The translations under genes and the position numbers were made by a program. DNA of 64,000 nt from Firmicutes bacterium HGW-Firmicutes-14 (GTDB taxonomy: Bacteria > Bacillota > Thermincolia > Thermincolales > UBA2595), in contig PHAB01000015.1 of assembly GCA_002840275.1 (NCBI GenBank), positions 1-64,000 on the forward strand. Direction: 5' to 3'. The first letter of the stretch is position 1. The number at the start of each line of letters is the position of its first letter. Below, in pieces: positions 1-64,000 of the stretch. The notes beneath the pieces are model-generated. The model saw nothing but the letters and a program-made list of their open reading frames with translations, was not told the DNA's origin and did no database searches.

Positions 1-402
1 CATTTGATTGTATACAAACCGTACACAGCCAAAGGTTTTATTTATTAGAACAGCTTGTTCTTTGTTTGGATAAAGGCGATATTTATATGCTTTATTCACG
101 GCTTTTCACCCTGGCCACTCATCTGATGGATTTTAATGAACTTCTGTTGGCCGATTTCAAAACGCCTGATAAGATTCAGGGATTGCTGAAAAAATTAACG
201 CCATTACTCATTAAAATTGCTGCAACATATGAGGCAGTTGGAGCTGATTATATTAGCCTCAGAGAAATGTCGGGAACAACTCATTAGCCCAAAACAGTTT
301 AAACAGCTTCTGCAACCGGAATTAATCAAGCAAACGATAGTAATTTGTAACAAAAAATTCGAAGTTGATTATTGCTTTTTATCATACTGCGGGGTAATAT
401 AA
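1..402 (+). pseudogene. Decayed UroD-family (MtaA-like) methyltransferase remnant
   Basis: A reading frame is open from the window edge and ends at a stop at 285-287. Its last residues (AVGADYISLREM) look like the core of uroporphyrinogen-decarboxylase-family methyltransferases. The family text then resumes in the next frame (QLISPKQFKQLLQPELIKQT, about 283-345), so a frameshift near 265-285 separates two parts of one gene. After about 345 no family-like sequence remains and the frame closes at 402, inside the ars promoter. A deletion has therefore also removed the C-terminal third, which carries the zinc-binding cysteine in MtaA-type enzymes. The 5' end lies outside the window. A sequencing error could explain the frameshift but not the missing end. 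Confidence 0.6.
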
Positions 403-427
403 ACATATAAATAATGTTAAATATGTT
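372..427 (+). promoter_or_regulatory. ars operon promoter and candidate ArsR operator
   Basis: TTGCTT (372-377) and TAATAT (395-400) are 17 bases apart and form a plausible sigma-A promoter. Just downstream lies an inverted repeat, AACATAT (402-408) and ATATGTT (421-427) with a 12-base spacer, where an ArsR/SmtB-family repressor would block the start of transcription. A shine-dalgarno-like GAGGGGG precedes arsR. The operator assignment is inferred from position and symmetry. Confidence 0.5.
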
Positions 428-460
428 GATGTTATAACTGCTTATGCGAGGGGGTGTATC

Positions 461-850
461 ATGAAAAAAATTGCGGAGTTTTACAAGGCTTTGGGGGATG
501 AGGTCAGGTTAAAGATACTGCATATGCTGACAGAACGGGAAATGTGTGTCTGTGAAATAATTGACCGACTGGATATGTCCCAGCCGGCTGTTTCCCATCA
601 CCTGAAAATTCTCAGACAGGCCGGGCTGGTAAAAGACAGCAGAGAAGGCAAGTGGATATACTACTCTTTAAATGACTCTGTCTTCAAGGACGTTTTCCCG
701 GGTGAAAAATTAGAAATAATTCAATGTTACGCTGAGCCTATTAGAAGGCGGATGGCAAACCTGCCGTCTTCTCCGGTGAGAACCGATCCGGCTGTCTGTG
801 AAAAACTGACTATGAAAAAGACGGTCAGAAAATTAGTGGATAACGGTTAA
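461..850 (+). CDS. arsR: ArsR-family arsenite-responsive repressor
   Basis: Winged-helix repressor of the ArsR/SmtB family, 129 residues, expected to leave its operator when arsenite binds. The metal-site motif MCVCE at residues 28-32 puts Cys29 and Cys31 at the start of the alpha-3 helix, as in classical ArsR (ELCVC). The recognition helix follows as SQPAVSHHLKILRQAGLV (40-57), then the wing (REGKWIYYSL). The C-terminal tail of about 35 residues is longer than minimal ArsR and has two more cysteines, which could add a third thiol ligand. First gene of arsR-acr3-arsD-arsA, so it most likely represses its own operon. Confidence 0.92.
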   Translation: MKKIAEFYKALGDEVRLKILHMLTEREMCVCEIIDRLDMSQPAVSHHLKILRQAGLVKDSREGKWIYYSLNDSVFKDVFPGEKLEIIQCYAEPIRRRMANLPSSPVRTDPAVCEKLTMKKTVRKLVDNG

Positions 851-875
851 CAAAGGATAAAGGAGGCAAAATCAA

Positions 876-1946
876 GTGGCACAAAAAGAAGCAAAATTAT
901 CTTTACTGGACAGGCTGCTGACCCTATGGATATTTCTTGCTATGGCCGTAGGGGTTGGCGCAGGGTATATTTTCCCCGGGGTAGCTGACCTTTTAGACAG
1001 GTTATCTATAGGGACCACTTCTATTCCCATTGCTGTCGGACTTATTATAATGATGTACCCGCCCCTGGCGAAAGTAAATTACCGGGAACTGGGCAAGGTC
1101 TTTAGAAACACCAAGGTCCTTGGATTATCTTTGATCCAAAACTGGATTATCGGCCCAATCCTTATGTTCGTGCTGGCTATTGTATTTTTGAAGGACTACC
1201 CTGAATACATGGTTGGTCTAATCCTTATCGGTCTGGCCCGGTGTATTGCCATGGTAATTATTTGGAACAGTTTGGCCAAGGGTGACTCGGAATATGCTGC
1301 AGCCCTGGTTGCATTTAACTCAATATTTCAGGTGGTTTTCTATTCGGTTTATGCCTGGCTGTTCATTACAGTGCTGCCCGAGTGGCTGGGCCTCAAAGGC
1401 ATGGAAGTTGATGTTACTATGGGTGAAGTAGCCAAGAGTGTGGCTATCTACCTGGGCATACCTTTTGCTGCCGGACTGCTGACACGATTATTCCTGGAAC
1501 CGGCCATGGGGAAGGAGTGGTATGAAAAAACCTTTGTGCCCAAGATCAGCCCCCTGGCTTTAATCGCCCTCTTGTTTACAATCGTGGTAATGTTCTCGTA
1601 TAAAGGGCAGTTAATAGTACAATTGCCTGTGGATGTGGTGCGAATAGCTATCCCGCTGCTTATCTATTTTGTTGTAATGTTCACCGTTTCGTTCTTTATC
1701 AGCAAGGGAGTCGGCGTCAATTACGGGCAAACTACCAGTCTTTCTTTTACTGCGGCCAGCAATAATTTCGAGTTGGCTATTGCCGTTGCTGTGGCAGTGT
1801 TTGGTATTAATTCCGGCCAGGCTTTTGCCGCGGTTATCGGTCCGTTGATTGAAGTGCCGGTCATGATTGGCCTGGTTAATGTGGCCCTGGCCTGGGGCAG
1901 AAAATATTTTACCAAAGAAGGCGAAGTAGTCCGTTCGGAAGGATAA
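876..1946 (+). CDS. acr3: ACR3-family arsenite efflux permease
   Basis: Inner-membrane arsenite/H+ antiporter of the ACR3 (bile-acid transporter fold) family, 356 residues and about ten hydrophobic segments. The start is GTG at 876, placed by the AGGAGG at 861-866. The family signature [12 protein letters not shown] is present; Cys123 in it matches the conserved cysteine needed for transport in ACR3 proteins. The helix-break motif [15 protein letters not shown] near residue 295 is also intact. It lies 25 bases after arsR in the same operon. Because arsA downstream is broken, the pump probably works as a secondary carrier. Confidence 0.95.
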
Positions 1947-1950
1947 AAGA

Positions 1951-1990
1951 TGAACCCTCCCCATTAGGGTTAGCCCAGGGGGAGGGTTCA
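1951..1990 (+). other. Intergenic hairpin between acr3 and arsD
   Basis: TGAACCCTCCCC and its complement GGGGGAGGGTTCA form a strong GC-rich stem of about 12 base pairs between acr3 and arsD. No U-run follows, so it is more likely an mRNA-stabilising or attenuating hairpin than a full terminator. It could lower expression of arsD and arsA relative to the pump. Confidence 0.6.
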
Positions 1991-2015
1991 TTAAAAGGTG
2001 GAGGATTGTATTATA

Positions 2016-2330
2016 ATGAAGGTAGAGTTTTTTGAGCCCCCTATGTGCTGCAGCACCGGTCTCTGCGGCCCGGCTCCTGATAAGACACTGGTCCGGTTGA
2101 ACCAAGATATCAACAATTTAAAAGAAAAGTATCCAGGTATCATTGTTGAGCGTTACATGATTACCCAGCAGCCGCTAAAATTCAGGGATAACGAAGAGGT
2201 TTACAGACTGGTGAAGGAAAACAGCAAAGTAATATTACCGATAACAACATTAAACGGTAAGGTTATAAATACCCACAGATATCCTGCTCTGGACGAAATA
2301 GTTGAAGCAATAGAAGGTGAAACCAAATGA
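2016..2330 (+). CDS. arsD: ArsD arsenic metallochaperone
   Basis: ArsD binds trivalent arsenic or antimony and hands it to ArsA. The protein is 104 residues from ATG 2016; the GGTGGAGGA before it is the ribosome binding site, and an in-frame GTG at 1998 lies inside that site so is not used. The metal site is visible as MCCSTGLCGP with Cys11, Cys12 and Cys17, matching the Cys12-Cys13-Cys18 triad of characterised ArsD. The thioredoxin-like fold core (KVILPITTLNGKVI) is intact. Its stop overlaps the arsA start by 4 bases, typical of translational coupling. Confidence 0.93.
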   Translation: MKVEFFEPPMCCSTGLCGPAPDKTLVRLNQDINNLKEKYPGIIVERYMITQQPLKFRDNEEVYRLVKENSKVILPITTLNGKVINTHRYPALDEIVEAIEGETK

Positions 2331-3632
2331 CCAAATTTTTGTTTTTTTCCGGTAAGGGCGGTGTTGGCAAAACTTCCATGGCCTGTTCTGCTGCAGTATA
2401 TTATGCATTGAAAGGTGAAACAACCTTGATTGTAACAACCGACCCGGCAGCCAACCTTTCCGATGTGTTCGAACAGGAGATCGGGCACATGGTTACCAAA
2501 ATTGATGGGATTGATAGTCTCTGGGCCATGGAAATCAACCCGGATGTGGCAACCAGGGAATATAAGGATAATGCCCTGGCCCCCATGCGGGACCTTTTTG
2601 ACGAGGAAATGTTAAAAGTTGCTGAAGAGCAGTTAAGCGGTCCATGCACTGAGGAAATGGCCGCTTTTGACAAATTTATAGATTTCATGGAAGACGATAT
2701 ACGAAGTGGTGGTATTTGACACTGCTCCTACCGGCCATACCATTAGATTGTTGGAACTGCCTGTGGACTGGAGCAAACATATCGAGGAAAGCTCAAAAGG
2801 CAGCGGGCAGACCTGTATGGGTCCGGTCCAGTTGATTCAGGAAAGCAAGCAGAAATATGATGATGCTATAGCCAAACTGAGGGACCCGGCGGCAACAGAT
2901 TTCATTTTTGTCCTGCAGCCGGAGCAGACGTCCCTGGAGGAGACCAAACGGTCTTCCGGTGAACTCGGAGAAATAGGCATCAAGACAACCCACTTGATTG
3001 TTAACGGGCTGATACCCGCGGAGGAGGCCGTAAACCCCTTTTTTAAACAAAGGTATGAAATGCAGCAGCAACATTTAGCGGAAATTTGCAAAACTTTTGG
3101 CGGAATACCGGTTAAGACTATGGAGCTCTTTGACAATGAACTAAAGGGGCTGGATATTGTTGGAAAATCCAATGTCAGTAAAACCACTTTGCTGGAAAAG
3201 CTTCTGGTTGAGCTAAAAAAGAGAGGATACCGGGTTGCCATAGTTAAGCATGATATCCACGGTTTCAATATTGACCAGCCGGGGAAAGATACATGGTGAC
3301 ATGCCCAGGCTGGGGCAGATACAGTGATTATTTCTTCTCCCGCCAAGGTTGCATTGATTAGCAGGGTGGATCAGGAAAAGACCCTGGATCAGGTGGCTGC
3401 CATGGCCGGGGATGTAGATATTATTTTTACCGAAGGTTATAAACGGGAGAACAAACCCAAGATTGAAGTATTTCGCAGCGGGGTTTATGACGAAATCCTT
3501 TGTAAGCCCAGCGAGTTGATTGCCATAGCCAGTGACCGGCAGTTTGACAACGGAGTTCCCTGTTTCGATCTGGATGATGCCAGTGGTTTGATTGATCTAA
3601 TTGAGAGGCTTTACCTGAAACCAGGTGTTTAG
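2327..3632 (+). pseudogene. Broken arsA fused in frame to a mobB remnant
   Basis: The first part is ArsA, the arsenite-pump ATPase: P-loop SGKGGVGKTS (8-17) and DPAANLSD are intact, but the frame ends at 2719. The family text resumes out of frame from about 2703 (EVVVFDTAPTGHTIRLLELP), so one extra or two missing bases near 2700 break it. After ArsA-like text to about 3152 the same frame passes straight into MobB, the molybdopterin-guanine dinucleotide accessory GTPase (VGKSNVSKTTLLEKLL, KHDIHGF). The MobB P-loop has Ser where Gly is expected (GKSNVSKTT), its own N-terminus is lost, and a TGA at 3297-3299 interrupts KDTW-HAQAGAD, where an Arg codon is usual. The frame then runs to 3632. At least three lesions make both activities unlikely. 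Confidence 0.8.
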
Positions 3633-3715
3633 GAGGGTAAGTTAATGGATATTACAGGTAACGGAAATTGTATCACCAGTTATTATTAAAGTTGAAGGAA
3701 GCGGGAAGTATTTGT

Positions 3716-3922
3716 CTACTTCATTTTTATAGCCCGCTGAGGACAAAAATTAACACATCTTCCACAGCCAACGCACTTATCCTGATCGATTTCCGGAAAT
3801 TCCGCATTAAAGAACCATCTTTTCTTTTGGGTAATGGCTCCAATATGGCAAGATTTTCTTGCAGGACAAAATGGTGAATGATCGCATTGGTTTTTGTTTA
3901 GTACGGCCCTTTTAACCTTCAT
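3716..3922 (-). CDS. Small ferredoxin-like 4Fe-4S protein
   Basis: A 68-residue iron-sulfur protein from ATG 3922 (minus strand), with AAGGGGGG as ribosome binding site; an upstream in-frame ATG at 3946 lies inside the operator and is less likely. The C-terminal motif CVGCGRCVNFCP is a canonical 4Fe-4S site. The N-terminal set Cys13, Cys19, Cys25 (CDHSPFCPARKSC) has atypical spacing, so a second cluster is possible but not certain. No redox partner is adjacent. It faces the membrane protein at 4055 and shares a candidate CsoR-type operator with it. Substrate or partner cannot be told from the sequence. Confidence 0.85.
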   Translation of the reverse strand: MKVKRAVLNKNQCDHSPFCPARKSCHIGAITQKKRWFFNAEFPEIDQDKCVGCGRCVNFCPQRAIKMK

Positions 3923-3941
3923 TATATATACCCCCCTTAAA

Positions 3942-3988
3942 ACCATTATACCCTATGGGGGTATAATGGTAAAGGGATTTGTTATAAT
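3942..3988. promoter_or_regulatory. Divergent promoters with CsoR/CstR-type operator
   Basis: A perfect 12-base inverted repeat (3942-3953 and 3959-3970) contains ATACCCTATGGGGGTAT (3948-3964), the layout of operators bound by CsoR-family repressors (copper CsoR, persulfide CstR, formaldehyde FrmR). For the minus-strand ferredoxin, TTTACC and TATAAT (3945-3950) lie 17 bases apart with the site in the spacer. For the plus-strand gene, an extended -10 TGTTATAAT is at 3980-3988. Binding would cover both promoters. No csoR-like gene lies in the window, so the regulator and signal are unknown. Confidence 0.6.
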
Positions 3989-4054
3989 CCATGCTTTCCC
4001 GGTAAAAAATATAAGATGAATTGTTTTTTAAAACCGGGGAAGGACGGATAAGAT

Positions 4055-4522
4055 ATGTTGAGAGACAGTATTTTAGCGGGCGCCACAGCCGGTATGGCAG
4101 CGACCCTGATTAAGAACATACCAAACCTTATCCTCTGGAAGACGGGGATAGTGGAGTACATTTATTTTCACCTGGCCGCTTCAGCTTTAATAAGCCCTAA
4201 TGAAGTCGGCTCCCCTATAGGACTGTTAGTCGGGGTGGTAGTTGACATCATCACAGGAGGCACATTGGGCATACTGATTATATATTTTTTGAAGATAACA
4301 GGTAAGGATTACTGGTGGTTTAAGGGCCTGATTGTGGGCAACCTGATATGGTTGTGGGGCCTTGGAGTTGCCATTAACTTCGGTGTGGCCAGGATAGTCC
4401 CTCTCGACCCGGTTTTCCGGTTAACTTCTCTGATAGAGCACCAGATTTTTGGATTGGCAGGTTCTTTTCTGATAATACAATGGTATCCCGGAAGATTGGC
4501 GGGTATCCCGAATAAAGAGTAA
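4055..4522 (+). CDS. Putative integral membrane protein, unknown function
   Basis: A 155-residue protein with about four hydrophobic segments (roughly residues 8-25, 56-83, 92-112 and 128-148) and short polar loops, so almost certainly an inner-membrane protein. The start ATG 4055 follows GGGGAAGGACGG. I do not recognise a characterised family; charged residues within the membrane part are few (Asp64, Lys81, Lys84, Asp85), which gives no clear transport signature. It sits downstream of the CsoR-type operator and ends just before a strong terminator, so it is a single-gene unit. A role in thiol, metal or aldehyde stress is possible only by the operator. Confidence 0.7.
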   Translation: MLRDSILAGATAGMAATLIKNIPNLILWKTGIVEYIYFHLAASALISPNEVGSPIGLLVGVVVDIITGGTLGILIIYFLKITGKDYWWFKGLIVGNLIWLWGLGVAINFGVARIVPLDPVFRLTSLIEHQIFGLAGSFLIIQWYPGRLAGIPNKE

Positions 4523-4532
4523 GTTTAACGAC

Positions 4533-4562
4533 AAAAGGCCTTCGTTTTAACGAAGGCCTTTT
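4533..4562. terminator. Bidirectional intrinsic terminator
   Basis: AAAAGGCCTTCG (4533-4544) and CGAAGGCCTTTT (4551-4562) form a 12-base stem with a six-base loop, with T-runs on both strands. It ends the membrane protein gene on the plus strand and the tiny gene 4577-4663 on the minus strand. Confidence 0.9.
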
Positions 4563-4576
4563 ATCTATCGATTTTT

Positions 4577-4663
4577 CTAGCAAACATCGTCCCCGGCAAA
4601 CAGGAGGATCAGTATGAGGAAAAGAACAAATGCAACACGGTTGCCCCCACAGAATCCACCCAC
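4577..4663 (-). CDS. Tiny Gly-rich/hydrophobic protein (YjcZ/SscA-like pattern)
   Basis: A 28-residue minus-strand frame from GTG 4663: a glycine-rich head (GGFCGGNR) followed by a hydrophobic stretch (VAFVLFLILILLFAG) and an acidic-Cys tail. This layout resembles the tiny single-segment sporulation proteins of the YjcZ/SscA type found in many spore formers. GGAAAGGGG lies nine bases before the GTG; an ATG at 4672 would give 31 residues but touches the ribosome binding site. It runs towards the bidirectional terminator at 4533-4562, which supports a real convergent gene. Identity rests on pattern only. Confidence 0.5.
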   Translation of the reverse strand: MGGFCGGNRVAFVLFLILILLFAGDDVC

Positions 4664-4795
4664 GGCTAACATCCCCTTTCCGGTAATAAATTCTTCGTGC
4701 TCTTATTAAATCCTATGAAAATAAAATACAGGAGGTGCTATTCCACAGGCCGGAAAGAAACAAGAAAAGATTTTTTCGAATGTATTGATTATTTA

Positions 4796-4823
4796 ATATC
4801 AAAGTGATATCATAATAATATCA
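4796..4823. promoter_or_regulatory. Triple half-site operator upstream of SPFH gene
   Basis: Three copies of one hexamer in alternating orientation: ATATCA (4796-4801), TGATAT (4805-4810), ATATCA (4818-4823), giving two overlapping perfect inverted repeats. Such arrays are what ribbon-helix-helix dimers bind, and a ribbon-helix-helix protein is encoded in the next operon (5732-5920). Autoregulation is inferred. Between 4664 and 4795 I see no other gene. Confidence 0.5.
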
Positions 4824-4870
4824 ATAAACGCTTGAGAATAATAAGCGGATTAATAACTGGAGGGAGTAAA

Positions 4871-5716
4871 ATGGAAGAAATAAAAGCATGGAAAATAAAC
4901 GGATTTGCCGGGGTTTTGGCGGTGCTGGCACTGGTGGCTGCAGCTGTTTTTCTCTTTACCGGCCAGAACTTTTTCGCCGGTATCCTGATGATCATTATTG
5001 CATCTCTCACAGCAAGCGGAATAATAGTAGTCCAGCCGAACCAGGCTTTGGCCCTCACCTTCTTTGGCGCTTATAAGGGAACTGTCAGGGACAGCGGCAT
5101 CTGGCTGACAATTCCCCTCTGTATTCGGAAAAAGGTTTCTCTTCGGGTCCGTAACTTTAACAGTGCAAAACTGAAAGTAAATGATGTGGAGGGCAACCCG
5201 GTAGAAATAGCGGCTGTTGTAGTATTCAGAGTGGTAGATTCAGCGAAGGCATTGTTTGATGTAGACGATTATGAAGAATTTGTGGAGATTCAGAGTGAAA
5301 CCGCCCTTCGCCATGTGGCCACAAAGTATCCCTATGACCTATTTGAGGATGATGGATACTCCCTGAGAGGAAATGCTGAGGAAGTGGCAGAGGAATTAGC
5401 CCGGGAACTCCAGATCCGCTTGGCGGTAGCCGGAGTGGAGGTAATGGAAGCCAGGCTTACCCACCTGGCCTATGCAACGGAAATTGCCAGTGCCATGCTG
5501 CAAAGGCAGCAGGCTTCAGCTATTGTTTCCGCGCGCCAGAAAATCGTGGAAGGAGCCGTTGGAATGGCCCATATGGCTATTGAGATGCTTCAGAAGGACA
5601 ATATAGTAGAACTGGATGAAGAGCGCAAGGTTGCGATGATAAATAATTTAATGGTCGCAATTGTTGCTGAGCGGGCTGCCCAGCCGGTAATAAATACAGG
5701 AAGCCTTTATCAGTAA
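4871..5716 (+). CDS. SPFH/Band-7 domain membrane protein
   Basis: A 281-residue member of the stomatin/prohibitin/flotillin (SPFH) superfamily. Two close hydrophobic segments (about 10-30 and 33-50) form an N-terminal membrane hairpin, then the SPFH domain starts at VVQPNQALALTFFGAYKGTVRDSG and runs to about 210, followed by a helical, alanine- and glutamine-rich oligomerisation tail. Start ATG 4871 is set by GGAGGGAG; a longer frame from 4832 lacks a ribosome binding site. SPFH proteins form membrane scaffolds and often control proteases, but no NfeD or protease partner is adjacent. It forms an operon with the ribbon-helix-helix gene 15 bases downstream. Confidence 0.9.
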   Translation: MEEIKAWKINGFAGVLAVLALVAAAVFLFTGQNFFAGILMIIIASLTASGIIVVQPNQALALTFFGAYKGTVRDSGIWLTIPLCIRKKVSLRVRNFNSAKLKVNDVEGNPVEIAAVVVFRVVDSAKALFDVDDYEEFVEIQSETALRHVATKYPYDLFEDDGYSLRGNAEEVAEELARELQIRLAVAGVEVMEARLTHLAYATEIASAMLQRQQASAIVSARQKIVEGAVGMAHMAIEMLQKDNIVELDEERKVAMINNLMVAIVAERAAQPVINTGSLYQ

Positions 5717-5731
5717 CGGAGGGATCTAAGA

Positions 5732-5920
5732 ATGCCTCCTAAAAAGAGTTTTCCTTTAAGGATAGAACCCCGGCTTTATGAAGCGCTCGAACGGTGGGCA
5801 GCTGATGAAATGAGAAGCGTTAATTCACATATTGAATTCCTCCTGAGGGAAACCGTACGGAGGGCGGGCCGGTTGCCTGACAGTAATAAGAATCAAGACG
5901 GTGACAAAAAAAGGAAATGA
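5732..5920 (+). CDS. Ribbon-helix-helix (Arc/CopG-like) DNA-binding protein
   Basis: A 62-residue protein with the Arc/MetJ layout: beta strand [15 protein letters not shown], helix [10 protein letters not shown], turn [17 protein letters not shown], then a basic tail ([12 protein letters not shown]). The strand would pair in a dimer and enter the DNA major groove. Ribosome binding site CGGAGGGA. It directly follows the SPFH gene and I see no toxin gene beside it, so an antitoxin role is unlikely; control of the SPFH promoter through the ATATCA/TGATAT array at 4796-4823 is the simpler view. Pairing of SPFH and Arc-like genes is common in Firmicutes as far as I recall. Confidence 0.85.
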
Positions 5921-6076
5921 ATTTATTCCGCCATACCTGCAATTTAACCCTCCAACCCCGCATTATAAGCCCGTTGAAAAGGTAAATGACAGCAAACGAA
6001 GAAATTACGCACACAACATTCAGGTTACTGGAAACGGCCAATAAAAAGCATTTTGGCAGGTATGGGAGGGAAGCCA

Positions 6077-6283
6077 ATGGTTCGGTGTCCGCTCAGGGAA
6101 AATTGTTTTCTGATGTCTGATGCTAAGTTAATGCCGGTTTTGCGCTGTACTATTGAAAAGTATTACTGCAACAAGGCAAACCATACAAAATGTGCCCGGT
6201 TCAAACTTATGCAGGCAGGACTTCCTGTGCCAAAAACCCTGCTGCCAAATGACAAAACTTGTATAACCGCTCAATCGGAGTAA
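6077..6283 (+). CDS. Small cysteine-rich protein, unknown
   Basis: A 68-residue protein from ATG 6077, with GGGAGGG six bases upstream. Six cysteines are spread as C4, C10, C24, C31, C39 and C62 (RCPLRENC, RCTIEKYYC, HTKCARF), with conserved-looking prolines, which suggests a structural metal site (zinc or Fe-S) rather than a secreted disulfide protein, as no signal peptide is seen. I do not recognise the family. It forms a single-gene unit ending in the terminator at 6291-6336. The 156 bases before it hold no other supported gene. Confidence 0.7.
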   Translation: MVRCPLRENCFLMSDAKLMPVLRCTIEKYYCNKANHTKCARFKLMQAGLPVPKTLLPNDKTCITAQSE

Positions 6284-6290
6284 AAAGTTA

Positions 6291-6336
6291 AAAATAAGAG
6301 GCCAACATTTCAAACATGGCGGCCTCTTATTTTTTG
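6291..6336 (+). terminator. Intrinsic terminator of the Cys-rich gene
   Basis: AAAATAAGAGGCC and GGCCTCTTATTTTTT pair across a 17-base loop, followed by a T-run. The A-rich 5' side could serve the convergent mscS gene on the minus strand as well. Confidence 0.85.
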
Positions 6337-6388
6337 CACTTTTTTTATTATTTGCGGCATCCCGCTGTTTACTATAATGCTGCCTGAT

Positions 6389-7507
6389 TCACTGCTGCTT
6401 GGTTTCCAGGGGGGTCTCAAAATAAACGCTGGTGCTGGGAAATGCTACTGATACCCCTTCTTTCTCAAGAATCTCCATAATTTTAAAGTTGATATCTTCT
6501 TTAACCCTCAGGAATTCTCCCCAGACGGTTGTTACGGTGAAAAAATACAGGAAGATATCAAGGCTGCTGGCCCCGAAGGAATCAAAACGTACGAAAATTG
6601 TCTCCGGGTGAATTTCCGGGTGGGTTTCCAGCATGTTTTTAATTTCAGTAACACATTTCTTGATCTTTTCCCGGGAGGTATCATAAGTTACTCCCAGGTT
6701 AAAGGTTATTCTCCTCATCCCCATCCGGGTATAATTAGTGACCGGTTCATTAGCCAGGGTTGCATTTGGCACGGTCACCACTGCCTGGGCAAAAGTCCTT
6801 ATTTTGGTGCTGCGGAAATTGATGTCCTCAACGACGCCTTCCACGCTGGGGGTCGATATCCAGTCACCGATTGAAAAGGGTTTGTCTGTGATGATTACAA
6901 CTCCGCCGAAGATATTGGCGGCAGAGTCTTTTGCCGCCAGGGCAAATGCCAGCCCCCCGAGACCAAGTCCGGCAATAAGACTGCTTACATTATAATCCCA
7001 TTCCTGGGCTATTATGGTGACGGCAAAGGCAATAATCACAACCTTCAAGACTTTGGAAAAGAAGGGGACAAGAAGCTTATCAACAGAAATCCCCCAGATA
7101 CTATGCATGTCCTCAGTAATACATTCATAGCATCCGAAAAAATTATAAAATCCGGTTGCGATAAGAATAAGCAGGGATGAACGGAATACCCTGGACAGCA
7201 AGAGATTATGCTCAGGGCTGAGGGGTAGGTAGAGAAGGGACAGGTAAATGCCCAGGAAAACGAAAAATATCTGCAGCGGCTTTTGGAAGGCATCAATAAT
7301 GTGGTCATCTAATCGGGTTTTTGTTTTATCGGTAAACCTTGACAAAAGTTTGAAAATATAGCGGGTCACTACTTTTCTGAATACCCAGAAACAAATGAAT
7401 ATGGAAAATGCGATTCCGACTTTCACGGCTATTCCGGTAATGTCCGAACCACCCAGGGCATCTAAGTTTTGTTGAAGGCCTTTTAAATAATTGGGGAGTT
7501 CCGGCAT
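6389..7507 (-). CDS. MscS-family mechanosensitive channel
   Basis: Small-conductance mechanosensitive channel family, 372 residues, longer than E. coli MscS (286) because of extra N-terminal membrane segments (about 24-45, 77-97, 107-127, 145-168). The pore-lining region is the Gly/Ala-rich segment SSLIAGLGLGGLAFALAAKD, followed by the beta domain (IGDWISTPSVEGVVEDINFRSTKIRTF) and the C-terminal alpha/beta vestibule. Start ATG 7507 is preceded by AGGAGGTG on the minus strand. Expected role: release of solutes on hypo-osmotic shock. It is close in layout to YkuT/YbdG-type channels; exact subfamily is not decided. Confidence 0.92.
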   Translation of the reverse strand: MPELPNYLKGLQQNLDALGGSDITGIAVKVGIAFSIFICFWVFRKVVTRYIFKLLSRFTDKTKTRLDDHIIDAFQKPLQIFFVFLGIYLSLLYLPLSPEHNLLLSRVFRSSLLILIATGFYNFFGCYECITEDMHSIWGISVDKLLVPFFSKVLKVVIIAFAVTIIAQEWDYNVSSLIAGLGLGGLAFALAAKDSAANIFGGVVIITDKPFSIGDWISTPSVEGVVEDINFRSTKIRTFAQAVVTVPNATLANEPVTNYTRMGMRRITFNLGVTYDTSREKIKKCVTEIKNMLETHPEIHPETIFVRFDSFGASSLDIFLYFFTVTTVWGEFLRVKEDINFKIMEILEKEGVSVAFPSTSVYFETPLETKQQ

Positions 7508-7619
7508 TTGTTCACCTCCTGCAGGTGTGCACTGAAAAAAGGCATAACAATTCTCTTAAATTATGTATACTCCGGCCGTTTAGCGAATTCCTCCCTATTC
7601 TTAAATATTTAGCCGGGGT

Positions 7620-7654
7620 TAGTAAAAGCCTTTACGGCGTAAAGGCTTTTACTA
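7620..7654 (-). terminator. Hairpin after the DUF1657 gene
   Basis: A perfect 16-base inverted repeat (7620-7635 and 7639-7654) around a three-base loop lies 10 bases after the minus-strand DUF1657 stop. It contains a GCCTTTAC core and T-rich end on the minus strand and is best read as that gene's terminator. Confidence 0.75.
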
Positions 7655-7664
7655 AATATTGATT

Positions 7665-7892
7665 TTATTGTTTCTGCTGCTGTTGCTGGCTGATTTTATA
7701 CTGCGGCTCTTGTTCTTCGATATAATTGACACGACCCCGCAGTGAGTTACAAATGTTGTCCAGCTGGCCGCTCAGGTCGTTAAACATCTGCTGGGCATTT
7801 TTATCCTGGGTATCCACAGCAAACGTCTTCAGGCTGGCAGCGGCACTTTCAAGACTGGATAAGGTTTGATGCATTTTATCTCCTACAGTCAA
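7665..7892 (-). CDS. DUF1657 family protein
   Basis: A 75-residue protein with the near-complete DUF1657 text: MTVGDKMHQTLSSLESAAAS, SLKTFAVDTQD, and LRGRVNYIEEQEPQYKI, then a glutamine run (QQQQQKQ). The family is small, helical and almost restricted to spore formers, where it often sits near spoVA or YtfJ-type genes; its biochemical role is unknown. Start is TTG at 7892, eight bases after AAAGGAGGA. Here it is alone, transcribed away from the short transcription units at 8.0-8.5 kb. Confidence 0.9.
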   Translation of the reverse strand: MTVGDKMHQTLSSLESAAASLKTFAVDTQDKNAQQMFNDLSGQLDNICNSLRGRVNYIEEQEPQYKISQQQQQKQ

Positions 7893-8025
7893 TCAATTTC
7901 TCCTCCTTTATTTTTAATCTTATCATGATAATATCTTTTCACAATTTAAAAAAACAATACCGGAATTAATTGGTTTGTTTTCTTGGGTATACATAAGATT
8001 TCGGATATGAGGAATAATTTACTTG

Positions 8026-8119
8026 TTAACAGAAATTGAAAAATAGGCGATAATAAAGGCAGGAGATTCTCATTCTCCTAAAATCCCCATATTCCACCCG
8101 TCAAGGGTGGATTTTTTTT
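8026..8119 (+). ncRNA. Candidate small RNA 1 with own promoter and terminator
   Basis: TTAACA (8026-8031) and GATAAT (8049-8054) are 17 bases apart. A transcript from about 8061 would be roughly 58 bases: a first hairpin (AGGAGA/TCTCCT, 8061-8079) and a second, TCCACCC/GGGTGGA (8093-8099, 8105-8111) followed by eight T. The terminator works only on the plus strand, and no plus-strand gene lies upstream (mscS and DUF1657 run the other way), so it must end something that starts here. No open frame of note is inside. I know no matching Rfam family. Confidence 0.5.
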
Positions 8120-8129
8120 CTTTGGCCCT

Positions 8130-8219
8130 TTGACATCATGGACTGTTTTGCGCAATAATATAAGTGAAATGCATAACAAGTGAGGCCGCCCAGAGCCCTG
8201 ACCACCGGGGCTTTTTTAT
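8130..8219 (+). ncRNA. Candidate small RNA 2 with own promoter and terminator
   Basis: TTGACA (8130-8135) and AATAAT (8154-8159) with an 18-base spacer form a good promoter. Transcription from about 8166 would end at a stem AGCCC/GGGGCT (about 8193-8213) followed by six T, giving a transcript of roughly 54 bases. It holds only a four-codon frame (ATG CAT AAC AAG TGA), so a non-coding RNA or a minimal leader is the likely product. Confidence 0.5.
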
Positions 8220-8304
8220 TTGGCAGTATTCATATCCAACCACCGGGGTCATATAATTTAATAAGAACATCAAGCATGAATATTATGCAGAGGGGTGATT
8301 CAGT

Positions 8305-8436
8305 GTGTGTGAAGAGGCATGTTTGATTTGTGAACAATGTGACGATTACAAAAATGGCTGCCAGGGTCAAATAGGGACCTTTGATAACGAATTCTGTCCC
8401 TCGGCTATAATTGATGATAAGGTAATTGTGAACTGA
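8305..8436 (+). CDS. Tiny cysteine-rich protein (43 residues)
   Basis: GTG 8305 follows AGGGGTGA and opens 43 codons with six cysteines: C2, C6, C9, C12, C19 and C31 (MCEEACLICEQCDDYKNGC). C6-x2-C9-x2-C12 resembles ferredoxin or zinc-knuckle spacing. A promoter candidate (TTCATA 8229-8234, TATAAT 8252-8257, spacer 17) lies upstream and an intrinsic terminator follows at 8444, so the frame has its own transcription unit. No signal peptide is seen. Family unknown; a metal or Fe-S binding role is an inference from the cysteines. Confidence 0.6.
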   Translation: MCEEACLICEQCDDYKNGCQGQIGTFDNEFCPSAIIDDKVIVN

Positions 8437-8443
8437 AGTTCAG

Positions 8444-8475
8444 AGGCTTATCCCAAAACGGGGATAGGCCTTTTT
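8444..8475 (+). terminator. Intrinsic terminator of the 43-residue gene
   Basis: AGGCTTATCCC (8444-8454) pairs with GGGGATAGGCCT (8460-8471) with one mismatch, followed by a T-run. From 8476 to 8590 I see nothing besides the likely leader of the ABC transporter operon. Confidence 0.85.
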
Positions 8476-8590
8476 ATATTGCTGTTGAACTAACTGTTCC
8501 CTAAACGAAATTTTTCCGGTAAGGAATAAGGATTTTTTCAGGGGCAAAAATAGATTTGAAAACATCGTAAACGAATTGAGGTAATAATGA

Positions 8591-9343
8591 GTGGTTGTTC
8601 ACATAGAGGGCATGGACAAAATATATGGCAGAGGCGATTCTAAGGTAAGCGCCCTAAAAAAAATAAACCTGGACATATACCAGGGAGAAATTATGGCCAT
8701 CATGGGGCCGTCCGGTTCAGGCAAATCAACCCTGATGAATATTATCGGGTTTTTGGACAGACCCACATTCGGAATTTACGAGTTTGATGGGCGCAGGGTT
8801 GATAAACTAAATGATAATAAACTGGCGGAACTGCGGAACCGGCATATAGGTTTCGTTTTCCAGAATTTCAACCTTCTTCCCAGGTTATCAGCCTTGGCCA
8901 ATGTGGAATTACCGATGATTTATGCCGGTGTTTCGGCCAGGAAAAGGCTAAGGGTAGCAAAAGAATTGCTGGAGGTTGTAGGGCTGAAGGAACGATTGAA
9001 ACATAAACCTAATGAACTTTCGGGTGGACAGAAACAAAGGGTGGCTATTGCCAGGGCTCTTGTTAACCACCCATCCATATTACTGGCTGATGAGCCTACC
9101 GGCAATCTGGATTCCAAATCGGGAGCGGAAATAATAAATCTGTTTGATACCCTTAACAGTATCGGAGTTACAGTAGTCCTGGTGACTCATGACCGGGAAG
9201 TGGCCATGAAGACTGACCGTATAATCTATTTAAGGGACGGTAAAATCGTGTCTGATACAAAGATTAGAAACCTCCCGGAGAATTACCCCGGGTATGCTCT
9301 TAAAACGAATGAAACGGCAGGGATGCGGATTGAAGGTCTTTGA
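8591..9343 (+). CDS. ABC transporter ATP-binding protein (MacB/LolD type)
   Basis: ATPase subunit of a MacB-type (type VII) ABC system, 250 residues. Walker A GPSGSGKST, Q-loop VFQNFNLLP, signature LSGGQKQRVAIARAL, Walker B LLADEPTGNLD and H-loop VTHD are all intact. The C-terminal tail of about 30 residues is longer than in LolD. Start is GTG 8591 with GAGGT upstream. The stop overlaps the start of the permease gene, so the two are translated together. Such pairs act by mechanotransmission on periplasmic or surface substrates such as peptides or antibiotics; no adaptor (MacA-like) gene is present, so the substrate is open. Confidence 0.93.
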   Translation: MVVHIEGMDKIYGRGDSKVSALKKINLDIYQGEIMAIMGPSGSGKSTLMNIIGFLDRPTFGIYEFDGRRVDKLNDNKLAELRNRHIGFVFQNFNLLPRLSALANVELPMIYAGVSARKRLRVAKELLEVVGLKERLKHKPNELSGGQKQRVAIARALVNHPSILLADEPTGNLDSKSGAEIINLFDTLNSIGVTVVLVTHDREVAMKTDRIIYLRDGKIVSDTKIRNLPENYPGYALKTNETAGMRIEGL

Positions 9344-10532
9344 AATATTTCGGATTGCACTCCGGGGATTGCTGACCAATAAGCTCCGGTCACTGCTTAC
9401 GATGTTGGGTGTGATTATCGGGGTAGGTTCGGTGATTACCCTGGTCTCCATAGGGGAAGGTGTCAGGGCTTCTGTTTCTGAACAAATTCAGGGATTGGGG
9501 TCTAATATAATCCTGGTGACTCCCGGAAAAGGTACGGTCGGGATAAATTCCAGTTCTATGGGAGGAGCCCTGAGCAGGCTTACCTATGATGATGCCCTTG
9601 CTGTGGAACGGAAAGCCGGTACAGTCAGCAGTGTGGCCCCGGTGATCGAGAGCAGCGCCACGGTTGAATACAGGGAAGACAGGAAATTCACCCTGATTAC
9701 AGGTACCACTGAAAGCTACAACGTAGTGCGAAACGCCCCTGTTGCTGCGGGAGGATTTATCACCAGGGGGGATATCAGAAGTATGCGGGCCGTAGCAGTT
9801 GTAGGTGACACTGTCCGTAAAAACCTTTTTCCCGGGGCCAATCCTCTGGGGAAAACAATAAAAATAAACAATAAAAATTATAAGGTGATTGGAGTCATGG
9901 AAAGGAAGGGTCCGACCCTGACCATTGACAATGATGACAGGGTATTCATACCTATTACAGTTGCTGAACAGATTTTTGATACAAAACAAGTAAACATGAT
10001 GTTTGTCCGTTCAATAAACCCCGAGTCTGTAAGTGATGCTGTATCAGATACGAAGCGGATTATTTCGGGCAGGCACGGCAAACGGGATTTCACGGTCAGT
10101 GAACAGGAGGATATCCTGGATACATTTCAGGGGATAATGGGGACTCTTACCGGGATGCTGGGTGGAATAGCGGGGGTTTCACTGGTAGTGGGAGGAATTG
10201 GTATCATGAACATAATGCTGGTTACTGTCACCGAGAGGACCAGGGAAATAGGAATAAGAAAAGCAGTAGGGGCTAAAAGAAGAGAGATATTGGCCCAATT
10301 CTTGCTTGAATCGGTCTTTATCAGTGCTTTGGGGGGGATTATCGGTATCGGTGCCGGATTTGCCGGCGCCAGGGCACTGGTAAATATAATACCCAAGCTT
10401 CCCACGGTAGTATCACCGTGGTCTGTGGTCGTGGCTTTTCTATTTGCCCTGCTGGTTGGACTGTTTTTCGGGATATATCCCGCCCGGAAGGCGGCAGGTC
10501 TTAATCCCATCGAAGCCCTCCGGTATGAATGA
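9330..10532 (+). CDS. MacB-like FtsX-domain ABC permease
   Basis: Permease partner, about 400 residues: TM1 near the N-terminus (SLLTMLGVIIGVGSVITLV), a large extracytoplasmic MacB_PCD domain (about 45-270), then three TMs of the FtsX domain with ERTREIGIRKAVGAKRREI and a C-terminal NPIEALRYE motif. Preferred start is TTG 9330 (LKVFEIFRIALRGLL matches the usual family start and overlaps the ATPase stop by 14 bases); ATG 9294 would add 12 basic residues. The protein with its ATPase forms a homodimeric exporter. A weak hairpin (AGGCC/GGCCT) follows at about 10547-10568. Confidence 0.93.
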   Translation: MKVFEIFRIALRGLLTNKLRSLLTMLGVIIGVGSVITLVSIGEGVRASVSEQIQGLGSNIILVTPGKGTVGINSSSMGGALSRLTYDDALAVERKAGTVSSVAPVIESSATVEYREDRKFTLITGTTESYNVVRNAPVAAGGFITRGDIRSMRAVAVVGDTVRKNLFPGANPLGKTIKINNKNYKVIGVMERKGPTLTIDNDDRVFIPITVAEQIFDTKQVNMMFVRSINPESVSDAVSDTKRIISGRHGKRDFTVSEQEDILDTFQGIMGTLTGMLGGIAGVSLVVGGIGIMNIMLVTVTERTREIGIRKAVGAKRREILAQFLLESVFISALGGIIGIGAGFAGARALVNIIPKLPTVVSPWSVVVAFLFALLVGLFFGIYPARKAAGLNPIEALRYE

Positions 10533-10569
10533 CACAGCCTCCGGATAAAGGCCTTCTAAAACAGGCCTC

Positions 10570-10597
10570 TTGACATGACGTTAAAAATGAATATAAT
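10570..10597 (+). promoter_or_regulatory. tRNA-Val promoter
   Basis: TTGACA (10570-10575) and TATAAT (10592-10597) with a 16-base spacer, 32 bases before the tRNA. Both boxes match consensus fully, as expected for a stable RNA gene. Confidence 0.85.
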
Positions 10598-10629
10598 AGT
10601 ATTACGTGGCTCTAAGGTTCACCAAACAA

Positions 10630-10704
10630 GGGCGAGTAGTTCAGTGGGAGAACGCTTCCTTGACACGGAAGAGGTCGGAGGTTCAATTCCTCTCTCGCCC
10701 ACCA
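10630..10704 (+). tRNA. tRNA-Val (anticodon GAC)
   Basis: A 75-base cloverleaf: acceptor GGGCGAG pairs with CTCGCCC (10694-10700), discriminator A and encoded CCA follow. The anticodon arm CTTCC/GGAAG encloses the loop TTGACAC, so the anticodon is GAC (valine, GUC/GUU codons). The T arm GGAGGTTCAATTCCTC has the standard TTCAA loop. The gene is alone, with its own promoter and terminator. Confidence 0.95.
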
Positions 10705-10745
10705 TAAGAAACCAGTTTCCAATACGCTGGGACTTTTTTTGTATT

Positions 10746-10772
10746 AAAAAGCATCTTTTGGTGCTTTTTTTT
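10746..10772 (+). terminator. Intrinsic terminator after tRNA-Val
   Basis: AAAAAGCA (10746-10753) and TGCTTTTT (10762-10769) form an A/T-rich stem followed by more T. It ends the tRNA transcript before ytxC. Confidence 0.7.
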
Positions 10773-10829
10773 GTTTTGTATACAAAAAATTTTTTTCTCA
10801 TATACTAATATCAAATGGGGGGTGAAATC

Positions 10830-11771
10830 ATGCAAGCATCCTTTTCTATCGGTGCCAGGGAAAATATTGACCTGCTTAAAAGCAAGCTTGACACCGAATT
10901 TGCTCTGCTGGAGAATGACGGTATCAGAATCAAAGTTGAACAAACTCCCCCTGCCGGGGGTTTAACGTTTTTAGGATATAATATTGCTGATTATGGAAAC
11001 TCAAATTACTCTGAGGAAGAAACCAGAACGATTTTTAAACACTATATCGCCAATGTTGTATCCGATATAATTCTTAATTATTGGGAAAAGGCTTTGATGA
11101 TGGATATTATAAGACAGAATTACTATTATTTTGTTCCTGATGAGCAGCAGCTTATCTATCACCTGGCCTTAAAACACCTTAACCATGACAGAAACACAGA
11201 TGACGAGACCTTTGTCAATTATCTCAGCCGGAAAGCCCTTATCCTGCAAAAACTGATTGAATATCTTCATGCCAATGACCATCTGATAATTGAAGGTTTT
11301 ATCAGGTTCAGGCTCAAGGATTACATGCAGGAACTTTCTTCAGTGGCTGACAAGGCTGTAGATGATTTTATGCTGGAGAGGGAATACAAGGAATTTGTCA
11401 AACTTCTCAAGTATTTCGTTGAGATACAGGAGCCGCGTTTGGAGGTTGTCCAGGTAATAACACTGCCTTCCGGTAAGTTCCGGATGCTGGATGAAGATAA
11501 CCAGAACATTAGCAGTGAATATATGGAGGGTTTCCTGGATAGCGGGGATCCGGAAATAAATTATGAGGATTTGCTGATCAGTGCACTAATAACGATTGCC
11601 CCGAGCAGGGTTATTCTTCATACACCAGGAAACACGGATGCTCACAGGATTCTTGAGACTATAGACAGTGTGTTTGGGAACAGGGTAGTCCGGTGCGAAG
11701 GATGCATGTTGTGCAGTGAAAAAGCGTTGCCTGAACCGAAAGAGAAAAAAAAATTTAAGGGGAAAAAATAA
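10830..11771 (+). CDS. ytxC: YtxC-like putative sporulation protein
   Basis: A 313-residue cytoplasmic protein matching the YtxC family, which in many spore formers lies just upstream of thrS, as here (DUF445 intervenes). Recognisable text includes the block around IANVVSDIILNYWEKALM, the YFVPDE stretch, and the C-terminal half TLPSGKFRMLDEDNQ with APSRVILHTPG and the cysteine pair CEGCMLC. Function is unknown beyond sporulation-linked expression in Bacillus. Start ATG 10830 is preceded by GGGGGGTGA. The C-terminus is a lysine-rich tail (KEKKKFKGKK). A long fold-back element starts right after the stop. Confidence 0.8.
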   Translation: MQASFSIGARENIDLLKSKLDTEFALLENDGIRIKVEQTPPAGGLTFLGYNIADYGNSNYSEEETRTIFKHYIANVVSDIILNYWEKALMMDIIRQNYYYFVPDEQQLIYHLALKHLNHDRNTDDETFVNYLSRKALILQKLIEYLHANDHLIIEGFIRFRLKDYMQELSSVADKAVDDFMLEREYKEFVKLLKYFVEIQEPRLEVVQVITLPSGKFRMLDEDNQNISSEYMEGFLDSGDPEINYEDLLISALITIAPSRVILHTPGNTDAHRILETIDSVFGNRVVRCEGCMLCSEKALPEPKEKKKFKGKK

Positions 11772-11772
11772 A

Positions 11773-11976
11773 ACAAGCCTTCCGGGTTTTGTTGACTATA
11801 ACTCTATGAACAGAGGACCGGGCCGGTATGTTCCTAAGCGGGGCTTAAATCGTCCATCGGTCGGCGATCCGCAATTTGCGGGAGCCGTTCCCGATGGAGA
11901 TTTGCCCAGAGCGTGGAATATACCGGCCCGGTCCTCTGCCAAAAGAGCATTTTGTCAACAAGCCCGGAAGGCTTGT
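11773..11976. repeat. Fold-back element A (about 204 bases)
   Basis: The two halves are near reverse complements around a centre at 11874/11875. Identical blocks: ACAAGCCTTCCGGG (11773-11786 with 11963-11976), TTGTTGAC (with 11954-11961), AGAGGACCGGGCCGGTAT (11812-11829 with 11920-11937), TCCATCGG, and the tip CCGCAA/TTGCGG. Between them small mismatched stretches remain. The RNA would form one hairpin of about 100 base pairs; the DNA could form a cruciform. No open frame, no clear target-site duplication and no transposase are seen. It also lies where the ytxC terminator would be. Confidence 0.85.
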
Positions 11977-12052
11977 ATGTTTTTAACATTGCAGTCCAGC
12001 CCGGAATCTGGTATAGTTTTAAAGATAAATTGAAAAAGGGTGAAGGACCGCG

Positions 12053-12643
12053 ATGAAAGCGCTTTTAATTATTGTACCCTTAATAGGAGCATTTACCGGG
12101 TGGTTTATTATCCGCCTGGCATTGGCGCTGCTGTTCAGGCCGTATAATGTGGTGAATATTCCGGTGATCGGTGTGGAAGTCCAGGGCCTGCTCCCCAGAA
12201 AAAAAAGTCAATTGGCGGAAGAAGTGACCCAAATAGTCGAAACCCAGCTGCAGCTGGCTGCTTCTGATAAACCCGGCTTTGCTGCAGAAATCAGGGACAG
12301 CCTTACCTGTAGTGTGCTGGAAGCTGCAGAAGAACACCTTGAAGATAAAATACCTTCCCTGGTTCCCGCGGCGATAAAAAAAAGAATTATTAATCTGGTG
12401 GAAGACATAATCAGAAAAGAAATCCCGGGTTTTTTAAACAACCTGGCAAATAACATGGGGAATGACGGGGAAAATGAGTGCCTTGGGCTGTTGGAGGACA
12501 GAATCCGTGGTTACAATCTTCGGGAACTCGAGGAAAAAATAAACAAATCCAGGGGAATATTATATATTAAGACCTGTGCAGCTCTCGTCGGTTTTTTTTC
12601 CGGTCTGGTCCAGCTGGGTGTTGTCTGGCTGTCCGCCGCCTGA
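12053..12643 (+). CDS. DUF445 family membrane protein
   Basis: A 196-residue member of the DUF445 (YheB-like) family. TM1 (GAFTGWFIIRLALALLF) with the motif LALLFRPYNVVNIP at 24-40 and the start of the soluble part GLLPRKKSQLAEEVTQIVE are family hallmarks. A long amphipathic helical middle is followed by a second TM (AALVGFFSGLVQLGVVWL) at the C-terminus. Start ATG 12053 with GAAGGA upstream. Function is not known; family members occur widely in Firmicutes. The thrS T-box promoter starts 30 bases after its stop. Confidence 0.85.
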   Translation: MKALLIIVPLIGAFTGWFIIRLALALLFRPYNVVNIPVIGVEVQGLLPRKKSQLAEEVTQIVETQLQLAASDKPGFAAEIRDSLTCSVLEAAEEHLEDKIPSLVPAAIKKRIINLVEDIIRKEIPGFLNNLANNMGNDGENECLGLLEDRIRGYNLRELEEKINKSRGILYIKTCAALVGFFSGLVQLGVVWLSAA

Positions 12644-12673
12644 CAATTTCCGGTGTCTGATAATCGCCGGCGC

Positions 12674-12703
12674 TTGACAATCATTGGAGCTTAATCATAT
12701 AAT
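12674..12703 (+). promoter_or_regulatory. thrS promoter
   Basis: TTGACA (12674-12679) and TATAAT (12698-12703) with an 18-base spacer, directly before the T-box leader. Confidence 0.85.
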
Positions 12704-12709
12704 ATAGTC

Positions 12710-12972
12710 GTTATAACCATTTGGATTAAAAGCAGTGAAGAGGAAAGCAGACTGAAATACCGCCTGCCAGAGAAAAAAGGCCGTGGCTGTAAGCCTTTTT
12801 CAGGACGGGCAGTCGAAATACCACCTCTGAGCTGCCGGGCTGAAATGAAGTATGCCCGGCCGGGACGCCCGTTACGCGTATCAAGGAGCCGGGTTTAGTA
12901 CCCGGAATCAGAGTGGAACCGCGGGAAGAACTCTCGTCTCTGGCAGAGCCGGAGATGCAGGGTTTTTTTATT
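12710..12972 (+). promoter_or_regulatory. T-box riboswitch (threonine) upstream of thrS
   Basis: The T-box sequence AGAGTGGAACCGCGGG is present at 12910-12925 and a competing terminator stem (about 12931-12956, GTCTCTGGC/GCCGGAGAT) with a T-run (12963-12969) follows. The leader between promoter and T-box folds into the expected Stem I region. ACC at 12820-12822, within CGAAATACCACC, is a good candidate for the threonine specifier. Uncharged tRNA-Thr would pair with specifier and T-box and let transcription reach thrS. This accounts for most of the gene-free stretch 12644-13046. Confidence 0.9.
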
Positions 12973-13046
12973 TTGATTAAAGGGTCAGAAGCTATGGGTT
13001 AATGCTTAAGGACTGCCGGACACTTATTATAAGGAGGCCAGTATAG

Positions 13047-14957
13047 ATGCCAATGATAAAAATTACTTTTAGAGATGGCTCAATAAAGGAATATCCCCAG
13101 GGGACTACGGTGATGGATATTGCCAGGGATATCAGCCCCGGCCTTGCCAGGAATGCCCTGGCAGCCAAACTAAACGGCAGGAAGGTTGACCTTACTGTAC
13201 CGGTGAATGAAGACAGCAGTATCGATATCCTCACCTTTGATTCAGAGGAAGGACAGGATGTGTACCGCCATAGCACGGCCCACATTATGGCCCAGGCTGT
13301 CCAGCGCCTGTTCCCCGGTGTCAAATTTGGTATAGGGCCGGCCATCACTGACGGGTATTATTATGATTTTGATGTACCGGAGAATTTCTCACCGGAGGAC
13401 CTGGAGCGTATAGAGGAAGAAATGCAGAAAATTATCAGGGAAGACCGGCCCTTTGAACGCACAGAGGTCTCCAGGGAAGAGGCCCTGAAAATGTTTGGGG
13501 AAGCCGGGGAAATATATAAAGTAGAACTGATAAATGATCTGCCTGAAGATGCAGTGATAAGCTGTTACCGGCAGGGAGAGTTCATTGACCTGTGTGCCGG
13601 TCCGCATGTGCCTTCAACCGGAAAAATAAAGTCGGTGAAGCTCATGAACCTGGCAGGCGCTTATTGGCGCGGGAGTGAAAAGAACAAGATGCTGCAGAGG
13701 ATTTATGGAACCTCATTTCCCAAGAAATCCCTGCTGGATGAGCATCTTTACCGGATAGAAGAGGCCAAAAGGCGTGACCACCGGAAGCTGGGGGCTGAGC
13801 TGGACCTTTTTTCCATGCAGGATGAAGGTCCCGGATTCCCGTTTTTCCACCCGAAAGGCATGGTGCTGAGAAATGAACTGGAAGACTTCTGGCGCCAGGA
13901 ACACAAAAAGGCCGGCTACCATGAAATCAGGACCCCTGTTATTCTAAACAGATCCCTGTGGGAACAATCGGGCCATTGGGACCATTACCGGGAAAATATG
14001 TATTTTACCAATATTGATGACTTGGATTATGCGGTCAAACCCATGAACTGCCCGGGTGGGATACTGGTATACAAGTCCAAACTGCACAGTTACCGCGACC
14101 TGCCCATCAGGCTGGCCGAACTGGGCCTGGTTCACCGGCACGAGCTGTCCGGGGCCCTGCACGGGCTGATGCGGGTCCGCTGTTTCAACCAGGATGATGC
14201 CCATATCTTCATGCTCCCGTCCCAGGTTACCTATGAGATTATCGGGGTTATAGACCTTATAGACAGGTTTTACCGGGTATTTGGATTTGAATACCATGTT
14301 GAACTGAGCACTAAACCGGAAAAAGCCATGGGCTCGGATGAAATCTGGGAAATGGCTACTGAGGCCCTGAAAAAAGCCCTTGAGACCAGGGGTATGGAAT
14401 ACAAAATAAATGAAGGTGACGGCGCTTTTTACGGGCCAAAGATAGACTTCCACCTTAGAGACTGCCTGGGGCGGACCTGGCAGTGTGGTACGATACAGCT
14501 GGATTTCCTGATGCCGGAGAAATTTGACCTCAACTATATCGGGGAAGACGGCCAGAAACACCGGCCGGTAATGATACACCGGGTAGTATTTGGAAGTATC
14601 GAGAGGTTTATCGGTATCCTCATTGAGCATTTTGCCGGGGCATTCCCGGTATGGCTGTCCCCGGTGCAGGTCAAAATACTCACGGTTACGGACAGGGGCC
14701 TTAAATATGCCCGAGAAATCCTTGCAACTCTTGAAGACAATGACATAAGGGGAGAAACAGACGGGCGGAATGAAAAAATCGGGTACAAAATCCGGGAAGC
14801 ACAATTGGAAAAGGTACCGTATATGCTGGTAATAGGAGACCGCGAGGTGGAAAACAGGACAGTCGCTGTCCGTAAACGCGGTGAAGGGGACTTAGGCGCC
14901 AGGGACCTGGCCGGTTTCGTTGAGACGGTAAAAAACGAAATTGCCGGCAAGTGCTGA
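13047..14957 (+). CDS. thrS: Threonyl-tRNA synthetase
   Basis: Class II aminoacyl-tRNA synthetase, 636 residues, full length. Domains in order: TGS (about 1-62), second additional/editing domain with HSTAHIMAQAV and the second metal-site half CAGPHVPSTG, the catalytic core with motif 2 (RLAELGLVHRHELSGALHGLMRVR split by class II arginines) and motif 3 (GSIERFIGILIEHFAG), and the anticodon-binding domain from about 540. The active-site zinc ligands Cys (NCPGG), His and His are present. Start ATG 13047 with AAGGAGG. Controlled by the upstream T-box; followed by a separate promoter for infC. Confidence 0.98.
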   Translation: MPMIKITFRDGSIKEYPQGTTVMDIARDISPGLARNALAAKLNGRKVDLTVPVNEDSSIDILTFDSEEGQDVYRHSTAHIMAQAVQRLFPGVKFGIGPAITDGYYYDFDVPENFSPEDLERIEEEMQKIIREDRPFERTEVSREEALKMFGEAGEIYKVELINDLPEDAVISCYRQGEFIDLCAGPHVPSTGKIKSVKLMNLAGAYWRGSEKNKMLQRIYGTSFPKKSLLDEHLYRIEEAKRRDHRKLGAELDLFSMQDEGPGFPFFHPKGMVLRNELEDFWRQEHKKAGYHEIRTPVILNRSLWEQSGHWDHYRENMYFTNIDDLDYAVKPMNCPGGILVYKSKLHSYRDLPIRLAELGLVHRHELSGALHGLMRVRCFNQDDAHIFMLPSQVTYEIIGVIDLIDRFYRVFGFEYHVELSTKPEKAMGSDEIWEMATEALKKALETRGMEYKINEGDGAFYGPKIDFHLRDCLGRTWQCGTIQLDFLMPEKFDLNYIGEDGQKHRPVMIHRVVFGSIERFIGILIEHFAGAFPVWLSPVQVKILTVTDRGLKYAREILATLEDNDIRGETDGRNEKIGYKIREAQLEKVPYMLVIGDREVENRTVAVRKRGEGDLGARDLAGFVETVKNEIAGKC

Positions 14958-14974
14958 CCGGTAATTGAAAATAT

Positions 14975-15003
14975 TTGACAACAAAAACCACCGGTGATAT
15001 AAT
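14975..15003 (+). promoter_or_regulatory. infC operon promoter
   Basis: TTGACA (14975-14980) and TATAAT (14998-15003) with the ideal 17-base spacer. Confidence 0.9.
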
Positions 15004-15009
15004 AATAGA

Positions 15010-15150
15010 GAATTTTATACAGGTATTATTAAGCAGAAGCCATCCGCTTCTCACCTTATGACGCTGTTAGCTGTTAATAAGGTTAACCAAATATCCTTAT
15101 GGGATTTTCCAATGTTATTTGCGGGTGGTATTGACTACCCGTTTTTTTAT
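15010..15150 (+). promoter_or_regulatory. L20-type leader with attenuator terminator
   Basis: A leader of about 170 bases separates promoter and infC and ends in an intrinsic terminator (CGGGT 15122-15126, ACCCG 15137-15141, then seven T). In Bacillus, ribosomal protein L20 binds the leader of infC-rpmI-rplT and favours termination; the position, gene order and terminator fit that Rfam L20 leader. The L20-binding fold itself is inferred, not traced base by base. Confidence 0.7.
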
Positions 15151-15182
15151 TCTACCGAAATCAGATTTGGAGGTGGGCCCTA

Positions 15183-15695
15183 ATTAGCAAAGAAATGCGT
15201 ATTAACGAAGAAATCAGGGGCAAAGAGGTGAGACTCATCAGTTCAGACGGGGAACAGCTCGGAATAACCCAGGTAAAAGAGGCCCTGCGCATGGCGCAGG
15301 AGAAGGAGCTGGACCTGGTTGAGATTGCTCCCCAGGCAAAACCGCCCGTATGCCGTATCATGGATTACGGAAAATTTAAGTATGAACAGAGTAAGCGCGA
15401 AAAGGAAGCGCGCAAAAAACAGAAGGTTATAAACGTCAAGGAAGTCAAAATTCGTCCCAATATTGAGGATCATGACCTTTCCGTCAAAACCAAGAATGCC
15501 GTTAAGTTCCTAAAAGAGGGGGATAAGGTCAAGGTTACCCTTATGTTCAGGGGGCGTGAGATGGCCCATGCTGAGTTAGGAAAACAGCTCATGAAAAGGG
15601 TGGCGGAAATAACTCAGGAAGTGGCTACAATAGAGAGACATCCAAAAGTCGAAGGAAGAAACATGATAATGATTTTGGCACCTAAACAGGACTAG
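15183..15695 (+). CDS. infC: Translation initiation factor IF-3
   Basis: IF-3, 170 residues: N-terminal domain [20 protein letters not shown], linker rich in Lys/Arg, and C-terminal domain [15 protein letters not shown] with the closing [11 protein letters not shown]. The start is most likely ATT at 15183 ([10 protein letters not shown]): GGAGGTG at 15170-15176 is 6-7 bases from it, while the first ATG (15195) is 18 bases away. Use of AUU by infC is a known trait that lets IF-3 limit its own translation. First gene of the infC-rpmI-rplT operon. Confidence 0.95.
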
Positions 15696-15710
15696 AGAGG
15701 AGGAATTTTT

Positions 15711-15908
15711 ATGCCAAAAATGAAAACCCACAGGGGTGCTGCCAAGAGGTTTAAAATTACAGGATCAGGTAAAATCAAGAAAGCTAAAGCTTATAAAAGC
15801 CACATTTTAGAGAAGAAGAGCGCCAAGAGGAAAAGGAACCTCCGCAAATCTGACCTTGTTTCAGCTGCAGAAACAAAAAGGATTAAACTGCTGTTGCCAT
15901 ATGCCTAA
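15711..15908 (+). CDS. rpmI: Ribosomal protein bL35
   Basis: Large-subunit protein bL35, 65 residues, standard length. The basic N-terminus [20 protein letters not shown] is diagnostic, as is KRKRNLRK further on. Start ATG 15711 follows GAGAGGAGG. It lies between infC and rplT, 15 and 46 bases apart, and is expected to be controlled by L20 through the leader. Confidence 0.97.
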
Positions 15909-15954
15909 ATCCTGTCGGTAAAACCCGACTACATTTCAAGAGGAGGTTTTAGTT

Positions 15955-16314
15955 ATGCCAAGGGTTAAAAGAGGGGTTACGGCCCGTAAAAGACATAAGA
16001 AAATCCTGAAATTGGCCAAAGGTTATTTCGGAGCAAAGAGCAGGCTTTTCCGGCCGGCAAACGAGCAGGTCTTAAAGTCCCTGTCCTATGCTTACCGTGA
16101 CCGGAAAGCCAAGAAAAGGGATTTTCGCAGGCTCTGGATTGCCAGGATAAATGCTGCCGCAAGAATTAACGGTATGTCTTACAGTAAACTTATTAACGGC
16201 CTGAAACAAGCCGGGGTGGAAATAAACCGCAAGATGCTGGCTGATCTGGCTGTAAGTGATGAAAAAGCCTTCGGTAAGCTGGTAGAGGTTGCCAAACAAA
16301 AGGTTAATGCATAG
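15955..16314 (+). CDS. rplT: Ribosomal protein bL20
   Basis: Large-subunit assembly protein bL20, 119 residues. [20 protein letters not shown] at the N-terminus and the block [16 protein letters not shown] are family signatures. Start ATG with AGAGGAGG upstream. bL20 binds 23S rRNA early in assembly and represses its own operon in Firmicutes. The gene ends at a long perfect hairpin (16336-16417). Confidence 0.98.
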
Positions 16315-16335
16315 AGGCTTGATTGTTACGGCTAT

Positions 16336-16417
16336 AATAATAAAATCAGGGAGGATAGGTTACCCGGGCGAAATGCCTTAACGGGACTGAGCGGCCAATC
16401 CTCCCTGATTTTATTAT
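16336..16417 (+). terminator. Long-stem hairpin after rplT
   Basis: A perfect 20-base inverted repeat (16336-16355 with 16398-16417) with core AATCAGGGAGGAT encloses a 42-base loop that holds CCCG/CGGG. It is most simply the rplT operon terminator (the 3' arm ends in ATTTTATTAT), but stem and loop are larger than usual. The rest of 16418-16562 shows nothing clear apart from the AGGAAGGTGG before the next gene. Confidence 0.7.
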
Positions 16418-16562
16418 ACTGTAAAAAACATGCGTGTTTTCCTGGTACCAACACCGGTGACGACATTCATATAATGAAATAAAAAGCGTGAACAAAAATC
16501 CCCTTTTCCCGGATAATCCGGTGAAACCTGCCATGGGAGTACCAGGAAGGTGGGACTAAGAA

Positions 16563-17264
16563 ATGAAGGTTATGACCTATAATGTGCATTCATGCAAAGA
16601 TGCACGCAAAAAAGACAGAATAGACCAAATATCTGCATTGATTAGGAAGGAAAGGCCTGTTATTGTTGGTCTTAATGAGGTTGAAACATTCAGCCCCAGG
16701 ACTCGGTTTGTCAACCAGCCCAGGCGTATAGCGGCTGCCAGGGACATGGTTTACAGGTTTGGCCCCACATTGAGGCTTGGGCCTATTGGGTTTTTCGGGA
16801 ATGCTATTCTATCCAGGTTTCCTGTTTGTAAGGAAAAAAACCTCAGATTGCCGGGCGGGTTTGAACCGCGGTGCTGCCTGAGGGCTGTTCTCCGGGTGCC
16901 GGGTGGGTACATTACGGTTTTTTCCACCCATCTGGGTCTTAAGCGCCGGCAGCGGACTGAACAGATAGAAGAACTGAGAAGGCTTGTTGAGAAAGAAACC
17001 AATCCTGTTATCCTGATGGGAGATTTTAACTGTGGGCCGGACCAGCTAAACCCATTATATGATTTTTTGACAGATGCCGGCAGTCTTTTTGGTTCACAGC
17101 TGACTTTTCCTTCTGACCGCCCAGTTGACAGAATTGATTATATAATGGTCTCTCACGGGATTCAGTGCCAGGGATTATCAATTCCGGCCATTGATGCATC
17201 AGACCATCTGCCGGTTATCGCCGAACTGGAAATGCCCGAAAGATATGATCAGACAGCCAGGTAA
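16563..17264 (+). CDS. Endonuclease/exonuclease/phosphatase family protein
   Basis: A 233-residue EEP-superfamily hydrolase (DNase I/AP endonuclease/phosphatase fold). Motifs in order: MTYNVHSC (Asn-His entry), GLNEVE (metal-binding Glu), STHLG (catalytic His), MGDFNC (Asp-Asn), and SDHLPV (closing Asp-His). No signal peptide, so a cytoplasmic enzyme acting on a phosphodiester or sugar-phosphate. Start ATG 16563, with AGGAAGGTGG upstream. The substrate cannot be read from the sequence. Single gene, converging on the DUF2284 gene. Confidence 0.9.
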   Translation: MKVMTYNVHSCKDARKKDRIDQISALIRKERPVIVGLNEVETFSPRTRFVNQPRRIAAARDMVYRFGPTLRLGPIGFFGNAILSRFPVCKEKNLRLPGGFEPRCCLRAVLRVPGGYITVFSTHLGLKRRQRTEQIEELRRLVEKETNPVILMGDFNCGPDQLNPLYDFLTDAGSLFGSQLTFPSDRPVDRIDYIMVSHGIQCQGLSIPAIDASDHLPVIAELEMPERYDQTAR

Positions 17265-17282
17265 ACACTGCCTGAAGGGGTA

Positions 17283-17834
17283 CTAAGCAAACAGCATGGC
17301 CATAAAATTGATCTCTGTTTCTACAGGCCATTGTATATTGATTCCCAGTTTCCTGGCCAGGGTAGTGATATCTATTCCAAACCCCGTTATCCCGGGATGG
17401 GCTTCCAGGGGGCGCCTGCATGGTTCGCCGGCGGGAGGGCATTTGTCACAAAGCTTACAACCGCCTACTGTAAGCCCAAAGGCCAGGTGATTCACATGGG
17501 TACAGGCGGTTTTTTCAAAGCTTCCCAGTATTTTTATCAGTTCATTTTGAGGCTTGCTGGATCTGATTTCCTCCAAGGCCTTTTCAGTATAAGGGATTGT
17601 CAAGACAATCAAGACTCCGCCCTTGTATGCCGAAAGGGCGGTTCTTATAAAACCCAGGTCCGGCAGGTTGGGGGGACAAAATATGTTCCGCCCGTAGTTT
17701 GGACAAGGTGGTATCATACATTTCAGTCTTACGTTTTCTTCAACCCTGACATCACAAATATCGAACGGGACAATTTTTATCCTTGGGTCGGTATTTTGTT
17801 TCTCGAGTAAAGTTACCAGGTTATTGGCATACAT
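17283..17834 (-). CDS. DUF2284 metal-binding protein (copy 1)
   Basis: A 183-residue protein of the DUF2284 family. Two cysteine blocks define it: CMIPPCPNYGRNIFCPPN near residues 39-56 and CKLCDKCPPAGEPCRRP near 126-142, which together could hold one Fe-S cluster or metal. The ending GFGIDI is also typical. The family occurs mainly in anaerobes and archaea, often near methyltransferase genes; its biochemical role is unknown. Start ATG 17834 with AAGGAGGG on the minus strand. A second copy lies at 22776-23327 across the divergent promoter. Confidence 0.87.
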   Translation of the reverse strand: MYANNLVTLLEKQNTDPRIKIVPFDICDVRVEENVRLKCMIPPCPNYGRNIFCPPNLPDLGFIRTALSAYKGGVLIVLTIPYTEKALEEIRSSKPQNELIKILGSFEKTACTHVNHLAFGLTVGGCKLCDKCPPAGEPCRRPLEAHPGITGFGIDITTLARKLGINIQWPVETEINFMAMLFA

Positions 17835-17880
17835 TTCTTTCCCTCCTTAAAATGTTCTCTTAACCGCATATATCGATACA

Positions 17881-18573
17881 TTATAAACCCTGAACCTGTA
17901 TTTCCCCCCCGGGAATGAGGAATTCATCCTGATTGATAATTCCGTGAGGTGGGATGATAACAAAGTCTTCAGAATCCCAGGGACCGTTAATGAGAAGCTC
18001 CAGTTGTTTCAGATCTCCCGGGGTTTCCAGGCAGGGCAACCCCAAAATACCGCCGAAATCCCTTGTCCTGCGAAGGGCAGCTGCATCCCTGGGATGACCG
18101 GTATGAATGTACATCAGGCGGTTATAGTGTTCAAACATCATGCGAAATACCCGCAGAGCCTTTTGGGGACCCCATTCAAGACAGGTTCGCTCATACTCCG
18201 GGATCATCATCCGCTCCCCTTCGACCCATCCTCCCGAAAAATAAAAGGTCCGGTGGTCCTGTTGCCGAAGTGAATTAAACTTTTCCACGGAACCAAGGAG
18301 GACCGGTATACAGTCATGCACCCTGGGCATGACTATCCGGCAGTCCGGTGCCTTTATCCCGTTCAGGGAACCGCCGCAGAGTCCAAATCCCAGAATCACC
18401 AGGGAACAACCGGATACGTTGTCCAGGGCCTCCTGCACCTTTTGATGGAGTTTCTTTGGGTGAAGATGCAGGCCCATGGAAATAAATTCGGTATTAAGCC
18501 CCGGTGGGAGAGAAATCAGGTTCAATTCTTCTTTGAATACATCACAGCAGATTAATTTTTTTGTCATTTTCAT
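17881..18573 (-). CDS. DUF1638 family protein
   Basis: A 230-residue protein of the DUF1638 family, known mostly from methanogens and acetogens near corrinoid methyltransferases. Family text: KLICCDVFKEEL at the N-terminus, the central VILGFGLCGGSLNGI, PRVHDCIPVLLGS, and the C-terminal PHGIINQ. Cys, His and Asp in these motifs suggest a metal or cofactor site. Start ATG 18573 follows GGCGGG; a longer frame from 18615 lacks a ribosome binding site. Lies 46 bases upstream of DUF2284 copy 1 in the same minus-strand unit. Confidence 0.85.
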   Translation of the reverse strand: MKMTKKLICCDVFKEELNLISLPPGLNTEFISMGLHLHPKKLHQKVQEALDNVSGCSLVILGFGLCGGSLNGIKAPDCRIVMPRVHDCIPVLLGSVEKFNSLRQQDHRTFYFSGGWVEGERMMIPEYERTCLEWGPQKALRVFRMMFEHYNRLMYIHTGHPRDAAALRRTRDFGGILGLPCLETPGDLKQLELLINGPWDSEDFVIIPPHGIINQDEFLIPGGEIQVQGL

Positions 18574-18947
18574 GTACCCGCCTTCTTTACTGTTTAATCT
18601 CAATTGACGGTACAACTCTCAATTATAATTATACCGTTTTTGGGGTCACACGTAATCAGTTGTTCCGTTAACGGTAGCAAATAAAGGATAAATAGGCTTT
18701 AATCAGGTGCCGGTGGATTGGCTGAAACAGTAAAGGAGAAACACAAGTGAACCTGATAAACCATTCGAACAAGAATAGAACCGTTCGTGTCTAAATCATT
18801 ACCGTTGAACGGAAAAATTTTAAAATTTGCGGTTCAATAGATTATAATATTTGATAGAAGCCCTTTCAAGTTAATATATTTTTACCAAATAATATAGTAT
18901 TAGTGAAATAGATTTAAACAATAATATGTATTTTCGGAGGGATAGAT
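18574..18947. promoter_or_regulatory. Divergent promoter region of the DUF1638 and moxR units
   Basis: Gene-free stretch between the two divergent units. For the plus-strand operon TTAAAA (18820-18825) and TATAAT (18843-18848) are 17 bases apart. For the minus strand, TATAAT-like boxes lie near 18625-18637. Two related palindromes, CCGTTAACGG (18665-18674) and CCGTTGAACGG (18802-18812), flank the middle and could be sites of one shared regulator. A 15-codon frame at 18747-18794 has a good ribosome binding site (AAAGGAG) but no recognisable product. Confidence 0.5.
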
Positions 18948-19766
18948 GTGTCCAAAGCTGTTGAACAAAAAATTGACGAGTTCACTATTCAGGAAGAACC
19001 GTTTTATCTCCCTGTTGGGAATGAGGTCCGCCTTTTTGAGAAGGCATATACCGAAAAGCTGCCGGTCATGTTAAAAGGACCTACAGGCTGTGGGAAGACC
19101 AGGTTCCTTGAACACATGGCCTACCGGCTGGGAAGGCCTTTGATTACAATAGCCTGTCATGAAGACCTTACAACCGGTGACCTGGTTGGCAGGTACCTGC
19201 TGAAGGGAAGTGAGACCGTCTGGACAGATGGCCCACTGACGACTGCAGTAAAGATAGGGGCAATCTGTTATCTGGATGAAGTGGTTGAAGCAAGAAAAGA
19301 TACCACGGTGGTGATCCATCCGCTGACAGATAACCGGCGGATAATGCCCATTGAAAAAAAGGGGGAAATCCTTGTTGCCCCCAGAGAATTTATGCTGGTA
19401 GTATCTTATAACCCCGGTTATCAGACCTTCCTGAAAGACCTTAAACAAAGTACAAAACAAAGGTTTATTGCTATGGACTTCAACTACCCCTCTTCCGATT
19501 TGGAGAAAGAAATAGTGGTCAGGGAATCCGGGGTGGATGAAATAACTGCCGCAAAACTCATCGAACTTGGACACAAAATTCGTAACCTTAAAAACAGGGG
19601 CCTGGAAGAAGGTGTGAGTACCAGACTGTTAATATATGCCGGCCAGCTGGTGGCATCAGGTATTGAAGTTATGGAAGCCGTAAGAGCAGCCATGATTAAA
19701 CCGATAACTGATGATGAATCTATGCAGGTGAGCCTGGAAGAAATTGCTGTATCTATTTTAGATTAG
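18948..19766 (+). CDS. MoxR-type AAA+ ATPase (CbbQ/NorQ-like)
   Basis: A 272-residue AAA+ ATPase of the MoxR class, closest in layout to CbbQ/NirQ/NorQ. Walker A is GPTGCGKT (44-51), followed by the CbbQ-type segment [19 protein letters not shown], Walker [11 protein letters not shown], sensor VVSYNPGYQ and an arginine finger in STKQRF. With a VWA partner such ATPases form machines that insert metals or reactivate metalloenzymes. Start GTG 18948 with GGAGGGA. The VWA partner gene follows after 11 bases, so the pair is translated together. First gene of a six-gene operon ending with a corrinoid protein. Confidence 0.93.
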
Positions 19767-19777
19767 GTGGTGCTGTA

Positions 19778-22747
19778 ATGGAGGTTGTCGGATATAACAG
19801 TTTCACAGAAAGATACCTCAAAGCACTTAGTGAAGAAGAACGGGAAAAGGTTGTCGTTTTTCTCAACAGCCTTTCCGAGGACCAGGCAAACCGGGTAATT
19901 GACACCGGCCTCAGGTTTCATAAGCTGAGCGCGGTTAACGGTTCATGGTTCTGGCGTACTGTCCCAAATCTGGCCGAGGTCCTTGACGAAAATGAACTGG
20001 ATGCCTGGCTTGAGGAGGGGGCCGGTATCTGCCGCGGAAGCTGGGAATGCGGATTATATTATATAAAGGAAAGCCCGGAAGTAATGGGAAAATTAGGCCG
20101 GGAAACCTTCCTGAAATGGCTTCAGATCGGGAGAATCTTAGTCAGGTTCAGTAATCATGAAACCAACTGGTACCTGAAGAACAGCGGCAGCATTCTGGGA
20201 AAGCTTGACAAGCAGGAACAGGAAATGTTGATTTCCGGGGTTTTAAACCTCATGGAACGGTCATGGACTGCCGCGGTGGCATGTTTGAAATCATGGCCGG
20301 AGATAAGCCGACTCCAAAACAGTCTTGATAAGGAACAGGTTCTGGCAACAGGTCTGCGCATTGCCGGTGATAAACCTGACGATGCCGCAGCATTCTTCAA
20401 AGCCCTCCCGGGATTTCTGCAGGCAGCGGGGTATGAAAACCTGGCTAAGCTTGTGGACGCATCGTATCTTATTACAAATGGCGGGAGGGGAGTAACCGGG
20501 GCTTTTTTCACGGCAGCACCGGGGATCGCTGCAAAGACAGTCAGAGCCGGGTTCGGGGACAGGGTCACGGAATGGTCACAGATGGGCAACAGGCTGACCA
20601 TGTCGGATCAAAGGGCTGCGATAGAATTTTTTGAAATGACCCCTCTTGCATTAAAGAATATGGATTGGCGGGACCTGGAAAAATGGGTTTCCCTGATAGA
20701 AAATGTTATTGGAAGGTATTCCTCTGAAGGAGCGCTGGAGTTTATCAGGATAACCCCCGAACTTTTACAGCAGCTGGATGCTGATGAATTAGGGGATTGG
20801 GTCAGTTATGGCCTGGACAACATTCACAGTGGTAAAAGGCTGGCGTATTTTATGCTTAAGTCCCAGGAGAGCCGGGATATGATTTCACGTCTAAGAAGCG
20901 GCCTGCACCTGGAAAATGTAAAAAAGATCCTTGTAATATACTCTGAAGGATTAAGCGGAACTACTACGCCGATTAGGAATACATCGGTATTGCCAGAAAG
21001 GATTCACAATAATCACAGGTTATTTGGGAGCCTCGATACCCGGAGGGTGTACCTGCCGGATATGGTCCGGATTTTTGAGAATGACCGGGAAAATCTTAGG
21101 TTCTACCGGGTGATGCTCATGCACCAACTGGCCCATCACCGTTTTGGGACCATGTCTCTTGACCGGGAAAAAATCAGGGAACTGGCATCAAACCGGTACC
21201 TGGGATTGCTTTTTGAATTTGTTGAGGATATCAGGGTGGATTATTTGGCCATGGAGAGTTTCCCTGGTTTGGGCCAGGATATCAAATTGCTGCTGCAGAA
21301 AGAAACGGCCGGCTTTGATACCCCCGGGATTCCGGATGAGGTGCTGTTGACCCTCAAGTGGTACCTGTGGCTCGGAAAGGGAAAGGAACTGCCGGTTAAA
21401 CCGCCGGAAGAACATACCTCTGATAAAGGGATAACCGGAGAAGCCAGGACTGCAATTAATGAGTTCTGGCAGAAGGTCCTGAAGGGCGGCGCCTCAGCGG
21501 AAGAATCTTTAGAGCTGGCCCGCAGGCTTTACCGGATGACTAAAACCGGCGATGCTTCGGGCGAGGGACTAGGTAAGACAGGGAACATGGCATACAGGGG
21601 CTGTTTAAGGTTTGACCTGTTGTATACATCCATGGAACTGGATGAAGAGATAGATGATTCCTGCCATTTGGAGAAGCCTCAAAACGGCGCCGGTGACCGG
21701 GAAGAGGAACTTAAATTCGAAGACGGGTCTTATCCGGTTGAAGGACAGGAGACCGACCTTAAGGATGAATTTTACCTGTTTTTAAAGAAACTGTTGAACC
21801 GGTTTTACGAGGATGAGGAAAACCCTTACCGTATGATTGCCTTTTATGATGAGTGGGACCGCACCCTCAATGATTATAAAAAGGACTGGTGCCGGGTCAG
21901 GGAAATTCAGCTCAAACCAAGTACCGGCATATTTGTGGACAGGACTCTGGAAGAAAACTACGGTATGATTACCACTGTCAAAAAATATTTTGGCATGCTC
22001 CGGCCTGACAGGTTTCGACGTTACAGCCGGCAGGATGACGGGGAAGATATCGATATTGATGCCATAGTCGAGGCCATGGTGGAAATAAAAGCCGGGGTTT
22101 CACCTGACGGGGGTTTCTATGTCAGGAGGGATAAAAGGGAACGGGATGTGGCCGTCGGTTTTCTCCTGGATCTCAGCTACTCTACCGATGAATCTGTCCC
22201 GGAAACCGGAAAGACCCTTTTGGATGTGGAGATGGAATCGGTAATTGTAATGGCCGAAGCCCTTGAAGTTCTAGGAGACAAATATGCTATTTATGGATTC
22301 AACAGTGACGGAAGAGATAAGATAAATTTTTATGTGGCCAAAGACTTTGAGGAGGAATATACGGAAGAGGTCAAACAGAGGTTTGGCGGCCTGCAAAGCT
22401 ATGGTATGACCAGACTGGCTTCAGCTGTCAGGCATGCTGTTTTCAAAATGCAGAGGGTGCCTGCTGCCGTCAAGATTCTGATTCTGCTGAGTGACGGACG
22501 GCCCTTTGACTTCGATTACCACAGCGGGCTGACAGATGATTATGAGGAATGGTATACCGAAACAGATACCAGGATGAGCCTCAGGGAAGCCAAAATGAAA
22601 GGGATTAATCCCTTCTGCATTACTGTCGATGCCAAGGGAAACGAATACCTGGAATTTATTTTCGGCAATGTCAGTTACATTATCATAGATGACATCAATG
22701 CACTTCCCACCAAACTTACCGAAACCTATAAAAATCTGACAACATAA
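19778..22747 (+). CDS. Large VWA-domain protein (NorD/CbbO-like partner of MoxR)
   Basis: A 989-residue protein. Residues about 1-370 are helical repeats of roughly 35-45 residues with recurring FF-x3-P and Leu-Asp-x-Trp motifs (FFKALPGFLQ, FFEMTPLALK, FIRITPELLQ). The middle has MHQLAHHRFG at 448-457, an HxxxH-type motif that resembles the metallopeptidase-like region of NorD, with FEFVEDIRVDYLAMES after it. The C-terminal VWA domain starts near 790 with a complete MIDAS motif DLSYS (798-802), then the Thr loop (GMTRL) and LSDGRPFD. It should bind Mg and dock on the MoxR ATPase. The repeat domain likely selects the client; NorD and CbbO are usually shorter (600-780). Confidence 0.88.
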   Translation: MEVVGYNSFTERYLKALSEEEREKVVVFLNSLSEDQANRVIDTGLRFHKLSAVNGSWFWRTVPNLAEVLDENELDAWLEEGAGICRGSWECGLYYIKESPEVMGKLGRETFLKWLQIGRILVRFSNHETNWYLKNSGSILGKLDKQEQEMLISGVLNLMERSWTAAVACLKSWPEISRLQNSLDKEQVLATGLRIAGDKPDDAAAFFKALPGFLQAAGYENLAKLVDASYLITNGGRGVTGAFFTAAPGIAAKTVRAGFGDRVTEWSQMGNRLTMSDQRAAIEFFEMTPLALKNMDWRDLEKWVSLIENVIGRYSSEGALEFIRITPELLQQLDADELGDWVSYGLDNIHSGKRLAYFMLKSQESRDMISRLRSGLHLENVKKILVIYSEGLSGTTTPIRNTSVLPERIHNNHRLFGSLDTRRVYLPDMVRIFENDRENLRFYRVMLMHQLAHHRFGTMSLDREKIRELASNRYLGLLFEFVEDIRVDYLAMESFPGLGQDIKLLLQKETAGFDTPGIPDEVLLTLKWYLWLGKGKELPVKPPEEHTSDKGITGEARTAINEFWQKVLKGGASAEESLELARRLYRMTKTGDASGEGLGKTGNMAYRGCLRFDLLYTSMELDEEIDDSCHLEKPQNGAGDREEELKFEDGSYPVEGQETDLKDEFYLFLKKLLNRFYEDEENPYRMIAFYDEWDRTLNDYKKDWCRVREIQLKPSTGIFVDRTLEENYGMITTVKKYFGMLRPDRFRRYSRQDDGEDIDIDAIVEAMVEIKAGVSPDGGFYVRRDKRERDVAVGFLLDLSYSTDESVPETGKTLLDVEMESVIVMAEALEVLGDKYAIYGFNSDGRDKINFYVAKDFEEEYTEEVKQRFGGLQSYGMTRLASAVRHAVFKMQRVPAAVKILILLSDGRPFDFDYHSGLTDDYEEWYTETDTRMSLREAKMKGINPFCITVDAKGNEYLEFIFGNVSYIIIDDINALPTKLTETYKNLTT

Positions 22748-22775
22748 ATAAAGAATTTTAGAAAGGGTGAGGGAA

Positions 22776-23327
22776 TTGACAGACTCCGGAAGATTCAGTT
22801 TTCTTGAAGAATTTGCCCGGGAACAGGGCGCGTACAGGGCAAAGGTTATAGATACCGGGCAGCTTGTGATTGATAACCGGGTGAGACTCAAGTGTCAGGT
22901 GCCGGTCTGCCCGGACTTCAACAGGCATCTGATGTGTCCGCCAAACAGCATGCCGGTGGAAGAGTTCAGGTCCCTTTGTTCTCAATATTCCGCCGCTCTA
23001 ATTGTTCAGGTGAAGAGCGACGGATTTGAAGATAAGCAATTGGTCGAAGCAGAGAAAATGTTGCACAGTATCATTAATAAAACAGAAGGGAGGGCGTTAA
23101 GCGAAGGCAGCTATCTGGCGGCAGGTTTTATTGCCTCATCCTGTAAACTGTGCCCGGAATGTGTCGGTATAAATTCAGGAGAGCCGTGCCGGCATCCCTA
23201 CCAGGCCAGGCCGAGCATAGAATCTATGGGTGTGGATATTTTTAAAACCGCCAATAATGCCGGAATGGATTTTAAACTCGGGTTGTCACCGGAAGTTGTC
23301 TACAGTGGGTTACTGTTGCTTGATTGA
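22776..23327 (+). CDS. DUF2284 metal-binding protein (copy 2)
   Basis: A 183-residue paralogue of the protein at 17283-17834: CQVPVCPDFNRHLMCPPN and CKLCPECVGINSGEPCRHP share spacing with copy 1 except for two extra residues in the second block. It ends with MGVDIF and a short hydrophobic tail. Preferred start is TTG 22776 after GGGTGAGGG; the in-frame GTG at 22767 lies within that ribosome binding site. Third gene of the MoxR operon, 28 bases after the VWA gene and 40 before the methyltransferase. Likely Fe-S or metal protein; function unknown. Confidence 0.87.
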   Translation: MTDSGRFSFLEEFAREQGAYRAKVIDTGQLVIDNRVRLKCQVPVCPDFNRHLMCPPNSMPVEEFRSLCSQYSAALIVQVKSDGFEDKQLVEAEKMLHSIINKTEGRALSEGSYLAAGFIASSCKLCPECVGINSGEPCRHPYQARPSIESMGVDIFKTANNAGMDFKLGLSPEVVYSGLLLLD

Positions 23328-23367
23328 ACCGAAGGGGTAAAACACTAAAAATTCAGGAGGGATTTTG

Positions 23368-24444
23368 ATGGCAGTAAAGGAGTTTAAGAGTGAGATGACA
23401 GGCCTGGAGAGGGCCTTGGCAGCGTTAACTTATAAAAAGCCGGACCGTGTTCCGGTAGCTTCCCTGGTTTGTGGAGCATCCAGAAGGGTTCTCGGGGTCA
23501 CATATGATAAGTGGTCCCAGGATGCCGAACTGATAGGTGATTCCCTGCTCCAGACCCATCAGATTATGAACAATGAATTCGATATTTTCGTAATGCTGGT
23601 TGACCTGTCAGTTGAAGCAGGGTCATTCGGCCAAAAAGTTATTTACCCTATCGAAAGTACCGCATATGCCGATCCTAATGAACCGATGATCAAGACGGTG
23701 GATGATTACCGGAAAATTCCCCGGATTAACCCACGGGAAACCGGAAGGATGAAGGTCGTAATCGAGGCCACTGCCAGGGTCGCCAAAGCTAAAGCAAAAG
23801 AATACGGTGTCTGTGGATTTGTATACTGCCCGCTGGGAGTAATCGGAGCGATGCGGGGACATGAAAGAATGTTTATTGACTGTATCAAGAACAGAGATGC
23901 CATCATCGAGGCGTGTGAAATAATGACTCCGGTGCTTGAGGAATATGCCGTAGCCCAGGTAGAAGCCGGTGCCCAGGCTATTGTCCTTGATACCCTGTAT
24001 GCTTCTGCAACTATTATGAGCCCTAAGATGTGGGAAGCCATTGAGGCTCCCTATGCCAAGAGGATTGCCGATGCTGTGAAGAAGGCCGGCGGGGCTGTAG
24101 TTCTCCATAACTGTGGCGGTGGAATTTATTTTGATGTCCAGCAGCAGTATACTGATCCCATCGCCATATCCCACGCATATCCGGCGGCAGACTGCAAGAC
24201 CTGGGAAGAGCATGCCGCCAAGTGGGGCAAGAAAATTGTGTCCATTGGAGCTCTTGAACCTGCCAAGGTGGGTATGTTCTGGACTGAGGAACAGGTCATG
24301 GAAGAAGCCCGGAAATTCATCGAAACCTTTAAAGACTGTGATGGCGGCTTTATCCTCTCCACCGGCTGTGAATTCCCACCGAACGGTTCCCTGATAAATG
24401 CCATGGCAATTATAAAGGCTGCCAAGGCTTATGGCACATATTAG
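23368..24444 (+). CDS. UroD-family (MtaA/MtbA-like) zinc methyltransferase
   Basis: A 358-residue enzyme of the uroporphyrinogen-decarboxylase superfamily, methyltransferase branch. The zinc motif of MtaA-type methylcobalamin methyltransferases is complete: His247-x-Cys249 (LHNCGGG) and Cys334 (STGCEFPP). The decarboxylase active-site arginines are not evident, so heme synthesis is unlikely. It should move a methyl group between a corrinoid protein and a thiol or another acceptor. The corrinoid protein is encoded two genes on (25451). Start ATG 23368 after GGAGGGA. The acceptor is unknown; coenzyme M is not expected in this lineage. Confidence 0.88.
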   Translation: MAVKEFKSEMTGLERALAALTYKKPDRVPVASLVCGASRRVLGVTYDKWSQDAELIGDSLLQTHQIMNNEFDIFVMLVDLSVEAGSFGQKVIYPIESTAYADPNEPMIKTVDDYRKIPRINPRETGRMKVVIEATARVAKAKAKEYGVCGFVYCPLGVIGAMRGHERMFIDCIKNRDAIIEACEIMTPVLEEYAVAQVEAGAQAIVLDTLYASATIMSPKMWEAIEAPYAKRIADAVKKAGGAVVLHNCGGGIYFDVQQQYTDPIAISHAYPAADCKTWEEHAAKWGKKIVSIGALEPAKVGMFWTEEQVMEEARKFIETFKDCDGGFILSTGCEFPPNGSLINAMAIIKAAKAYGTY

Positions 24445-24531
24445 AAATTGTATCGATAACAGATATGGTCGGTATTCCTGCGCAAACACAGCATTCAATC
24501 GGATAAAGACGCTGCCTGTGGGGGTGATACT

Positions 24532-25416
24532 ATGAAAATCAAAATTATAAGCGGCTTTTTAGGAGCCGGTAAGACAACTTGTGTAAAAAATGTCCTAAAA
24601 ACTGCCGGTAGTGATATGGCTGTAATCATTAATGAATTCGGGGATATCGGTATTGATGCTGAACTGGTCAGCAGGGGAGATATTGTCGATATGGTAGAAC
24701 TGCCCAGCGGATGTATCTGCTGTACCCTGGCCAATGACCTGGTGTCAGCTGTCAAAGAAATAAAAACTAAATATAATCCCAGCCGGCTGGTTATAGAACC
24801 CTCCGGGCTGGCTGTGCCCTCAGGTATCCTGGAGGCGCTGGAACCCATCAAGGAAGAATTTGAACTGGAGTTCGAAGGTATTATCGGTATTATCGATGCC
24901 GATAGTTTCCTGGCTAATGTACATTCCGGGTTGTTCGGGGACTTTTATACAGATCAGCTGGCCAATTCTGACATTATCCTTATCAACAAGGCTGACCTGG
25001 TAAAAGAGAACACCATAAGGGCAATTGAGGAAGAACTGCGCAAGTATAACAATCATGCCATCCTGATCAATACAGTAAACTGTGAAACTGATCTGCCCGA
25101 ACTGCTTAGGGACCACGGAAGTGATTATCTCCACTTGCACTTTGATCACGATTTTGATTCCCTGGCCCTGACCACAGACCGGGAATATGAACCTGACCTT
25201 ATGAGGGAGGTTTTGCAGGAAATCAAGGAAGGCAAATATGGGACCATTTACCGGGCAAAAGGAATCTACAGAACCACCGGAGGCAAGTTTGAAAAACTGG
25301 ATTATGTGCAGGGTAATTTCGATTTCGAAGAGTTTCCGGAATGCCAGGGAAGCAAAATTATATTTATAGGCAAGGACTTTGATCGGGCCGCCCTGGAAGA
25401 GCGTCTCAGCGGTTGA
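24532..25416 (+). CDS. COG0523 (CobW-type) GTPase metallochaperone
   Basis: A 294-residue G3E-family GTPase. Walker A GFLGAGKTT (8-16), the COG0523 metal motif GCICC (60-64, Cys61/63/64), a Walker B-like EPSGL, and NKAD for guanine are intact; a C-terminal CobW domain begins near 215. A short His/Asp-rich stretch (LHLHFDHDFD) at about 202-211 may hold metal. Such proteins deliver zinc, cobalt or other metals to client enzymes. Its place between a zinc methyltransferase and its corrinoid protein suggests that one of these is the client. An 87-base gap with GGGGGTG upstream precedes ATG 24532. Confidence 0.9.
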   Translation: MKIKIISGFLGAGKTTCVKNVLKTAGSDMAVIINEFGDIGIDAELVSRGDIVDMVELPSGCICCTLANDLVSAVKEIKTKYNPSRLVIEPSGLAVPSGILEALEPIKEEFELEFEGIIGIIDADSFLANVHSGLFGDFYTDQLANSDIILINKADLVKENTIRAIEEELRKYNNHAILINTVNCETDLPELLRDHGSDYLHLHFDHDFDSLALTTDREYEPDLMREVLQEIKEGKYGTIYRAKGIYRTTGGKFEKLDYVQGNFDFEEFPECQGSKIIFIGKDFDRAALEERLSG

Positions 25417-25450
25417 TTTAGAACATAGAAAAGGAAGGAGATTGGATAAT

Positions 25451-26116
25451 ATGGCAAATACAGAGAGAGAGAAAGAGCTGTTTGAAAGCCTGAAACAGGG
25501 TGTAATTGATTATGATGAGGATACTGTAAGGGAGGCTGCCCAGGCTGTCATTGATGAGGGTATTGATGCTTATACAGCAGTATTTGAAGGCCTTGTTGAG
25601 GGGATGAATGAGGTAGGAAGACTCTATGAAGAACAGGAATACTTCGTACCGGAAATCCTAATGTGTGCTGATGCATTATATGCAGGACTGGAAATTCTTA
25701 AGCCCCATATTGAGCAAAAGGATATGGGCATCAAAGGTACGGTTGTGATGGGGGTTGTCCAGGGTGATGTTCATGATATCGGTAAAAACATTGTTAAGAT
25801 GATGTTTGATGTGGCCGGATTTGAAGTACATGACCTTGGCCGTGATGTTCCCCTGGAAAAATTCGTTGAGGAGCAGCTTAAAACGGATTCTGACCTTCTC
25901 TGCCTGTCTGCCATGATGACCACAACGATGGTTGGCATGCCGGAAGTCATCAAGAAGGTAAAGGAAAAGAACCCCAAGTGTAAAATCATGATCGGCGGGG
26001 CGCCGGTATCTGAGGACCTGGCCGGTAAGTGGGGTGCCGACGGCTTTGCCAAGGATGCCAATAATGCCTTAAAAGAGGCCCTGAATATGGTCAAGGCCCT
26101 CAAAGACTTATCATAA
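25451..26116 (+). CDS. Corrinoid (cobalamin-binding) protein, MtbC/MtaC type
   Basis: A 221-residue methyl carrier. The N-terminal helical cap (about 1-90) contains the block GLVEGMNEVGRLYEEQEYFVPE, and the C-terminal Rossmann-like domain has the base-off/His-on motif DVHDIG (106-111) with His108 as lower axial ligand, followed by SAMMTTTM and GGAPV that wrap the nucleotide tail. Start ATG 25451 follows AAGGAGA; a longer frame from 25379 overlaps the GTPase gene. Last gene of the operon. No RamA-type activase gene lies in the window, so reactivation must be encoded elsewhere or by the MoxR-VWA pair. Confidence 0.93.
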   Translation: MANTEREKELFESLKQGVIDYDEDTVREAAQAVIDEGIDAYTAVFEGLVEGMNEVGRLYEEQEYFVPEILMCADALYAGLEILKPHIEQKDMGIKGTVVMGVVQGDVHDIGKNIVKMMFDVAGFEVHDLGRDVPLEKFVEEQLKTDSDLLCLSAMMTTTMVGMPEVIKKVKEKNPKCKIMIGGAPVSEDLAGKWGADGFAKDANNALKEALNMVKALKDLS

Positions 26117-26137
26117 TAAACACTGTTCCGCGGAGGT

Positions 26138-26175
26138 GCCCCATAAGTGAATGGGGCCCTCTTTTATTTTTTGCT
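26138..26175 (+). terminator. Terminator of the corrinoid operon
   Basis: GCCCCAT (26138-26144) and ATGGGGC (26151-26157) form a seven-base stem, followed by CCTCTTTTATTTTTT. It closes the six-gene unit that starts at moxR. Confidence 0.85.
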
Positions 26176-26184
26176 CTAATTAAT

Positions 26185-26326
26185 TAAGCAACTGATATGT
26201 TCCGGAACGATGAGTCTGATGTCCGCTTGTCCAAAATGGCGGCTCTATGCACTTCAGTGCATAGAGCCGCCATTTTGGGTAACAAGCTGAATCGTTGCCA
26301 TCGTGGAGGAACATATCAGTTGCTTA
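26185..26326. repeat. Fold-back element B (about 142 bases)
   Basis: Arms are reverse complements around a centre at 26255/26256: 19 identical outer bases (TAAGCAACTGATATGTTCC), shared inner blocks ACGATG and GCTTGT, and 22-23 identical bases next to the tip (CCAAAATGGCGGC continuing to GCACT). Only the short stretches between these blocks are mismatched. The layout is like fold-back A but the sequence is different. It follows a complete terminator, so termination is not its job. No open frame; the rest of 26327-26457 shows only the ribosome binding site of the next gene. Confidence 0.85.
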
Positions 26327-26457
26327 TTTATCATAGATAAAATTAAAGCAGGTGAGCCTATTCACTTGTAGGAGTGCCTGATTCCGGAAAAATGTTTAAA
26401 AATTGCCAGTATTGTTCATAATAATGCTGGGTATAATCCGGGAAGGAGGTCGATATA

Positions 26458-27252
26458 TTGAGAAGAATTACAGTGATAAGCTTAATCATGGTTGCCGCGC
26501 TCTTAAACAGCTGTGTTGCCGCATGGGCCGGCGATATAGTATACTATACCGTTAAACCGGGTGATACCCTGTACGGAATTGGCAGCAGCTACGGTATAAA
26601 TTACCGATCTGTAATGAGCAGTAACGGGCTGGCTTCGACAACAATAATACCCGGAATGAAACTGAAAATCCCCTCCGGGGGTTTAACTGTTCATACTGTT
26701 AAATCCGGTGAAACCCTTTACGGAATTTCACGGAAGTACGGTATCAGGTTAACTGAGGTAAAGGCTTCAAGCGGTTTGTCAGGAGACCTGATAGTACCGG
26801 GAATGAAGCTCATAATACCTGAGAGTATCCCCTGTGCCGGCGGGGACAACAAGGTCAAACCTGTCTTCAGCGGCAGGTTTTCCTTCAACAGAGATGATAT
26901 CCGCCTGCTGGCAAAACTGATTCACGCTGAGGCCAGAGGTGAACCTTTGCAGGGACAGGTCGCAGTAGGAGCGGTAATAATGAACCGCCTCGTCCATGAA
27001 GGATTTCCGGGTACAATCAGTGATGTTGTATTCCAAAAAACCAAAGGGGTATACCAGTTCACACCTGTCCGGGACGGTCAGATTAATCTGGAACCCGGCC
27101 AGGCCGCGTATTATGCGGCAGAATGTGCAATAAAAGGAGAAGACCCAACCGGCGGGGCCCTGTTTTTCTACAACCCTGAGACCAGTTCCGACCGGTGGAT
27201 AAAGACTTTACCGGTTACCAAAGTTATAGGCAACCATGTATTTGCGAAGTAA
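26458..27252 (+). CDS. LysM-containing SleB-like cell-wall hydrolase
   Basis: A 264-residue secreted wall enzyme: signal peptide (1-24, cleaved near AWAGD), two LysM modules (about 29-72 and 75-118, each with VKPGDTLYGI or VKSGETLYGI), a short linker, and a hydrolase_2 (SleB/CwlJ) catalytic domain from about 148 with LAKLIHAEARGEP, where the Glu is the likely catalytic residue. SleB proteins cleave spore-cortex peptidoglycan during germination; the LysM type also occurs as YkvT-like enzymes. Start is TTG 26458 with GGAAGGAGGT upstream. Single gene. Confidence 0.92.
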   Translation: MRRITVISLIMVAALLNSCVAAWAGDIVYYTVKPGDTLYGIGSSYGINYRSVMSSNGLASTTIIPGMKLKIPSGGLTVHTVKSGETLYGISRKYGIRLTEVKASSGLSGDLIVPGMKLIIPESIPCAGGDNKVKPVFSGRFSFNRDDIRLLAKLIHAEARGEPLQGQVAVGAVIMNRLVHEGFPGTISDVVFQKTKGVYQFTPVRDGQINLEPGQAAYYAAECAIKGEDPTGGALFFYNPETSSDRWIKTLPVTKVIGNHVFAK

Positions 27253-27254
27253 AG

Positions 27255-27345
27255 AAAGTTAAAGCCAAATGATTCCTTTGCGGGTCCCATGATTTGCGTT
27301 TTGCGGGATGCGAAAGGAAAACGTTTGGCTTTAAACTTTAAAAAA
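27255..27345 (+). terminator. Imperfect long hairpin after the SleB-like gene
   Basis: AAAGTTAAAGCCAAA on the left and TTTGGCTTTAAACTTT on the right pair, with CCTTTGC/GCGAAAGG inside and a loop of about 25 bases. Likely the terminator of the hydrolase gene, though the stem is long and bulged. From 27346 to 27487 the region is A-rich and I see no gene. Confidence 0.55.
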
Positions 27346-27487
27346 GAACAAAAATCGGAAAAACTTCCCATATATCTACAATCATTTTAACCCGAAAATA
27401 AAGGAATTTCCAAGGTCTGCAACGAAAACACAAAAAGTCGCAAATGAAGTCGGAAAATTCAGAAAATATGGGTGGGTTTTGATTCTA

Positions 27488-28618
27488 ATGCGAAGTATAA
27501 TAAAAAATGTCTTTCTGGTAAAGTGGGGGGCAGTGTTGGGCTTAACGGTTATAGGTTCAGAATTCGTTTTTCATAGCATTTCAGCTGGGTCCCCATGGCT
27601 TGACGGTAATAACCCGGGGTTTGCATCCGGTATGGTTGGGCATATAAATCTAAGCCGGATATCTGCGGTCATTACTGGAAGCCTTGGTTTTACTACGGTT
27701 TTCCTGGCTTTCATGCTGGTTGAATGGAAAAAATCAACTGCCAGGCGGGTTCAGAAGATAAGGGAGAGCCTGAAAGGAATATATTCCCACAGCCCTGATA
27801 CAATTCTCATCAGTGGTTCGGATGACATTGCATGCCTGGCTGAAGAACTTAATGAATTTGTCCACAAAATCCGGCAGCTTCATGAAGATGACAAACGCAC
27901 TATTACCCATAGTTTAATGTTTGATAAGCTCACAGCTGTAGGTGAAGTGGCAGCCGGCGCTGCCCATGAAATCCGAAACCCCCTGACCAGTATTAAGGGC
28001 TTCACCTATCTACTCCAAAACAAATTACGGGAAGACGACCAATCATGGAAATATGCTCAAATAATTAATAATGAGGTCACCCGTATCGAAAAGATAATAG
28101 ATCAATTTCTTTTAATGGCAGTCCCCACTTTTCCGGTATACAGGGCTGCCAACCTGCACGAACTTATCGATGAAATACTGGTTTCTCTGGCCAAGGAAGC
28201 AGCTGTAAACGGTGTGATTGTTAAAACAGATTTCTCTGAACAATTACCAACAGTCTTTGTAGATCCTCTGCAGATAAAGCGAATGTTTTCCAATTTGTGC
28301 AGCAATGCCATTCAGGCCATGCCGGGCGGGGGCAGTCTCCTGATTAAAACCGTATCAGACTATGACAGGGGTAATATCACGGTTATTTTGAAGGACACCG
28401 GCACCGGAATTCCACCGGATTGTATCGGCCGGGTAGCAGACCCCTTTTTTACTACCAAGGAAAATGCCGCCGGCCTTGGACTTACGGTATCATATCGGAT
28501 TGTTCAGAACCACAATGGCATGCTGCAGGTGGTTTCATCCCAGGGAATCGGAACAACATGTGTTATACAACTGCCTTTTAGGGCAGACCGGGTTCCGGTT
28601 AGAACTGCCTGTGGATAA
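27488..28618 (+). CDS. Orphan sensor histidine kinase
   Basis: A 376-residue membrane histidine kinase. Two TMs (about 11-30 and 60-80) frame a short extracytoplasmic loop, then a linker of about 70 residues, the HisKA domain with H-box AAHEIRNPLTSIKGF and the ATPase domain with N-box NLCSNAIQAMP, DTGTGIP, FFTTK and GLGLTVSY. There is no adjacent response regulator, and the ATPase domain resembles KinB/KinD-type sporulation kinases, so it may feed a Spo0F phosphorelay. Start ATG 27488; a TTG at 27479 is too close to GGTGGG. The loop is too small for a classical sensor domain. Confidence 0.9.
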   Translation: MRSIIKNVFLVKWGAVLGLTVIGSEFVFHSISAGSPWLDGNNPGFASGMVGHINLSRISAVITGSLGFTTVFLAFMLVEWKKSTARRVQKIRESLKGIYSHSPDTILISGSDDIACLAEELNEFVHKIRQLHEDDKRTITHSLMFDKLTAVGEVAAGAAHEIRNPLTSIKGFTYLLQNKLREDDQSWKYAQIINNEVTRIEKIIDQFLLMAVPTFPVYRAANLHELIDEILVSLAKEAAVNGVIVKTDFSEQLPTVFVDPLQIKRMFSNLCSNAIQAMPGGGSLLIKTVSDYDRGNITVILKDTGTGIPPDCIGRVADPFFTTKENAAGLGLTVSYRIVQNHNGMLQVVSSQGIGTTCVIQLPFRADRVPVRTACG

Positions 28619-28678
28619 ATTCTGCCCAGTGGGGCAAAATTACTATAACAATGGTTAAAGAACTATAAAACCGGCTTT

Positions 28679-28702
28679 AAGGACCCTAACGGGTCCTTTT
28701 AT
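28679..28702 (+). terminator. Terminator after the histidine kinase
   Basis: AAGGACCC (28679-28686) and GGGTCCTT (28691-28698) with a four-base loop and a T-run. Confidence 0.9.
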
Positions 28703-28832
28703 GTTGCTGTAAATCGTTTAATCCTGCAATTTTCTCCGGTAACACTTAGTTTGTGGGTATATGTTTTTTATATGGGTGATAATAATAAAAAAAAACATGG
28801 TATGAGATAAATAATTAAATGGGGTGCAAATC

Positions 28833-29669
28833 ATGAGGAACCTGTGGAAGGGTGCTATCAGCTTCGGACTTGTCCATGTGCCTGTTAAGCTTTATTCTGC
28901 CACTGAACGCAAGGATATCAAATTTAATTATCTGCATGAAAAATGCAGAACACCTGTCAGGTATGAGCGGATCTGTCCGGCATGTGAAACAGAGGTACCC
29001 ATGGAGGAAATAGTAAGAGGTTATGAATATGAAAAGGGGAAATATGTGATTCTTCGCGATGAGGATTTTGAGAGCATCCCGCTGGAAACCACCAAAACAG
29101 TGGAAATAATGAATTTCGTTAAACTTGAGGAAATCGACCCGGTTTATTTTGATAAATCATATTACCTGGCCCCCGGTGACGGGGGTCAGAAGGCATATGA
29201 ACTGCTTAAACTGGCTATGCAGGATTCAAACAAAGTGGCAGTGGCTAAAGTGGTCATAAGGTCAAAGGAGTCCCTGGCAGCTATCCGGGTTTACCAAGAT
29301 GTGATCCTGATGGAAACAATGTTCTATCCCGATGAGATAAGGGGGACCCACCTGATGCCTGAAATAAACTATCAGGTGCAGGTTCACGACAGTGAGGCTA
29401 AAATGGCATCAAACCTGATTGAAAGCCTTACCGAACCCTTTAATCCCGAAAAATATGAGAACCGGTACAGGAAGGCGCTGGGTGACCTGATCCAGTCCAA
29501 GATAACCGGCGAAGAGGTTGAAGTTGTGCCAAGGGTTGAGACAGGAAAAGTGGTTGACTTGATGGATGCGCTCAAGGCTAGCATTGAACTGGCCAAAAAG
29601 GAGAAAGACAAAGCCGGCGGAAAACGTAAGAAGAGGGTTGCAAAAGGTGCTGCAAAAGGTGCATCTTAA
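28833..29669 (+). CDS. ku: Ku DNA end-binding protein
   Basis: Bacterial Ku homodimer subunit, 278 residues, of usual length. It encircles broken DNA ends and recruits the ligase in non-homologous end joining. The N-terminal MRNLWKGAISFGLVHVPVKL, the two CxxC-like pairs around residues 32-52 and the block LVHVPVKLYSAT are typical; the C-terminus is a Lys/Ala-rich tail (GKRKKRVAKGAAKGAS) as in other bacterial Ku. Start ATG 28833 with GGGG upstream. Its 3' end overlaps the ligase gene by 11 bases, and in spore formers this system repairs breaks during dormancy. Confidence 0.95.
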   Translation: MRNLWKGAISFGLVHVPVKLYSATERKDIKFNYLHEKCRTPVRYERICPACETEVPMEEIVRGYEYEKGKYVILRDEDFESIPLETTKTVEIMNFVKLEEIDPVYFDKSYYLAPGDGGQKAYELLKLAMQDSNKVAVAKVVIRSKESLAAIRVYQDVILMETMFYPDEIRGTHLMPEINYQVQVHDSEAKMASNLIESLTEPFNPEKYENRYRKALGDLIQSKITGEEVEVVPRVETGKVVDLMDALKASIELAKKEKDKAGGKRKKRVAKGAAKGAS

Positions 29670-30597
29670 ACCTGTTATACCTTTTGAACCGGTTAGTGCC
29701 GATTCAATCCCCGGGGGCGAACAATGGACTGCCCAGGTCAAGTGGGACGGTGTGCGTGTGCTGACCTATTTTGACGGACATGAAGTCAGCCTTTACAACC
29801 GCAAAATGAATGAACGGACAATGCAGTATCCTGAATTAACAGATATCAGCCTCTATTGTTCTGCATCTTCGGTCATCCTGGACGGTGAGGTAATTGCCCT
29901 GTCCGGCGGCAAGCCTTCTTTTCACAGTGTAATGAAGCGGGATGGAATACGACAGCCGGATAAGGTCGGGCGGGCCCGGAAGGATAATCCTGTGGTTTAC
30001 ATGGTCTTTGATGTTTTATACTGCGACGGGGAATGGATGTTTAGGGAACCCCTTTTCAGGAGACAACAGATTATCGCCGGCATAATTACTCCCATGGAAG
30101 GAATCCAGCCGGTGGAAAACTTTGATGATATGGAAGGTCTTTTTGATGTCATAAAAGCCCAGGGTATGGAAGGAATCGTCTGTAAGGACATAACCTCGGG
30201 GTATGCTGTCGGCGGGAAGGACCGCCGGTGGCAGAAAATCAAGAATTACAGGGATTTGACGGCTGTTATCGGGGGTGTAACTTTCCGGGGCAATATAATC
30301 AGTGCACTGCTGCTGGGGCAATATGACCGGGAGGGTCGTCTTTGGTATATAGGGCATGCCGGTACCGGGAAGCTTAAACAGGAAGAATGGAGGGCTTTGA
30401 CCGGACTCGTCAGGCCTATGACTATAAAACAGAGGCCATTTGTAAATAAGCCGGAAAGAGTGAGAAATGCAGTCTGGGTCGAACCCAGGCTGACGGTAAA
30501 AGTTAAGTTCGCCGAATGGACCGGCAGCCATACCATGAGACAGCCGAGTATCCAGGCTGTTATTGACATCAGGCCGGAAGAATGCATCCTGGAATAA
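29659..30597 (+). CDS. ligD: ATP-dependent DNA ligase (LigD ligase domain)
   Basis: Stand-alone LigD-type ligase, 312 residues. The nucleotidyl-transferase motif KWDGVR (Lys28 as adenylated residue) opens the domain, motif III is VFDVLYCDG, motif IV EGIVCKD, and motif V WQKIKNY; the C-terminal OB fold follows (GHAGTGKL to QPSIQAVID). The best start is GTG 29659 (MHLKPVIPFEPV), with AAAAGGTG nine bases upstream inside the ku tail; longer frames up to 29566 run within ku. No nuclease or polymerase domain is fused. Seals ends after Ku and the polymerase act. Confidence 0.92.
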   Translation: MHLKPVIPFEPVSADSIPGGEQWTAQVKWDGVRVLTYFDGHEVSLYNRKMNERTMQYPELTDISLYCSASSVILDGEVIALSGGKPSFHSVMKRDGIRQPDKVGRARKDNPVVYMVFDVLYCDGEWMFREPLFRRQQIIAGIITPMEGIQPVENFDDMEGLFDVIKAQGMEGIVCKDITSGYAVGGKDRRWQKIKNYRDLTAVIGGVTFRGNIISALLLGQYDREGRLWYIGHAGTGKLKQEEWRALTGLVRPMTIKQRPFVNKPERVRNAVWVEPRLTVKVKFAEWTGSHTMRQPSIQAVIDIRPEECILE

Positions 30598-30624
30598 ATT
30601 TAAGGAACTCAGGGGGGTAATACA

Positions 30625-31545
30625 TTGAGCAGGGATGTCACAGAGATTGTTATAGAGGGTAAGAGACTTAAACTTACAAACCTGAAAAAAACCATGTGGC
30701 CGGGTGACGGTATTACCAAGGCCGGGCTGATCAAGTATTATGCTGATATGGCGGAAGTTATATTACCATACCTTAAGGACAGGTTGTTTGTGATGAGCAG
30801 GTACCCGGACGGAATAGAGGGGGAGATGTTTTACCAAAAGGATTGTCCTGAATATGCCCCGGATTGGCTGAAAGTATTTCCAGTGGATTCTCCGGATGTG
30901 GGCAAGACAATAAACTATATTGTCTGTAATGATATGCCCAGCCTGCTCTGGCTGGCCAATCAGGCCTGTATTGAGATGCACATCTGGCTGGCCAGGATTC
31001 CGCGGATTGATTATCCTGACATAGCGGTTTTTGACCTTGACCCGTTCCCACCTGCGGGGTTTGCCGATACTCTTCAGGTTGGCCTCCTGGTAAAGGAGGC
31101 CCTGGATCAGTTCGGGCTAAAGGGTTATCCCAAGACCTCCGGGGCAACGGGTCTCCATATTTTTGTCCCTATAAAGCCGGAATTTACTTACCGGGAAGTG
31201 CGGGACGGGGTGGAATTTATCTGCCGGCAGATTAATTCAGTGGCGCCCGGGAAGACAACAATGGAAAGACTGGTGGCTGACCGGAACGGAAAGGTTTACC
31301 TGGATTACTTGCAGAATACAAGAGGAAAGACAATGACCTTTCATTACAGCCTCCGTCCTGTCCCGGGAGCGCCTGTCTCAACCCCCTTGACATGGGATGA
31401 GGTAAAAGAGGGAAAAGTGAGACCGGAGAATTTTACTATTAATAATATCAGGGAAAGGCTCATGGAGACCGGTGACCTGTACAGGGATTTGCTTCAGCCC
31501 GGGCAGAGTATCAGGGGTCTGGTTGAGGTTACCGCCAGAACTTAA
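30625..31545 (+). CDS. LigD-type primase-polymerase domain protein
   Basis: Archaeo-eukaryotic-primase fold polymerase of the LigD-Pol class, 306 residues. Family text: LTNLKKTMWPGDGITKAGLI at the N-terminus, RYPDGIEGEMFYQKD, the metal motif FDLDP (Asp137, Asp139), and KTSGATGLHIFVPI with the nucleotide-binding His. It fills or extends gaps at breaks, preferring ribonucleotides. Start TTG 30625 after GGGGGGT. Third gene of ku-lig-pol; in Mycobacterium and Pseudomonas ligase and polymerase are one chain, here they are separate. Confidence 0.93.
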   Translation: MSRDVTEIVIEGKRLKLTNLKKTMWPGDGITKAGLIKYYADMAEVILPYLKDRLFVMSRYPDGIEGEMFYQKDCPEYAPDWLKVFPVDSPDVGKTINYIVCNDMPSLLWLANQACIEMHIWLARIPRIDYPDIAVFDLDPFPPAGFADTLQVGLLVKEALDQFGLKGYPKTSGATGLHIFVPIKPEFTYREVRDGVEFICRQINSVAPGKTTMERLVADRNGKVYLDYLQNTRGKTMTFHYSLRPVPGAPVSTPLTWDEVKEGKVRPENFTINNIRERLMETGDLYRDLLQPGQSIRGLVEVTART

Positions 31546-31598
31546 ATGCAGTATTCCGCAGTACAAATTTTTTCCTTTTTTTGCAGGAAAAATAAAAT

Positions 31599-31633
31599 GC
31601 ACCCCGAAACACTCTAAAGACAGTTGGGGGTGC
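31599..31633 (+). promoter_or_regulatory. Hairpin over the dprA ribosome binding site
   Basis: GCACCCC (31599-31605) and GGGGTGC (31627-31633) pair; the right arm contains the GGGGGTG ribosome binding site of dprA. In the folded state the site is hidden. An A/T hairpin (TTTTTCCT/AGGAAAAA, 31570-31595) just upstream may end the ligD unit. Confidence 0.5.
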
Positions 31634-31638
31634 CCGGT

Positions 31639-32736
31639 TTGGAACAAAAAGATTTTTATGTCCTTTTAAGTATGGTAGGCGGTCTGGGACCGCGAAGGCT
31701 GGAAGCGCTGACAGGTGTTTTCGGGAATCCGGAGAACGCCTGGCACGGAAGTGAAAAAGACCTGTATTCCGTTCCCGGGATGCCACGCAAAGTAATAGAT
31801 AATCTTCTGGCCCTGCGTAACAGGGTAGACCCTGGGGAGGAAATTAACAAACTCCGCGAAAAAGGGGTCAGGGTCATTTCCCTGGAAGAACCTGCTTATC
31901 CGCCATGCCTCAGGCACATATATGATCCTCCCAGGGTGATATATATTAAGGGAAAGCCCGAAGTCCTGCACCATCCCATGTTTGCCGTTGTGGGAGCCAG
32001 AAGGGCGTCATATTATGGCCAGAAGGTGGCAGCGAAGATTGCGGGTGAACTGTCCCTTACCGGATTGTGCATTGTGTCAGGGATGGCCAGGGGGATTGAT
32101 ACTGCTGCCCATATGGGGGCACTGAAGGAATCGGGAAATACGGTTGCTGTCCTGGGCTGTGGGGTTGACGTGGTCTATCCAAGGGAAAACAGAAAGCTTA
32201 TGGCCCAAATAATCGAAAAGGGTGCGGTAATCAGTGAATTCCCGCCGGGGACTTCCCCTGCGGCGGGGAACTTCCCCCAGAGGAACAGGGTTATCAGTGG
32301 ACTGTGCCGGGGTGTCCTGGTGATTGAAGCCGGAGATAAAAGCGGTTCACTTATTACCGTGGATTTTGCCCTGGAACAGGGCAGAGAGGTATTTGCTGTA
32401 CCGGGGCAGGTAACAAATCCTCTGAACAGGGGAGCACACCGGCTGATCAAGCAGGGAGCCCGGCTGGTTGAAGAGGCAGCCGACATCCTGGAAGAACTGG
32501 GATACTCACCGGAACAGCGGGACAGTTCCGGCAACGAAGGAGAAGGAAACATTATTAATTTGACCCCGCAGGAAAAAAAGGTATATAATATTATCTCAGA
32601 TAGTCCGATAAGCAGTGAACTAATTATCGGGAAGAGTGGAATGGAACCCTCTGAAATCCTCTCACTGCTGTCACTTATGGAAATAAGGGGGCTAATAAGA
32701 CAGCTTCCCGGACATCGTTATGTCCGCAGCCAATAA
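31639..32736 (+). CDS. dprA: DNA processing protein DprA
   Basis: Loader of RecA on incoming single-stranded DNA, 365 residues. Order: an N-terminal helix-hairpin-helix-like region (about 1-75), the Rossmann-like DprA core with FAVVGARRASYYG, SGMARGIDTAAH, LGCGVDVVYPREN and GNFPQRNRVISGL, and a C-terminal winged-helix domain (about 300-365). Start TTG 31639 is set by GGGGGTG; upstream TTG and GTG codons lie in that site. A hairpin may cover the site. Followed by a terminator and topA, the common order in Firmicutes. Confidence 0.95.
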   Translation: MEQKDFYVLLSMVGGLGPRRLEALTGVFGNPENAWHGSEKDLYSVPGMPRKVIDNLLALRNRVDPGEEINKLREKGVRVISLEEPAYPPCLRHIYDPPRVIYIKGKPEVLHHPMFAVVGARRASYYGQKVAAKIAGELSLTGLCIVSGMARGIDTAAHMGALKESGNTVAVLGCGVDVVYPRENRKLMAQIIEKGAVISEFPPGTSPAAGNFPQRNRVISGLCRGVLVIEAGDKSGSLITVDFALEQGREVFAVPGQVTNPLNRGAHRLIKQGARLVEEAADILEELGYSPEQRDSSGNEGEGNIINLTPQEKKVYNIISDSPISSELIIGKSGMEPSEILSLLSLMEIRGLIRQLPGHRYVRSQ

Positions 32737-32766
32737 CAAAGGGGGATGGTTCTAAACCCCTTTTGT
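32737..32766 (+). terminator. Terminator after dprA
   Basis: ACAAAGGGG pairs with CCCCTTTTGT (32757-32766) directly after the dprA stop. Confidence 0.8.
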
Positions 32767-32845
32767 CCCGTATAACTTAAACAGAGAATGCAAAAGCCAT
32801 TGATATTCAATAGTGGCGGCACAGACTGTTACAGAGGTGATAATT

Positions 32846-34930
32846 TTGTCAAAGTATCTGGTGATAGTAGAGTCACCGGCAAAGGCGAAGACAATCGGCA
32901 AATTCCTGGGCAGGAGGTATACTGTAAAGGCCTCCATGGGCCATGTCAGGGATTTGCCCAGAAGCCAGTTTGGGGTTGATGTGGAACATGATTTTGTTCC
33001 CAAGTATATTACCATCAGGGGAAAAGGGGAAACCCTTAAGGAATTGCGGGACGCGGCAAAAAAATCAGAAAGAATACTCCTGGCGACTGACCCTGACCGG
33101 GAAGGTGAGGCAATAGCATGGCACCTGCAGGAGCTTCTGAAAATCGACCAGGGAGAAAAATGCCGTGTGGAATTCAATGAAATCACCAAGGATTCCGTGC
33201 AGAAGGCCATGAAATCCCCCAGGGATATAGACTGGTCCAGGGTGAATGCCCAACAGGCCCGCAGAATACTTGACCGCCTGGTGGGGTACAACCTAAGCCC
33301 TCTGCTCTGGCGCAAGGTCAAGAAGGGTTTGAGTGCTGGACGCGTACAATCGGTCGCCGTGAGGCTGATCTGTGACCGGGAGGAGGAGATAAATGCCTTT
33401 GTTCCGGAGGAATACTGGTCTCTGACCGGCCTGTTCAGGAAACAGGGGAACAGGGCAGACGTAGAAGCCAAACTGGCCAAATACCGGAACGGGAAAATAA
33501 AGATCGGTACCAGGGAAGAGATGGACAGGATCCTTGGAGACCTCGAGGGTGTTGCCTATTCTGTTGCCGATGTCAGGAAAAAGGAAAAGAAGCGGTTTCC
33601 GGCGCCACCGTTCACCACAAGTACGATGCAGCAGGAGGCGTATCGTAAGATTAATTTTCCGGCCAGGAAAACCATGCAGGTTGCCCAGCAGCTTTATGAG
33701 GGTCTGGATATAGGTCCTGAGGGGACCGTGGGTCTGGTTACATATATCAGGACGGATTCAACGAGAATTGCAGAAACAGCCGGTAAAGAAGCAGCGGAAT
33801 ATATCCTGGCAAATTACGGAGCCGAGTATAAGCCCTCCGCGCTGCCGCAGTACCAGACCAAGGGGCGTACTCAAAATGCCCATGAAGCCATCAGACCGAC
33901 AGGAGTATTGCGGGAACCGGATAAAATCAAACAATTTCTGACCAGGGACCAATATAAGCTTTATAAGCTAATCTGGGAGAGGTACCTGGCCAGCCAGATG
34001 AATCCTGCCTTAATTGACACTACCACTGTGGATATCACGGCAGGTGAATATCTCTTCAGGGCATCAGGTTATGTTGTCAAGTTCACGGGATTTATGAAGA
34101 TATATACCGAGGGCCGGGACAACGGTGACAATGAAGAGGAGCGCAGCCTGCCCGATTTACCGGCGGGGACGGTGCTGGAGTTAAAGAAACTTACACCCAA
34201 GCAGCACTTTACCCAGCCGCCGCCCAGGTACACTGATGCAACCCTGGTCAAAGCCCTGGAGGAAAACGGTATCGGCCGGCCGAGCACCTATGCCCCCACC
34301 GTGGAGACCATTCAGAAAAGGGGTTATGTTGTCAGGGAGGAAAAGCAGTTTCATCCCACTGAACTGGGCTTTGTGGTGGTAGAAATCCTGAAGGAGAATT
34401 TCCGGGATATAATAGATATCCAGTTTACTGCGGCCATGGAAGACAAACTTGACCGGGTGGAGGAAGGGGATGAAAACTGGGTCGAAGTAATCCGGGATTT
34501 TTACTCCCCCTTTAAAGAGACCCTGAAGGAAGCCGAAAAGAACATAGATGTTATTGAGATAGAAGATGAGGTCAGTGACGAGGTCTGTGAATTATGCGGG
34601 CGCAACCTGGTGGTCAAGATGGGAAGGTATGGAAGGTTTCTGGCCTGTCCTGGTTTCCCTGACTGCAGGTATACCAAGCCGCTCCTGGAAGGGATAGGAG
34701 TCTCATGCCCTGACTGCGGCGGTGAGGTCGTCCTTAAACGGAGCAAGAAGGGCAGAAAGTTTTATGGATGCAGTAATTATCCCGACTGTAATTTCGTAAC
34801 CTGGGATATGCCAACCAATAAACGGTGTCCCGACTGTAAGAGTATCCTTTTACAGAAATCTGCGGGAAGCAGGGGGACCATGTTAAAGTGTTCAAAGTCC
34901 CTGTGTAAATATAAGGAAATAGCGGAATAG
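32846..34930 (+). CDS. topA: DNA topoisomerase I
   Basis: Type IA topoisomerase, 694 residues. Toprim domain at the N-terminus ([31 protein letters not shown]), the catalytic tyrosine in TYIRTDSTR, and [11 protein letters not shown] are all present. Three C-terminal zinc ribbons follow (CELCG...CPGFPDC; CPDCGG...CSNYPDC; CPDC...CKY), as usual in Firmicutes. It relaxes negative supercoils behind RNA polymerase. The start is TTG 32846 (SKYLVIVE) after GAGGTGA; the longer frame from 32813 would place 11 residues before the conserved start. Confidence 0.97.
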
Positions 34931-34947
34931 CTGACGGAAAGGGTTTA

Positions 34948-36270
34948 TTGCCTGCGATGAAAAGGATTACTGTTATTGGAGCCGGCCTGGCAGGTTCAGA
35001 AGCTGCCTGGCAGATTGGGAAGAGAGGAACGAAAGTCACATTATTCGAAATGAGGCCGGCGAAAAAGCCGCCGGCCCACCATACAGACCTGTTCGCAGAA
35101 CTGGTGTGCAGTAATTCACTTCGCGCGGGTTCGCCCGAAAATGCCGCAGGGCTGTTAAAAGAAGAAATGCGCCGGCTGAATTCGGTGATAATGAAGTGTG
35201 CCGATAAGACATCAGTACCGGCGGGCGGGGCCCTGGCAGTTGACCGGACAGAATTTGCCCGTTCAGTTACGGAGCTGGTGTCAGGACACCCAAACATAGA
35301 AGTAATCAGAGAAGAAGTCACGGAAATTGACGGTCAAAACCCTGTGGTAATTGCCACAGGGCCTTTGACATCTGAAGCAATGTCGGAATCTATCGGCAAA
35401 CTGACAGGATGTGAATACCTTTACTTTTATGATGCTGCGGCTCCTATTGTTACCTATGAATCCATAGACCACAACAAAGTGTTCCGGGCATCCCGGTATG
35501 ACAGGGGTGAGGCTGCTTATCTCAACTGCCCCATGACTAAAGAGGAATATGACGCTTTTTACCATGAACTGGTCAATGCCCGGAGGGTCCCTCTGAAGGA
35601 ATTTGAAAAGGAGATATTTTTTGAAGGATGTATGCCTGTTGAGGAGATGGCTTCCCGGGGCTATAAAACCCTGCTTTTCGGTCCCCTGAAGCCAGTGGGG
35701 CTTACTGTCCCTGGTTCAGGGCAGAGGCCGTATGCCGTTGCCCAGCTCAGACAGGATAATATTAACGGTTCCCTGTACAATATGGTCGGTTTTCAGACCC
35801 ACCTGGAATGGGGGGAACAGAAGAGGGTTTTCCGGATGATTCCCGGCCTGGAAAAAGCCGAGTTTGTGCGTTTCGGAGTTATGCACAGGAACACCTTTAT
35901 AAATTCTCCGCAGATAATAAATCCAACCCTGCAGTTCAAGGGTAATAAAAACATATTTTTCGCCGGCCAGCTCACCGGTGTGGAAGGATACGTGGAATCG
36001 GCCGCCACGGGCCTGGTGGCGGGAATCAATGCGGCCAGGATGGCAGCCGGGAAGGAAACCGTTGTGTTTCCCGGGGAAACGGCCCACGGAGCCCTGTGCA
36101 GGTATATAACCACCGCCGACCCCGGCAATTTCCAGCCAATGAACATAAATTTCGGCCTGCTGCCACCTTCCGAAGAGCGGATAAAGGACAAGAAGCTAAA
36201 AAACAGGATGCTGGCAGAAAGGGCCCTGAGCGCCCTTGAGGAGTTTGTGTATGTATACATTTCTGGATAA
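34948..36270 (+). CDS. trmFO: TrmFO, tRNA m5U54 methyltransferase (folate-dependent)
   Basis: FAD- and methylene-tetrahydrofolate-dependent tRNA uridine-54 methyltransferase, 440 residues. The dinucleotide-binding motif [15 protein letters not shown], the [10 protein letters not shown] block and VCSNSLR, NCPM and [16 protein letters not shown] are family signatures. Start is TTG 34948, 5 bases after GGAAAGGG; ATG 34957 would drop three residues but is far from the site. The end overlaps xerC by 20 bases. topA-trmFO-xerC-hslVU-codY is a conserved run in Firmicutes. Confidence 0.96.
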
Positions 36271-37153
36271 CTTCATAATTTATCTTAAGGTGGAGAAAAA
36301 TGCTTCCCCCAGGACCATTGAAGGATACCAGCGGGACATATGGCACTTTATAGATTTTATGGCAGGGGAACTGAACGTGCCCGGGGAAAAGCTGGACCCC
36401 GGACAGGTTGACCGCCTGGCCGTTCGCAGGCACCTGGCAATTCTTCAGGGGAGAGGCCTTCGGAGATCCACCATAGCCAGGAAGATGGCGAGTCTGAGGG
36501 CCTTTTTCCGTTATCTGACCCGGGAAGAGATTCTGGAAGACAATCCCCTGACCCGGGTATCTACTCCCAAACTTGAGAAAAGACTGCCCCACATCCTGAC
36601 CCAAGACGGGGCATGGGCTCTGGTGCAGGCACCGGATACGACTACCCCTGCGGGCTTAAGGGACCGGGCCATACTCGAAGTCCTGTACTCCAGCGGCCTG
36701 CGGGTAAGTGAGCTTATTGGCCTGGATACAGGGGATATTGATATTTCCCTGGGATATGTCAGGGTGATGGGTAAAGGGGCAAAGGAGAGGATTGTACCGG
36801 TGGGATCCTATGCCCTGAAAGCAGTTGGGAAATACCTGGCTGAAGGCAGGCCGTCCCTGAGCGGGAAAAAAACCTGTAAAGCCGTTTTTCTTAATAAATT
36901 TGGAGAAAGGATTTCTGCCCGCAGCATACGCAACATAATAGATAAATATGTGGATCAGGTGAGCATCCAGCAGAGAGTCAGTCCCCATACTCTCAGGCAT
37001 TCTTTTGCCACCCACCTGCTGGACGGGGGTGCAGACCTGAGGTCTGTACAGGAGCTGCTGGGCCATGTTAAAATGTCTACAACTCAGATATATACCCATG
37101 TATCAAGGGAAAAACTCCTATCGGTGTACGAAAAAAACCACCCGCGGGCTTAG
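36251..37153 (+). CDS. xerC: Tyrosine recombinase XerC
   Basis: Site-specific recombinase that resolves chromosome dimers at dif, 300 residues. SAM-like N-terminal domain ([16 protein letters not shown]) and catalytic domain with the first Arg in SGLRVSELI, Lys in [19 protein letters not shown], the third His in [14 protein letters not shown] and Tyr in QIYTH. Start ATG 36251 is set by GAGGAG and lies within trmFO. Its context (trmFO, hslVU, codY) and intact active site argue for the housekeeping XerC/CodV and not a mobile integrase. Confidence 0.95.
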
Positions 37154-37165
37154 GAGGTAATTATT

Positions 37166-37696
37166 ATGTTTCAAGGAACAACCATAGTGGCCGTCCGGAA
37201 AAACAACAGGACAGCTATCGCTGGGGACGGGCAGGTCACCTTTGGCGGCAACATGATCCTCAAGCATCAGGCCAAAAAAGTACGCCGGCTGCACAACAAC
37301 AGGGTGATAGCAGGTTTTGCGGGATCTGTGGCCGATGCCTTTACCCTGTTTGAGAAATTTGAAAAGAAACTTGAGGAATTTCGGGGAAACCTCCCCAGGG
37401 CTGCTGTGGAACTGGCCAAGGAATGGCGGATGGATAAATTCCTGCGCAGGCTGGAAGCGCTGCTGATAGTTGCCGATGTGGATCACCTGCTGATAATTTC
37501 CGGCAATGGTGAAGTGATTGAACCTGATGACTATGTGACAGCCATCGGTTCCGGGGGCGCATATGCCCTGGCAGCCGCCAGGGCCCTGATAAAGCATTCT
37601 GATATGGAAGCCGGGGAAATCGCCAGGGAAGCGCTGGAGATAGCTGCATCAATTTGCGTTTATACCAACTCCAACATAACAGTTGAGGAATTATAG
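37166..37696 (+). CDS. hslV: HslV (ClpQ) protease subunit
   Basis: Peptidase subunit of HslUV, 176 residues. TTIVAVRKN gives the threonine (Thr5/Thr6) at the mature N-terminus after processing of MFQG; this is the catalytic nucleophile. GDGQVTFG and [14 protein letters not shown] are family motifs. Some Firmicutes ClpQ use serine here; this one keeps Thr. Start ATG 37166 with TAGGAGG. hslU follows and its ribosome binding site overlaps the stop. Confidence 0.97.
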
Positions 37697-37712
37697 CTAT
37701 GGAGGGATTTTT

Positions 37713-39110
37713 GTGGAGGACCTGACCCCCAGAAAGATTGTGGAAGAGCTTGATAAGTACATTGTAGGTCAGGCAAAAGCCAAACGTTCTGTTGCCGTTG
37801 CCCTGCGTAACCGGTACCGGCGGAAGAACCTGCCGCTGGAACTCAAGGATGAGGTTGTGCCCAAAAATATAATTATGATCGGCCCTACCGGTGTGGGGAA
37901 AACAGAAATCGCCAGGCGCCTGGCCAGACTGGTGAACGCCCCGTTCGTCAAGGTGGAGGCCACAAAATTTACCGAAGTGGGTTATGTGGGCCGGGATGTA
38001 GAGTCAATAATCAGGGACCTGGTGGAAACTGCCATCCGGATGGCCAAGAATGAAAAGATATCCGCTGTTGAAGAAAAGGCTGGGGAACTGGCCCGTCAGC
38101 GCATAATTGAGCTCCTGGCACCAATACCTGATAAAGAGGGTGGAATAAGAAACCCCTTTGAAATGATTTTCGGGGGGAACCAGCAAAACCAGCCCGAGGA
38201 CGAGGAGCATGTGCAAAAGGTTAAGAGAATGCAGCTTGAGAGGAACCGTCTCAGAGACCGGTTGGACAGGGGTGAGCTTGAGGAAGAATATATCGAAATA
38301 GAGGTAGACGATAACGCAACTCCCATGGTTGAAGTCTTTTCGGGTTCTGGCGTGGAGGAAATGGGCATCAACATCCAGGATATGCTGGGGGGAATATTTC
38401 CCAAACGCAAGAAACACCGTAAGCTTACAGTGCGGGAAGCACGGAAGATTCTAATCCAGCAGGAGGCCCATAAACTTATCGACATGGATGAGGTAATATC
38501 CATAGCTATTGACAGGGCAGAACAGTCAGGAATAATTTTTCTTGATGAAATTGACAAGATTGCCGGCCAGGAGGGTGGGACAGGACCCGATGTTTCCAGG
38601 GGAGGAGTTCAGAGGGACATACTGCCGATCGTCGAAGGTTCAACTGTGATGACCAAATATGGGCCGGTAAAGACTGATTTTATCTTGTTTATTGCTGCCG
38701 GCGCTTTTCATATTGCCAAACCTTCCGATCTCATCCCTGAACTCCAGGGGCGTTTTCCAATCCGGGTAGAACTGGAGAACCTTACAGAACAGGATTTCAA
38801 ACAAATTCTTATTGAGCCTCAGAACGCTCTGATTAAACAATATACGGCTCTACTAAGTACTGAAGGAATTTGCCTGGAATTTACTGAAAATTCTCTTGAT
38901 GAAATCGCCAAAATAGCTTATACTGTTAATGAACAGACAGAAAATATCGGCGCTCGACGTCTACATACAATATTAGAGAAATTACTTGAAGACATTGCAT
39001 TTGACGCGCCAGATATGGATATCGAAAAAATAGTAATAGACGACGAATATGTATGTAACAAACTTGGTGATGTTATCAAGAATCAGGACCTGAGCCGTTA
39101 TATTTTGTAG
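37713..39110 (+). CDS. hslU: HslU (ClpY) ATPase subunit
   Basis: AAA+ unfoldase of HslUV, 465 residues. [17 protein letters not shown] at the start, Walker [16 protein letters not shown], the pore motif GYVGRDVE, the intermediate domain (about 110-240), Walker [11 protein letters not shown], and the C-terminal tail ending RYIL that inserts into HslV. Start GTG 37713 after GGAGGGA, 16 bases past hslV. The last 250 bases are more A/T-rich than the rest, without change in the protein match. Confidence 0.97.
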
Positions 39111-39133
39111 CCTTAGAGCTGAGGAGGAGTGTT

Positions 39134-39916
39134 ATGGAGAACTTACTTGACAAGACCAGGGCCATAAACAAACTATTGCAGAAAGCAGCGGGCCATCCGG
39201 TAGATTTTCAGGAGATGGCTGATGTCCTGACCGAAAATATCGGGGCAAATACCTATATAGTCGGCAGACGGGGCAAAGTCCTTGGTTTCTCATTTGTGGA
39301 CAAGTGTGCCTGTGATGTAATCAAAGATATTATCGACAAATCCGAACGTTTTCCCGAAGACTATAATGACGCGTTATTACGGGTAGTGGAAACAAGATCA
39401 AATTTTAACCAGAAATCAAACAACTGCGTCTTCTATATCGACGAGGAATGTGTTTTTAAAGACAAGGTCATGACGATAGTTCCTATTGTCGGCGGCGGGG
39501 AAAGGTTAGGCACCCTTGTCCTGGTTAAGTTTAACCAGGAATTCACCAATGAGGACCTGGTGCTGGCCGAATACGGTGCCACGGTAGTCGGTATGGAGGT
39601 ATTGAGAATTAAGGCAGAGCGGGTAGAGGAGGAAGCCAGGAAGAAAGCCGCAGTCCAGATTGCCCTGGGAACTCTCTCTTACTCCGAACTTGAGGCTATT
39701 GAACATATATTCGAAGAACTCGAAGGTGACGAAGGTCTGCTGGTGGCCAGTAAAATTGCTGACAGGGTTGGCATCACCCGTTCCGTTATTGTCAATGCCC
39801 TCAGGAAGTTTGAAAGTGCCGGTGTTATCGAATCCAAGTCCCTTGGGATGAAGGGTACGTATATCCGCATTTTAAATGAACGGCTCCTTGACGAACTTCA
39901 AAAACTGAAACACTAA
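39134..39916 (+). CDS. codY: CodY, GTP- and branched-chain-amino-acid-sensing regulator
   Basis: Global nutritional repressor, 260 residues, full length. The N-terminal GAF domain (about 1-155) senses isoleucine/valine, and the C-terminal winged helix has the invariant recognition helix [20 protein letters not shown] followed by [17 protein letters not shown]. Start ATG 39134 with GAGGAGGAG. Transcribed with hslVU and closed by its own terminator. A CodY-box-like site lies about 100 bases downstream, before flgB. Confidence 0.98.
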
Positions 39917-39942
39917 AACCACAGATTTATCTGTGGTTTTTT
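39917..39942 (+). terminator. Terminator after codY
   Basis: AACCACAGAT (39917-39926) and ATCTGTGGTT (39929-39938), then a T-run: a compact intrinsic terminator that separates codY from the flagellar operon. Confidence 0.95.
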
Positions 39943-39946
39943 TAAT

Positions 39947-40138
39947 ACCAACCTAATTGGAAAAAGTCAGATAAATCCAACATAATTCTGATGCGCGAAA
40001 ATTGTCGATTAAACAAGGAATTTCTAAGAAAATTGGCAATTAAAAAAAGGATTTTGAATAATTGTGGCGAAATATTGTAACATTGGAAAACAATATGAAA
40101 AATATTGTTGAATTTGTATTTAGAGGAGGGGTGGTCCT
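39947..40138 (+). promoter_or_regulatory. fla/che operon promoter region with CodY-box-like site
   Basis: ATTTCTAAGAAAATT (40020-40034) differs at three positions from the CodY consensus AATTTTCWGAAAATT. TTGTCGAT (40002-40009) differs at one position from a Spo0A box core. A sigma-A promoter candidate is TTGAAT (about 40054) with a weak -10 near GTAACA. AGAGGAGGGGTGG precedes flgB. CodY represses the fla/che promoter in B. subtilis, which fits this layout; binding here is not proven. Confidence 0.5.
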
Positions 40139-40558
40139 TTGCTTGAAAACATCTTATTTACCAGAACAATGGCAATTCTGGAAAAAGGACTGGATGCCGC
40201 TTCCATGAGAAACCGCGTAATTGCCAACAACCTTGCCAATATTGATACACCGGGATACAAAAGGTCGGAAGTCGTTTTTGAAGATGAACTGAAAAAGGCT
40301 ATAGGGAAAAACGGCGGGATCAGGGGGTTTATCACCAATGAAAAACATATTCCCATTGGCGGGACCGGTTTCCCGGATATTAATCCCAGTCAGGTCGTTA
40401 AACATGATACTTCTATGAGAAATGACGGGAATAATGTGGATATTGACAGGGAAATGGCTGCCCTGGCTAAAAACACCATCATGTTTGAGGCCCTTTCCCA
40501 GGAAATTAAAGGTGAATTTGAAAAGATTAAGACTGCCATCATTGAGGGGGGGAGGTAA
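40139..40558 (+). CDS. flgB: Flagellar basal-body rod protein FlgB
   Basis: Proximal rod protein, 139 residues. The rod-family motif ANNLANIDTPGYKRSEV near residue 30 and the C-terminal helix FEALSQEIKGEFEKI are present. Start is TTG 40139 after AGAGGAGGGG. First gene of the fla/che operon; flgC follows three bases after the stop. Confidence 0.95.
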   Translation: MLENILFTRTMAILEKGLDAASMRNRVIANNLANIDTPGYKRSEVVFEDELKKAIGKNGGIRGFITNEKHIPIGGTGFPDINPSQVVKHDTSMRNDGNNVDIDREMAALAKNTIMFEALSQEIKGEFEKIKTAIIEGGR

Positions 40559-40561
40559 CCT

Positions 40562-41005
40562 ATGAGTATTTTCAAGGCTTTTGACATCAGTGCATCAGGA
40601 CTTACGGCCCAGAGACTGAGGATGGATGTGATTGCAGAAAATATTGCCAATGTCAATACCACCAGGACTCAAAACGGAGGACCTTACCGGAGAAAAATGG
40701 TTGTGTTTGAGGAACGCGAGTCTCAAAATGGTTTTCCCCGGTTTCTGCAAGGCTCCCTGAACAGGGAAAAGAGCGGTGAAGGTGTCAGGGTTATCAGGAT
40801 CGCCGAGGATAACAGCTCGCTCAAAATGGTATATGACCCCCATCACCCTGATGCGAACCCCGAGGGTTATGTGATGATGCCCAATGTAAATATCGTTACC
40901 GAAATGGTGAACATGATTTCAGCTACCAGGTCTTATGAGGCTAACACAACCGCTATAAAGGCATCAAAGGACATAGCCGCCAAGGCTCTGGATATAGGGC
41001 GTTAA
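40562..41005 (+). CDS. flgC: Flagellar basal-body rod protein FlgC
   Basis: Rod protein, 147 residues. N-terminal FDISASGLTAQRLRMDVIAE and ENIANVNTT, then YRRKMVVF; C-terminal VNMISATRSYEANTTAIKAS is the shared axial-protein helix. GGGGGGAGG precedes ATG 40562. Assembles with FlgB and FliE to form the rod on the MS ring. Confidence 0.96.
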   Translation: MSIFKAFDISASGLTAQRLRMDVIAENIANVNTTRTQNGGPYRRKMVVFEERESQNGFPRFLQGSLNREKSGEGVRVIRIAEDNSSLKMVYDPHHPDANPEGYVMMPNVNIVTEMVNMISATRSYEANTTAIKASKDIAAKALDIGR

Positions 41006-41042
41006 TGCCAGCATGATTAGGGCGACAGGAGGTTGAGAGTAT

Positions 41043-41345
41043 ATGGAAATAACCATGTCTCCTTTGGAAATACTTCAGACGGGACAGAAGCTGACAGAAC
41101 AACCCGGGACCGGCAAGGAACAGAAAACAGGATTTGCCGATTTATTAAAGGGCGCTATTAACGAAGTCAATGCTCTTCAAAATGAATCACAAGAAGCAAA
41201 AGTGCAGCTGGTTACGGGAGAGGCAGAGGACTTGCACCAGGTTATGATAGCGGCCGAAAAAGCCAATCTGGCCTTCCAGATGACAGTACAGATTCGGAAT
41301 AAAGTTGTTGAAGCATACCAGGAAATAATGAGAATGCAGGTATAA
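41043..41345 (+). CDS. fliE: Flagellar hook-basal body protein FliE
   Basis: Adapter between the MS ring and rod, 100 residues. FADLLKGAINEVNALQNES and the C-terminal KANLAFQMTVQIRNKVVEAY are family signatures. ATG 41043 is preceded by ACAGGAGG. Usual place between flgC and fliF. Confidence 0.96.
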   Translation: MEITMSPLEILQTGQKLTEQPGTGKEQKTGFADLLKGAINEVNALQNESQEAKVQLVTGEAEDLHQVMIAAEKANLAFQMTVQIRNKVVEAYQEIMRMQV

Positions 41346-41386
41346 CGGATTTTTGCCTTAGAGTCAAAATGAGGTGACTTGGCTTA

Positions 41387-42943
41387 ATGAAAGAGTATTT
41401 GCTGCAATTGAAAGAACAGACAATCGGGTTGTGGCAGAAAATGACCAATGTGCAGAGGATTATTATCGGAGGTTCGGCGGCCCTTTTGCTATTAGTACTG
41501 ATTCTTCTGGCAAGAGGAGCGGCAACGCCGGACTATGGGGCCTTATTCACTCTTGCTGACCAACAGCAGGCGGGACAAGTTGTAGAGAAACTAAAAGAAA
41601 AAAATATTCCCTATAAGGTTTCCGACAACGGAGCCGATGGTGGGGTTACTATCATGGTCCCGTCAAGGGAGATTACTCCCACCCGTCTGGAGTTGGCTGT
41701 TGAAAACATTCCTACAGGCGGGGTTGTCGGATTCGAGAGTTTTGATAATACCAAGTTCGGGGAAACGGATACTGACCGCCGGGCCAGGTACCTTCGGGCT
41801 TTACAGGGTGAACTTACCCGCACTGTCGAAGGTATGGCTGAGATAGATAAGGCCAGGGTGCACATTGTCCTACCCGAACCTTCTCTTTTTTTAGATGAAC
41901 AGAAAAGTGCCACAGCCGCAATAATGCTTAAACTCAAAACTAACCATAAACTTGAAGAAGGACAGGTAAAAGGGATAGTCAAACTGGTATCCAACAGTGT
42001 CGAGGGACTGACCGCGGAAAATGTCACCATTGTTGATATGGCCGGTAATATCCTGTCGGAAGATATTGGGAGCGAGGGGAATGCCGGCAGGCTGACGGTC
42101 AGCCAGGTGGAAATTCAGAAGCAGTATCAAAAAGATATGCAGACCTCGGTCCAGAGCATGCTGGAAAAGATCCTGGGACTTGGGAAGGTTGTCGTCCGGG
42201 TTCAGATGGAACTGGATTTTGACAAGATACAAAGGAAGATAACAGACTTCGGTGAAAAGGTGGTCAGGAGTGAACAGGTCTCTGAGGAGACAGCCCAGAA
42301 TACTTCCACCAGTTCCGCCGGGGTGCCCGGTACAGACAGCAATATTCCGGGTTACGAAACCGGTGAGGAAACAGGAAGCAGTGAAAGTTCCAGGACTGAT
42401 AAGGTCAGGAATTATGAGATAGACACAATTGAGGAGATTAAAGAGGTCGCCCAGGGAAGTGTCAAAAGGCTCTCTGTGGCCGTAGTGGTTGACAAGGAAA
42501 TAGATACTAAACTTCAGACGGAAATAGAAAACCTGGTTAAAAGTTCTGTGGGTTTTGACGGTGAGCGGGGGGACCAGATATCCCTGGCCGGTATCCCCTT
42601 TAATACAGAATACCAGGAAGAAATGACCCGTCAGCTTGCCCAGGCTGAGAAACGGCAGATATACATGTACGCGGGGCTTGCCATCCTGGCCTTTGTGATA
42701 ATAGGTGTGGTTATTGGGGTTGTGGTCAGAAGGCGCCGCCTGGAAACGCAAATTCCCCTTACCGGAGAAATCATGGCAAGGCCGTTTACGGTTGAAGACG
42801 ATGAGGATATCCAGATACCTGAAAAAGAATTTACTCCTGAAGAAAAAGAACAGAGGAAGATCAAGGAAAGGGTTGAGAAGGTTGCCAGGGAGCAACCGGA
42901 TGATGTTGCTCAATTAATTAGGTCGTGGCTGGCTCAAGAATAG
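41387..42943 (+). CDS. fliF: Flagellar MS-ring protein FliF
   Basis: MS-ring subunit, 518 residues. TM1 at about 28-46, two ring-building motifs (about 50-220 with SREITPTRLELA and ALQGELTRTVEGM), a hydrophilic Ser/Gly-rich stretch near 300-340, TM2 at about 428-448, and a C-terminal FliG-binding tail ending in VAQLIRSWLAQE. Start ATG 41387 after GAGGTGA. The end overlaps the upstream part of the fliG leader frame, but fliG itself starts 11 bases later. Confidence 0.97.
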   Translation: MKEYLLQLKEQTIGLWQKMTNVQRIIIGGSAALLLLVLILLARGAATPDYGALFTLADQQQAGQVVEKLKEKNIPYKVSDNGADGGVTIMVPSREITPTRLELAVENIPTGGVVGFESFDNTKFGETDTDRRARYLRALQGELTRTVEGMAEIDKARVHIVLPEPSLFLDEQKSATAAIMLKLKTNHKLEEGQVKGIVKLVSNSVEGLTAENVTIVDMAGNILSEDIGSEGNAGRLTVSQVEIQKQYQKDMQTSVQSMLEKILGLGKVVVRVQMELDFDKIQRKITDFGEKVVRSEQVSEETAQNTSTSSAGVPGTDSNIPGYETGEETGSSESSRTDKVRNYEIDTIEEIKEVAQGSVKRLSVAVVVDKEIDTKLQTEIENLVKSSVGFDGERGDQISLAGIPFNTEYQEEMTRQLAQAEKRQIYMYAGLAILAFVIIGVVIGVVVRRRRLETQIPLTGEIMARPFTVEDDEDIQIPEKEFTPEEKEQRKIKERVEKVAREQPDDVAQLIRSWLAQE

Positions 42944-42954
42944 AGGTGAAATTA

Positions 42955-43959
42955 ATGGCCAAAGGCTTGTCGGGAAAACAAAAAGCTGCAGTTCTGTTAA
43001 TTTCCCTGGGCCCTGAGGTTTCAGCTCAGGTGTTCAAACACCTGAGAGATGAGGAGATAGAGGAACTTACCATAGAGATTGCCAATATCAGAAAGGTTAA
43101 TAATGAAGACAGGGCAGCTATTGTAGGCGAATTTCACGACCTGCTGGTGGCCAAAGATTACATATCATCCGGAGGCATAGAATATGCCAGGGAAATCCTG
43201 GAGAAGGCTCTGGGAAGCCAAAAGGCTGTTGACATTATCCAGAGGCTTACGGCAACTTTGCAGGTTAAACCCTTTGATTTTGTTCGCAAGACAGACCCTT
43301 CCCAGTTGCTGAACTTTATCCAGTCGGAACACCCGCAGACCATTGCTCTGATCATTGCCTACCTGGCTGCTGACCAGGCAGCGGCAATCCTGTCTGCCCT
43401 TCCTGCTGACCTTCAGGCGGAAGTGGCGAGAAGAGTGGCTATAATGGACAGGACCTCCCCGGAAGTAATCAGGGAGGTTGAGAGGCTTCTGGAAAGAAAA
43501 CTGTCCACTGTGGTGTCGGCGGATTTTACCAGCGCCGGCGGTGTCCAGTCGGTTGTGGATATTCTCAACCAGGTTGACCGGACCACGGAAAAGACCATTA
43601 TGGAAAGTATGGAGATACAGGATCCGGAACTGGCAGAAGAAATCAAGAAACGGATGTTTGTTTTTGAAGATATTGTCCAGTTGGATGACCGTTCTATCCA
43701 GCAGGTTCTCCGGGAAGTTGACAGTAAGGACCTTGGTTTGGCCCTAAAAGGGACCAATGAAGAGGTTGCTGCCAAAGTGCAGAAAAACATGTCCAAGAGG
43801 GCGGCGGATATGCTTAAGGAAGATATGGAATACATGGGGCCTGTCAGGCTGCGGGATGTGGAAGATGCTCAGCAGAGAATCGTTAATGTAATTCGAAAAC
43901 TTGAAGAAGCAGGAGAAATAGTCATTGCCAGGGGTGGAGGAGATGAGGTAATTGTCTGA
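42955..43959 (+). CDS. fliG: Flagellar motor switch protein FliG
   Basis: Rotor protein that touches the stator, 334 residues. GKQKAAVLLISLGPE at the N-terminus, the EHPQ motif (SEHPQTIALIIAYL), and the C-terminal charged torque helix around DDRSIQQVLREVDSKDL are intact. Start ATG 42955 with GAGGTGA; the longer frame from 42925 lies in fliF. Overlaps fliH by 8 bases. Confidence 0.97.
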   Translation: MAKGLSGKQKAAVLLISLGPEVSAQVFKHLRDEEIEELTIEIANIRKVNNEDRAAIVGEFHDLLVAKDYISSGGIEYAREILEKALGSQKAVDIIQRLTATLQVKPFDFVRKTDPSQLLNFIQSEHPQTIALIIAYLAADQAAAILSALPADLQAEVARRVAIMDRTSPEVIREVERLLERKLSTVVSADFTSAGGVQSVVDILNQVDRTTEKTIMESMEIQDPELAEEIKKRMFVFEDIVQLDDRSIQQVLREVDSKDLGLALKGTNEEVAAKVQKNMSKRAADMLKEDMEYMGPVRLRDVEDAQQRIVNVIRKLEEAGEIVIARGGGDEVIV

Positions 43960-44752
43960 CTCGAGGGTTATAAAGTCTTTATCCGTAAACTTACAGCCTC
44001 CGCGCATTGTGGAACATACCGGTATTGTTGAACTTCTGCAGCATAAGGCTGCTTTGGATTTGCCCCTCCAGGTATCTGAACAGGAAGTTGCCGACCTTAA
44101 GGAACAAGCCGGTCAGATATTGGCTGAAACAGAGGAAATGGTCAAAGACCTCCTGGAAACAGCAAGAGTGGAAGCTGAAAAAATAATCAGGAGTGCAAAT
44201 GAAGAGGCCCGCAGGATAGTGGAAGAAGGGCGTGAAAGACTAAAACAGGAAGAGGAAGAAGCTTTTAACAAGGGCTGGAAGACCGGATATGCAGAAGGGG
44301 CCGGAAAAGCTGAAGAGGAATTCAGCCGCAAGATAAGGGATGCTGAAGAACTGGTCAATACGGCCGTTGAGGAAAGGGAGCGGATTGTTGCCGGTTCCGA
44401 ACAAGAGATAATCAAACTGGCAATTGCTGTGGCTGAGAAAATAATCGGCCGTGAACTGGAAACCGGCCGGGAAACAATTGCTGATATGGTTAAACGGGCT
44501 GTCGCTAAGGCTGCAGACCGGGAGGAACTTACGGTAAGGGTCAATCCCGATAATATGGACAGTGTGATCAATGCAAAAGAAGATATAGTCAGGTCTATCA
44601 AAGGAGTTGGCAAAATAAAGGTGCTGGCCGATCCGGCCGTTAGTCCGGGGGGCTGTGTTGTAGAGGGTTCCAGCGGGATGGTGGATGCGAGAATTGAGAG
44701 CCAGGTGGCTGAAATAGAACAGGCTCTGGCGGAAGTGAATCCAAATGCTTAA
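43952..44752 (+). CDS. fliH: Flagellar export assembly protein FliH
   Basis: Stator-like regulator of the FliI ATPase, 266 residues. A long Glu/Lys-rich helical region (about 45-150) is followed by the FliH/V-ATPase-E-like C-terminal domain (IIKLAIAVAEKIIGREL, VRVNPDN, GGCVVEGSSGMVDARIESQ). Start is TTG 43952 after GGAGGAGATGAGG, inside the end of fliG; it overlaps fliI by 8 bases. Confidence 0.93.
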   Translation: MSDSRVIKSLSVNLQPPRIVEHTGIVELLQHKAALDLPLQVSEQEVADLKEQAGQILAETEEMVKDLLETARVEAEKIIRSANEEARRIVEEGRERLKQEEEEAFNKGWKTGYAEGAGKAEEEFSRKIRDAEELVNTAVEERERIVAGSEQEIIKLAIAVAEKIIGRELETGRETIADMVKRAVAKAADREELTVRVNPDNMDSVINAKEDIVRSIKGVGKIKVLADPAVSPGGCVVEGSSGMVDARIESQVAEIEQALAEVNPNA

Positions 44753-46061
44753 AGTCGGAAGTTATCTACAGGCAATAGAAAAAACTGATCCTATAAAAAT
44801 CAACGGGAAGGTTTCCCAGGTCATAGGGCTTATTATTGAATCCCAGGGACCGGCAGCCAACCTGGGCGAACTTTGCTGGGTTTTTCCCAATACCGGTTCC
44901 CTGAGAATAAGGGCTGAGGTGGTTGGGTTTAAGGAAGGCAAGGCGCTGCTCATGCCCCTGGGAGAACTGGGAGGAATAGGTCCAGGCTGTGAAGTGGTGG
45001 CAACAGGAGACAGTTTCCGGATAAAGGTTGGTCCCAGGATACTGGGAAGGATTTTGGACGGGCTGGGAAACCCCCTTGACGGCAGGGGGCCTCTTGAAAC
45101 TGAAACAGAGTGCCCGGTCAATGGGAACCCACCCAACCCATTAGAACGAAAAAGAATAACTATGCCTCTCTCCATAGGAGTCAAGGCCATTGACGGGACG
45201 CTGACCTGTGGGAAGGGGCAGAGGGTAGGTATTTTTTCCGGCAGCGGTATTGGGAAGAGTACCCTTCTTGGTATGGTGGCCCGCAATACATCTGCCGATG
45301 TAAACGTTATCGCCCTTGTCGGGGAACGGGGCAGGGAAGTGAGGGAGTTTCTTGAGAAAGACCTCGGGGAAGAGGGGCTTCAGCGCTCCGTCGTAGTTGT
45401 TGCCACTTCAGATCAACCGGCTCTCGTCAGGCTCAAAGGGGCGCTGGTAGCTACCACCATAGCCGAATATTTCAGGGACCGGGGCCTGGATGTCATGTTT
45501 ATGATGGATTCAGTTACCCGGTTTGCCATGGCCCAGAGGGAGGTTGGACTGGCCGTTGGAGAACCGCCGGCTACCCGGGGTTATACACCTTCGGTGTTTG
45601 CCCTCCTGCCAAAACTCCTGGAGCGATCCGGGACTTCTGCCAAAGGGACCATTACCGGACTTTACACGGTGCTGGTAGACGGTGATGACCACAATGAGCC
45701 TATTGCTGATGCGGTAAGGGGGATCCTTGACGGGCATATCGTCCTGAACAGGGACCTGGCCATGCAAAACCAGTATCCCGCAATTGACGTGCTGGCAAGT
45801 GTCAGCCGGGTTATGATTGATATCGTGGAGGAAGACCACAGGAAGGCTGCTGACGAGCTGCGTTCCGTCCTGGCAACTTACAGGGACGCCAAGGACCTGA
45901 TAGATATAGGTGCTTATGTTTCGGGCAGTAACGCCAAAATAGATTATGCCATTTCAAAGATAGAAGCAGTGCTTGATTATCTCAAGCAGGGTGTCAGTGA
46001 TAAGTACCACTTCGAAGAAGCTGTAAATCTCCTGAAATCCCTTGCCGGATACCAGGTATAG
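44745..46061 (+). CDS. fliI: Flagellum-specific ATPase FliI
   Basis: Type III export ATPase, 438 residues. Walker A FSGSGIGKSTLLGM, ALVGERGREV and Walker B DVMFMMDSVTRFA are intact, along with RGYTPSVFALLPKLLERSG. The residue before Gly-Lys is Ile where Val is common, a mild change. It forms a hexamer below the export gate, with FliH and FliJ encoded on both sides. Confidence 0.98.
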   Translation: MLKVGSYLQAIEKTDPIKINGKVSQVIGLIIESQGPAANLGELCWVFPNTGSLRIRAEVVGFKEGKALLMPLGELGGIGPGCEVVATGDSFRIKVGPRILGRILDGLGNPLDGRGPLETETECPVNGNPPNPLERKRITMPLSIGVKAIDGTLTCGKGQRVGIFSGSGIGKSTLLGMVARNTSADVNVIALVGERGREVREFLEKDLGEEGLQRSVVVVATSDQPALVRLKGALVATTIAEYFRDRGLDVMFMMDSVTRFAMAQREVGLAVGEPPATRGYTPSVFALLPKLLERSGTSAKGTITGLYTVLVDGDDHNEPIADAVRGILDGHIVLNRDLAMQNQYPAIDVLASVSRVMIDIVEEDHRKAADELRSVLATYRDAKDLIDIGAYVSGSNAKIDYAISKIEAVLDYLKQGVSDKYHFEEAVNLLKSLAGYQV

Positions 46062-46077
46062 AAGGAGATGAAAAACG

Positions 46078-46530
46078 GTGAAGCCCTTCGTTTTCAGGCT
46101 GCAGACAGCCCTGGACCTAAGACTAAAAGAAGAGGAAATGCTTAAGGAAAAGCTGTGCCGTGCCACAGAGGATTACAAGAAAAGACTAAAGGCACTGGAA
46201 GAGTTAAGGGTACGGTTAACTGAGATCCAAGACGTAATAAGAGGGAAATCCCGGCGGGACATTGACGTTTCAGAGATTGTCAGGTACGAGGATTTCATCC
46301 CTGTACTTGCCGGGCGGATAGAAACCCAGAAGGCTGCTGTTGAGGAATCCCGGCAGGAGATGGAAAGAATCAGACATGACCTGGTGGAAACGATGAAAGA
46401 CAGAAAAGTATTGGAGAAACTGAGGACCGGGCATTATCAGGAATATGTCAAAGAGAGCCTGAGGGAGGAACAGAAACAGATAGATGAAATGGCAACAACA
46501 GGCTATGTGCATAAGGATTCAGTGATGTAA
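46078..46530 (+). CDS. fliJ: Flagellar export protein FliJ
   Basis: Coiled-coil central stalk and chaperone of the export ATPase, 150 residues. FRLQTALDLRLKEEEMLKEK is the typical start; nearly the whole chain is predicted coiled coil rich in Glu, Lys and Arg. Start GTG 46078 after GAAGGAGATG, 16 bases past fliI. Confidence 0.9.
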   Translation: MKPFVFRLQTALDLRLKEEEMLKEKLCRATEDYKKRLKALEELRVRLTEIQDVIRGKSRRDIDVSEIVRYEDFIPVLAGRIETQKAAVEESRQEMERIRHDLVETMKDRKVLEKLRTGHYQEYVKESLREEQKQIDEMATTGYVHKDSVM

Positions 46531-46548
46531 CGGGAGGGTCGGCTGCAG

Positions 46549-47121
46549 GTGAGAAGAAAAGTTCTGGCAGCGGTGTCGATAATTATAATAGTACTGGGTT
46601 TAACGGCGGGAATAGTATGGGTTTTGGACCGTTTTGCCGTTATAGATGCTTATGGTATAGCTAAGAAGGTTCCGGTTGCCGGCAAGCTCCTGCCCGAAAA
46701 AAAAGCGGATGATAAGAACAGTAAACCTGCTGCCAAGCCTAATCCGCTGGAAGAGGAAAACAGGAAACTGGCGGATGATATCAACAGGTTGAAAGAAGAC
46801 ATCGGTAAACTGGAAAAACAAGTGGAAACAGCGAATACAGAAAAGAATATTCTGCAGGAAGAAAAGGACAGCCTCAAGACTGCTCTTGAAACTCTCAGGT
46901 CCCTCCAGGAGGAGCAGGAGGGTGCCCAAATAAGTTATGAAAGTATTGCCAAATACTATGCCGAAATGAAACCTGATGCGGCAGTGAAAATAATGAACAA
47001 CCTGTCAGAGGAAGTGAATATAGGAATACTGCAGTACCTGGAAGATGAACAGGTGGCAGCCATATTAAGCGCCATGGACCCTGTCAAAGCTGCTGACCTG
47101 GTAGATAAAATGAGCCGTTAA
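46549..47121 (+). CDS. MotE/YlxF-like protein with MgtE_N-type domain
   Basis: A 190-residue membrane-anchored protein: TM at about 5-26, a proline/lysine-rich linker, a coiled coil (about 63-125), and a C-terminal domain (YAEMKPDAAVKIMNNLSEE, EQVAAILSAMDPVKAADLV) like the MgtE N-terminal repeats found in FliG and MotE. The gene holds the position of B. subtilis ylxF. A chaperone role for the stator, as for MotE, is possible. Start GTG 46549 with GGGAGGG. Confidence 0.85.
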   Translation: MRRKVLAAVSIIIIVLGLTAGIVWVLDRFAVIDAYGIAKKVPVAGKLLPEKKADDKNSKPAAKPNPLEEENRKLADDINRLKEDIGKLEKQVETANTEKNILQEEKDSLKTALETLRSLQEEQEGAQISYESIAKYYAEMKPDAAVKIMNNLSEEVNIGILQYLEDEQVAAILSAMDPVKAADLVDKMSR

Positions 47122-47238
47122 GGAAATATTTCCGAAAACCCGATAAATAATAAAAGGCGCCAAAATATCCTGAAAAGGAGGTGAGAGCCTAAGACGGATA
47201 ATGTTGTGGACAACAGAATAATGAAAGGAGGTGAAAAA

Positions 47239-48831
47239 ATGCAGACAGGACCAACGAGTTTTACCGGGCCGAACCATGTTGAACCGGGAGGGCCGGGCAG
47301 ACAGGCAGCGCGCAGTAACCGGGAAAACGGTAAAACAGCCGGGAACCGGGAGGCTAATAACCGGTCGGGGTTTTCCGAGAAGCTTGAGGATGCGTCCAGG
47401 AAAGCAGCTGATAAGTCCAATGGGCATGATAAGCCGGAGGCAGCCAAGGCTGAGCAGCACGATTCCAGGGAAGCGAGTCACGTTCAGGAAGAGTATACCG
47501 GCGATGAAGCGGCAGAATGCAGTAAAGAGGCATATGAGAGTAATCCCGATACCGGGGACTTGGAATCAGGGGATGCAGCAGCTGAAGTTCGATCTGAAGA
47601 TACTCAACTGGGAGATACTCAACCGGGGGATACTCAAACCGGGGATACTGTCCTAGAACTTCTGAACCTGTTGGCAGAACTGCTGCAGGAACTCAGGGCC
47701 GCTGCCGGCAATGCTAATCCTCCGGGGAACGGCAATCCGGCCGATACCGGTACCAGGATACCCGGTGTACTGAACCAAATCGACAGGTTTATGGCCGGCA
47801 AAATCCGTCAACTGCTACAGGTACTCCGGCAGGTGGATATGATGGGTGAACTCCCGCCGGCACTGGAGGACCTGAAAAATGTGATTAAACTCCTGCCAGG
47901 CCGGGAACAGGAAATGCCTTCAGGGGAATTCCTGAACAGGCCTGCTGAAAGAGTCATGAACTCACTGGAGAACCGCATCAATGCGCTGGAGAATCACCTT
48001 AGGGCCTTAAACAGTCATGGGGAGGTTCAGAAAGGAAGTTTAAGGGCAGGACTTAACTCAGAGACCAGAAGGGCTGCAAACAGAATCAATATCATTGAAG
48101 GACAGGTAAATGACGGACGCCAGGCCCAAGCCGTGAACGCAGCAGCGAACCAGACAAGTTTCTCAGCTGACGGAATTACAGGCAATTCACCGTCCCAGGC
48201 CGGTAATACATCCGGTATGACCGGCAGCTTGCAGGATACCGGGGAAAATATAGCCGATTCCAGCAGCAGTTCCGGTGAAACGAAACCGGCCCAGCAGGTC
48301 CAGCCACCGCCCGGGTCAGGGGCAGATGCCCAGCAGAACCCCGGACAGGCTGGGATTAAATCAGCCGGCAGCACTTCCTGGATGGGAAGGATGGAACACG
48401 CCGTATTCAACCAGATTATCAGGAATGCAAGGGTAATGACATCCGCGGCCGGTTCGGAAATGCATATTCAGCTGAAACCTGATTTCCTGGGCAGGCTGAA
48501 TCTGACTGTCAGTTCCGATAACGGGATAATCACAGCCACATTCAATACGGAAAACTATAATGTCAAGGCAATAATTGAGGCCAACCTGAACAGCCTTAAA
48601 AATGCCCTGGCTGAGCAGGGAGTGAAGGTTGACCAGCTGGTGGTTAATCTGGCCGGAGACAGGGATTTTTCGCAATTCAGGGAAAGGAATGCGGCATCCG
48701 GCAAAGGTCACGGGAACAGACACCGCAGCGTTTTCGCAGCCGGGGAAGACTATGAGGCTGTGACGGCAATGGAGAGGCGGGGACCCCAAACTGGAAATTA
48801 CCTGAACAGTACAGTCGATTTTCTGGCATAG
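47239..48831 (+). CDS. fliK: Flagellar hook-length control protein FliK
   Basis: Molecular ruler for hook length, 530 residues. The N-terminal two thirds is low-complexity (Gly, Asn, Gln, Asp, Ala), as expected for the ruler part; it holds three 15-base tandem repeats coding DTQ-x-G (47599-47643). The C-terminal Flg_hook domain (about 410-490) has MHIQLKPDFLGRLNLTVS and LNSLKNALAEQGVKVDQL. Start ATG 47239 follows AAAGGAGGTGA; a second strong site (AAAAGGAGGTGAG) 50 bases upstream has no gene of note after it. Confidence 0.93.
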   Translation: MQTGPTSFTGPNHVEPGGPGRQAARSNRENGKTAGNREANNRSGFSEKLEDASRKAADKSNGHDKPEAAKAEQHDSREASHVQEEYTGDEAAECSKEAYESNPDTGDLESGDAAAEVRSEDTQLGDTQPGDTQTGDTVLELLNLLAELLQELRAAAGNANPPGNGNPADTGTRIPGVLNQIDRFMAGKIRQLLQVLRQVDMMGELPPALEDLKNVIKLLPGREQEMPSGEFLNRPAERVMNSLENRINALENHLRALNSHGEVQKGSLRAGLNSETRRAANRINIIEGQVNDGRQAQAVNAAANQTSFSADGITGNSPSQAGNTSGMTGSLQDTGENIADSSSSSGETKPAQQVQPPPGSGADAQQNPGQAGIKSAGSTSWMGRMEHAVFNQIIRNARVMTSAAGSEMHIQLKPDFLGRLNLTVSSDNGIITATFNTENYNVKAIIEANLNSLKNALAEQGVKVDQLVVNLAGDRDFSQFRERNAASGKGHGNRHRSVFAAGEDYEAVTAMERRGPQTGNYLNSTVDFLA

Positions 48832-48844
48832 GAGGTGATGAAAA

Positions 48845-49495
48845 GTGTATGGAGTGTACGGTGTTGATTCAAACACCCAGGAAACTGCAGAAAGCCCGCT
48901 CAAAAAGATTCTTGGCAAGGATGATTTCCTCAAACTCCTGATTACACAGCTGAGGTACCAGGATCCCCTGGAACCGGTCGATAACAAAGACTTTATCGCC
49001 CAGATGGCCCAGTTCAGTTCCCTGGAACAGATGGCCAATATGAGCAAAGGATTTGAGAACCTGGCCCAGCTGCAGGAGTCAACCCTGAGGGAATATGCTA
49101 TCGGGCAGGCTATCAACCTTATAGGGCGCACTGTAAGCGTGGTATTACCTGTAGATGAGGTTACCGGCAGCATTAATTCCGGGTCAGCCAAGCTTTACCT
49201 GGAAGCTGACACCGGATCGATGGTTATCATGACCCTGCCTGCTGATACAGAGGTAACCGTCCTGAGCAGGTATGGGACCATGTATGAAGTGGAAATGGCA
49301 GACCGGACAACAGGTTATGTGGAAGCAGACAAGCTGAAAATAGACGAAAACCCCAGGCTGACCGGGGTTGTCACGGGTATGAAACTGGTTGACGGGGTGC
49401 CGAATGTCATTATTAACGGCGAACCTGTTCCCATTACACTGATTGAGGAAGTCAGCACGGCGGGAAATGAACAGGGAGGTGCGGACAGTGGTTGA
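48845..49495 (+). CDS. flgD: Flagellar hook assembly protein FlgD
   Basis: Hook cap scaffold, 216 residues. The family block [20 protein letters not shown] (24-43), [20 protein letters not shown] and the closing Ig-like part are present. The middle has [20 protein letters not shown], an insertion-like beta region. Start GTG 48845 with GGAGGTGATG. Its end overlaps the next gene by 8 bases. Confidence 0.95.
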
Positions 49496-49874
49496 CAAAG
49501 TAATGTATCCCCAGCCCATAGTACCGGTAGGCCCATCAAAACCAGGGGTGCAAAAACAGAAGCCTGAACAGGCGGGTCAGGTCCCGTTCAAACAGATTCT
49601 GGAAGGCCAGGTAGCGGCAGCAGGGCTTAAGTTTTCCGCCCATGCCCAGCAGAGGCTTGCGTACAGGAATATACAGCTTACTCCTGCCGAACTGTCCAAA
49701 ATCAGCGGCGCTGTTGACAGGGCAGCCCAAAAAGGCGCAAAAGATTCCCTGATCATGATGGACAAACTGGCTTTGGTGGTCAGTATAAAAAACAAGACGG
49801 TAATTACGGCTGTGGATGAATCCAGCATGAAAGAACATGTTTTTACCAACATTGACAGTGCGGTTATCGTTTAG
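49488..49874 (+). CDS. Flagellar operon protein (TIGR02530/Flg_new type)
   Basis: A 128-residue protein of the family that sits between flgD and flgE in Firmicutes fla operons. [20 protein letters not shown] and [25 protein letters not shown] are the family core. Start GTG 49488 after GGGAGGT, inside the flgD end. The exact role is not known; a hook-assembly or regulatory role is expected. Confidence 0.9.
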
Positions 49875-49971
49875 GGGCCGGACCTCTGAGAGGAAGCCCC
49901 GGGTTGTAGAATGACAGATACAGCCTTTGAATTTAACCCAGAATTATAACCAGAACGGAGGTCGATATTTT

Positions 49972-51234
49972 ATGATGCGTTCAATGTTCAGCGGAGTTTC
50001 CGGTCTTCGGAACCATCAAATCCGCATGGATGTTATCGGCAATAATATTGCCAATGTCAACACAGTAGGTTTTAAAAGAAGCAGGGCCACCTTTAGGGAT
50101 ATGCTGAGCCAGAATATCCGCGGGGCGTCTTCGCCGGAAGGCGGAAAAGGAGGGACCAACCCCCAGCAGGTTGGTCTTGGAATGACCCTGAACAGTATCG
50201 ATACCATCCACAGCCAGGGAAGTTCTGAAATCACGGGTAAAATCACGGACCTGATGGTGGATGGGGACGGGTTTTTCATTGTAGGTGACGGGAGCAACAG
50301 GTTTTATACCAGGGCCGGAAACTTCGATTTTGATGCTGCCGGGAACCTGATCAGCGGCAGCGGAATGCTGGTCCAGGGCTGGATGGCTGATGCCGCCGGG
50401 AACATCGATACCGCCCAGGCAATCACGGGAATCACTATTCCCAAGGGGATGGCGATCCTGCCCGAGGCCACGGAGAACGTAACATATATCAATAACCTGG
50501 ATGCAGGTACCCCTATTGACGGAGCCGGAGTAGACGGAACTGTCCCTACGACCATCCAGGCATATGATTCCCTGGGTAATATGTACAACATCCCTGCCCT
50601 GTTCAGGAAGACGGCTGCCAACACCTGGAACTTTGAGGTCCCGGCAGGTACCCTGCCTGCCAATATCACCGCTGCTGTAGTTGCTAACCCGGCCATTACT
50701 TTTAACGCTGACGGGACCTTCAACACTCCCGACCCGCCGACTACAACAGTGGCCCTGACTATTGACCCTCTTGTGGGTGCCACTTCACCCCAGACTATTA
50801 CTGTTGATTTCACGGCGATGACCCAGTATGCCAACCCGTCCAATGCCGGGATGAACACCCAGGACGGTTATTCATCAGGTATGCTTACCGGTTACGCCAT
50901 CGACAAGTCAGGGGTAGTTACCGGCAGGTTCTCCAACGGGTTCACTAAAGAACTGGCCCAGGTAGCCCTGGCCAACTTCAACAACCCGGGCGGCCTGATT
51001 AAGGTTGGTGAAAACATGTTTACAGAATCCAATAACTCCGGAACTGTACAGTTGGGGGTCGCAGGTACCGGGGGCAGGGGTGAAATTTCTCCGGGTACGC
51101 TGGAGATGTCCAATGTGGACCTGTCCCAGGAGTTTACCGACATGATCATCACCCAGCGTGGTTTTCAGGCAAATACAAGGATTATTACGGTATCAGATGA
51201 AATGCTTCAGGAACTTGTTAACCTGAAACGTTAA
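49972..51234 (+). CDS. flgE: Flagellar hook protein FlgE
   Basis: Major hook subunit, 420 residues. MMRSMFSGVSGLRNHQIRMD and GNNIANVNTVGFKRSR at the N-terminus and LSQEFTDMIITQRGFQANTR at the C-terminus form the D0/D1 coiled coils; the middle (about 100-340) is beta-rich and Thr/Ala/Pro-rich. Start ATG 49972 after GGAGGTCG, with a second ATG directly after. The longer frame from 49927 does not fit the family start. Confidence 0.96.
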   Translation: MMRSMFSGVSGLRNHQIRMDVIGNNIANVNTVGFKRSRATFRDMLSQNIRGASSPEGGKGGTNPQQVGLGMTLNSIDTIHSQGSSEITGKITDLMVDGDGFFIVGDGSNRFYTRAGNFDFDAAGNLISGSGMLVQGWMADAAGNIDTAQAITGITIPKGMAILPEATENVTYINNLDAGTPIDGAGVDGTVPTTIQAYDSLGNMYNIPALFRKTAANTWNFEVPAGTLPANITAAVVANPAITFNADGTFNTPDPPTTTVALTIDPLVGATSPQTITVDFTAMTQYANPSNAGMNTQDGYSSGMLTGYAIDKSGVVTGRFSNGFTKELAQVALANFNNPGGLIKVGENMFTESNNSGTVQLGVAGTGGRGEISPGTLEMSNVDLSQEFTDMIITQRGFQANTRIITVSDEMLQELVNLKR

Positions 51235-51314
51235 AATGAGGATACAGAAGTAACCTGGGGGAGGGGATGGGGGTTACCCCGTTCCCGCCCTCCCATTTGA
51301 AAGAAGGGATTTTC

Positions 51315-51554
51315 GTGATAAGGGTTACACGGATGAACGGTTTCGATCTGATTATCAACGCGGAGTTAATAGAGTTCATTGAATCCACTCCGGATACGGT
51401 GCTTACCCTGACGACCGGGAAAAAATTCGTACTCAAAGATTCGGTGCAGGATATTATTGACAGGATTATTGATTACCGTAAATCTATCGGCACAAAAATA
51501 ATTTTCGGGAATATACCGGAAAACTATAAAAACCTTGACGGTTACGATGAATAG
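51315..51554 (+). CDS. swrD: FlbD/SwrD family protein
   Basis: A 79-residue protein of the FlbD family, known as SwrD in B. subtilis, where it raises motor power. MIRVTRMNGFDLIINAELIE and TPDTVLTLTTGKKFVLKDS are nearly complete matches in memory to the family. Start GTG 51315, preceded by AAAGAAGGGA. The leader before it, 51235-51314, holds a GC-rich stretch without a gene. Confidence 0.92.
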   Translation: MIRVTRMNGFDLIINAELIEFIESTPDTVLTLTTGKKFVLKDSVQDIIDRIIDYRKSIGTKIIFGNIPENYKNLDGYDE

Positions 51555-51569
51555 GAGGGTTAGATATTT

Positions 51570-52073
51570 ATGGCAGATGAGACTGGTGAAATCAAGGTGG
51601 AAACAGCCGAAAATACATCTAAGGCCTCTAACCTGAAGCTGATCATTGCCGGAATTGTAATTATTATTCTGGCAGCGGGGATATCCTTCGGGGTGGCAAT
51701 GTTTGCTGCCAAGTCCTTTTCCCAGGGTGGGGAAACTAAGGCCGAGGAGAATAAGGGCGCCCAGGAAAGCCTGGGGACCACCTATGATGCCGGGGAGTTT
51801 ATCACCAACCTGGCGGGGGAATCAGGCAGCAATTTTATCAAAGTTAAGATTGTCCTGGCTTTTAAGGATGCCAAGATCCAGGCAGAAATAGAGGATAAGT
51901 TTCCCCAGATCCAGCATGTGATCAATAATACTTTACGGCAGCAGAGCCCGGAAGAGCTAAGCCAGCCCAAGGCAATGGAAAAGCTGGCAGAACTGCTGAG
52001 AAAGAACATCAATTCCCTTCTGATAAAAGGAAATATCAACAGCGTTTATTTTACCAGTTTTGTTGTCCAGTAA
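51570..52073 (+). CDS. fliL: Flagellar basal-body-associated protein FliL
   Basis: Stator-assisting single-pass membrane protein, 167 residues. TM at about 24-48 (LIIAGIVIIILAAGISFGV), a Glu/Lys-rich linker, and the FliL domain (EFITNLAGESGSNFIKVKIV to INSVYFTSFVVQ). Start ATG 51570 with GGAGGGT. Confidence 0.95.
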   Translation: MADETGEIKVETAENTSKASNLKLIIAGIVIIILAAGISFGVAMFAAKSFSQGGETKAEENKGAQESLGTTYDAGEFITNLAGESGSNFIKVKIVLAFKDAKIQAEIEDKFPQIQHVINNTLRQQSPEELSQPKAMEKLAELLRKNINSLLIKGNINSVYFTSFVVQ

Positions 52074-52095
52074 GGCCTATTGAGGAGGGACGCCA

Positions 52096-53103
52096 GTGAG
52101 TGAAATACTTTCCCAGGATGAGATTGATGCGCTGTTATCGGCTTTAAGCGGCGAGGAAATCAAACCGGAACAGGCGACCGGCACAAAAAAGCCGGATGAA
52201 AGACACAAAAAAATAAGGGTATATGATTTCAGGAGGCCGAACAAGTTTTCCAAGGAACAGATTCATGCCATCCAGGCAATCCATGAAAATTATGCCCGCC
52301 TTCTGGCAACATATCTTTCCGCCCACCTGAGGACAGTGGTCCATATAAACGTCCATTCTGTCGAACAGCTTACTTATGAGGAATTTATCCGTTCTCTGCC
52401 AAACCCGACAATTATGAACATCTTCCAGATGAACCCCCTTGAAGGTAATGCTGTACTGGAAATTAATCCTATCATAGTATTTACACTCATTGACAGGCTG
52501 TTCGGAGGACCGGGCAAGGCCCCAGACAAGACAAGAGACCTTACCGACATTGAACGGGTGGTAATTGAACGGGTCATGAACAGGAGCCTGGACATTTTAA
52601 AGGAAGCCTGGGACAATATAATCCAGATTAAACCGAAGCTGGAGTTTATTGAAATGAACCCCCTCTTCACCCAGATAGTTTCACCCACTGAAATGGTGGT
52701 CCTGGTTTCCTTCCGGGCCCAGCTGGGGGATAATGAAGGGCTGCTCAACCTGTGTTTTCCCTTCTTAGTCCTGGAGCCTATTATCAACAAGTTATCGGCC
52801 CATTACTGGTTTGCCGGGACTGCCAAAGAGGTGACTCAGGATGTTATCCAACGCACTATTGACCGGGTTGAAAAGGCAAGTTTAAACATTTCTGTCATGC
52901 TGGGTAAAACCGATATCAGGGTGGGGGAACTCCTGGAACTTCAGCCCGGAGATGTGATAATGCTTGACCGGAAGGTCAATCACCCTGTTGAAATCCTGGT
53001 TGGCTCCAAGAAAAAGTTCCTGGGCAGACCGGGGGTGACGGGCAGTAAAATGGCCGTCCAAATTACTTCTGTTGTAAAGGAAGGAGATGAGGAAGATGAG
53101 TGA
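52096..53103 (+). CDS. fliM: Flagellar motor switch protein FliM
   Basis: Switch protein, 335 residues. The CheY-P binding N-terminal peptide is LSQDEIDALLSAL (5-17), followed by the CheC-like middle domain and a C-terminal SpoA/FliN-like domain (VGELLELQPGDVIMLDRKVN). Start GTG 52096 after GAGGAGGG. Overlaps the upstream frame of fliY; the fliY start is 7 bases inside the fliM end. Confidence 0.97.
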   Translation: MSEILSQDEIDALLSALSGEEIKPEQATGTKKPDERHKKIRVYDFRRPNKFSKEQIHAIQAIHENYARLLATYLSAHLRTVVHINVHSVEQLTYEEFIRSLPNPTIMNIFQMNPLEGNAVLEINPIIVFTLIDRLFGGPGKAPDKTRDLTDIERVVIERVMNRSLDILKEAWDNIIQIKPKLEFIEMNPLFTQIVSPTEMVVLVSFRAQLGDNEGLLNLCFPFLVLEPIINKLSAHYWFAGTAKEVTQDVIQRTIDRVEKASLNISVMLGKTDIRVGELLELQPGDVIMLDRKVNHPVEILVGSKKKFLGRPGVTGSKMAVQITSVVKEGDEEDE

Positions 53104-54346
53104 CGGTGTTCTTTCTCAGGAAGAAATTGATGCCCTGTTGAAATCCGATACATTAGCCCAGGAAAACGGGGATGATGGCAGGGAAGTATCCCCGGCGCCG
53201 GGTGCAGTAGCAGAAATGTCCTCAGATACCGGCGACGGCGGATTGAGTGATATGGAAAAGGATGCGGTCGGGGAAGTGGCGAATATTGTTATGGGTTCTG
53301 CTGCCACAGCTCTTTCCACCCTCCTGGGGAAAAAGGTTGAGATTACGACTCCGGTTATCCAGCTGACAGATCCTGAAAGGTTCAGGCAGGATTATCCACT
53401 GCCCTATGTACTGGTTAACGTAGAATATATCACAGGCATTGAGGGGGCCAATGTCCTTATAATAAGAAATCAGGATGCCTGTGTAATGGTTGATCTCATG
53501 ATGGGAGGAGACGGACAGGGGATTGAGGAACTCAATGAAATGCATCTTAGTGCCATAAGTGAGGCCATGAACCAGATGATGGGTTCCGCGTCTACTGCCA
53601 TGTCGACGATTATCAAGGAGAGAGTGGAAATAACCCCGCCTACGGTGGAAGAGATTAACTTTGCCACTGATGAACTTAAGGGTACCCTGGGGCAGAAGGA
53701 CCAGCAACTGGTAAAGGTATCATTCCGGATGGCCATTGAAGAACTTGTGGACAGTGAGATAATGCAGCTGATTCCCCTGCCGTTTGCCCGGGAAATGGTA
53801 GGGAACCTAATGAGTGAAATCAATGCGGACGAACCCCAGATTGCTGCGGACGCCACTGACCTGAACAGCCTGTCAGATGAAATTGCGGCCCTGGAGGGTA
53901 CCGCGGCTGCTCAGGATGATGCTGCCACAGTTGCTGAGCCTGTCCGGCTGCATGAGCCGGGAAGCCATGTTTTTGAAAACAAAAAACCGGAAGAACCTGC
54001 CGGCAGGCCTTCTTCCGGAGCAAACCAGGTTCCAGTGCAGCCGGCCCGGTTTGCACCCCTGCAGGCCGGATATGAAGCAAAGGAAATTGCCAATATAGAC
54101 CTGATTATGGATGTCCCCCTGCAGATAACTGTTGAACTGGGGAAAACCAGAAAGACCATCCGCGAGATTCTGAATTTGGGACCCGGTTCTGTGGTTGAGC
54201 TTGACAAACTGGCCGGCGAGCCTGTCGATGTGCTGGTCAATGGCAAGCTCCTGGCCAAAGGAGAGGTCGTGGTTATAGACGAGAACTTTGGCATCAGGGT
54301 CACTGACATAATTTCTCCCATTGAAAGGGTAACAAACTTACAATAA
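53096..54346 (+). CDS. fliY: Motor switch phosphatase FliY
   Basis: FliN/FliY switch protein with CheC-type phosphatase, 416 residues. N-terminal LSQEEIDALL peptide as in FliM, two phosphatase motifs with the Glu-x2-Asn pair (GEVANIVMGSAATALS and SEAMNQMMGSASTAMS), a Pro/Ala/Glu-rich linker (about 260-320), and the FliN SpoA domain (DVPLQITVELGKTRKTIREI). Both Glu-Asn pairs are intact, so it should dephosphorylate CheY-P. Start ATG 53096 (AAGGAG at 53081-53086). Confidence 0.96.
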   Translation: MSDGVLSQEEIDALLKSDTLAQENGDDGREVSPAPGAVAEMSSDTGDGGLSDMEKDAVGEVANIVMGSAATALSTLLGKKVEITTPVIQLTDPERFRQDYPLPYVLVNVEYITGIEGANVLIIRNQDACVMVDLMMGGDGQGIEELNEMHLSAISEAMNQMMGSASTAMSTIIKERVEITPPTVEEINFATDELKGTLGQKDQQLVKVSFRMAIEELVDSEIMQLIPLPFAREMVGNLMSEINADEPQIAADATDLNSLSDEIAALEGTAAAQDDAATVAEPVRLHEPGSHVFENKKPEEPAGRPSSGANQVPVQPARFAPLQAGYEAKEIANIDLIMDVPLQITVELGKTRKTIREILNLGPGSVVELDKLAGEPVDVLVNGKLLAKGEVVVIDENFGIRVTDIISPIERVTNLQ

Positions 54347-54367
54347 CCAGTTAAAAGGAGGACATTT

Positions 54368-54730
54368 ATGGGAGCCCGAATTCTTATTGTAGATGATGCA
54401 GCCTTTATGCGTATGATGATCAAGGACATTCTCTCCAAAAACGGCTACCAGATAGTCGGGGAGGCGGAAAACGGCAGGGTGGCGGTTGAAAAATACAAGG
54501 AGCTTAAACCTGATTTGACAACAATGGATATAACCATGCCCGAAATGGATGGTATAACAGCCGTAAAAGAAATCAGGGATGCCGACCCCAAGGCCAATAT
54601 AATCATGTGCAGTGCCATGGGTCAGCAGGCCATGGTTATTGATGCTATCCAGGCAGGGGCCAAGGATTTTATCGTCAAACCTTTTCAGCCCGACCGTGTG
54701 CTGGAAGCGGTGCGGAAGGCATTGTCCTAA
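54368..54730 (+). CDS. cheY: Chemotaxis response regulator CheY
   Basis: Single receiver domain, 120 residues. Acidic pocket Asp9/Asp10, phospho-acceptor Asp54 (TTMDITMPEMDG), Ser/Thr switch in CSAMGQQ and Lys in FIVKPFQP. Start ATG 54368 after AAAGGAGG. Binds FliM and FliY when phosphorylated. Follows fliY as in Bacillus. Confidence 0.96.
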   Translation: MGARILIVDDAAFMRMMIKDILSKNGYQIVGEAENGRVAVEKYKELKPDLTTMDITMPEMDGITAVKEIRDADPKANIIMCSAMGQQAMVIDAIQAGAKDFIVKPFQPDRVLEAVRKALS

Positions 54731-54757
54731 CCCTTGGGAATGAGAGGGGTCAAATTG

Positions 54758-55363
54758 ATGACTTATAAGTTCACCGGACGGGTTTTTGCTCTATGTACGT
54801 GGATGTGTTGTTACCTTGTCCTGTCCGCGCAGAAGGTTTTTGCAGCTGACAATGAATTAAACCTTGGTACCTTAAAAGACCCAGAGGTCACACCCATGCC
54901 GAGCATGTTTGCCCTCTTCCTTAAACTGGCAGTAAGCCTGGTTATAATTGTTGGCTTGTCCTACCTGACGATGAGGCTTTTGCGCAAGAACTTAAGGTTT
55001 TCTTCCAGGGGAGAGAATATCAATATCCTTGACCAGTATTCATTCAGTCTGAACAAGGGGATTTATATAACCCAGATTGCCGGAAGGATTTATGTTTTGG
55101 GAGTGACAGACCAGAATATCAGTATGATTACTGAAATTACAGATGAAGAGACGGTAAGCGAAATTATCGCCAGGGCAGAGGAAAGGGAGAAGGAGGGGAT
55201 TGTACCCCAGAGTATCATGAACCGCTTTTTCTCGAAACTGGTTCCCCTCTCCGGGTCTGGGAAGAAATCTTTCAATGAACATATAAAGAAACAGATAAAA
55301 AAACTGCAGTCGATTACGGAAAACCGTCAGGACGGTTTCCGGGAGGATGACCGGAATGAATAG
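54758..55363 (+). CDS. fliO: Flagellar biosynthesis protein FliO/FliZ
   Basis: FliO-type protein, 201 residues: signal-like hydrophobic N-terminus (about 8-27, VFALCTWMCCYLVLSAQKVFA), a second TM (about 50-70), then a soluble FliO domain (LRFSSRGENINILDQYSFSL, IYVLGVTDQNISMITEI) and a basic tail. It helps assemble FliP in the export gate. Start ATG 54758, after GAGAGGGG; end overlaps fliP by 8 bases. Confidence 0.9.
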   Translation: MTYKFTGRVFALCTWMCCYLVLSAQKVFAADNELNLGTLKDPEVTPMPSMFALFLKLAVSLVIIVGLSYLTMRLLRKNLRFSSRGENINILDQYSFSLNKGIYITQIAGRIYVLGVTDQNISMITEITDEETVSEIIARAEEREKEGIVPQSIMNRFFSKLVPLSGSGKKSFNEHIKKQIKKLQSITENRQDGFREDDRNE

Positions 55364-56138
55364 AAAAACCCAAAAGCTATCCGCCATTATTTCTATTTTA
55401 ATTTTAACAACACTGGCAGGTTTGGCTGTTTTTGGGCAGGATGCTTCAGCGGCTCCCGCTGTTCCTGTGCCGAATATCAGTATAGAAGTCGGGAACCCGG
55501 ATAATCCTGCTGAAATGGCTACCAGCCTGCAGATACTTTTCCTCCTGACCATTTTTTCCCTAGCCCCGTCAATCCTGGTTATGATGACCTCTTTTACCCG
55601 AATAGTCATTGTCCTGTCGTTCATGAGGAATGCCATGGCCACCCAGCAGGCCCCTCCGAACCAGGTAATAATTGGAATGGCACTTTTTCTCACTTTTTTT
55701 ATTATGGCTCCCACATGGTCCCAAGTAAACCAGAATGCACTCCAGCCTTACATGCAGGCTGAGATTACCCAGGAACAGGCCTTTGACAATGCCGTCGGAC
55801 CCCTGAGGGAATTTATGTTTAAACAGACCAGGGAAAAGGACCTGGCGCTGTTTGTAAAGTTATCGGAGATAGAGCGCCCAAGGACTTATGATGACGTCCC
55901 GACCTATGTACTGATACCGTCTTTTATAATCAGTGAGCTGAAAACGGCTTTTCAGATAGGGTTTGTCCTATATATCCCATTTATAGTTATCGATATGATT
56001 GTCGCCAGTTCTCTTATGTCCATGGGGATGCTTATGCTCCCGCCGATGATGATATCCCTGCCTTTTAAAATTCTTTTATTTGTAATGGTAGACGGCTGGC
56101 ACCTGTTAATCCGTTCCCTGATAATCAGTTTCCAGTGA
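55356..56138 (+). CDS. fliP: Flagellar export gate protein FliP
   Basis: Export gate core subunit, 260 residues. A cleavable signal peptide (about 1-30), four TMs, and family motifs SFTRIVIVLSFMRNAM, TQQAPPNQVIIGMALFLTFF and SELKTAFQIGFVLYIPF. Start ATG 55356 after GGGAGGATG; ATG 55347 lies inside that site. With FliQ and FliR it forms the channel. Confidence 0.97.
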   Translation: MNRKTQKLSAIISILILTTLAGLAVFGQDASAAPAVPVPNISIEVGNPDNPAEMATSLQILFLLTIFSLAPSILVMMTSFTRIVIVLSFMRNAMATQQAPPNQVIIGMALFLTFFIMAPTWSQVNQNALQPYMQAEITQEQAFDNAVGPLREFMFKQTREKDLALFVKLSEIERPRTYDDVPTYVLIPSFIISELKTAFQIGFVLYIPFIVIDMIVASSLMSMGMLMLPPMMISLPFKILLFVMVDGWHLLIRSLIISFQ

Positions 56139-56151
56139 AGGGAGACCTGAC

Positions 56152-56427
56152 ATGACCATTGATAATGTGGTATACCTTGCAAGAGAAGCCCTTTTGACCG
56201 TTATACTGGTGTCCTCTCCAATACTGGGGAGCAGTCTGATCATCGGACTGCTGGTGAGTTTTTTCCAGGCGACCACCCACCTGCAGGAACAAACTCTTAC
56301 CTTTGTTCCTAAGATTGTCGGTGTTCTTGTGGTAACGGTGCTCTTTGGTTCATGGATGATAAATGTGATGCTGTCTTTCATATCCAACCTGTTTATCAAT
56401 CTTAACAGCTTTATTATCATCAAATAA
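56152..56427 (+). CDS. fliQ: Flagellar export gate protein FliQ
   Basis: Two-helix gate subunit, 91 residues. LAREALLTVILVSSPILG and FQATTHLQEQTLTFVPK are family text. ATG 56152 is preceded by GGGAGA, 13 bases past fliP. Confidence 0.96.
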   Translation: MTIDNVVYLAREALLTVILVSSPILGSSLIIGLLVSFFQATTHLQEQTLTFVPKIVGVLVVTVLFGSWMINVMLSFISNLFINLNSFIIIK

Positions 56428-56452
56428 TTAATTGGGAAAGTAGGGCATATTT

Positions 56453-57232
56453 GTGGATATTATCGGACAAATAGCCTCCCAAATAGATTTGTTTTTATTG
56501 ATTCTGGCCAGGGTTGGCGGGATGTTTCTGACCGGTCCCATTTACAGCAACAGGATAGTACCCCGCCAGGTAAGGGCATTAATGACAGTAAGTCTGGCGA
56601 TTATTATGTTCATGGGATTACAGCTGCAGAACCCGGTGGTCCCTTCAAAACTGGGGCCATTTGCCCTTTACCTGACAGGTGAAATGATAATCGGCATGAT
56701 CATAGGATTTGTTGCCCAGTTTGTTTTTGGGGCCATCCAGTTTGCCGGCCAGAATATTGACTTTATGATGGGTTACAGCATTGTAAATGTTATTGACCCT
56801 ATATATGGTAACCAGGCGTCCCTTATAGGTTCGTTCAAGAACATCCTGGCCCTCCTGATTTTCCTGATCACCAACAGCCATCATTACCTTATAGTGGCCC
56901 TGTATCAAAGTTATGAACGAATCCCGATATTTGGTTTGTCTGTAAGTAAAGGTGTTACCGGTGTCATGGTTGATTTATTTGGTAATATGCTGGTTACCGG
57001 ACTGAAAATAGGTATCCCCGTGGTTGGTGCAATTTTTGTAGCCGAAGTGGCTCTGGGACTGATAGCCAGGACTATGCCCCAGATGCCTGTATTCTTTGTC
57101 GGTATACCCCTGAAGATATTTGTCGGGACAATTATCCTGGTAATAGTGCTTCCCATTTACATGTTCACACTGCAGTTTCTGTTTGAAGGAAGTTACCGGG
57201 ATACCCTCAGGATACTGAACATGCTGCGCTAA
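56453..57232 (+). CDS. fliR: Flagellar export gate protein FliR
   Basis: Gate subunit of 259 residues with about six TMs. RVGGMFLTGPIYSNRIVPRQ, GEMIIGMIIGFVAQFVFG and AEVALGLIARTMPQMPVFF match the family. GTG 56453 is preceded by AAGTAGGG. In some bacteria FliR is fused to FlhB; here they are separate by 25 bases. Confidence 0.96.
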   Translation: MDIIGQIASQIDLFLLILARVGGMFLTGPIYSNRIVPRQVRALMTVSLAIIMFMGLQLQNPVVPSKLGPFALYLTGEMIIGMIIGFVAQFVFGAIQFAGQNIDFMMGYSIVNVIDPIYGNQASLIGSFKNILALLIFLITNSHHYLIVALYQSYERIPIFGLSVSKGVTGVMVDLFGNMLVTGLKIGIPVVGAIFVAEVALGLIARTMPQMPVFFVGIPLKIFVGTIILVIVLPIYMFTLQFLFEGSYRDTLRILNMLR

Positions 57233-57257
57233 AAGGCTGTTGGGAGAGAGGTCCCTA

Positions 57258-58358
57258 ATGAGAGATTCCCGCATGATTAATTTTAGGATTAATCTCCAGC
57301 TGTTTGCGGAGAAAACTGAAAAACCGACTGCCAAGCGAAGGTCAAAGGCTGCAGAGAAAGGTCAGGTAGCCAGAAGCCCTGAAGTTAATTCCGTCCTCAT
57401 TCTGCTGGTGTGTTTTGTAACCATAAGGCTAATGGCCCCAATACTGGTTGAAGAGTGGACCATACTTACTTCAGACCTCTTCAGAATGTTTGCCAGGGAA
57501 GATTTTTCTCTTGATTTCAGCACACTTCAGACCATACTGTTAATGTCAATAATATTTTCTTCTAAGATCCTTGTCCCAATCGTGGGTGGCGCCCTGGTCG
57601 CAGGATTATCGGCATCCATCGTCCAGATGGGATTCCGTTTTGACATGTCGGCCATAGCGTTTGACCTAAAGAATATAAATCCGGTATCTGGATTTAAGCA
57701 GCTGTGTTCCCTGGATGCCCTGGCAAGACTGGTAAAATCAATACTTGTAGTGATCCTGATTGGGTATGTCGCTTATAACGAAATTACTAAACAGCTTATG
57801 AATTTCACCCGCTTATCAGACATGAACCTGAGAGCATCATCGGCCTTTATCGGCCAGGTCACTATGAATGTGGTTCTAAAGGTAGTTGTGTGGCTGATTA
57901 TTGTGGCAATTGCTGATTATGCCTTCCAGAAGTGGCGGACAGAGAAAAGGCTGAGGATGGAAAAGCAGGAAATCAAGGATGAATATAAACAGACAGAAGG
58001 GGACCCCAAGGTCAAGGCCGCTATAAGGAGAAAGCAGGCCCAGATGTCTATGATGAGGATGATGCAGGTCCTGCCCAAGGCTGATGTGGTAATCACAAAC
58101 CCTACTCATTTTGCCGTTGCCCTTAGATATGATGCTGAAATCTCCCCCGCTCCCGTGGTCATCGCCAAAGGACAGGACAGGATGGCAGAGAAGATAAGGG
58201 AAGTTGCCAGAGAACACAATATTGTTATTGTTGAGAACAAACCCCTTGCCCAGTCCCTTTACTTTGGGACAGATATTGGAGATACGGTGCCTGAGGAACT
58301 CTACCAGGCAGTGGCTGAAGTCCTTGCCTTTGTTTACAAATTGAAAGGCAAGATATAA
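57258..58358 (+). CDS. flhB: Flagellar export switch protein FlhB
   Basis: Export switch, 366 residues: four TMs and a cytoplasmic domain with the self-cleavage motif NPTH (VVITNPTHFAVALRY). NLQLFAEKTEKPTAKR at the N-terminus is typical. Cleavage at Asn-Pro changes specificity from rod/hook to filament substrates. Start ATG 57258 after GGGAGAGAGG; a TTG at 57240 lies upstream of that site. Confidence 0.97.
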   Translation: MRDSRMINFRINLQLFAEKTEKPTAKRRSKAAEKGQVARSPEVNSVLILLVCFVTIRLMAPILVEEWTILTSDLFRMFAREDFSLDFSTLQTILLMSIIFSSKILVPIVGGALVAGLSASIVQMGFRFDMSAIAFDLKNINPVSGFKQLCSLDALARLVKSILVVILIGYVAYNEITKQLMNFTRLSDMNLRASSAFIGQVTMNVVLKVVVWLIIVAIADYAFQKWRTEKRLRMEKQEIKDEYKQTEGDPKVKAAIRRKQAQMSMMRMMQVLPKADVVITNPTHFAVALRYDAEISPAPVVIAKGQDRMAEKIREVAREHNIVIVENKPLAQSLYFGTDIGDTVPEELYQAVAEVLAFVYKLKGKI

Positions 58359-58415
58359 CGGAAGGTTCCGGTAACTGGGTAAAGAGCTGAAGACCGCTGA
58401 TTAAGGAGGATATTC

Positions 58416-60482
58416 ATGGCTGCACAACAGATTGCTGCTGACCGCTGGTTTAAATATACGGACATAATTGTAGCCTCAGCTGTCATAGGGATGGTTATCC
58501 TGATGGTTATTCCCATCCCTACTTTCCTGCTGGATATCCTGCTTACGATAAATATCACCTTTTCCCTGATTATTATTCTGGTCACTATTTACAATAACCG
58601 GCCCCTTCAGTTTTCTTCATTTCCTTCCCTGCTTCTTATAATGACAATTTTCAGGCTGTCCCTTAATGTAAGTTCCACCCGGTTAATCCTTCTTGACGGA
58701 TATGCGGGACAGATTATAGAACAATTTGGTATGTTTGTAATCGGGGGTAACCCGGTGGTCGGTTTTGTCATTTTCCTTATCCTGGTTGCCATTCAGTTCA
58801 TTGTCATCACCCGGGGAGCTGAACGGGTAGCGGAAGTAGCCGCCCGTTTTACCCTTGATGCTATGCCCGGTAAACAGATGGCTATTGATGCCGATCTCAA
58901 TGCCGGACTGATTACCGAGAGGGAGGCCATTGAAAGACGGGACAACATCCAGAGAGAAGCAGACTTTTACGGTGCCATGGACGGTGCTTCCAAGTTTGTT
59001 AAAGGGGATGCCATTGCAGGTATCGTAATTGTAATTATAAATGTGATCGGTGGATTTGCCATAGGGGTACTGCAGAGAAAACTGACTCTTGGAGAGTCAA
59101 TTAACTTATATACTATTTTGACGGTGGGTGACGGACTTGTTTCCCAGATCCCGGCCCTCCTGATTTCTACGGCCACCGGCATAACTGTGACCAGGGCCGC
59201 CTCTTCAGATGAAAACCTGGGACAGGAAATGTCGAGCCAGCTGCTTACCCGGCCAAGGGTGCTGGCAGTTGCTTCAGGAGCGCTGGTACTGCTGGCGGTT
59301 TTGGGGCTTCCCAAGGTTCCGTTCCTGATAATGGCCGGTATTGCCGGGGCCGGGTCATATGCCATGAAACAGATACAGAAGGAACAACAGGTTAGAAGAG
59401 AGGAAATGGAGCAGGAAGTGGAAGTTGAAGAGATCAAAAAACCGGAAAATGTCGTATCCCTGCTGCAGGTGGATGTGCTTGAGATAGAGATGGGTTATTC
59501 TCTTATTCCCCTTGTGGACACAAACCAGGGTGGGGACCTCCTGGACAGGGTTGTGATGATCCGCAGGCAGTGTGCCCTGGAACTGGGTGTTGTTCTTCCC
59601 CCCATCAGGATGAGAGACAATATGCAGTTGAAGCCCAGCAGTTATGTTTTTAAAATCAAGGGGGTGGAAACTGCCGGCGGTGAACTCATGCCTGACCATT
59701 ACCTGGCTATGAGTTCGGGACTTATTGAAGACGGTATAAAAGGAATTGATACAGTTGAGCCGGCCTTTGGGCTTCCGGCCAAGTGGATTTCCGCCAGTCA
59801 GCGGGAACAGGCTGAACTGGCGGGATACACAGTTGTTGACCCGTCTTCAGTGATAGCCACACACCTGACAGAAACAGTGAAATCCCATGCCCATGAAATA
59901 CTCGGCAGACAGGATGTCCAGAATCTCCTGGACAATACGAAAAAGACCCATCCGGCGGTTGTAGAGGAACTGGTTCCCGGCCTGCTAACCCTGGGTGAGG
60001 TACAAAAGGTGCTGGCAGGGCTGCTCAGGGAAAGGGTGTCTATACGGGATCTGGTAACAATCCTGGAAGTACTGGCCGACCATGCCCCGGCCACCAAGGA
60101 TATCGACATACTAATTGAATATGTGCGCCAGGCTTTGGCCAGGAACATAATCAGACAGTATGTGGATTCGGGTAATAACCTGTACGCCCTCACCCTTGAT
60201 CCGAATATAGAACAGGTCATAAGGGATTCTGTCCAGCATACGGACCACGGTTCCTATGTGGCTATTGACCCGGATAAGGCCCAGCAGGTATTCATGAATC
60301 TTTCCTCCCAAGTGGAGCGAGTGGCCGAAAGTGGGAGACAGCCAATCGTCCTGTGTGCCCCTGTAGTAAGAATTTATTTTAAAAAGCTTACAGAGAAGCT
60401 TATTCCGGGGCTGGTAGTCCTGTCGTATAATGAACTTGAAAGCGGAGTAAACGTTCAATCACTAGGGGTGGTGAATATTTAG
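58416..60482 (+). CDS. flhA: Flagellar export apparatus protein FlhA
   Basis: Export-gate ring protein, 688 residues. About eight TMs (1-320) with the FHIPEP-type loop (FSSFPSLLLIMTIFRLSLNV, VARFTLDAMPGKQMAIDADL, GDAIAGIVIV), then a linker and a large cytoplasmic domain that forms the nonameric ring and docks chaperones. Start ATG 58416 with AAGGAGG. Its stop TAG shares one base with the flhF GTG. Confidence 0.98.
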   Translation: MAAQQIAADRWFKYTDIIVASAVIGMVILMVIPIPTFLLDILLTINITFSLIIILVTIYNNRPLQFSSFPSLLLIMTIFRLSLNVSSTRLILLDGYAGQIIEQFGMFVIGGNPVVGFVIFLILVAIQFIVITRGAERVAEVAARFTLDAMPGKQMAIDADLNAGLITEREAIERRDNIQREADFYGAMDGASKFVKGDAIAGIVIVIINVIGGFAIGVLQRKLTLGESINLYTILTVGDGLVSQIPALLISTATGITVTRAASSDENLGQEMSSQLLTRPRVLAVASGALVLLAVLGLPKVPFLIMAGIAGAGSYAMKQIQKEQQVRREEMEQEVEVEEIKKPENVVSLLQVDVLEIEMGYSLIPLVDTNQGGDLLDRVVMIRRQCALELGVVLPPIRMRDNMQLKPSSYVFKIKGVETAGGELMPDHYLAMSSGLIEDGIKGIDTVEPAFGLPAKWISASQREQAELAGYTVVDPSSVIATHLTETVKSHAHEILGRQDVQNLLDNTKKTHPAVVEELVPGLLTLGEVQKVLAGLLRERVSIRDLVTILEVLADHAPATKDIDILIEYVRQALARNIIRQYVDSGNNLYALTLDPNIEQVIRDSVQHTDHGSYVAIDPDKAQQVFMNLSSQVERVAESGRQPIVLCAPVVRIYFKKLTEKLIPGLVVLSYNELESGVNVQSLGVVNI

Positions 60483-61621
60483 TGCGGGTTAAGAGATATG
60501 TTGCCGAAACATTACAGGATGCAATGCTCAAGGTAAAGATGGACATGGGTAAAGATGCAGTTATCCTGCACACGAGGAAGTTTAAGGAAGGGGGATTTTT
60601 CGGTTTTTTCGGGAAGGTGATGTTCGAAGTCACGGCAGCTGTTGAAGATACCGTATATTCCCCCGCGCCGGCCGTCCATTCCAAAAATCAGCCGGAAGTT
60701 CATGCCCTTCCGGCTAACGGGGAAAAGGATGGTCAGGAGGAAATGCCTGACATTCAGGAAGAACTAAAAGAGATGAAATCCATGCTCAGTGAGGTAATGA
60801 CTCAGATAGATGTATCCCAGGATTTAAAGGCTTTTCCCAAATCAATGCAGAAACAGTACCAGATAATGATCGAAAACGATGTTGAAGACAGGCTGGCAAA
60901 AAAATTGCTCAAAGATGCTATGAAGAAACTCGGACAGGAAGAAACTGCAGAAACAGTCAGGGAATGCCTGGACCAGCAGATTATCAAAATCCTCAAAAAA
61001 CCTAAACCCATAACATTTAAAAAACTGGGCCTCAGCCAGCAGCTTATTGCCCTGGTGGGTCCGACAGGTGTCGGTAAAACTACCACTATAGCCAAACTGG
61101 CCGCCACTTTTTCCATAGTGGATAAGAAAAAAGTGGCCCTGATAACGGCTGATACATATAGGGTTGCTGCAGTAGAACAGCTAAAGACTTATGGTGAAAT
61201 AATCGGCATCCCCATAGATGTGGTTTATACTCCCCAGGAACTGCAAGATGCGCTGGCAAAGCATACTGATAAAGACCTTATATTGATCGATACGGCCGGA
61301 CGCAGCCATAAGAACACGGGACAGATGATTGAGCTCCAGTCCTTTATAGAGGCCGCCGGACCAACAGATATTTTCCTGGTGCTCAGTGCTACCACTAAGT
61401 ATAAAGATATGCAGGATATAGTTAACAGTTATTCAGATATAGAGGTTACCAGGCTGGTTTTTACCAAGCTTGATGAGACTTCATCTTTAGGGGCCATTCT
61501 CAATGTGGTCAGCAATACCCAAAAATGTCTTTCATATGTTACAGCAGGGCAGAACGTTCCTGATGATATCGAAGTAGCAGACCCGGTAAAAATAGCCAAT
61601 ATGATTACGGGGGAGAGATAG
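60482..61621 (+). CDS. flhF: Flagellar SRP-like GTPase FlhF
   Basis: SRP-type GTPase that places flagella, 379 residues. N-terminal basic region (about 1-60), a variable part, an N domain, and the G domain with [34 protein letters not shown] and TKLDETSSLG. Start GTG 60482 overlaps flhA by one base. The partner FlhG follows immediately. Confidence 0.96.
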   Translation: MRVKRYVAETLQDAMLKVKMDMGKDAVILHTRKFKEGGFFGFFGKVMFEVTAAVEDTVYSPAPAVHSKNQPEVHALPANGEKDGQEEMPDIQEELKEMKSMLSEVMTQIDVSQDLKAFPKSMQKQYQIMIENDVEDRLAKKLLKDAMKKLGQEETAETVRECLDQQIIKILKKPKPITFKKLGLSQQLIALVGPTGVGKTTTIAKLAATFSIVDKKKVALITADTYRVAAVEQLKTYGEIIGIPIDVVYTPQELQDALAKHTDKDLILIDTAGRSHKNTGQMIELQSFIEAAGPTDIFLVLSATTKYKDMQDIVNSYSDIEVTRLVFTKLDETSSLGAILNVVSNTQKCLSYVTAGQNVPDDIEVADPVKIANMITGER

Positions 61622-61622
61622 C

Positions 61623-62507
61623 ATGCGTGATCAGGCGGAAAAACTTCGCGTATTGGCCAAAAATCTTAAACACCAGGTTGAAACTGAAATCAAAGGTATC
61701 CAGAAGAGAACAAGAATTATTGCCGTGACCAGTGGAAAAGGCGGGGTAGGGAAGACCAACTTTACCATCAATTTTGCCCTGGCCCTGATGGCTCTTGGGC
61801 AGAGGGTAATAATCCTGGATGCTGACCTGGGCCTGGCAAATATCGATGTTATGCTTGGCATCAACCCCAAATATAATCTTTACCATGTACTGAAAGGTGA
61901 GAAAAGTATTCAGGATATAATTGTTCCAGGACCTGAAGGCCTTCTGATAATCGCCGGTGGTTCAGGTATACAGGAAATGGCCAATTTGCGGCGGTGGCAG
62001 GTTGAACAGTTTTTAGGCAAACTGGAAGAACTGGAAGGAATGGCTGATATCCTGATTATTGATACTTCAGCAGGGCTTTCGCGAAATGTGATGAGCTTTG
62101 TCCTGGCTGCTGATGAGGTAATAGTTATAACTATTCCTGAACCAACTGCCATTGCTGATGCTTATGGGCTGGTAAAAGCCATGACTGCCAAAAAGAAACA
62201 CGGTGAAGTGCACCTGGTGGTCAATAAGGTGGAAAACGCACAGGAGGCGGATATTACAGCTAACAAGCTGTCCATTGTGGCAGAGAGGTTTCTAAAGCTG
62301 AACATAGGCCACCTGGGATTTATCCTGGATGACCCAAATGTTTCAAAAGCGGTCAAGAGCCAGGCGCCGTTCCTTTTAAAATACCCGAAATCGTCAGCAA
62401 CCGTATGTGTGAAGAAACTTGCCGCCCATATGCTGGAAAAGGAATTCAACCCTGAACCAAGCGGTGTGAAAGCCTTTTTCGGTAAGATAGCCAAGCTGTT
62501 CGGGTAA
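61623..62507 (+). CDS. flhG: Flagellar number regulator FlhG (MinD-like ATPase)
   Basis: MinD/ParA-type ATPase, 294 residues. An N-terminal activation helix (RDQAEKLRVLAKNL) that stimulates FlhF, deviant Walker A TSGKGGVGKTNFTINFA, ILDADLGLANIDVMLG and IDTSAGLSRNVMSF. The C-terminus is a short amphipathic helix. ATG 61623 lies one base after the flhF stop. Confidence 0.96.
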   Translation: MRDQAEKLRVLAKNLKHQVETEIKGIQKRTRIIAVTSGKGGVGKTNFTINFALALMALGQRVIILDADLGLANIDVMLGINPKYNLYHVLKGEKSIQDIIVPGPEGLLIIAGGSGIQEMANLRRWQVEQFLGKLEELEGMADILIIDTSAGLSRNVMSFVLAADEVIVITIPEPTAIADAYGLVKAMTAKKKHGEVHLVVNKVENAQEADITANKLSIVAERFLKLNIGHLGFILDDPNVSKAVKSQAPFLLKYPKSSATVCVKKLAAHMLEKEFNPEPSGVKAFFGKIAKLFG

Positions 62508-62538
62508 TAAAATACTTCGTAATGAAGGGAGTGTAGTT

Positions 62539-63195
62539 ATGGGCTCGTTTGACCCACTTAAAGTGAACCAGCCCATTGAACTAGAATTGCCGGGGGATGA
62601 ACTGCACCGCTACCGGAGCAAAGTGGAAGAACTGACGGGAGACCGGGTTGTGGTGATGTCACCTATGAAGGGCGGGTGTGTAATTACCCTTAAACCCGGG
62701 ACGCAAATCAAGATAATATATAGAGATAATATTGCCGTATATACCTATTTATCCAGGGTAATAACCCAGAACAATGACCACGTATCTACCGTTACCCTGG
62801 CTCAGCCAACGGAAATCAGACGGATCCAAAGGCGTAATTTCGTCAGGCTCGATACCCGGCTCAAGGTAAAGCTAGTGAAGCTTGATGCCAAATTTAACCC
62901 GAAAAGCGAGGAGTTCAGCGCTACAACCGTAGATATAAGTGGAGGGGGGCTGATGTTCAATTGCAGTGTCAGGCTCGAACCCGGTGAAGTACTACAGGCT
63001 TCATTGTGCCTAAATCCCAATGAAACCGTCAGAGCTATAGGCCGGGTAGTCAGGTCTTTGGAAAACCCTCCGGGGGTAAGGGAGACATATTCAGTAGGAT
63101 TTGAATTTACCGTTATTGATGAGATTGAAAGGGATAAGATAATCAGATTTATATTTAACCAGCAGCGGGAGCTGAGAAGGAAGGGACTTCTTTAA
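62539..63195 (+). CDS. PilZ-domain c-di-GMP receptor (YcgR/YpfA-like)
   Basis: A 218-residue flagellar brake-type protein. An N-terminal YcgR-like domain (about 1-95) precedes the PilZ domain with the c-di-GMP motifs RRIQRRNFVR (Arg-x3-Arg) and DISGGG followed by the conserved GFEF. Binding of c-di-GMP should let it slow the motor, as YpfA/DgrA does in B. subtilis. Start ATG 62539 with GAAGGGAG. Confidence 0.92.
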   Translation: MGSFDPLKVNQPIELELPGDELHRYRSKVEELTGDRVVVMSPMKGGCVITLKPGTQIKIIYRDNIAVYTYLSRVITQNNDHVSTVTLAQPTEIRRIQRRNFVRLDTRLKVKLVKLDAKFNPKSEEFSATTVDISGGGLMFNCSVRLEPGEVLQASLCLNPNETVRAIGRVVRSLENPPGVRETYSVGFEFTVIDEIERDKIIRFIFNQQRELRRKGLL

Positions 63196-63208
63196 GAGGT
63201 GTTAAGCG

Positions 63209-64000
63209 ATGCGACAGCGTTACAGGGTATTAGTTGTAGATGATTCTTCATTCATGAGAAAATTTATTACCGACATCCTGCATACGGATGAAGAACTGGT
63301 AGTCATTGAAGGAGCAGTTAACGGTCTGGATGCCCTTAAGAAAATAAGGGAATTAAGACCGGACGCTGTTACACTGGATATAGAAATGCCGGAAATGGAC
63401 GGGCTGACTGCCCTGAAAAAAATCATGGAAGAATGTCCGACACCGGTAATAATGCTGAGCAGCAGGACCCAGGTCGGCGCCGAAGCCACTCTGCAGGCTC
63501 TGGATCTGGGGGCTCTCGATTTTGTAGCCAAGCCTTCAGGAAACATTTCCCTGGATCTGGACAAAATACGCGATGAACTGGTACTGAAAACCAAAACCGC
63601 AGCCCAGTCATATAAGCGTGTCACCAGACTTGGCTTGTTCCGGCAAGAGATTCCAAGGGAATATGTGAAAAGCAAAGTTGTGTCCGGCCCGGAAAGTCCT
63701 CCTGCCAAAATCGTAGCTATAGGGTCATCAACCGGAGGCCCCAGGGCGCTGCAGACCGTTTTGTCCCGGCTCCCGGCGAATATTCCTGCGGCGATAGTGG
63801 TGGTCCAGCATATGCCTGCGGGGTTTACCAAATCCCTGGCAGACAGGTTAGACAGTTTCTGTCAGTTGTCAGTATCCGAGGCTGCTGACGGGGACGAACT
63901 TCTGGCCGGCCGGGTGGTGATAGCCCCCGGTGGAAGGCATCTGAGAATAAACCGTATTGGAGAAAGGTTTTATGTTTCACTTAATGATGACCCGCCTGTC
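63209..64000 (+). CDS. cheB: Chemotaxis methylesterase CheB (3' end outside window)
   Basis: Protein-glutamate methylesterase/deamidase, 264 codons in the window and still open at the end. Receiver domain with Asp11/Asp12 and phospho-Asp57 (TLDIEMPEMDG), a linker (about 125-165), and the methylesterase domain with catalytic Ser in GSSTGGP (173-174) and His201 in VQHMPAGFT; the third residue, Asp, is expected beyond 64000. Start ATG 63209 after AAGAGGTG. It removes methyl groups from chemoreceptors; cheA and cheW are likely next. Confidence 0.95.
   Translation, partial: MRQRYRVLVVDDSSFMRKFITDILHTDEELVVIEGAVNGLDALKKIRELRPDAVTLDIEMPEMDGLTALKKIMEECPTPVIMLSSRTQVGAEATLQALDLGALDFVAKPSGNISLDLDKIRDELVLKTKTAAQSYKRVTRLGLFRQEIPREYVKSKVVSGPESPPAKIVAIGSSTGGPRALQTVLSRLPANIPAAIVVVQHMPAGFTKSLADRLDSFCQLSVSEAADGDELLAGRVVIAPGGRHLRINRIGERFYVSLNDDPPV

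Follow-up and report, generated by a model that had tools for sequence, protein, structure and literature searches.

A predicted small RNA of a Thermincolales bacterium, perfectly antisense to the start region of an SLH-domain protein gene

Two short units, each running from a promoter to an intrinsic terminator, stand in tandem in the DNA stretch analysed here (the window, 64,000 nucleotides of a contig of Firmicutes bacterium HGW-Firmicutes-14), raising the question of whether they encode small RNAs and on which genes such RNAs would act. The first-pass annotation had proposed that both are small RNAs which, with no plus-strand gene upstream of either terminator, cannot be the ends of longer transcripts. 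Reading of the sequence and a scan found both units as described, at 8026-8119 (RNA1) and 8130-8222 (RNA2), and no plus-strand ORF of at least 60 amino acids within 6995-8591. The features of the locus are:

7665-7892, minus strand: DUF1657 gene (PF07870, E 5e-18), a divergent neighbour outside the RNA units
8026-8054, plus strand: RNA1 promoter, TTAACA-17-GATAAT, its -35 within a short palindrome (TTGTTAACAG)
8061-8119, plus strand: RNA1, a predicted small RNA of about 59 nt with a 5' hairpin, an antisense stretch and a terminator
8061-8079, plus strand: RNA1 5' hairpin, AGGAGA-UUCUCAU-UCUCCU, its loop complementary to the SLH start codon region
8067-8088, plus strand: RNA1 antisense stretch, 22 nt, complementary at every base to the SLH mRNA start at G000:C65:130180-130201
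8093-8119, plus strand: RNA1 intrinsic terminator, a 7-bp stem and T8
8130-8159, plus strand: RNA2 promoter, TTGACA-18-AATAAT
8166-8222, plus strand: RNA2, a short terminated transcript or the attenuated leader of the Cys-rich gene
8192-8222, plus strand: RNA2 terminator, a 9-bp stem and T-tract
8305-8436, plus strand: gene for a Cys-rich 43-aa protein, GTG start (CEEACLICEQCDDYKNGCQGQIG...FCPS), with its own terminator at 8442-8473

Promoter matches taken alone are at chance level (6 in 3 kb, against 5.9 +/- 3.1 in shuffles), which, together with the fact that the units are known from sequence alone, speaks for reading both as transcription noise or decayed leaders, and the antisense match as a functionless inverted copy of the SLH start. 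Terminators exceed chance (9 against 3.5 +/- 2.0 in shuffles of 3 kb). In a stricter scan of the 64 kb, three distinct plus-strand places (RNA1, RNA2 and 4454-4558) and no minus-strand place had a promoter followed by a terminator at a distance of 25-110 nt, and the combination was absent when one strand was scanned in each of six 64-kb sequences simulated by an order-1 Markov model. RNA1 folds into two hairpins and beats 200/200 shuffles (z -5.1); the fold of RNA2 is less clear (z -1.69, with 12 of 200 shuffles equally good) and consists mostly of the terminator. A protein-coding role for RNA1 was rejected, its sequence between AGGAG and the terminator stem containing no ATG, GTG or TTG. The Rfam search suggested by the first-pass annotation yielded nothing for the locus: in release 15 neither RNA reaches the gathering score and no family falls at 7500-8700, and with lax thresholds the window and the stretch gave only weak matches of E 0.6 or worse, far below the cut-offs. 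Elsewhere in the same window, Rfam placed a T-box leader and an L20 leader at 12726-12944 and 15025-15156.

A candidate target for RNA1 emerged from its own genome (G000; 3.65 Mb, 67 contigs). At E <= 0.001, blastn of the stretch found there a single other match, a run of 22 identities with contig C65 on its opposite strand; when the limit was relaxed to E 10, the next-best match had E 0.08. The matched bases (GGGGATTTTAGGAGAATGAGAA) span the start of the gene for an 853-aa SLH protein from its Shine-Dalgarno G-tract to codon 2, ATG included, RNA1 positions 8071-8073 being complementary to the AUG and 8085-8088 to the GGGG of the Shine-Dalgarno sequence. With up to three mismatches allowed, the 22-mer occurs in this genome only in RNA1 itself and at the SLH start (backward control, 0), and the chance expectation of an exact match is about 1.8e-5 genome-wide, or about 2e-7 if it must lie over a start codon. 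The predicted duplex has an energy of -43.8 kcal/mol. Among 112 start regions, sampled from part of the genome, that of the SLH gene ranks first (-41.7 kcal/mol; second -31.9; mean -18.5, sd 5.6), and it is bound less well by all of 1000 shuffled versions of the 5' part of RNA1. RNA1 lies on C28 and its target on C65, so that the two are separately encoded, as for a trans-encoded RNA, and RNA1 is not the opposite strand of its target, as a cis-antisense RNA would be.

The 853-aa protein begins like a signal peptide and contains SLH domains (PF00395). All seven genomes read carry an ORF of 845-949 aa with the same type of start, and Pfam detected SLH in G000, G006 and G009. A CsaB-type polysaccharide pyruvyl transferase gene lies upstream in six genomes, that is, in all whose stretch reaches that far: it adjoins the SLH gene in G004, G005 and G006, and is separated from it by one gene in G001 and G002 and by two small genes in G000. 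An O-antigen-ligase-type gene directly follows the SLH gene in 7/7 genomes, including G009; the Pfam models for the pyruvyl transferase (PF04230) and the ligase (PF04932) were applied to G000 only. S-layer proteins that are anchored to a pyruvylated cell-wall polymer are usually encoded in such a csaB-type neighbourhood, and few cellular proteins are as abundant as S-layer proteins. The region 5' of the SLH gene (L093:7960-8196 and its equivalents) also contains a hairpin-like element, TTTCTAAAGGTA...CCTTTAG, kept in 7/7 genomes, and about 70-90 nt before the SLH start a TTGAAGGGGGTGTTGC-like block, less strictly conserved in the seven; Rfam gave no match on six S-layer loci, and these elements possibly represent a further control element.

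Ten genomes of the order were compared, the same ten as in the class-wide search, and the survey was extended beyond them by exact pattern scan only. RNA1 was found in six, namely G000, G002, G004, G006 and G008 of its own family (G000 being alone in its genus among the ten) and G009 of another family, whose copy was recovered by a model built without it (E 8e-5, rough). All five family loci keep the -10 GATAAT without change, and G009 has it too. The six pairs of the 5' hairpin are standard in all six sequences (36/36 cells), the changes being one-sided and G-U only, while two of the six terminator stem pairs changed on both sides among the six homologues. In the family loci, Band-7 and MscS genes (read in four loci) and a DUF1657 gene (read in three) are followed by RNA1, RNA2 and the Cys-rich gene (5/5), and then by a MacB-type ABC transporter, which did not appear in the part of G008 that was read. 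In G009, RNA1 is solitary, near a gene that we take to be comEA-like from a motif, and has a different terminator sequence with the core CAUUCUCCUAAAAUCCCC unaltered.

G005 (99% complete) and G001 (91%) possess the target site and no RNA1 was found in them, nor did G005 contain a clear copy of the XRE-RNA1-ABC block. Neither RNA1 nor target was found in G003 (61% complete) and G007 (63%), G003 having a MacB-type ABC gene with no RNA1 upstream; G008 has RNA1, and its SLH target was not found in the 75% complete assembly. CM matches at G003:C125 (E 0.015 with R1, 0.008 with R2), G005:C48, G000:C22 and G002:C55 are without the antisense core and were rejected as RNA1; further CM matches were G006:C14 (E 0.3) and two that are RNA1 itself read on the other strand. 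The pattern scan of genome contigs returned ten stretches, five from Thermincola; the other five (Cyclobacteriaceae, Hyphomicrobiaceae, a euryarchaeote, Lachnospiraceae and Lewinella) were attributed to chance, having neither RNA1 surroundings nor an in-frame SLH start, and two pattern matches at G005:C11 were rejected for the unrelated sequence around them.

The gene order beside RNA1 also bears on whether it could end a longer transcript. The earlier claim that it could not agrees with its own locus, which has no plus-strand ORF of at least 60 amino acids within 6995-8591, but is weaker in G002, G004, G006 and G008, where an XRE regulator gene lies on the same strand directly 5' of RNA1. In G000 the best XRE match (76% identical over 70 aa) is located apart from RNA1, at G000:C11:12612-12821. 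The -35 region of RNA1 in G006 is a long inverted repeat, ATTTCCAGTTAA-TAC-TTAACTGGAAAT, just 3' of the XRE gene (L097, about 5498-5545, minus strand), and constitutes a candidate operator.

Complementarity between RNA1 and the SLH start of the same genome is good in four of the six RNA1-bearing genomes, with cofold binding gains of -24.8 (G000), -23.3 (G004), -22.3 (G006) and -29.7 kcal/mol (G009), and the two partners changed jointly in two evolutionary contrasts. First, RNA1 UUCUCCU faces target AGGAGAA in G000, and UUCUUCU faces AGAAGAA in genus g5 (G004, G006); the hairpin partner base is still G in g5, so that the stem is reduced there to a G-U pair, as if the 3' arm tracked the target rather than the stem. 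Second, the SLH protein of G009 begins MKKF (AUGAAGAAGUUC), against MRKF in G000, with codons 2-4 differing, and the RNA1 loop of G009 (GAACUUCUUCAU, complement ...AUGAAGAAGUUC) fits this MKKF start, 26 of 27 bases being paired. When RNAs and targets were crossed, G009 RNA1 preferred its own target (-45.1 vs next -37.5 kcal/mol), as did G000 RNA1 (-43.8 vs next -37.1), and the g5 preference was slight and counts little (G006 RNA1, -37.2 on its own target vs -36.2 on that of G000). In G002 the SLH start has diverged and the cofold gain is just -7.0 kcal/mol; RNA1 there would thus have lost its SLH partner, or have others. Since G005 and G001 retain the site without a detected RNA1, something besides RNA1 must also conserve the SLH start sequence, and the case for pairing therefore consists of the match itself and the two contrasts. 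These matched changes in both partners, and the fact that six genomes of two families retain the promoter, the hairpin and the antisense core while other parts of RNA1 diverge, argue against transcription noise or an inverted copy without function, which we regard as very improbable. In all probability, RNA1 is a genuine small RNA that acts in trans.

We are largely confident in a more precise assignment, namely that RNA1, about 59 nt long, is a trans-encoded base-pairing small RNA which would repress translation of the SLH mRNA. The first contact would be made by the hairpin loop, UUCUCAU, with AUGAGAA in the mRNA start region; the stem would then open and pairing would spread into the 3' arm and on through the linker (UCUCCUAAAAUCCCC), so that the ribosome site is covered. 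The resulting duplex would block initiation and may attract RNase III. As the SLH match is kept even where both partners changed, RNA1 very probably lowers coat-protein synthesis, and that it would repress rather than activate is suggested by the site of pairing. The sequence itself does not give the direction, and S-layer mRNAs are usually abundant, two points in favour of RNA1 acting positively, with pairing protecting the SLH mRNA, or of a decoy arrangement in which this mRNA soaks up RNA1; the duplex, however, covers the Shine-Dalgarno sequence and AUG entirely, and pairing over both normally blocks initiation, which makes positive or decoy action unlikely. To judge from its pairing site, RNA1 is a ribosome-binding-site-occluding small RNA, of a known kind, with an unusual target.

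Whether a repressing RNA1 would serve the SLH mRNA alone is less clear. It could have several targets, the SLH mRNA being one and its C-rich anti-Shine-Dalgarno core (CUCCUAAAAUCCCC) a general seed: this core is retained in G002 despite the poor SLH pairing, and CUCCU/CCCC cores are able to bind many Shine-Dalgarno sequences, the second-best of the sampled start regions reaching -31.9 kcal/mol. Against this, the genome holds no other near-complementary site (up to three mismatches) and the RNA1 loop tracks the SLH codons in G009, so that a multi-target role deserves some credit and falls short of being probable. We tentatively propose, as a conjecture of similar standing, that RNA1 is a dedicated, one-target S-layer small RNA of the Thermincola lineage, which would co-evolve with the SLH start, be switched by the adjoining SinR-like repressor and remodel the coat of Gram-positives with metal-reducing named relatives. 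The SinR-like XRE regulator may, on slender grounds, control RNA1 through the -35 palindrome.

The second unit presents a different picture. Its position is kept in 5/5 family loci, with the promoter, a GTGAAA near the start and the terminator, while the sequence between varies; at the -35, TTTGAC is invariant in the three loci compared, and TTGAC followed by A or T is found in 5/5. Target prediction, which the first-pass annotation had listed as a check, returned the 22-nt perfectly antisense SLH start for RNA1 and no convincing antisense partner for RNA2 in its own genome (blastn to E 10, the best off-locus match in the RNA2 part of the query being at E 0.08); the best sampled start region for RNA2, at -38.4 kcal/mol, seems to involve its terminator stem. 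A homologue of the Cys-rich protein gene lies beside RNA1/RNA2 in all five family loci, following RNA2 in each. The 43-aa protein has no Pfam match and is possibly a metal or Fe-S binding microprotein. In G002 the T-tract runs directly into AATAAAGGGAGGGG and the start, leaving no room for another promoter, and since the terminator abuts the ribosome-binding site there, the Cys-rich gene must be reached by read-through or from an unseen promoter. These observations incline us slightly towards reading RNA2 as a 5' leader that belongs to the Cys-rich gene and carries a regulated terminator, an attenuator rather than an independent small RNA, even though G000 has a promoter-like TTCATA-17-TATAAT after the RNA2 terminator (8229-8257) and no conserved antiterminator was recognised in single-sequence folds. 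Of the two small RNAs originally proposed, RNA1 is thus strongly supported by its occurrence in six of ten genomes and its co-changing SLH match, and RNA2, with its variable interior, the lack of a convincing partner and the G002 terminator abutting the ribosome-binding site, is probably something more ordinary.

Small RNAs that cover the start region of abundant surface-protein mRNAs are known from enterics, where MicA, MicF and RybB act on outer-membrane proteins, and from S. aureus (RNAIII/spa). RNA1 resembles them in the surface-protein start region that it would cover, and differs from them in its S-layer target and in showing no kinship by Rfam. A literature search covering few subscription journals found, in the text available (including PMC5946031 and PMC8470499), no small RNA acting on S-layer protein translation and no account of small RNAs in Thermincola. 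A small RNA dedicated to the S-layer would therefore be, as far as these searches show, the first to act directly on S-layer protein translation; its match to a single start region, perfect over 22 nt and co-varying, would be an unusually clean case in Gram-positives, where small RNA targets are hard to predict, and coat control in Thermincola-type bacteria would become directly testable. Nc117 of Synechocystis is likewise a trans-encoded small RNA discussed in connection with the S-layer, but its named direct target, slr0007, encodes a sugar-nucleotide enzyme with a possible influence on LPS or on the glycosylation of the S-layer and is not an S-layer protein mRNA (PMC5946031). LhrA of Listeria and RsaA of Staphylococcus are trans-acting small RNAs for which translational control of a target mRNA has been reported (PMC3078929, PMC3961350), as is predicted here for RNA1 in another Gram-positive. 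RNA1 differs from both in its S-layer target, sequence kinship having been compared through Rfam only, and whereas RsaA is described as pairing at the Shine-Dalgarno sequence and a loop in an imperfect duplex (PMC3078929, PMC3961350), the duplex predicted for RNA1 is perfect over 22 nt.
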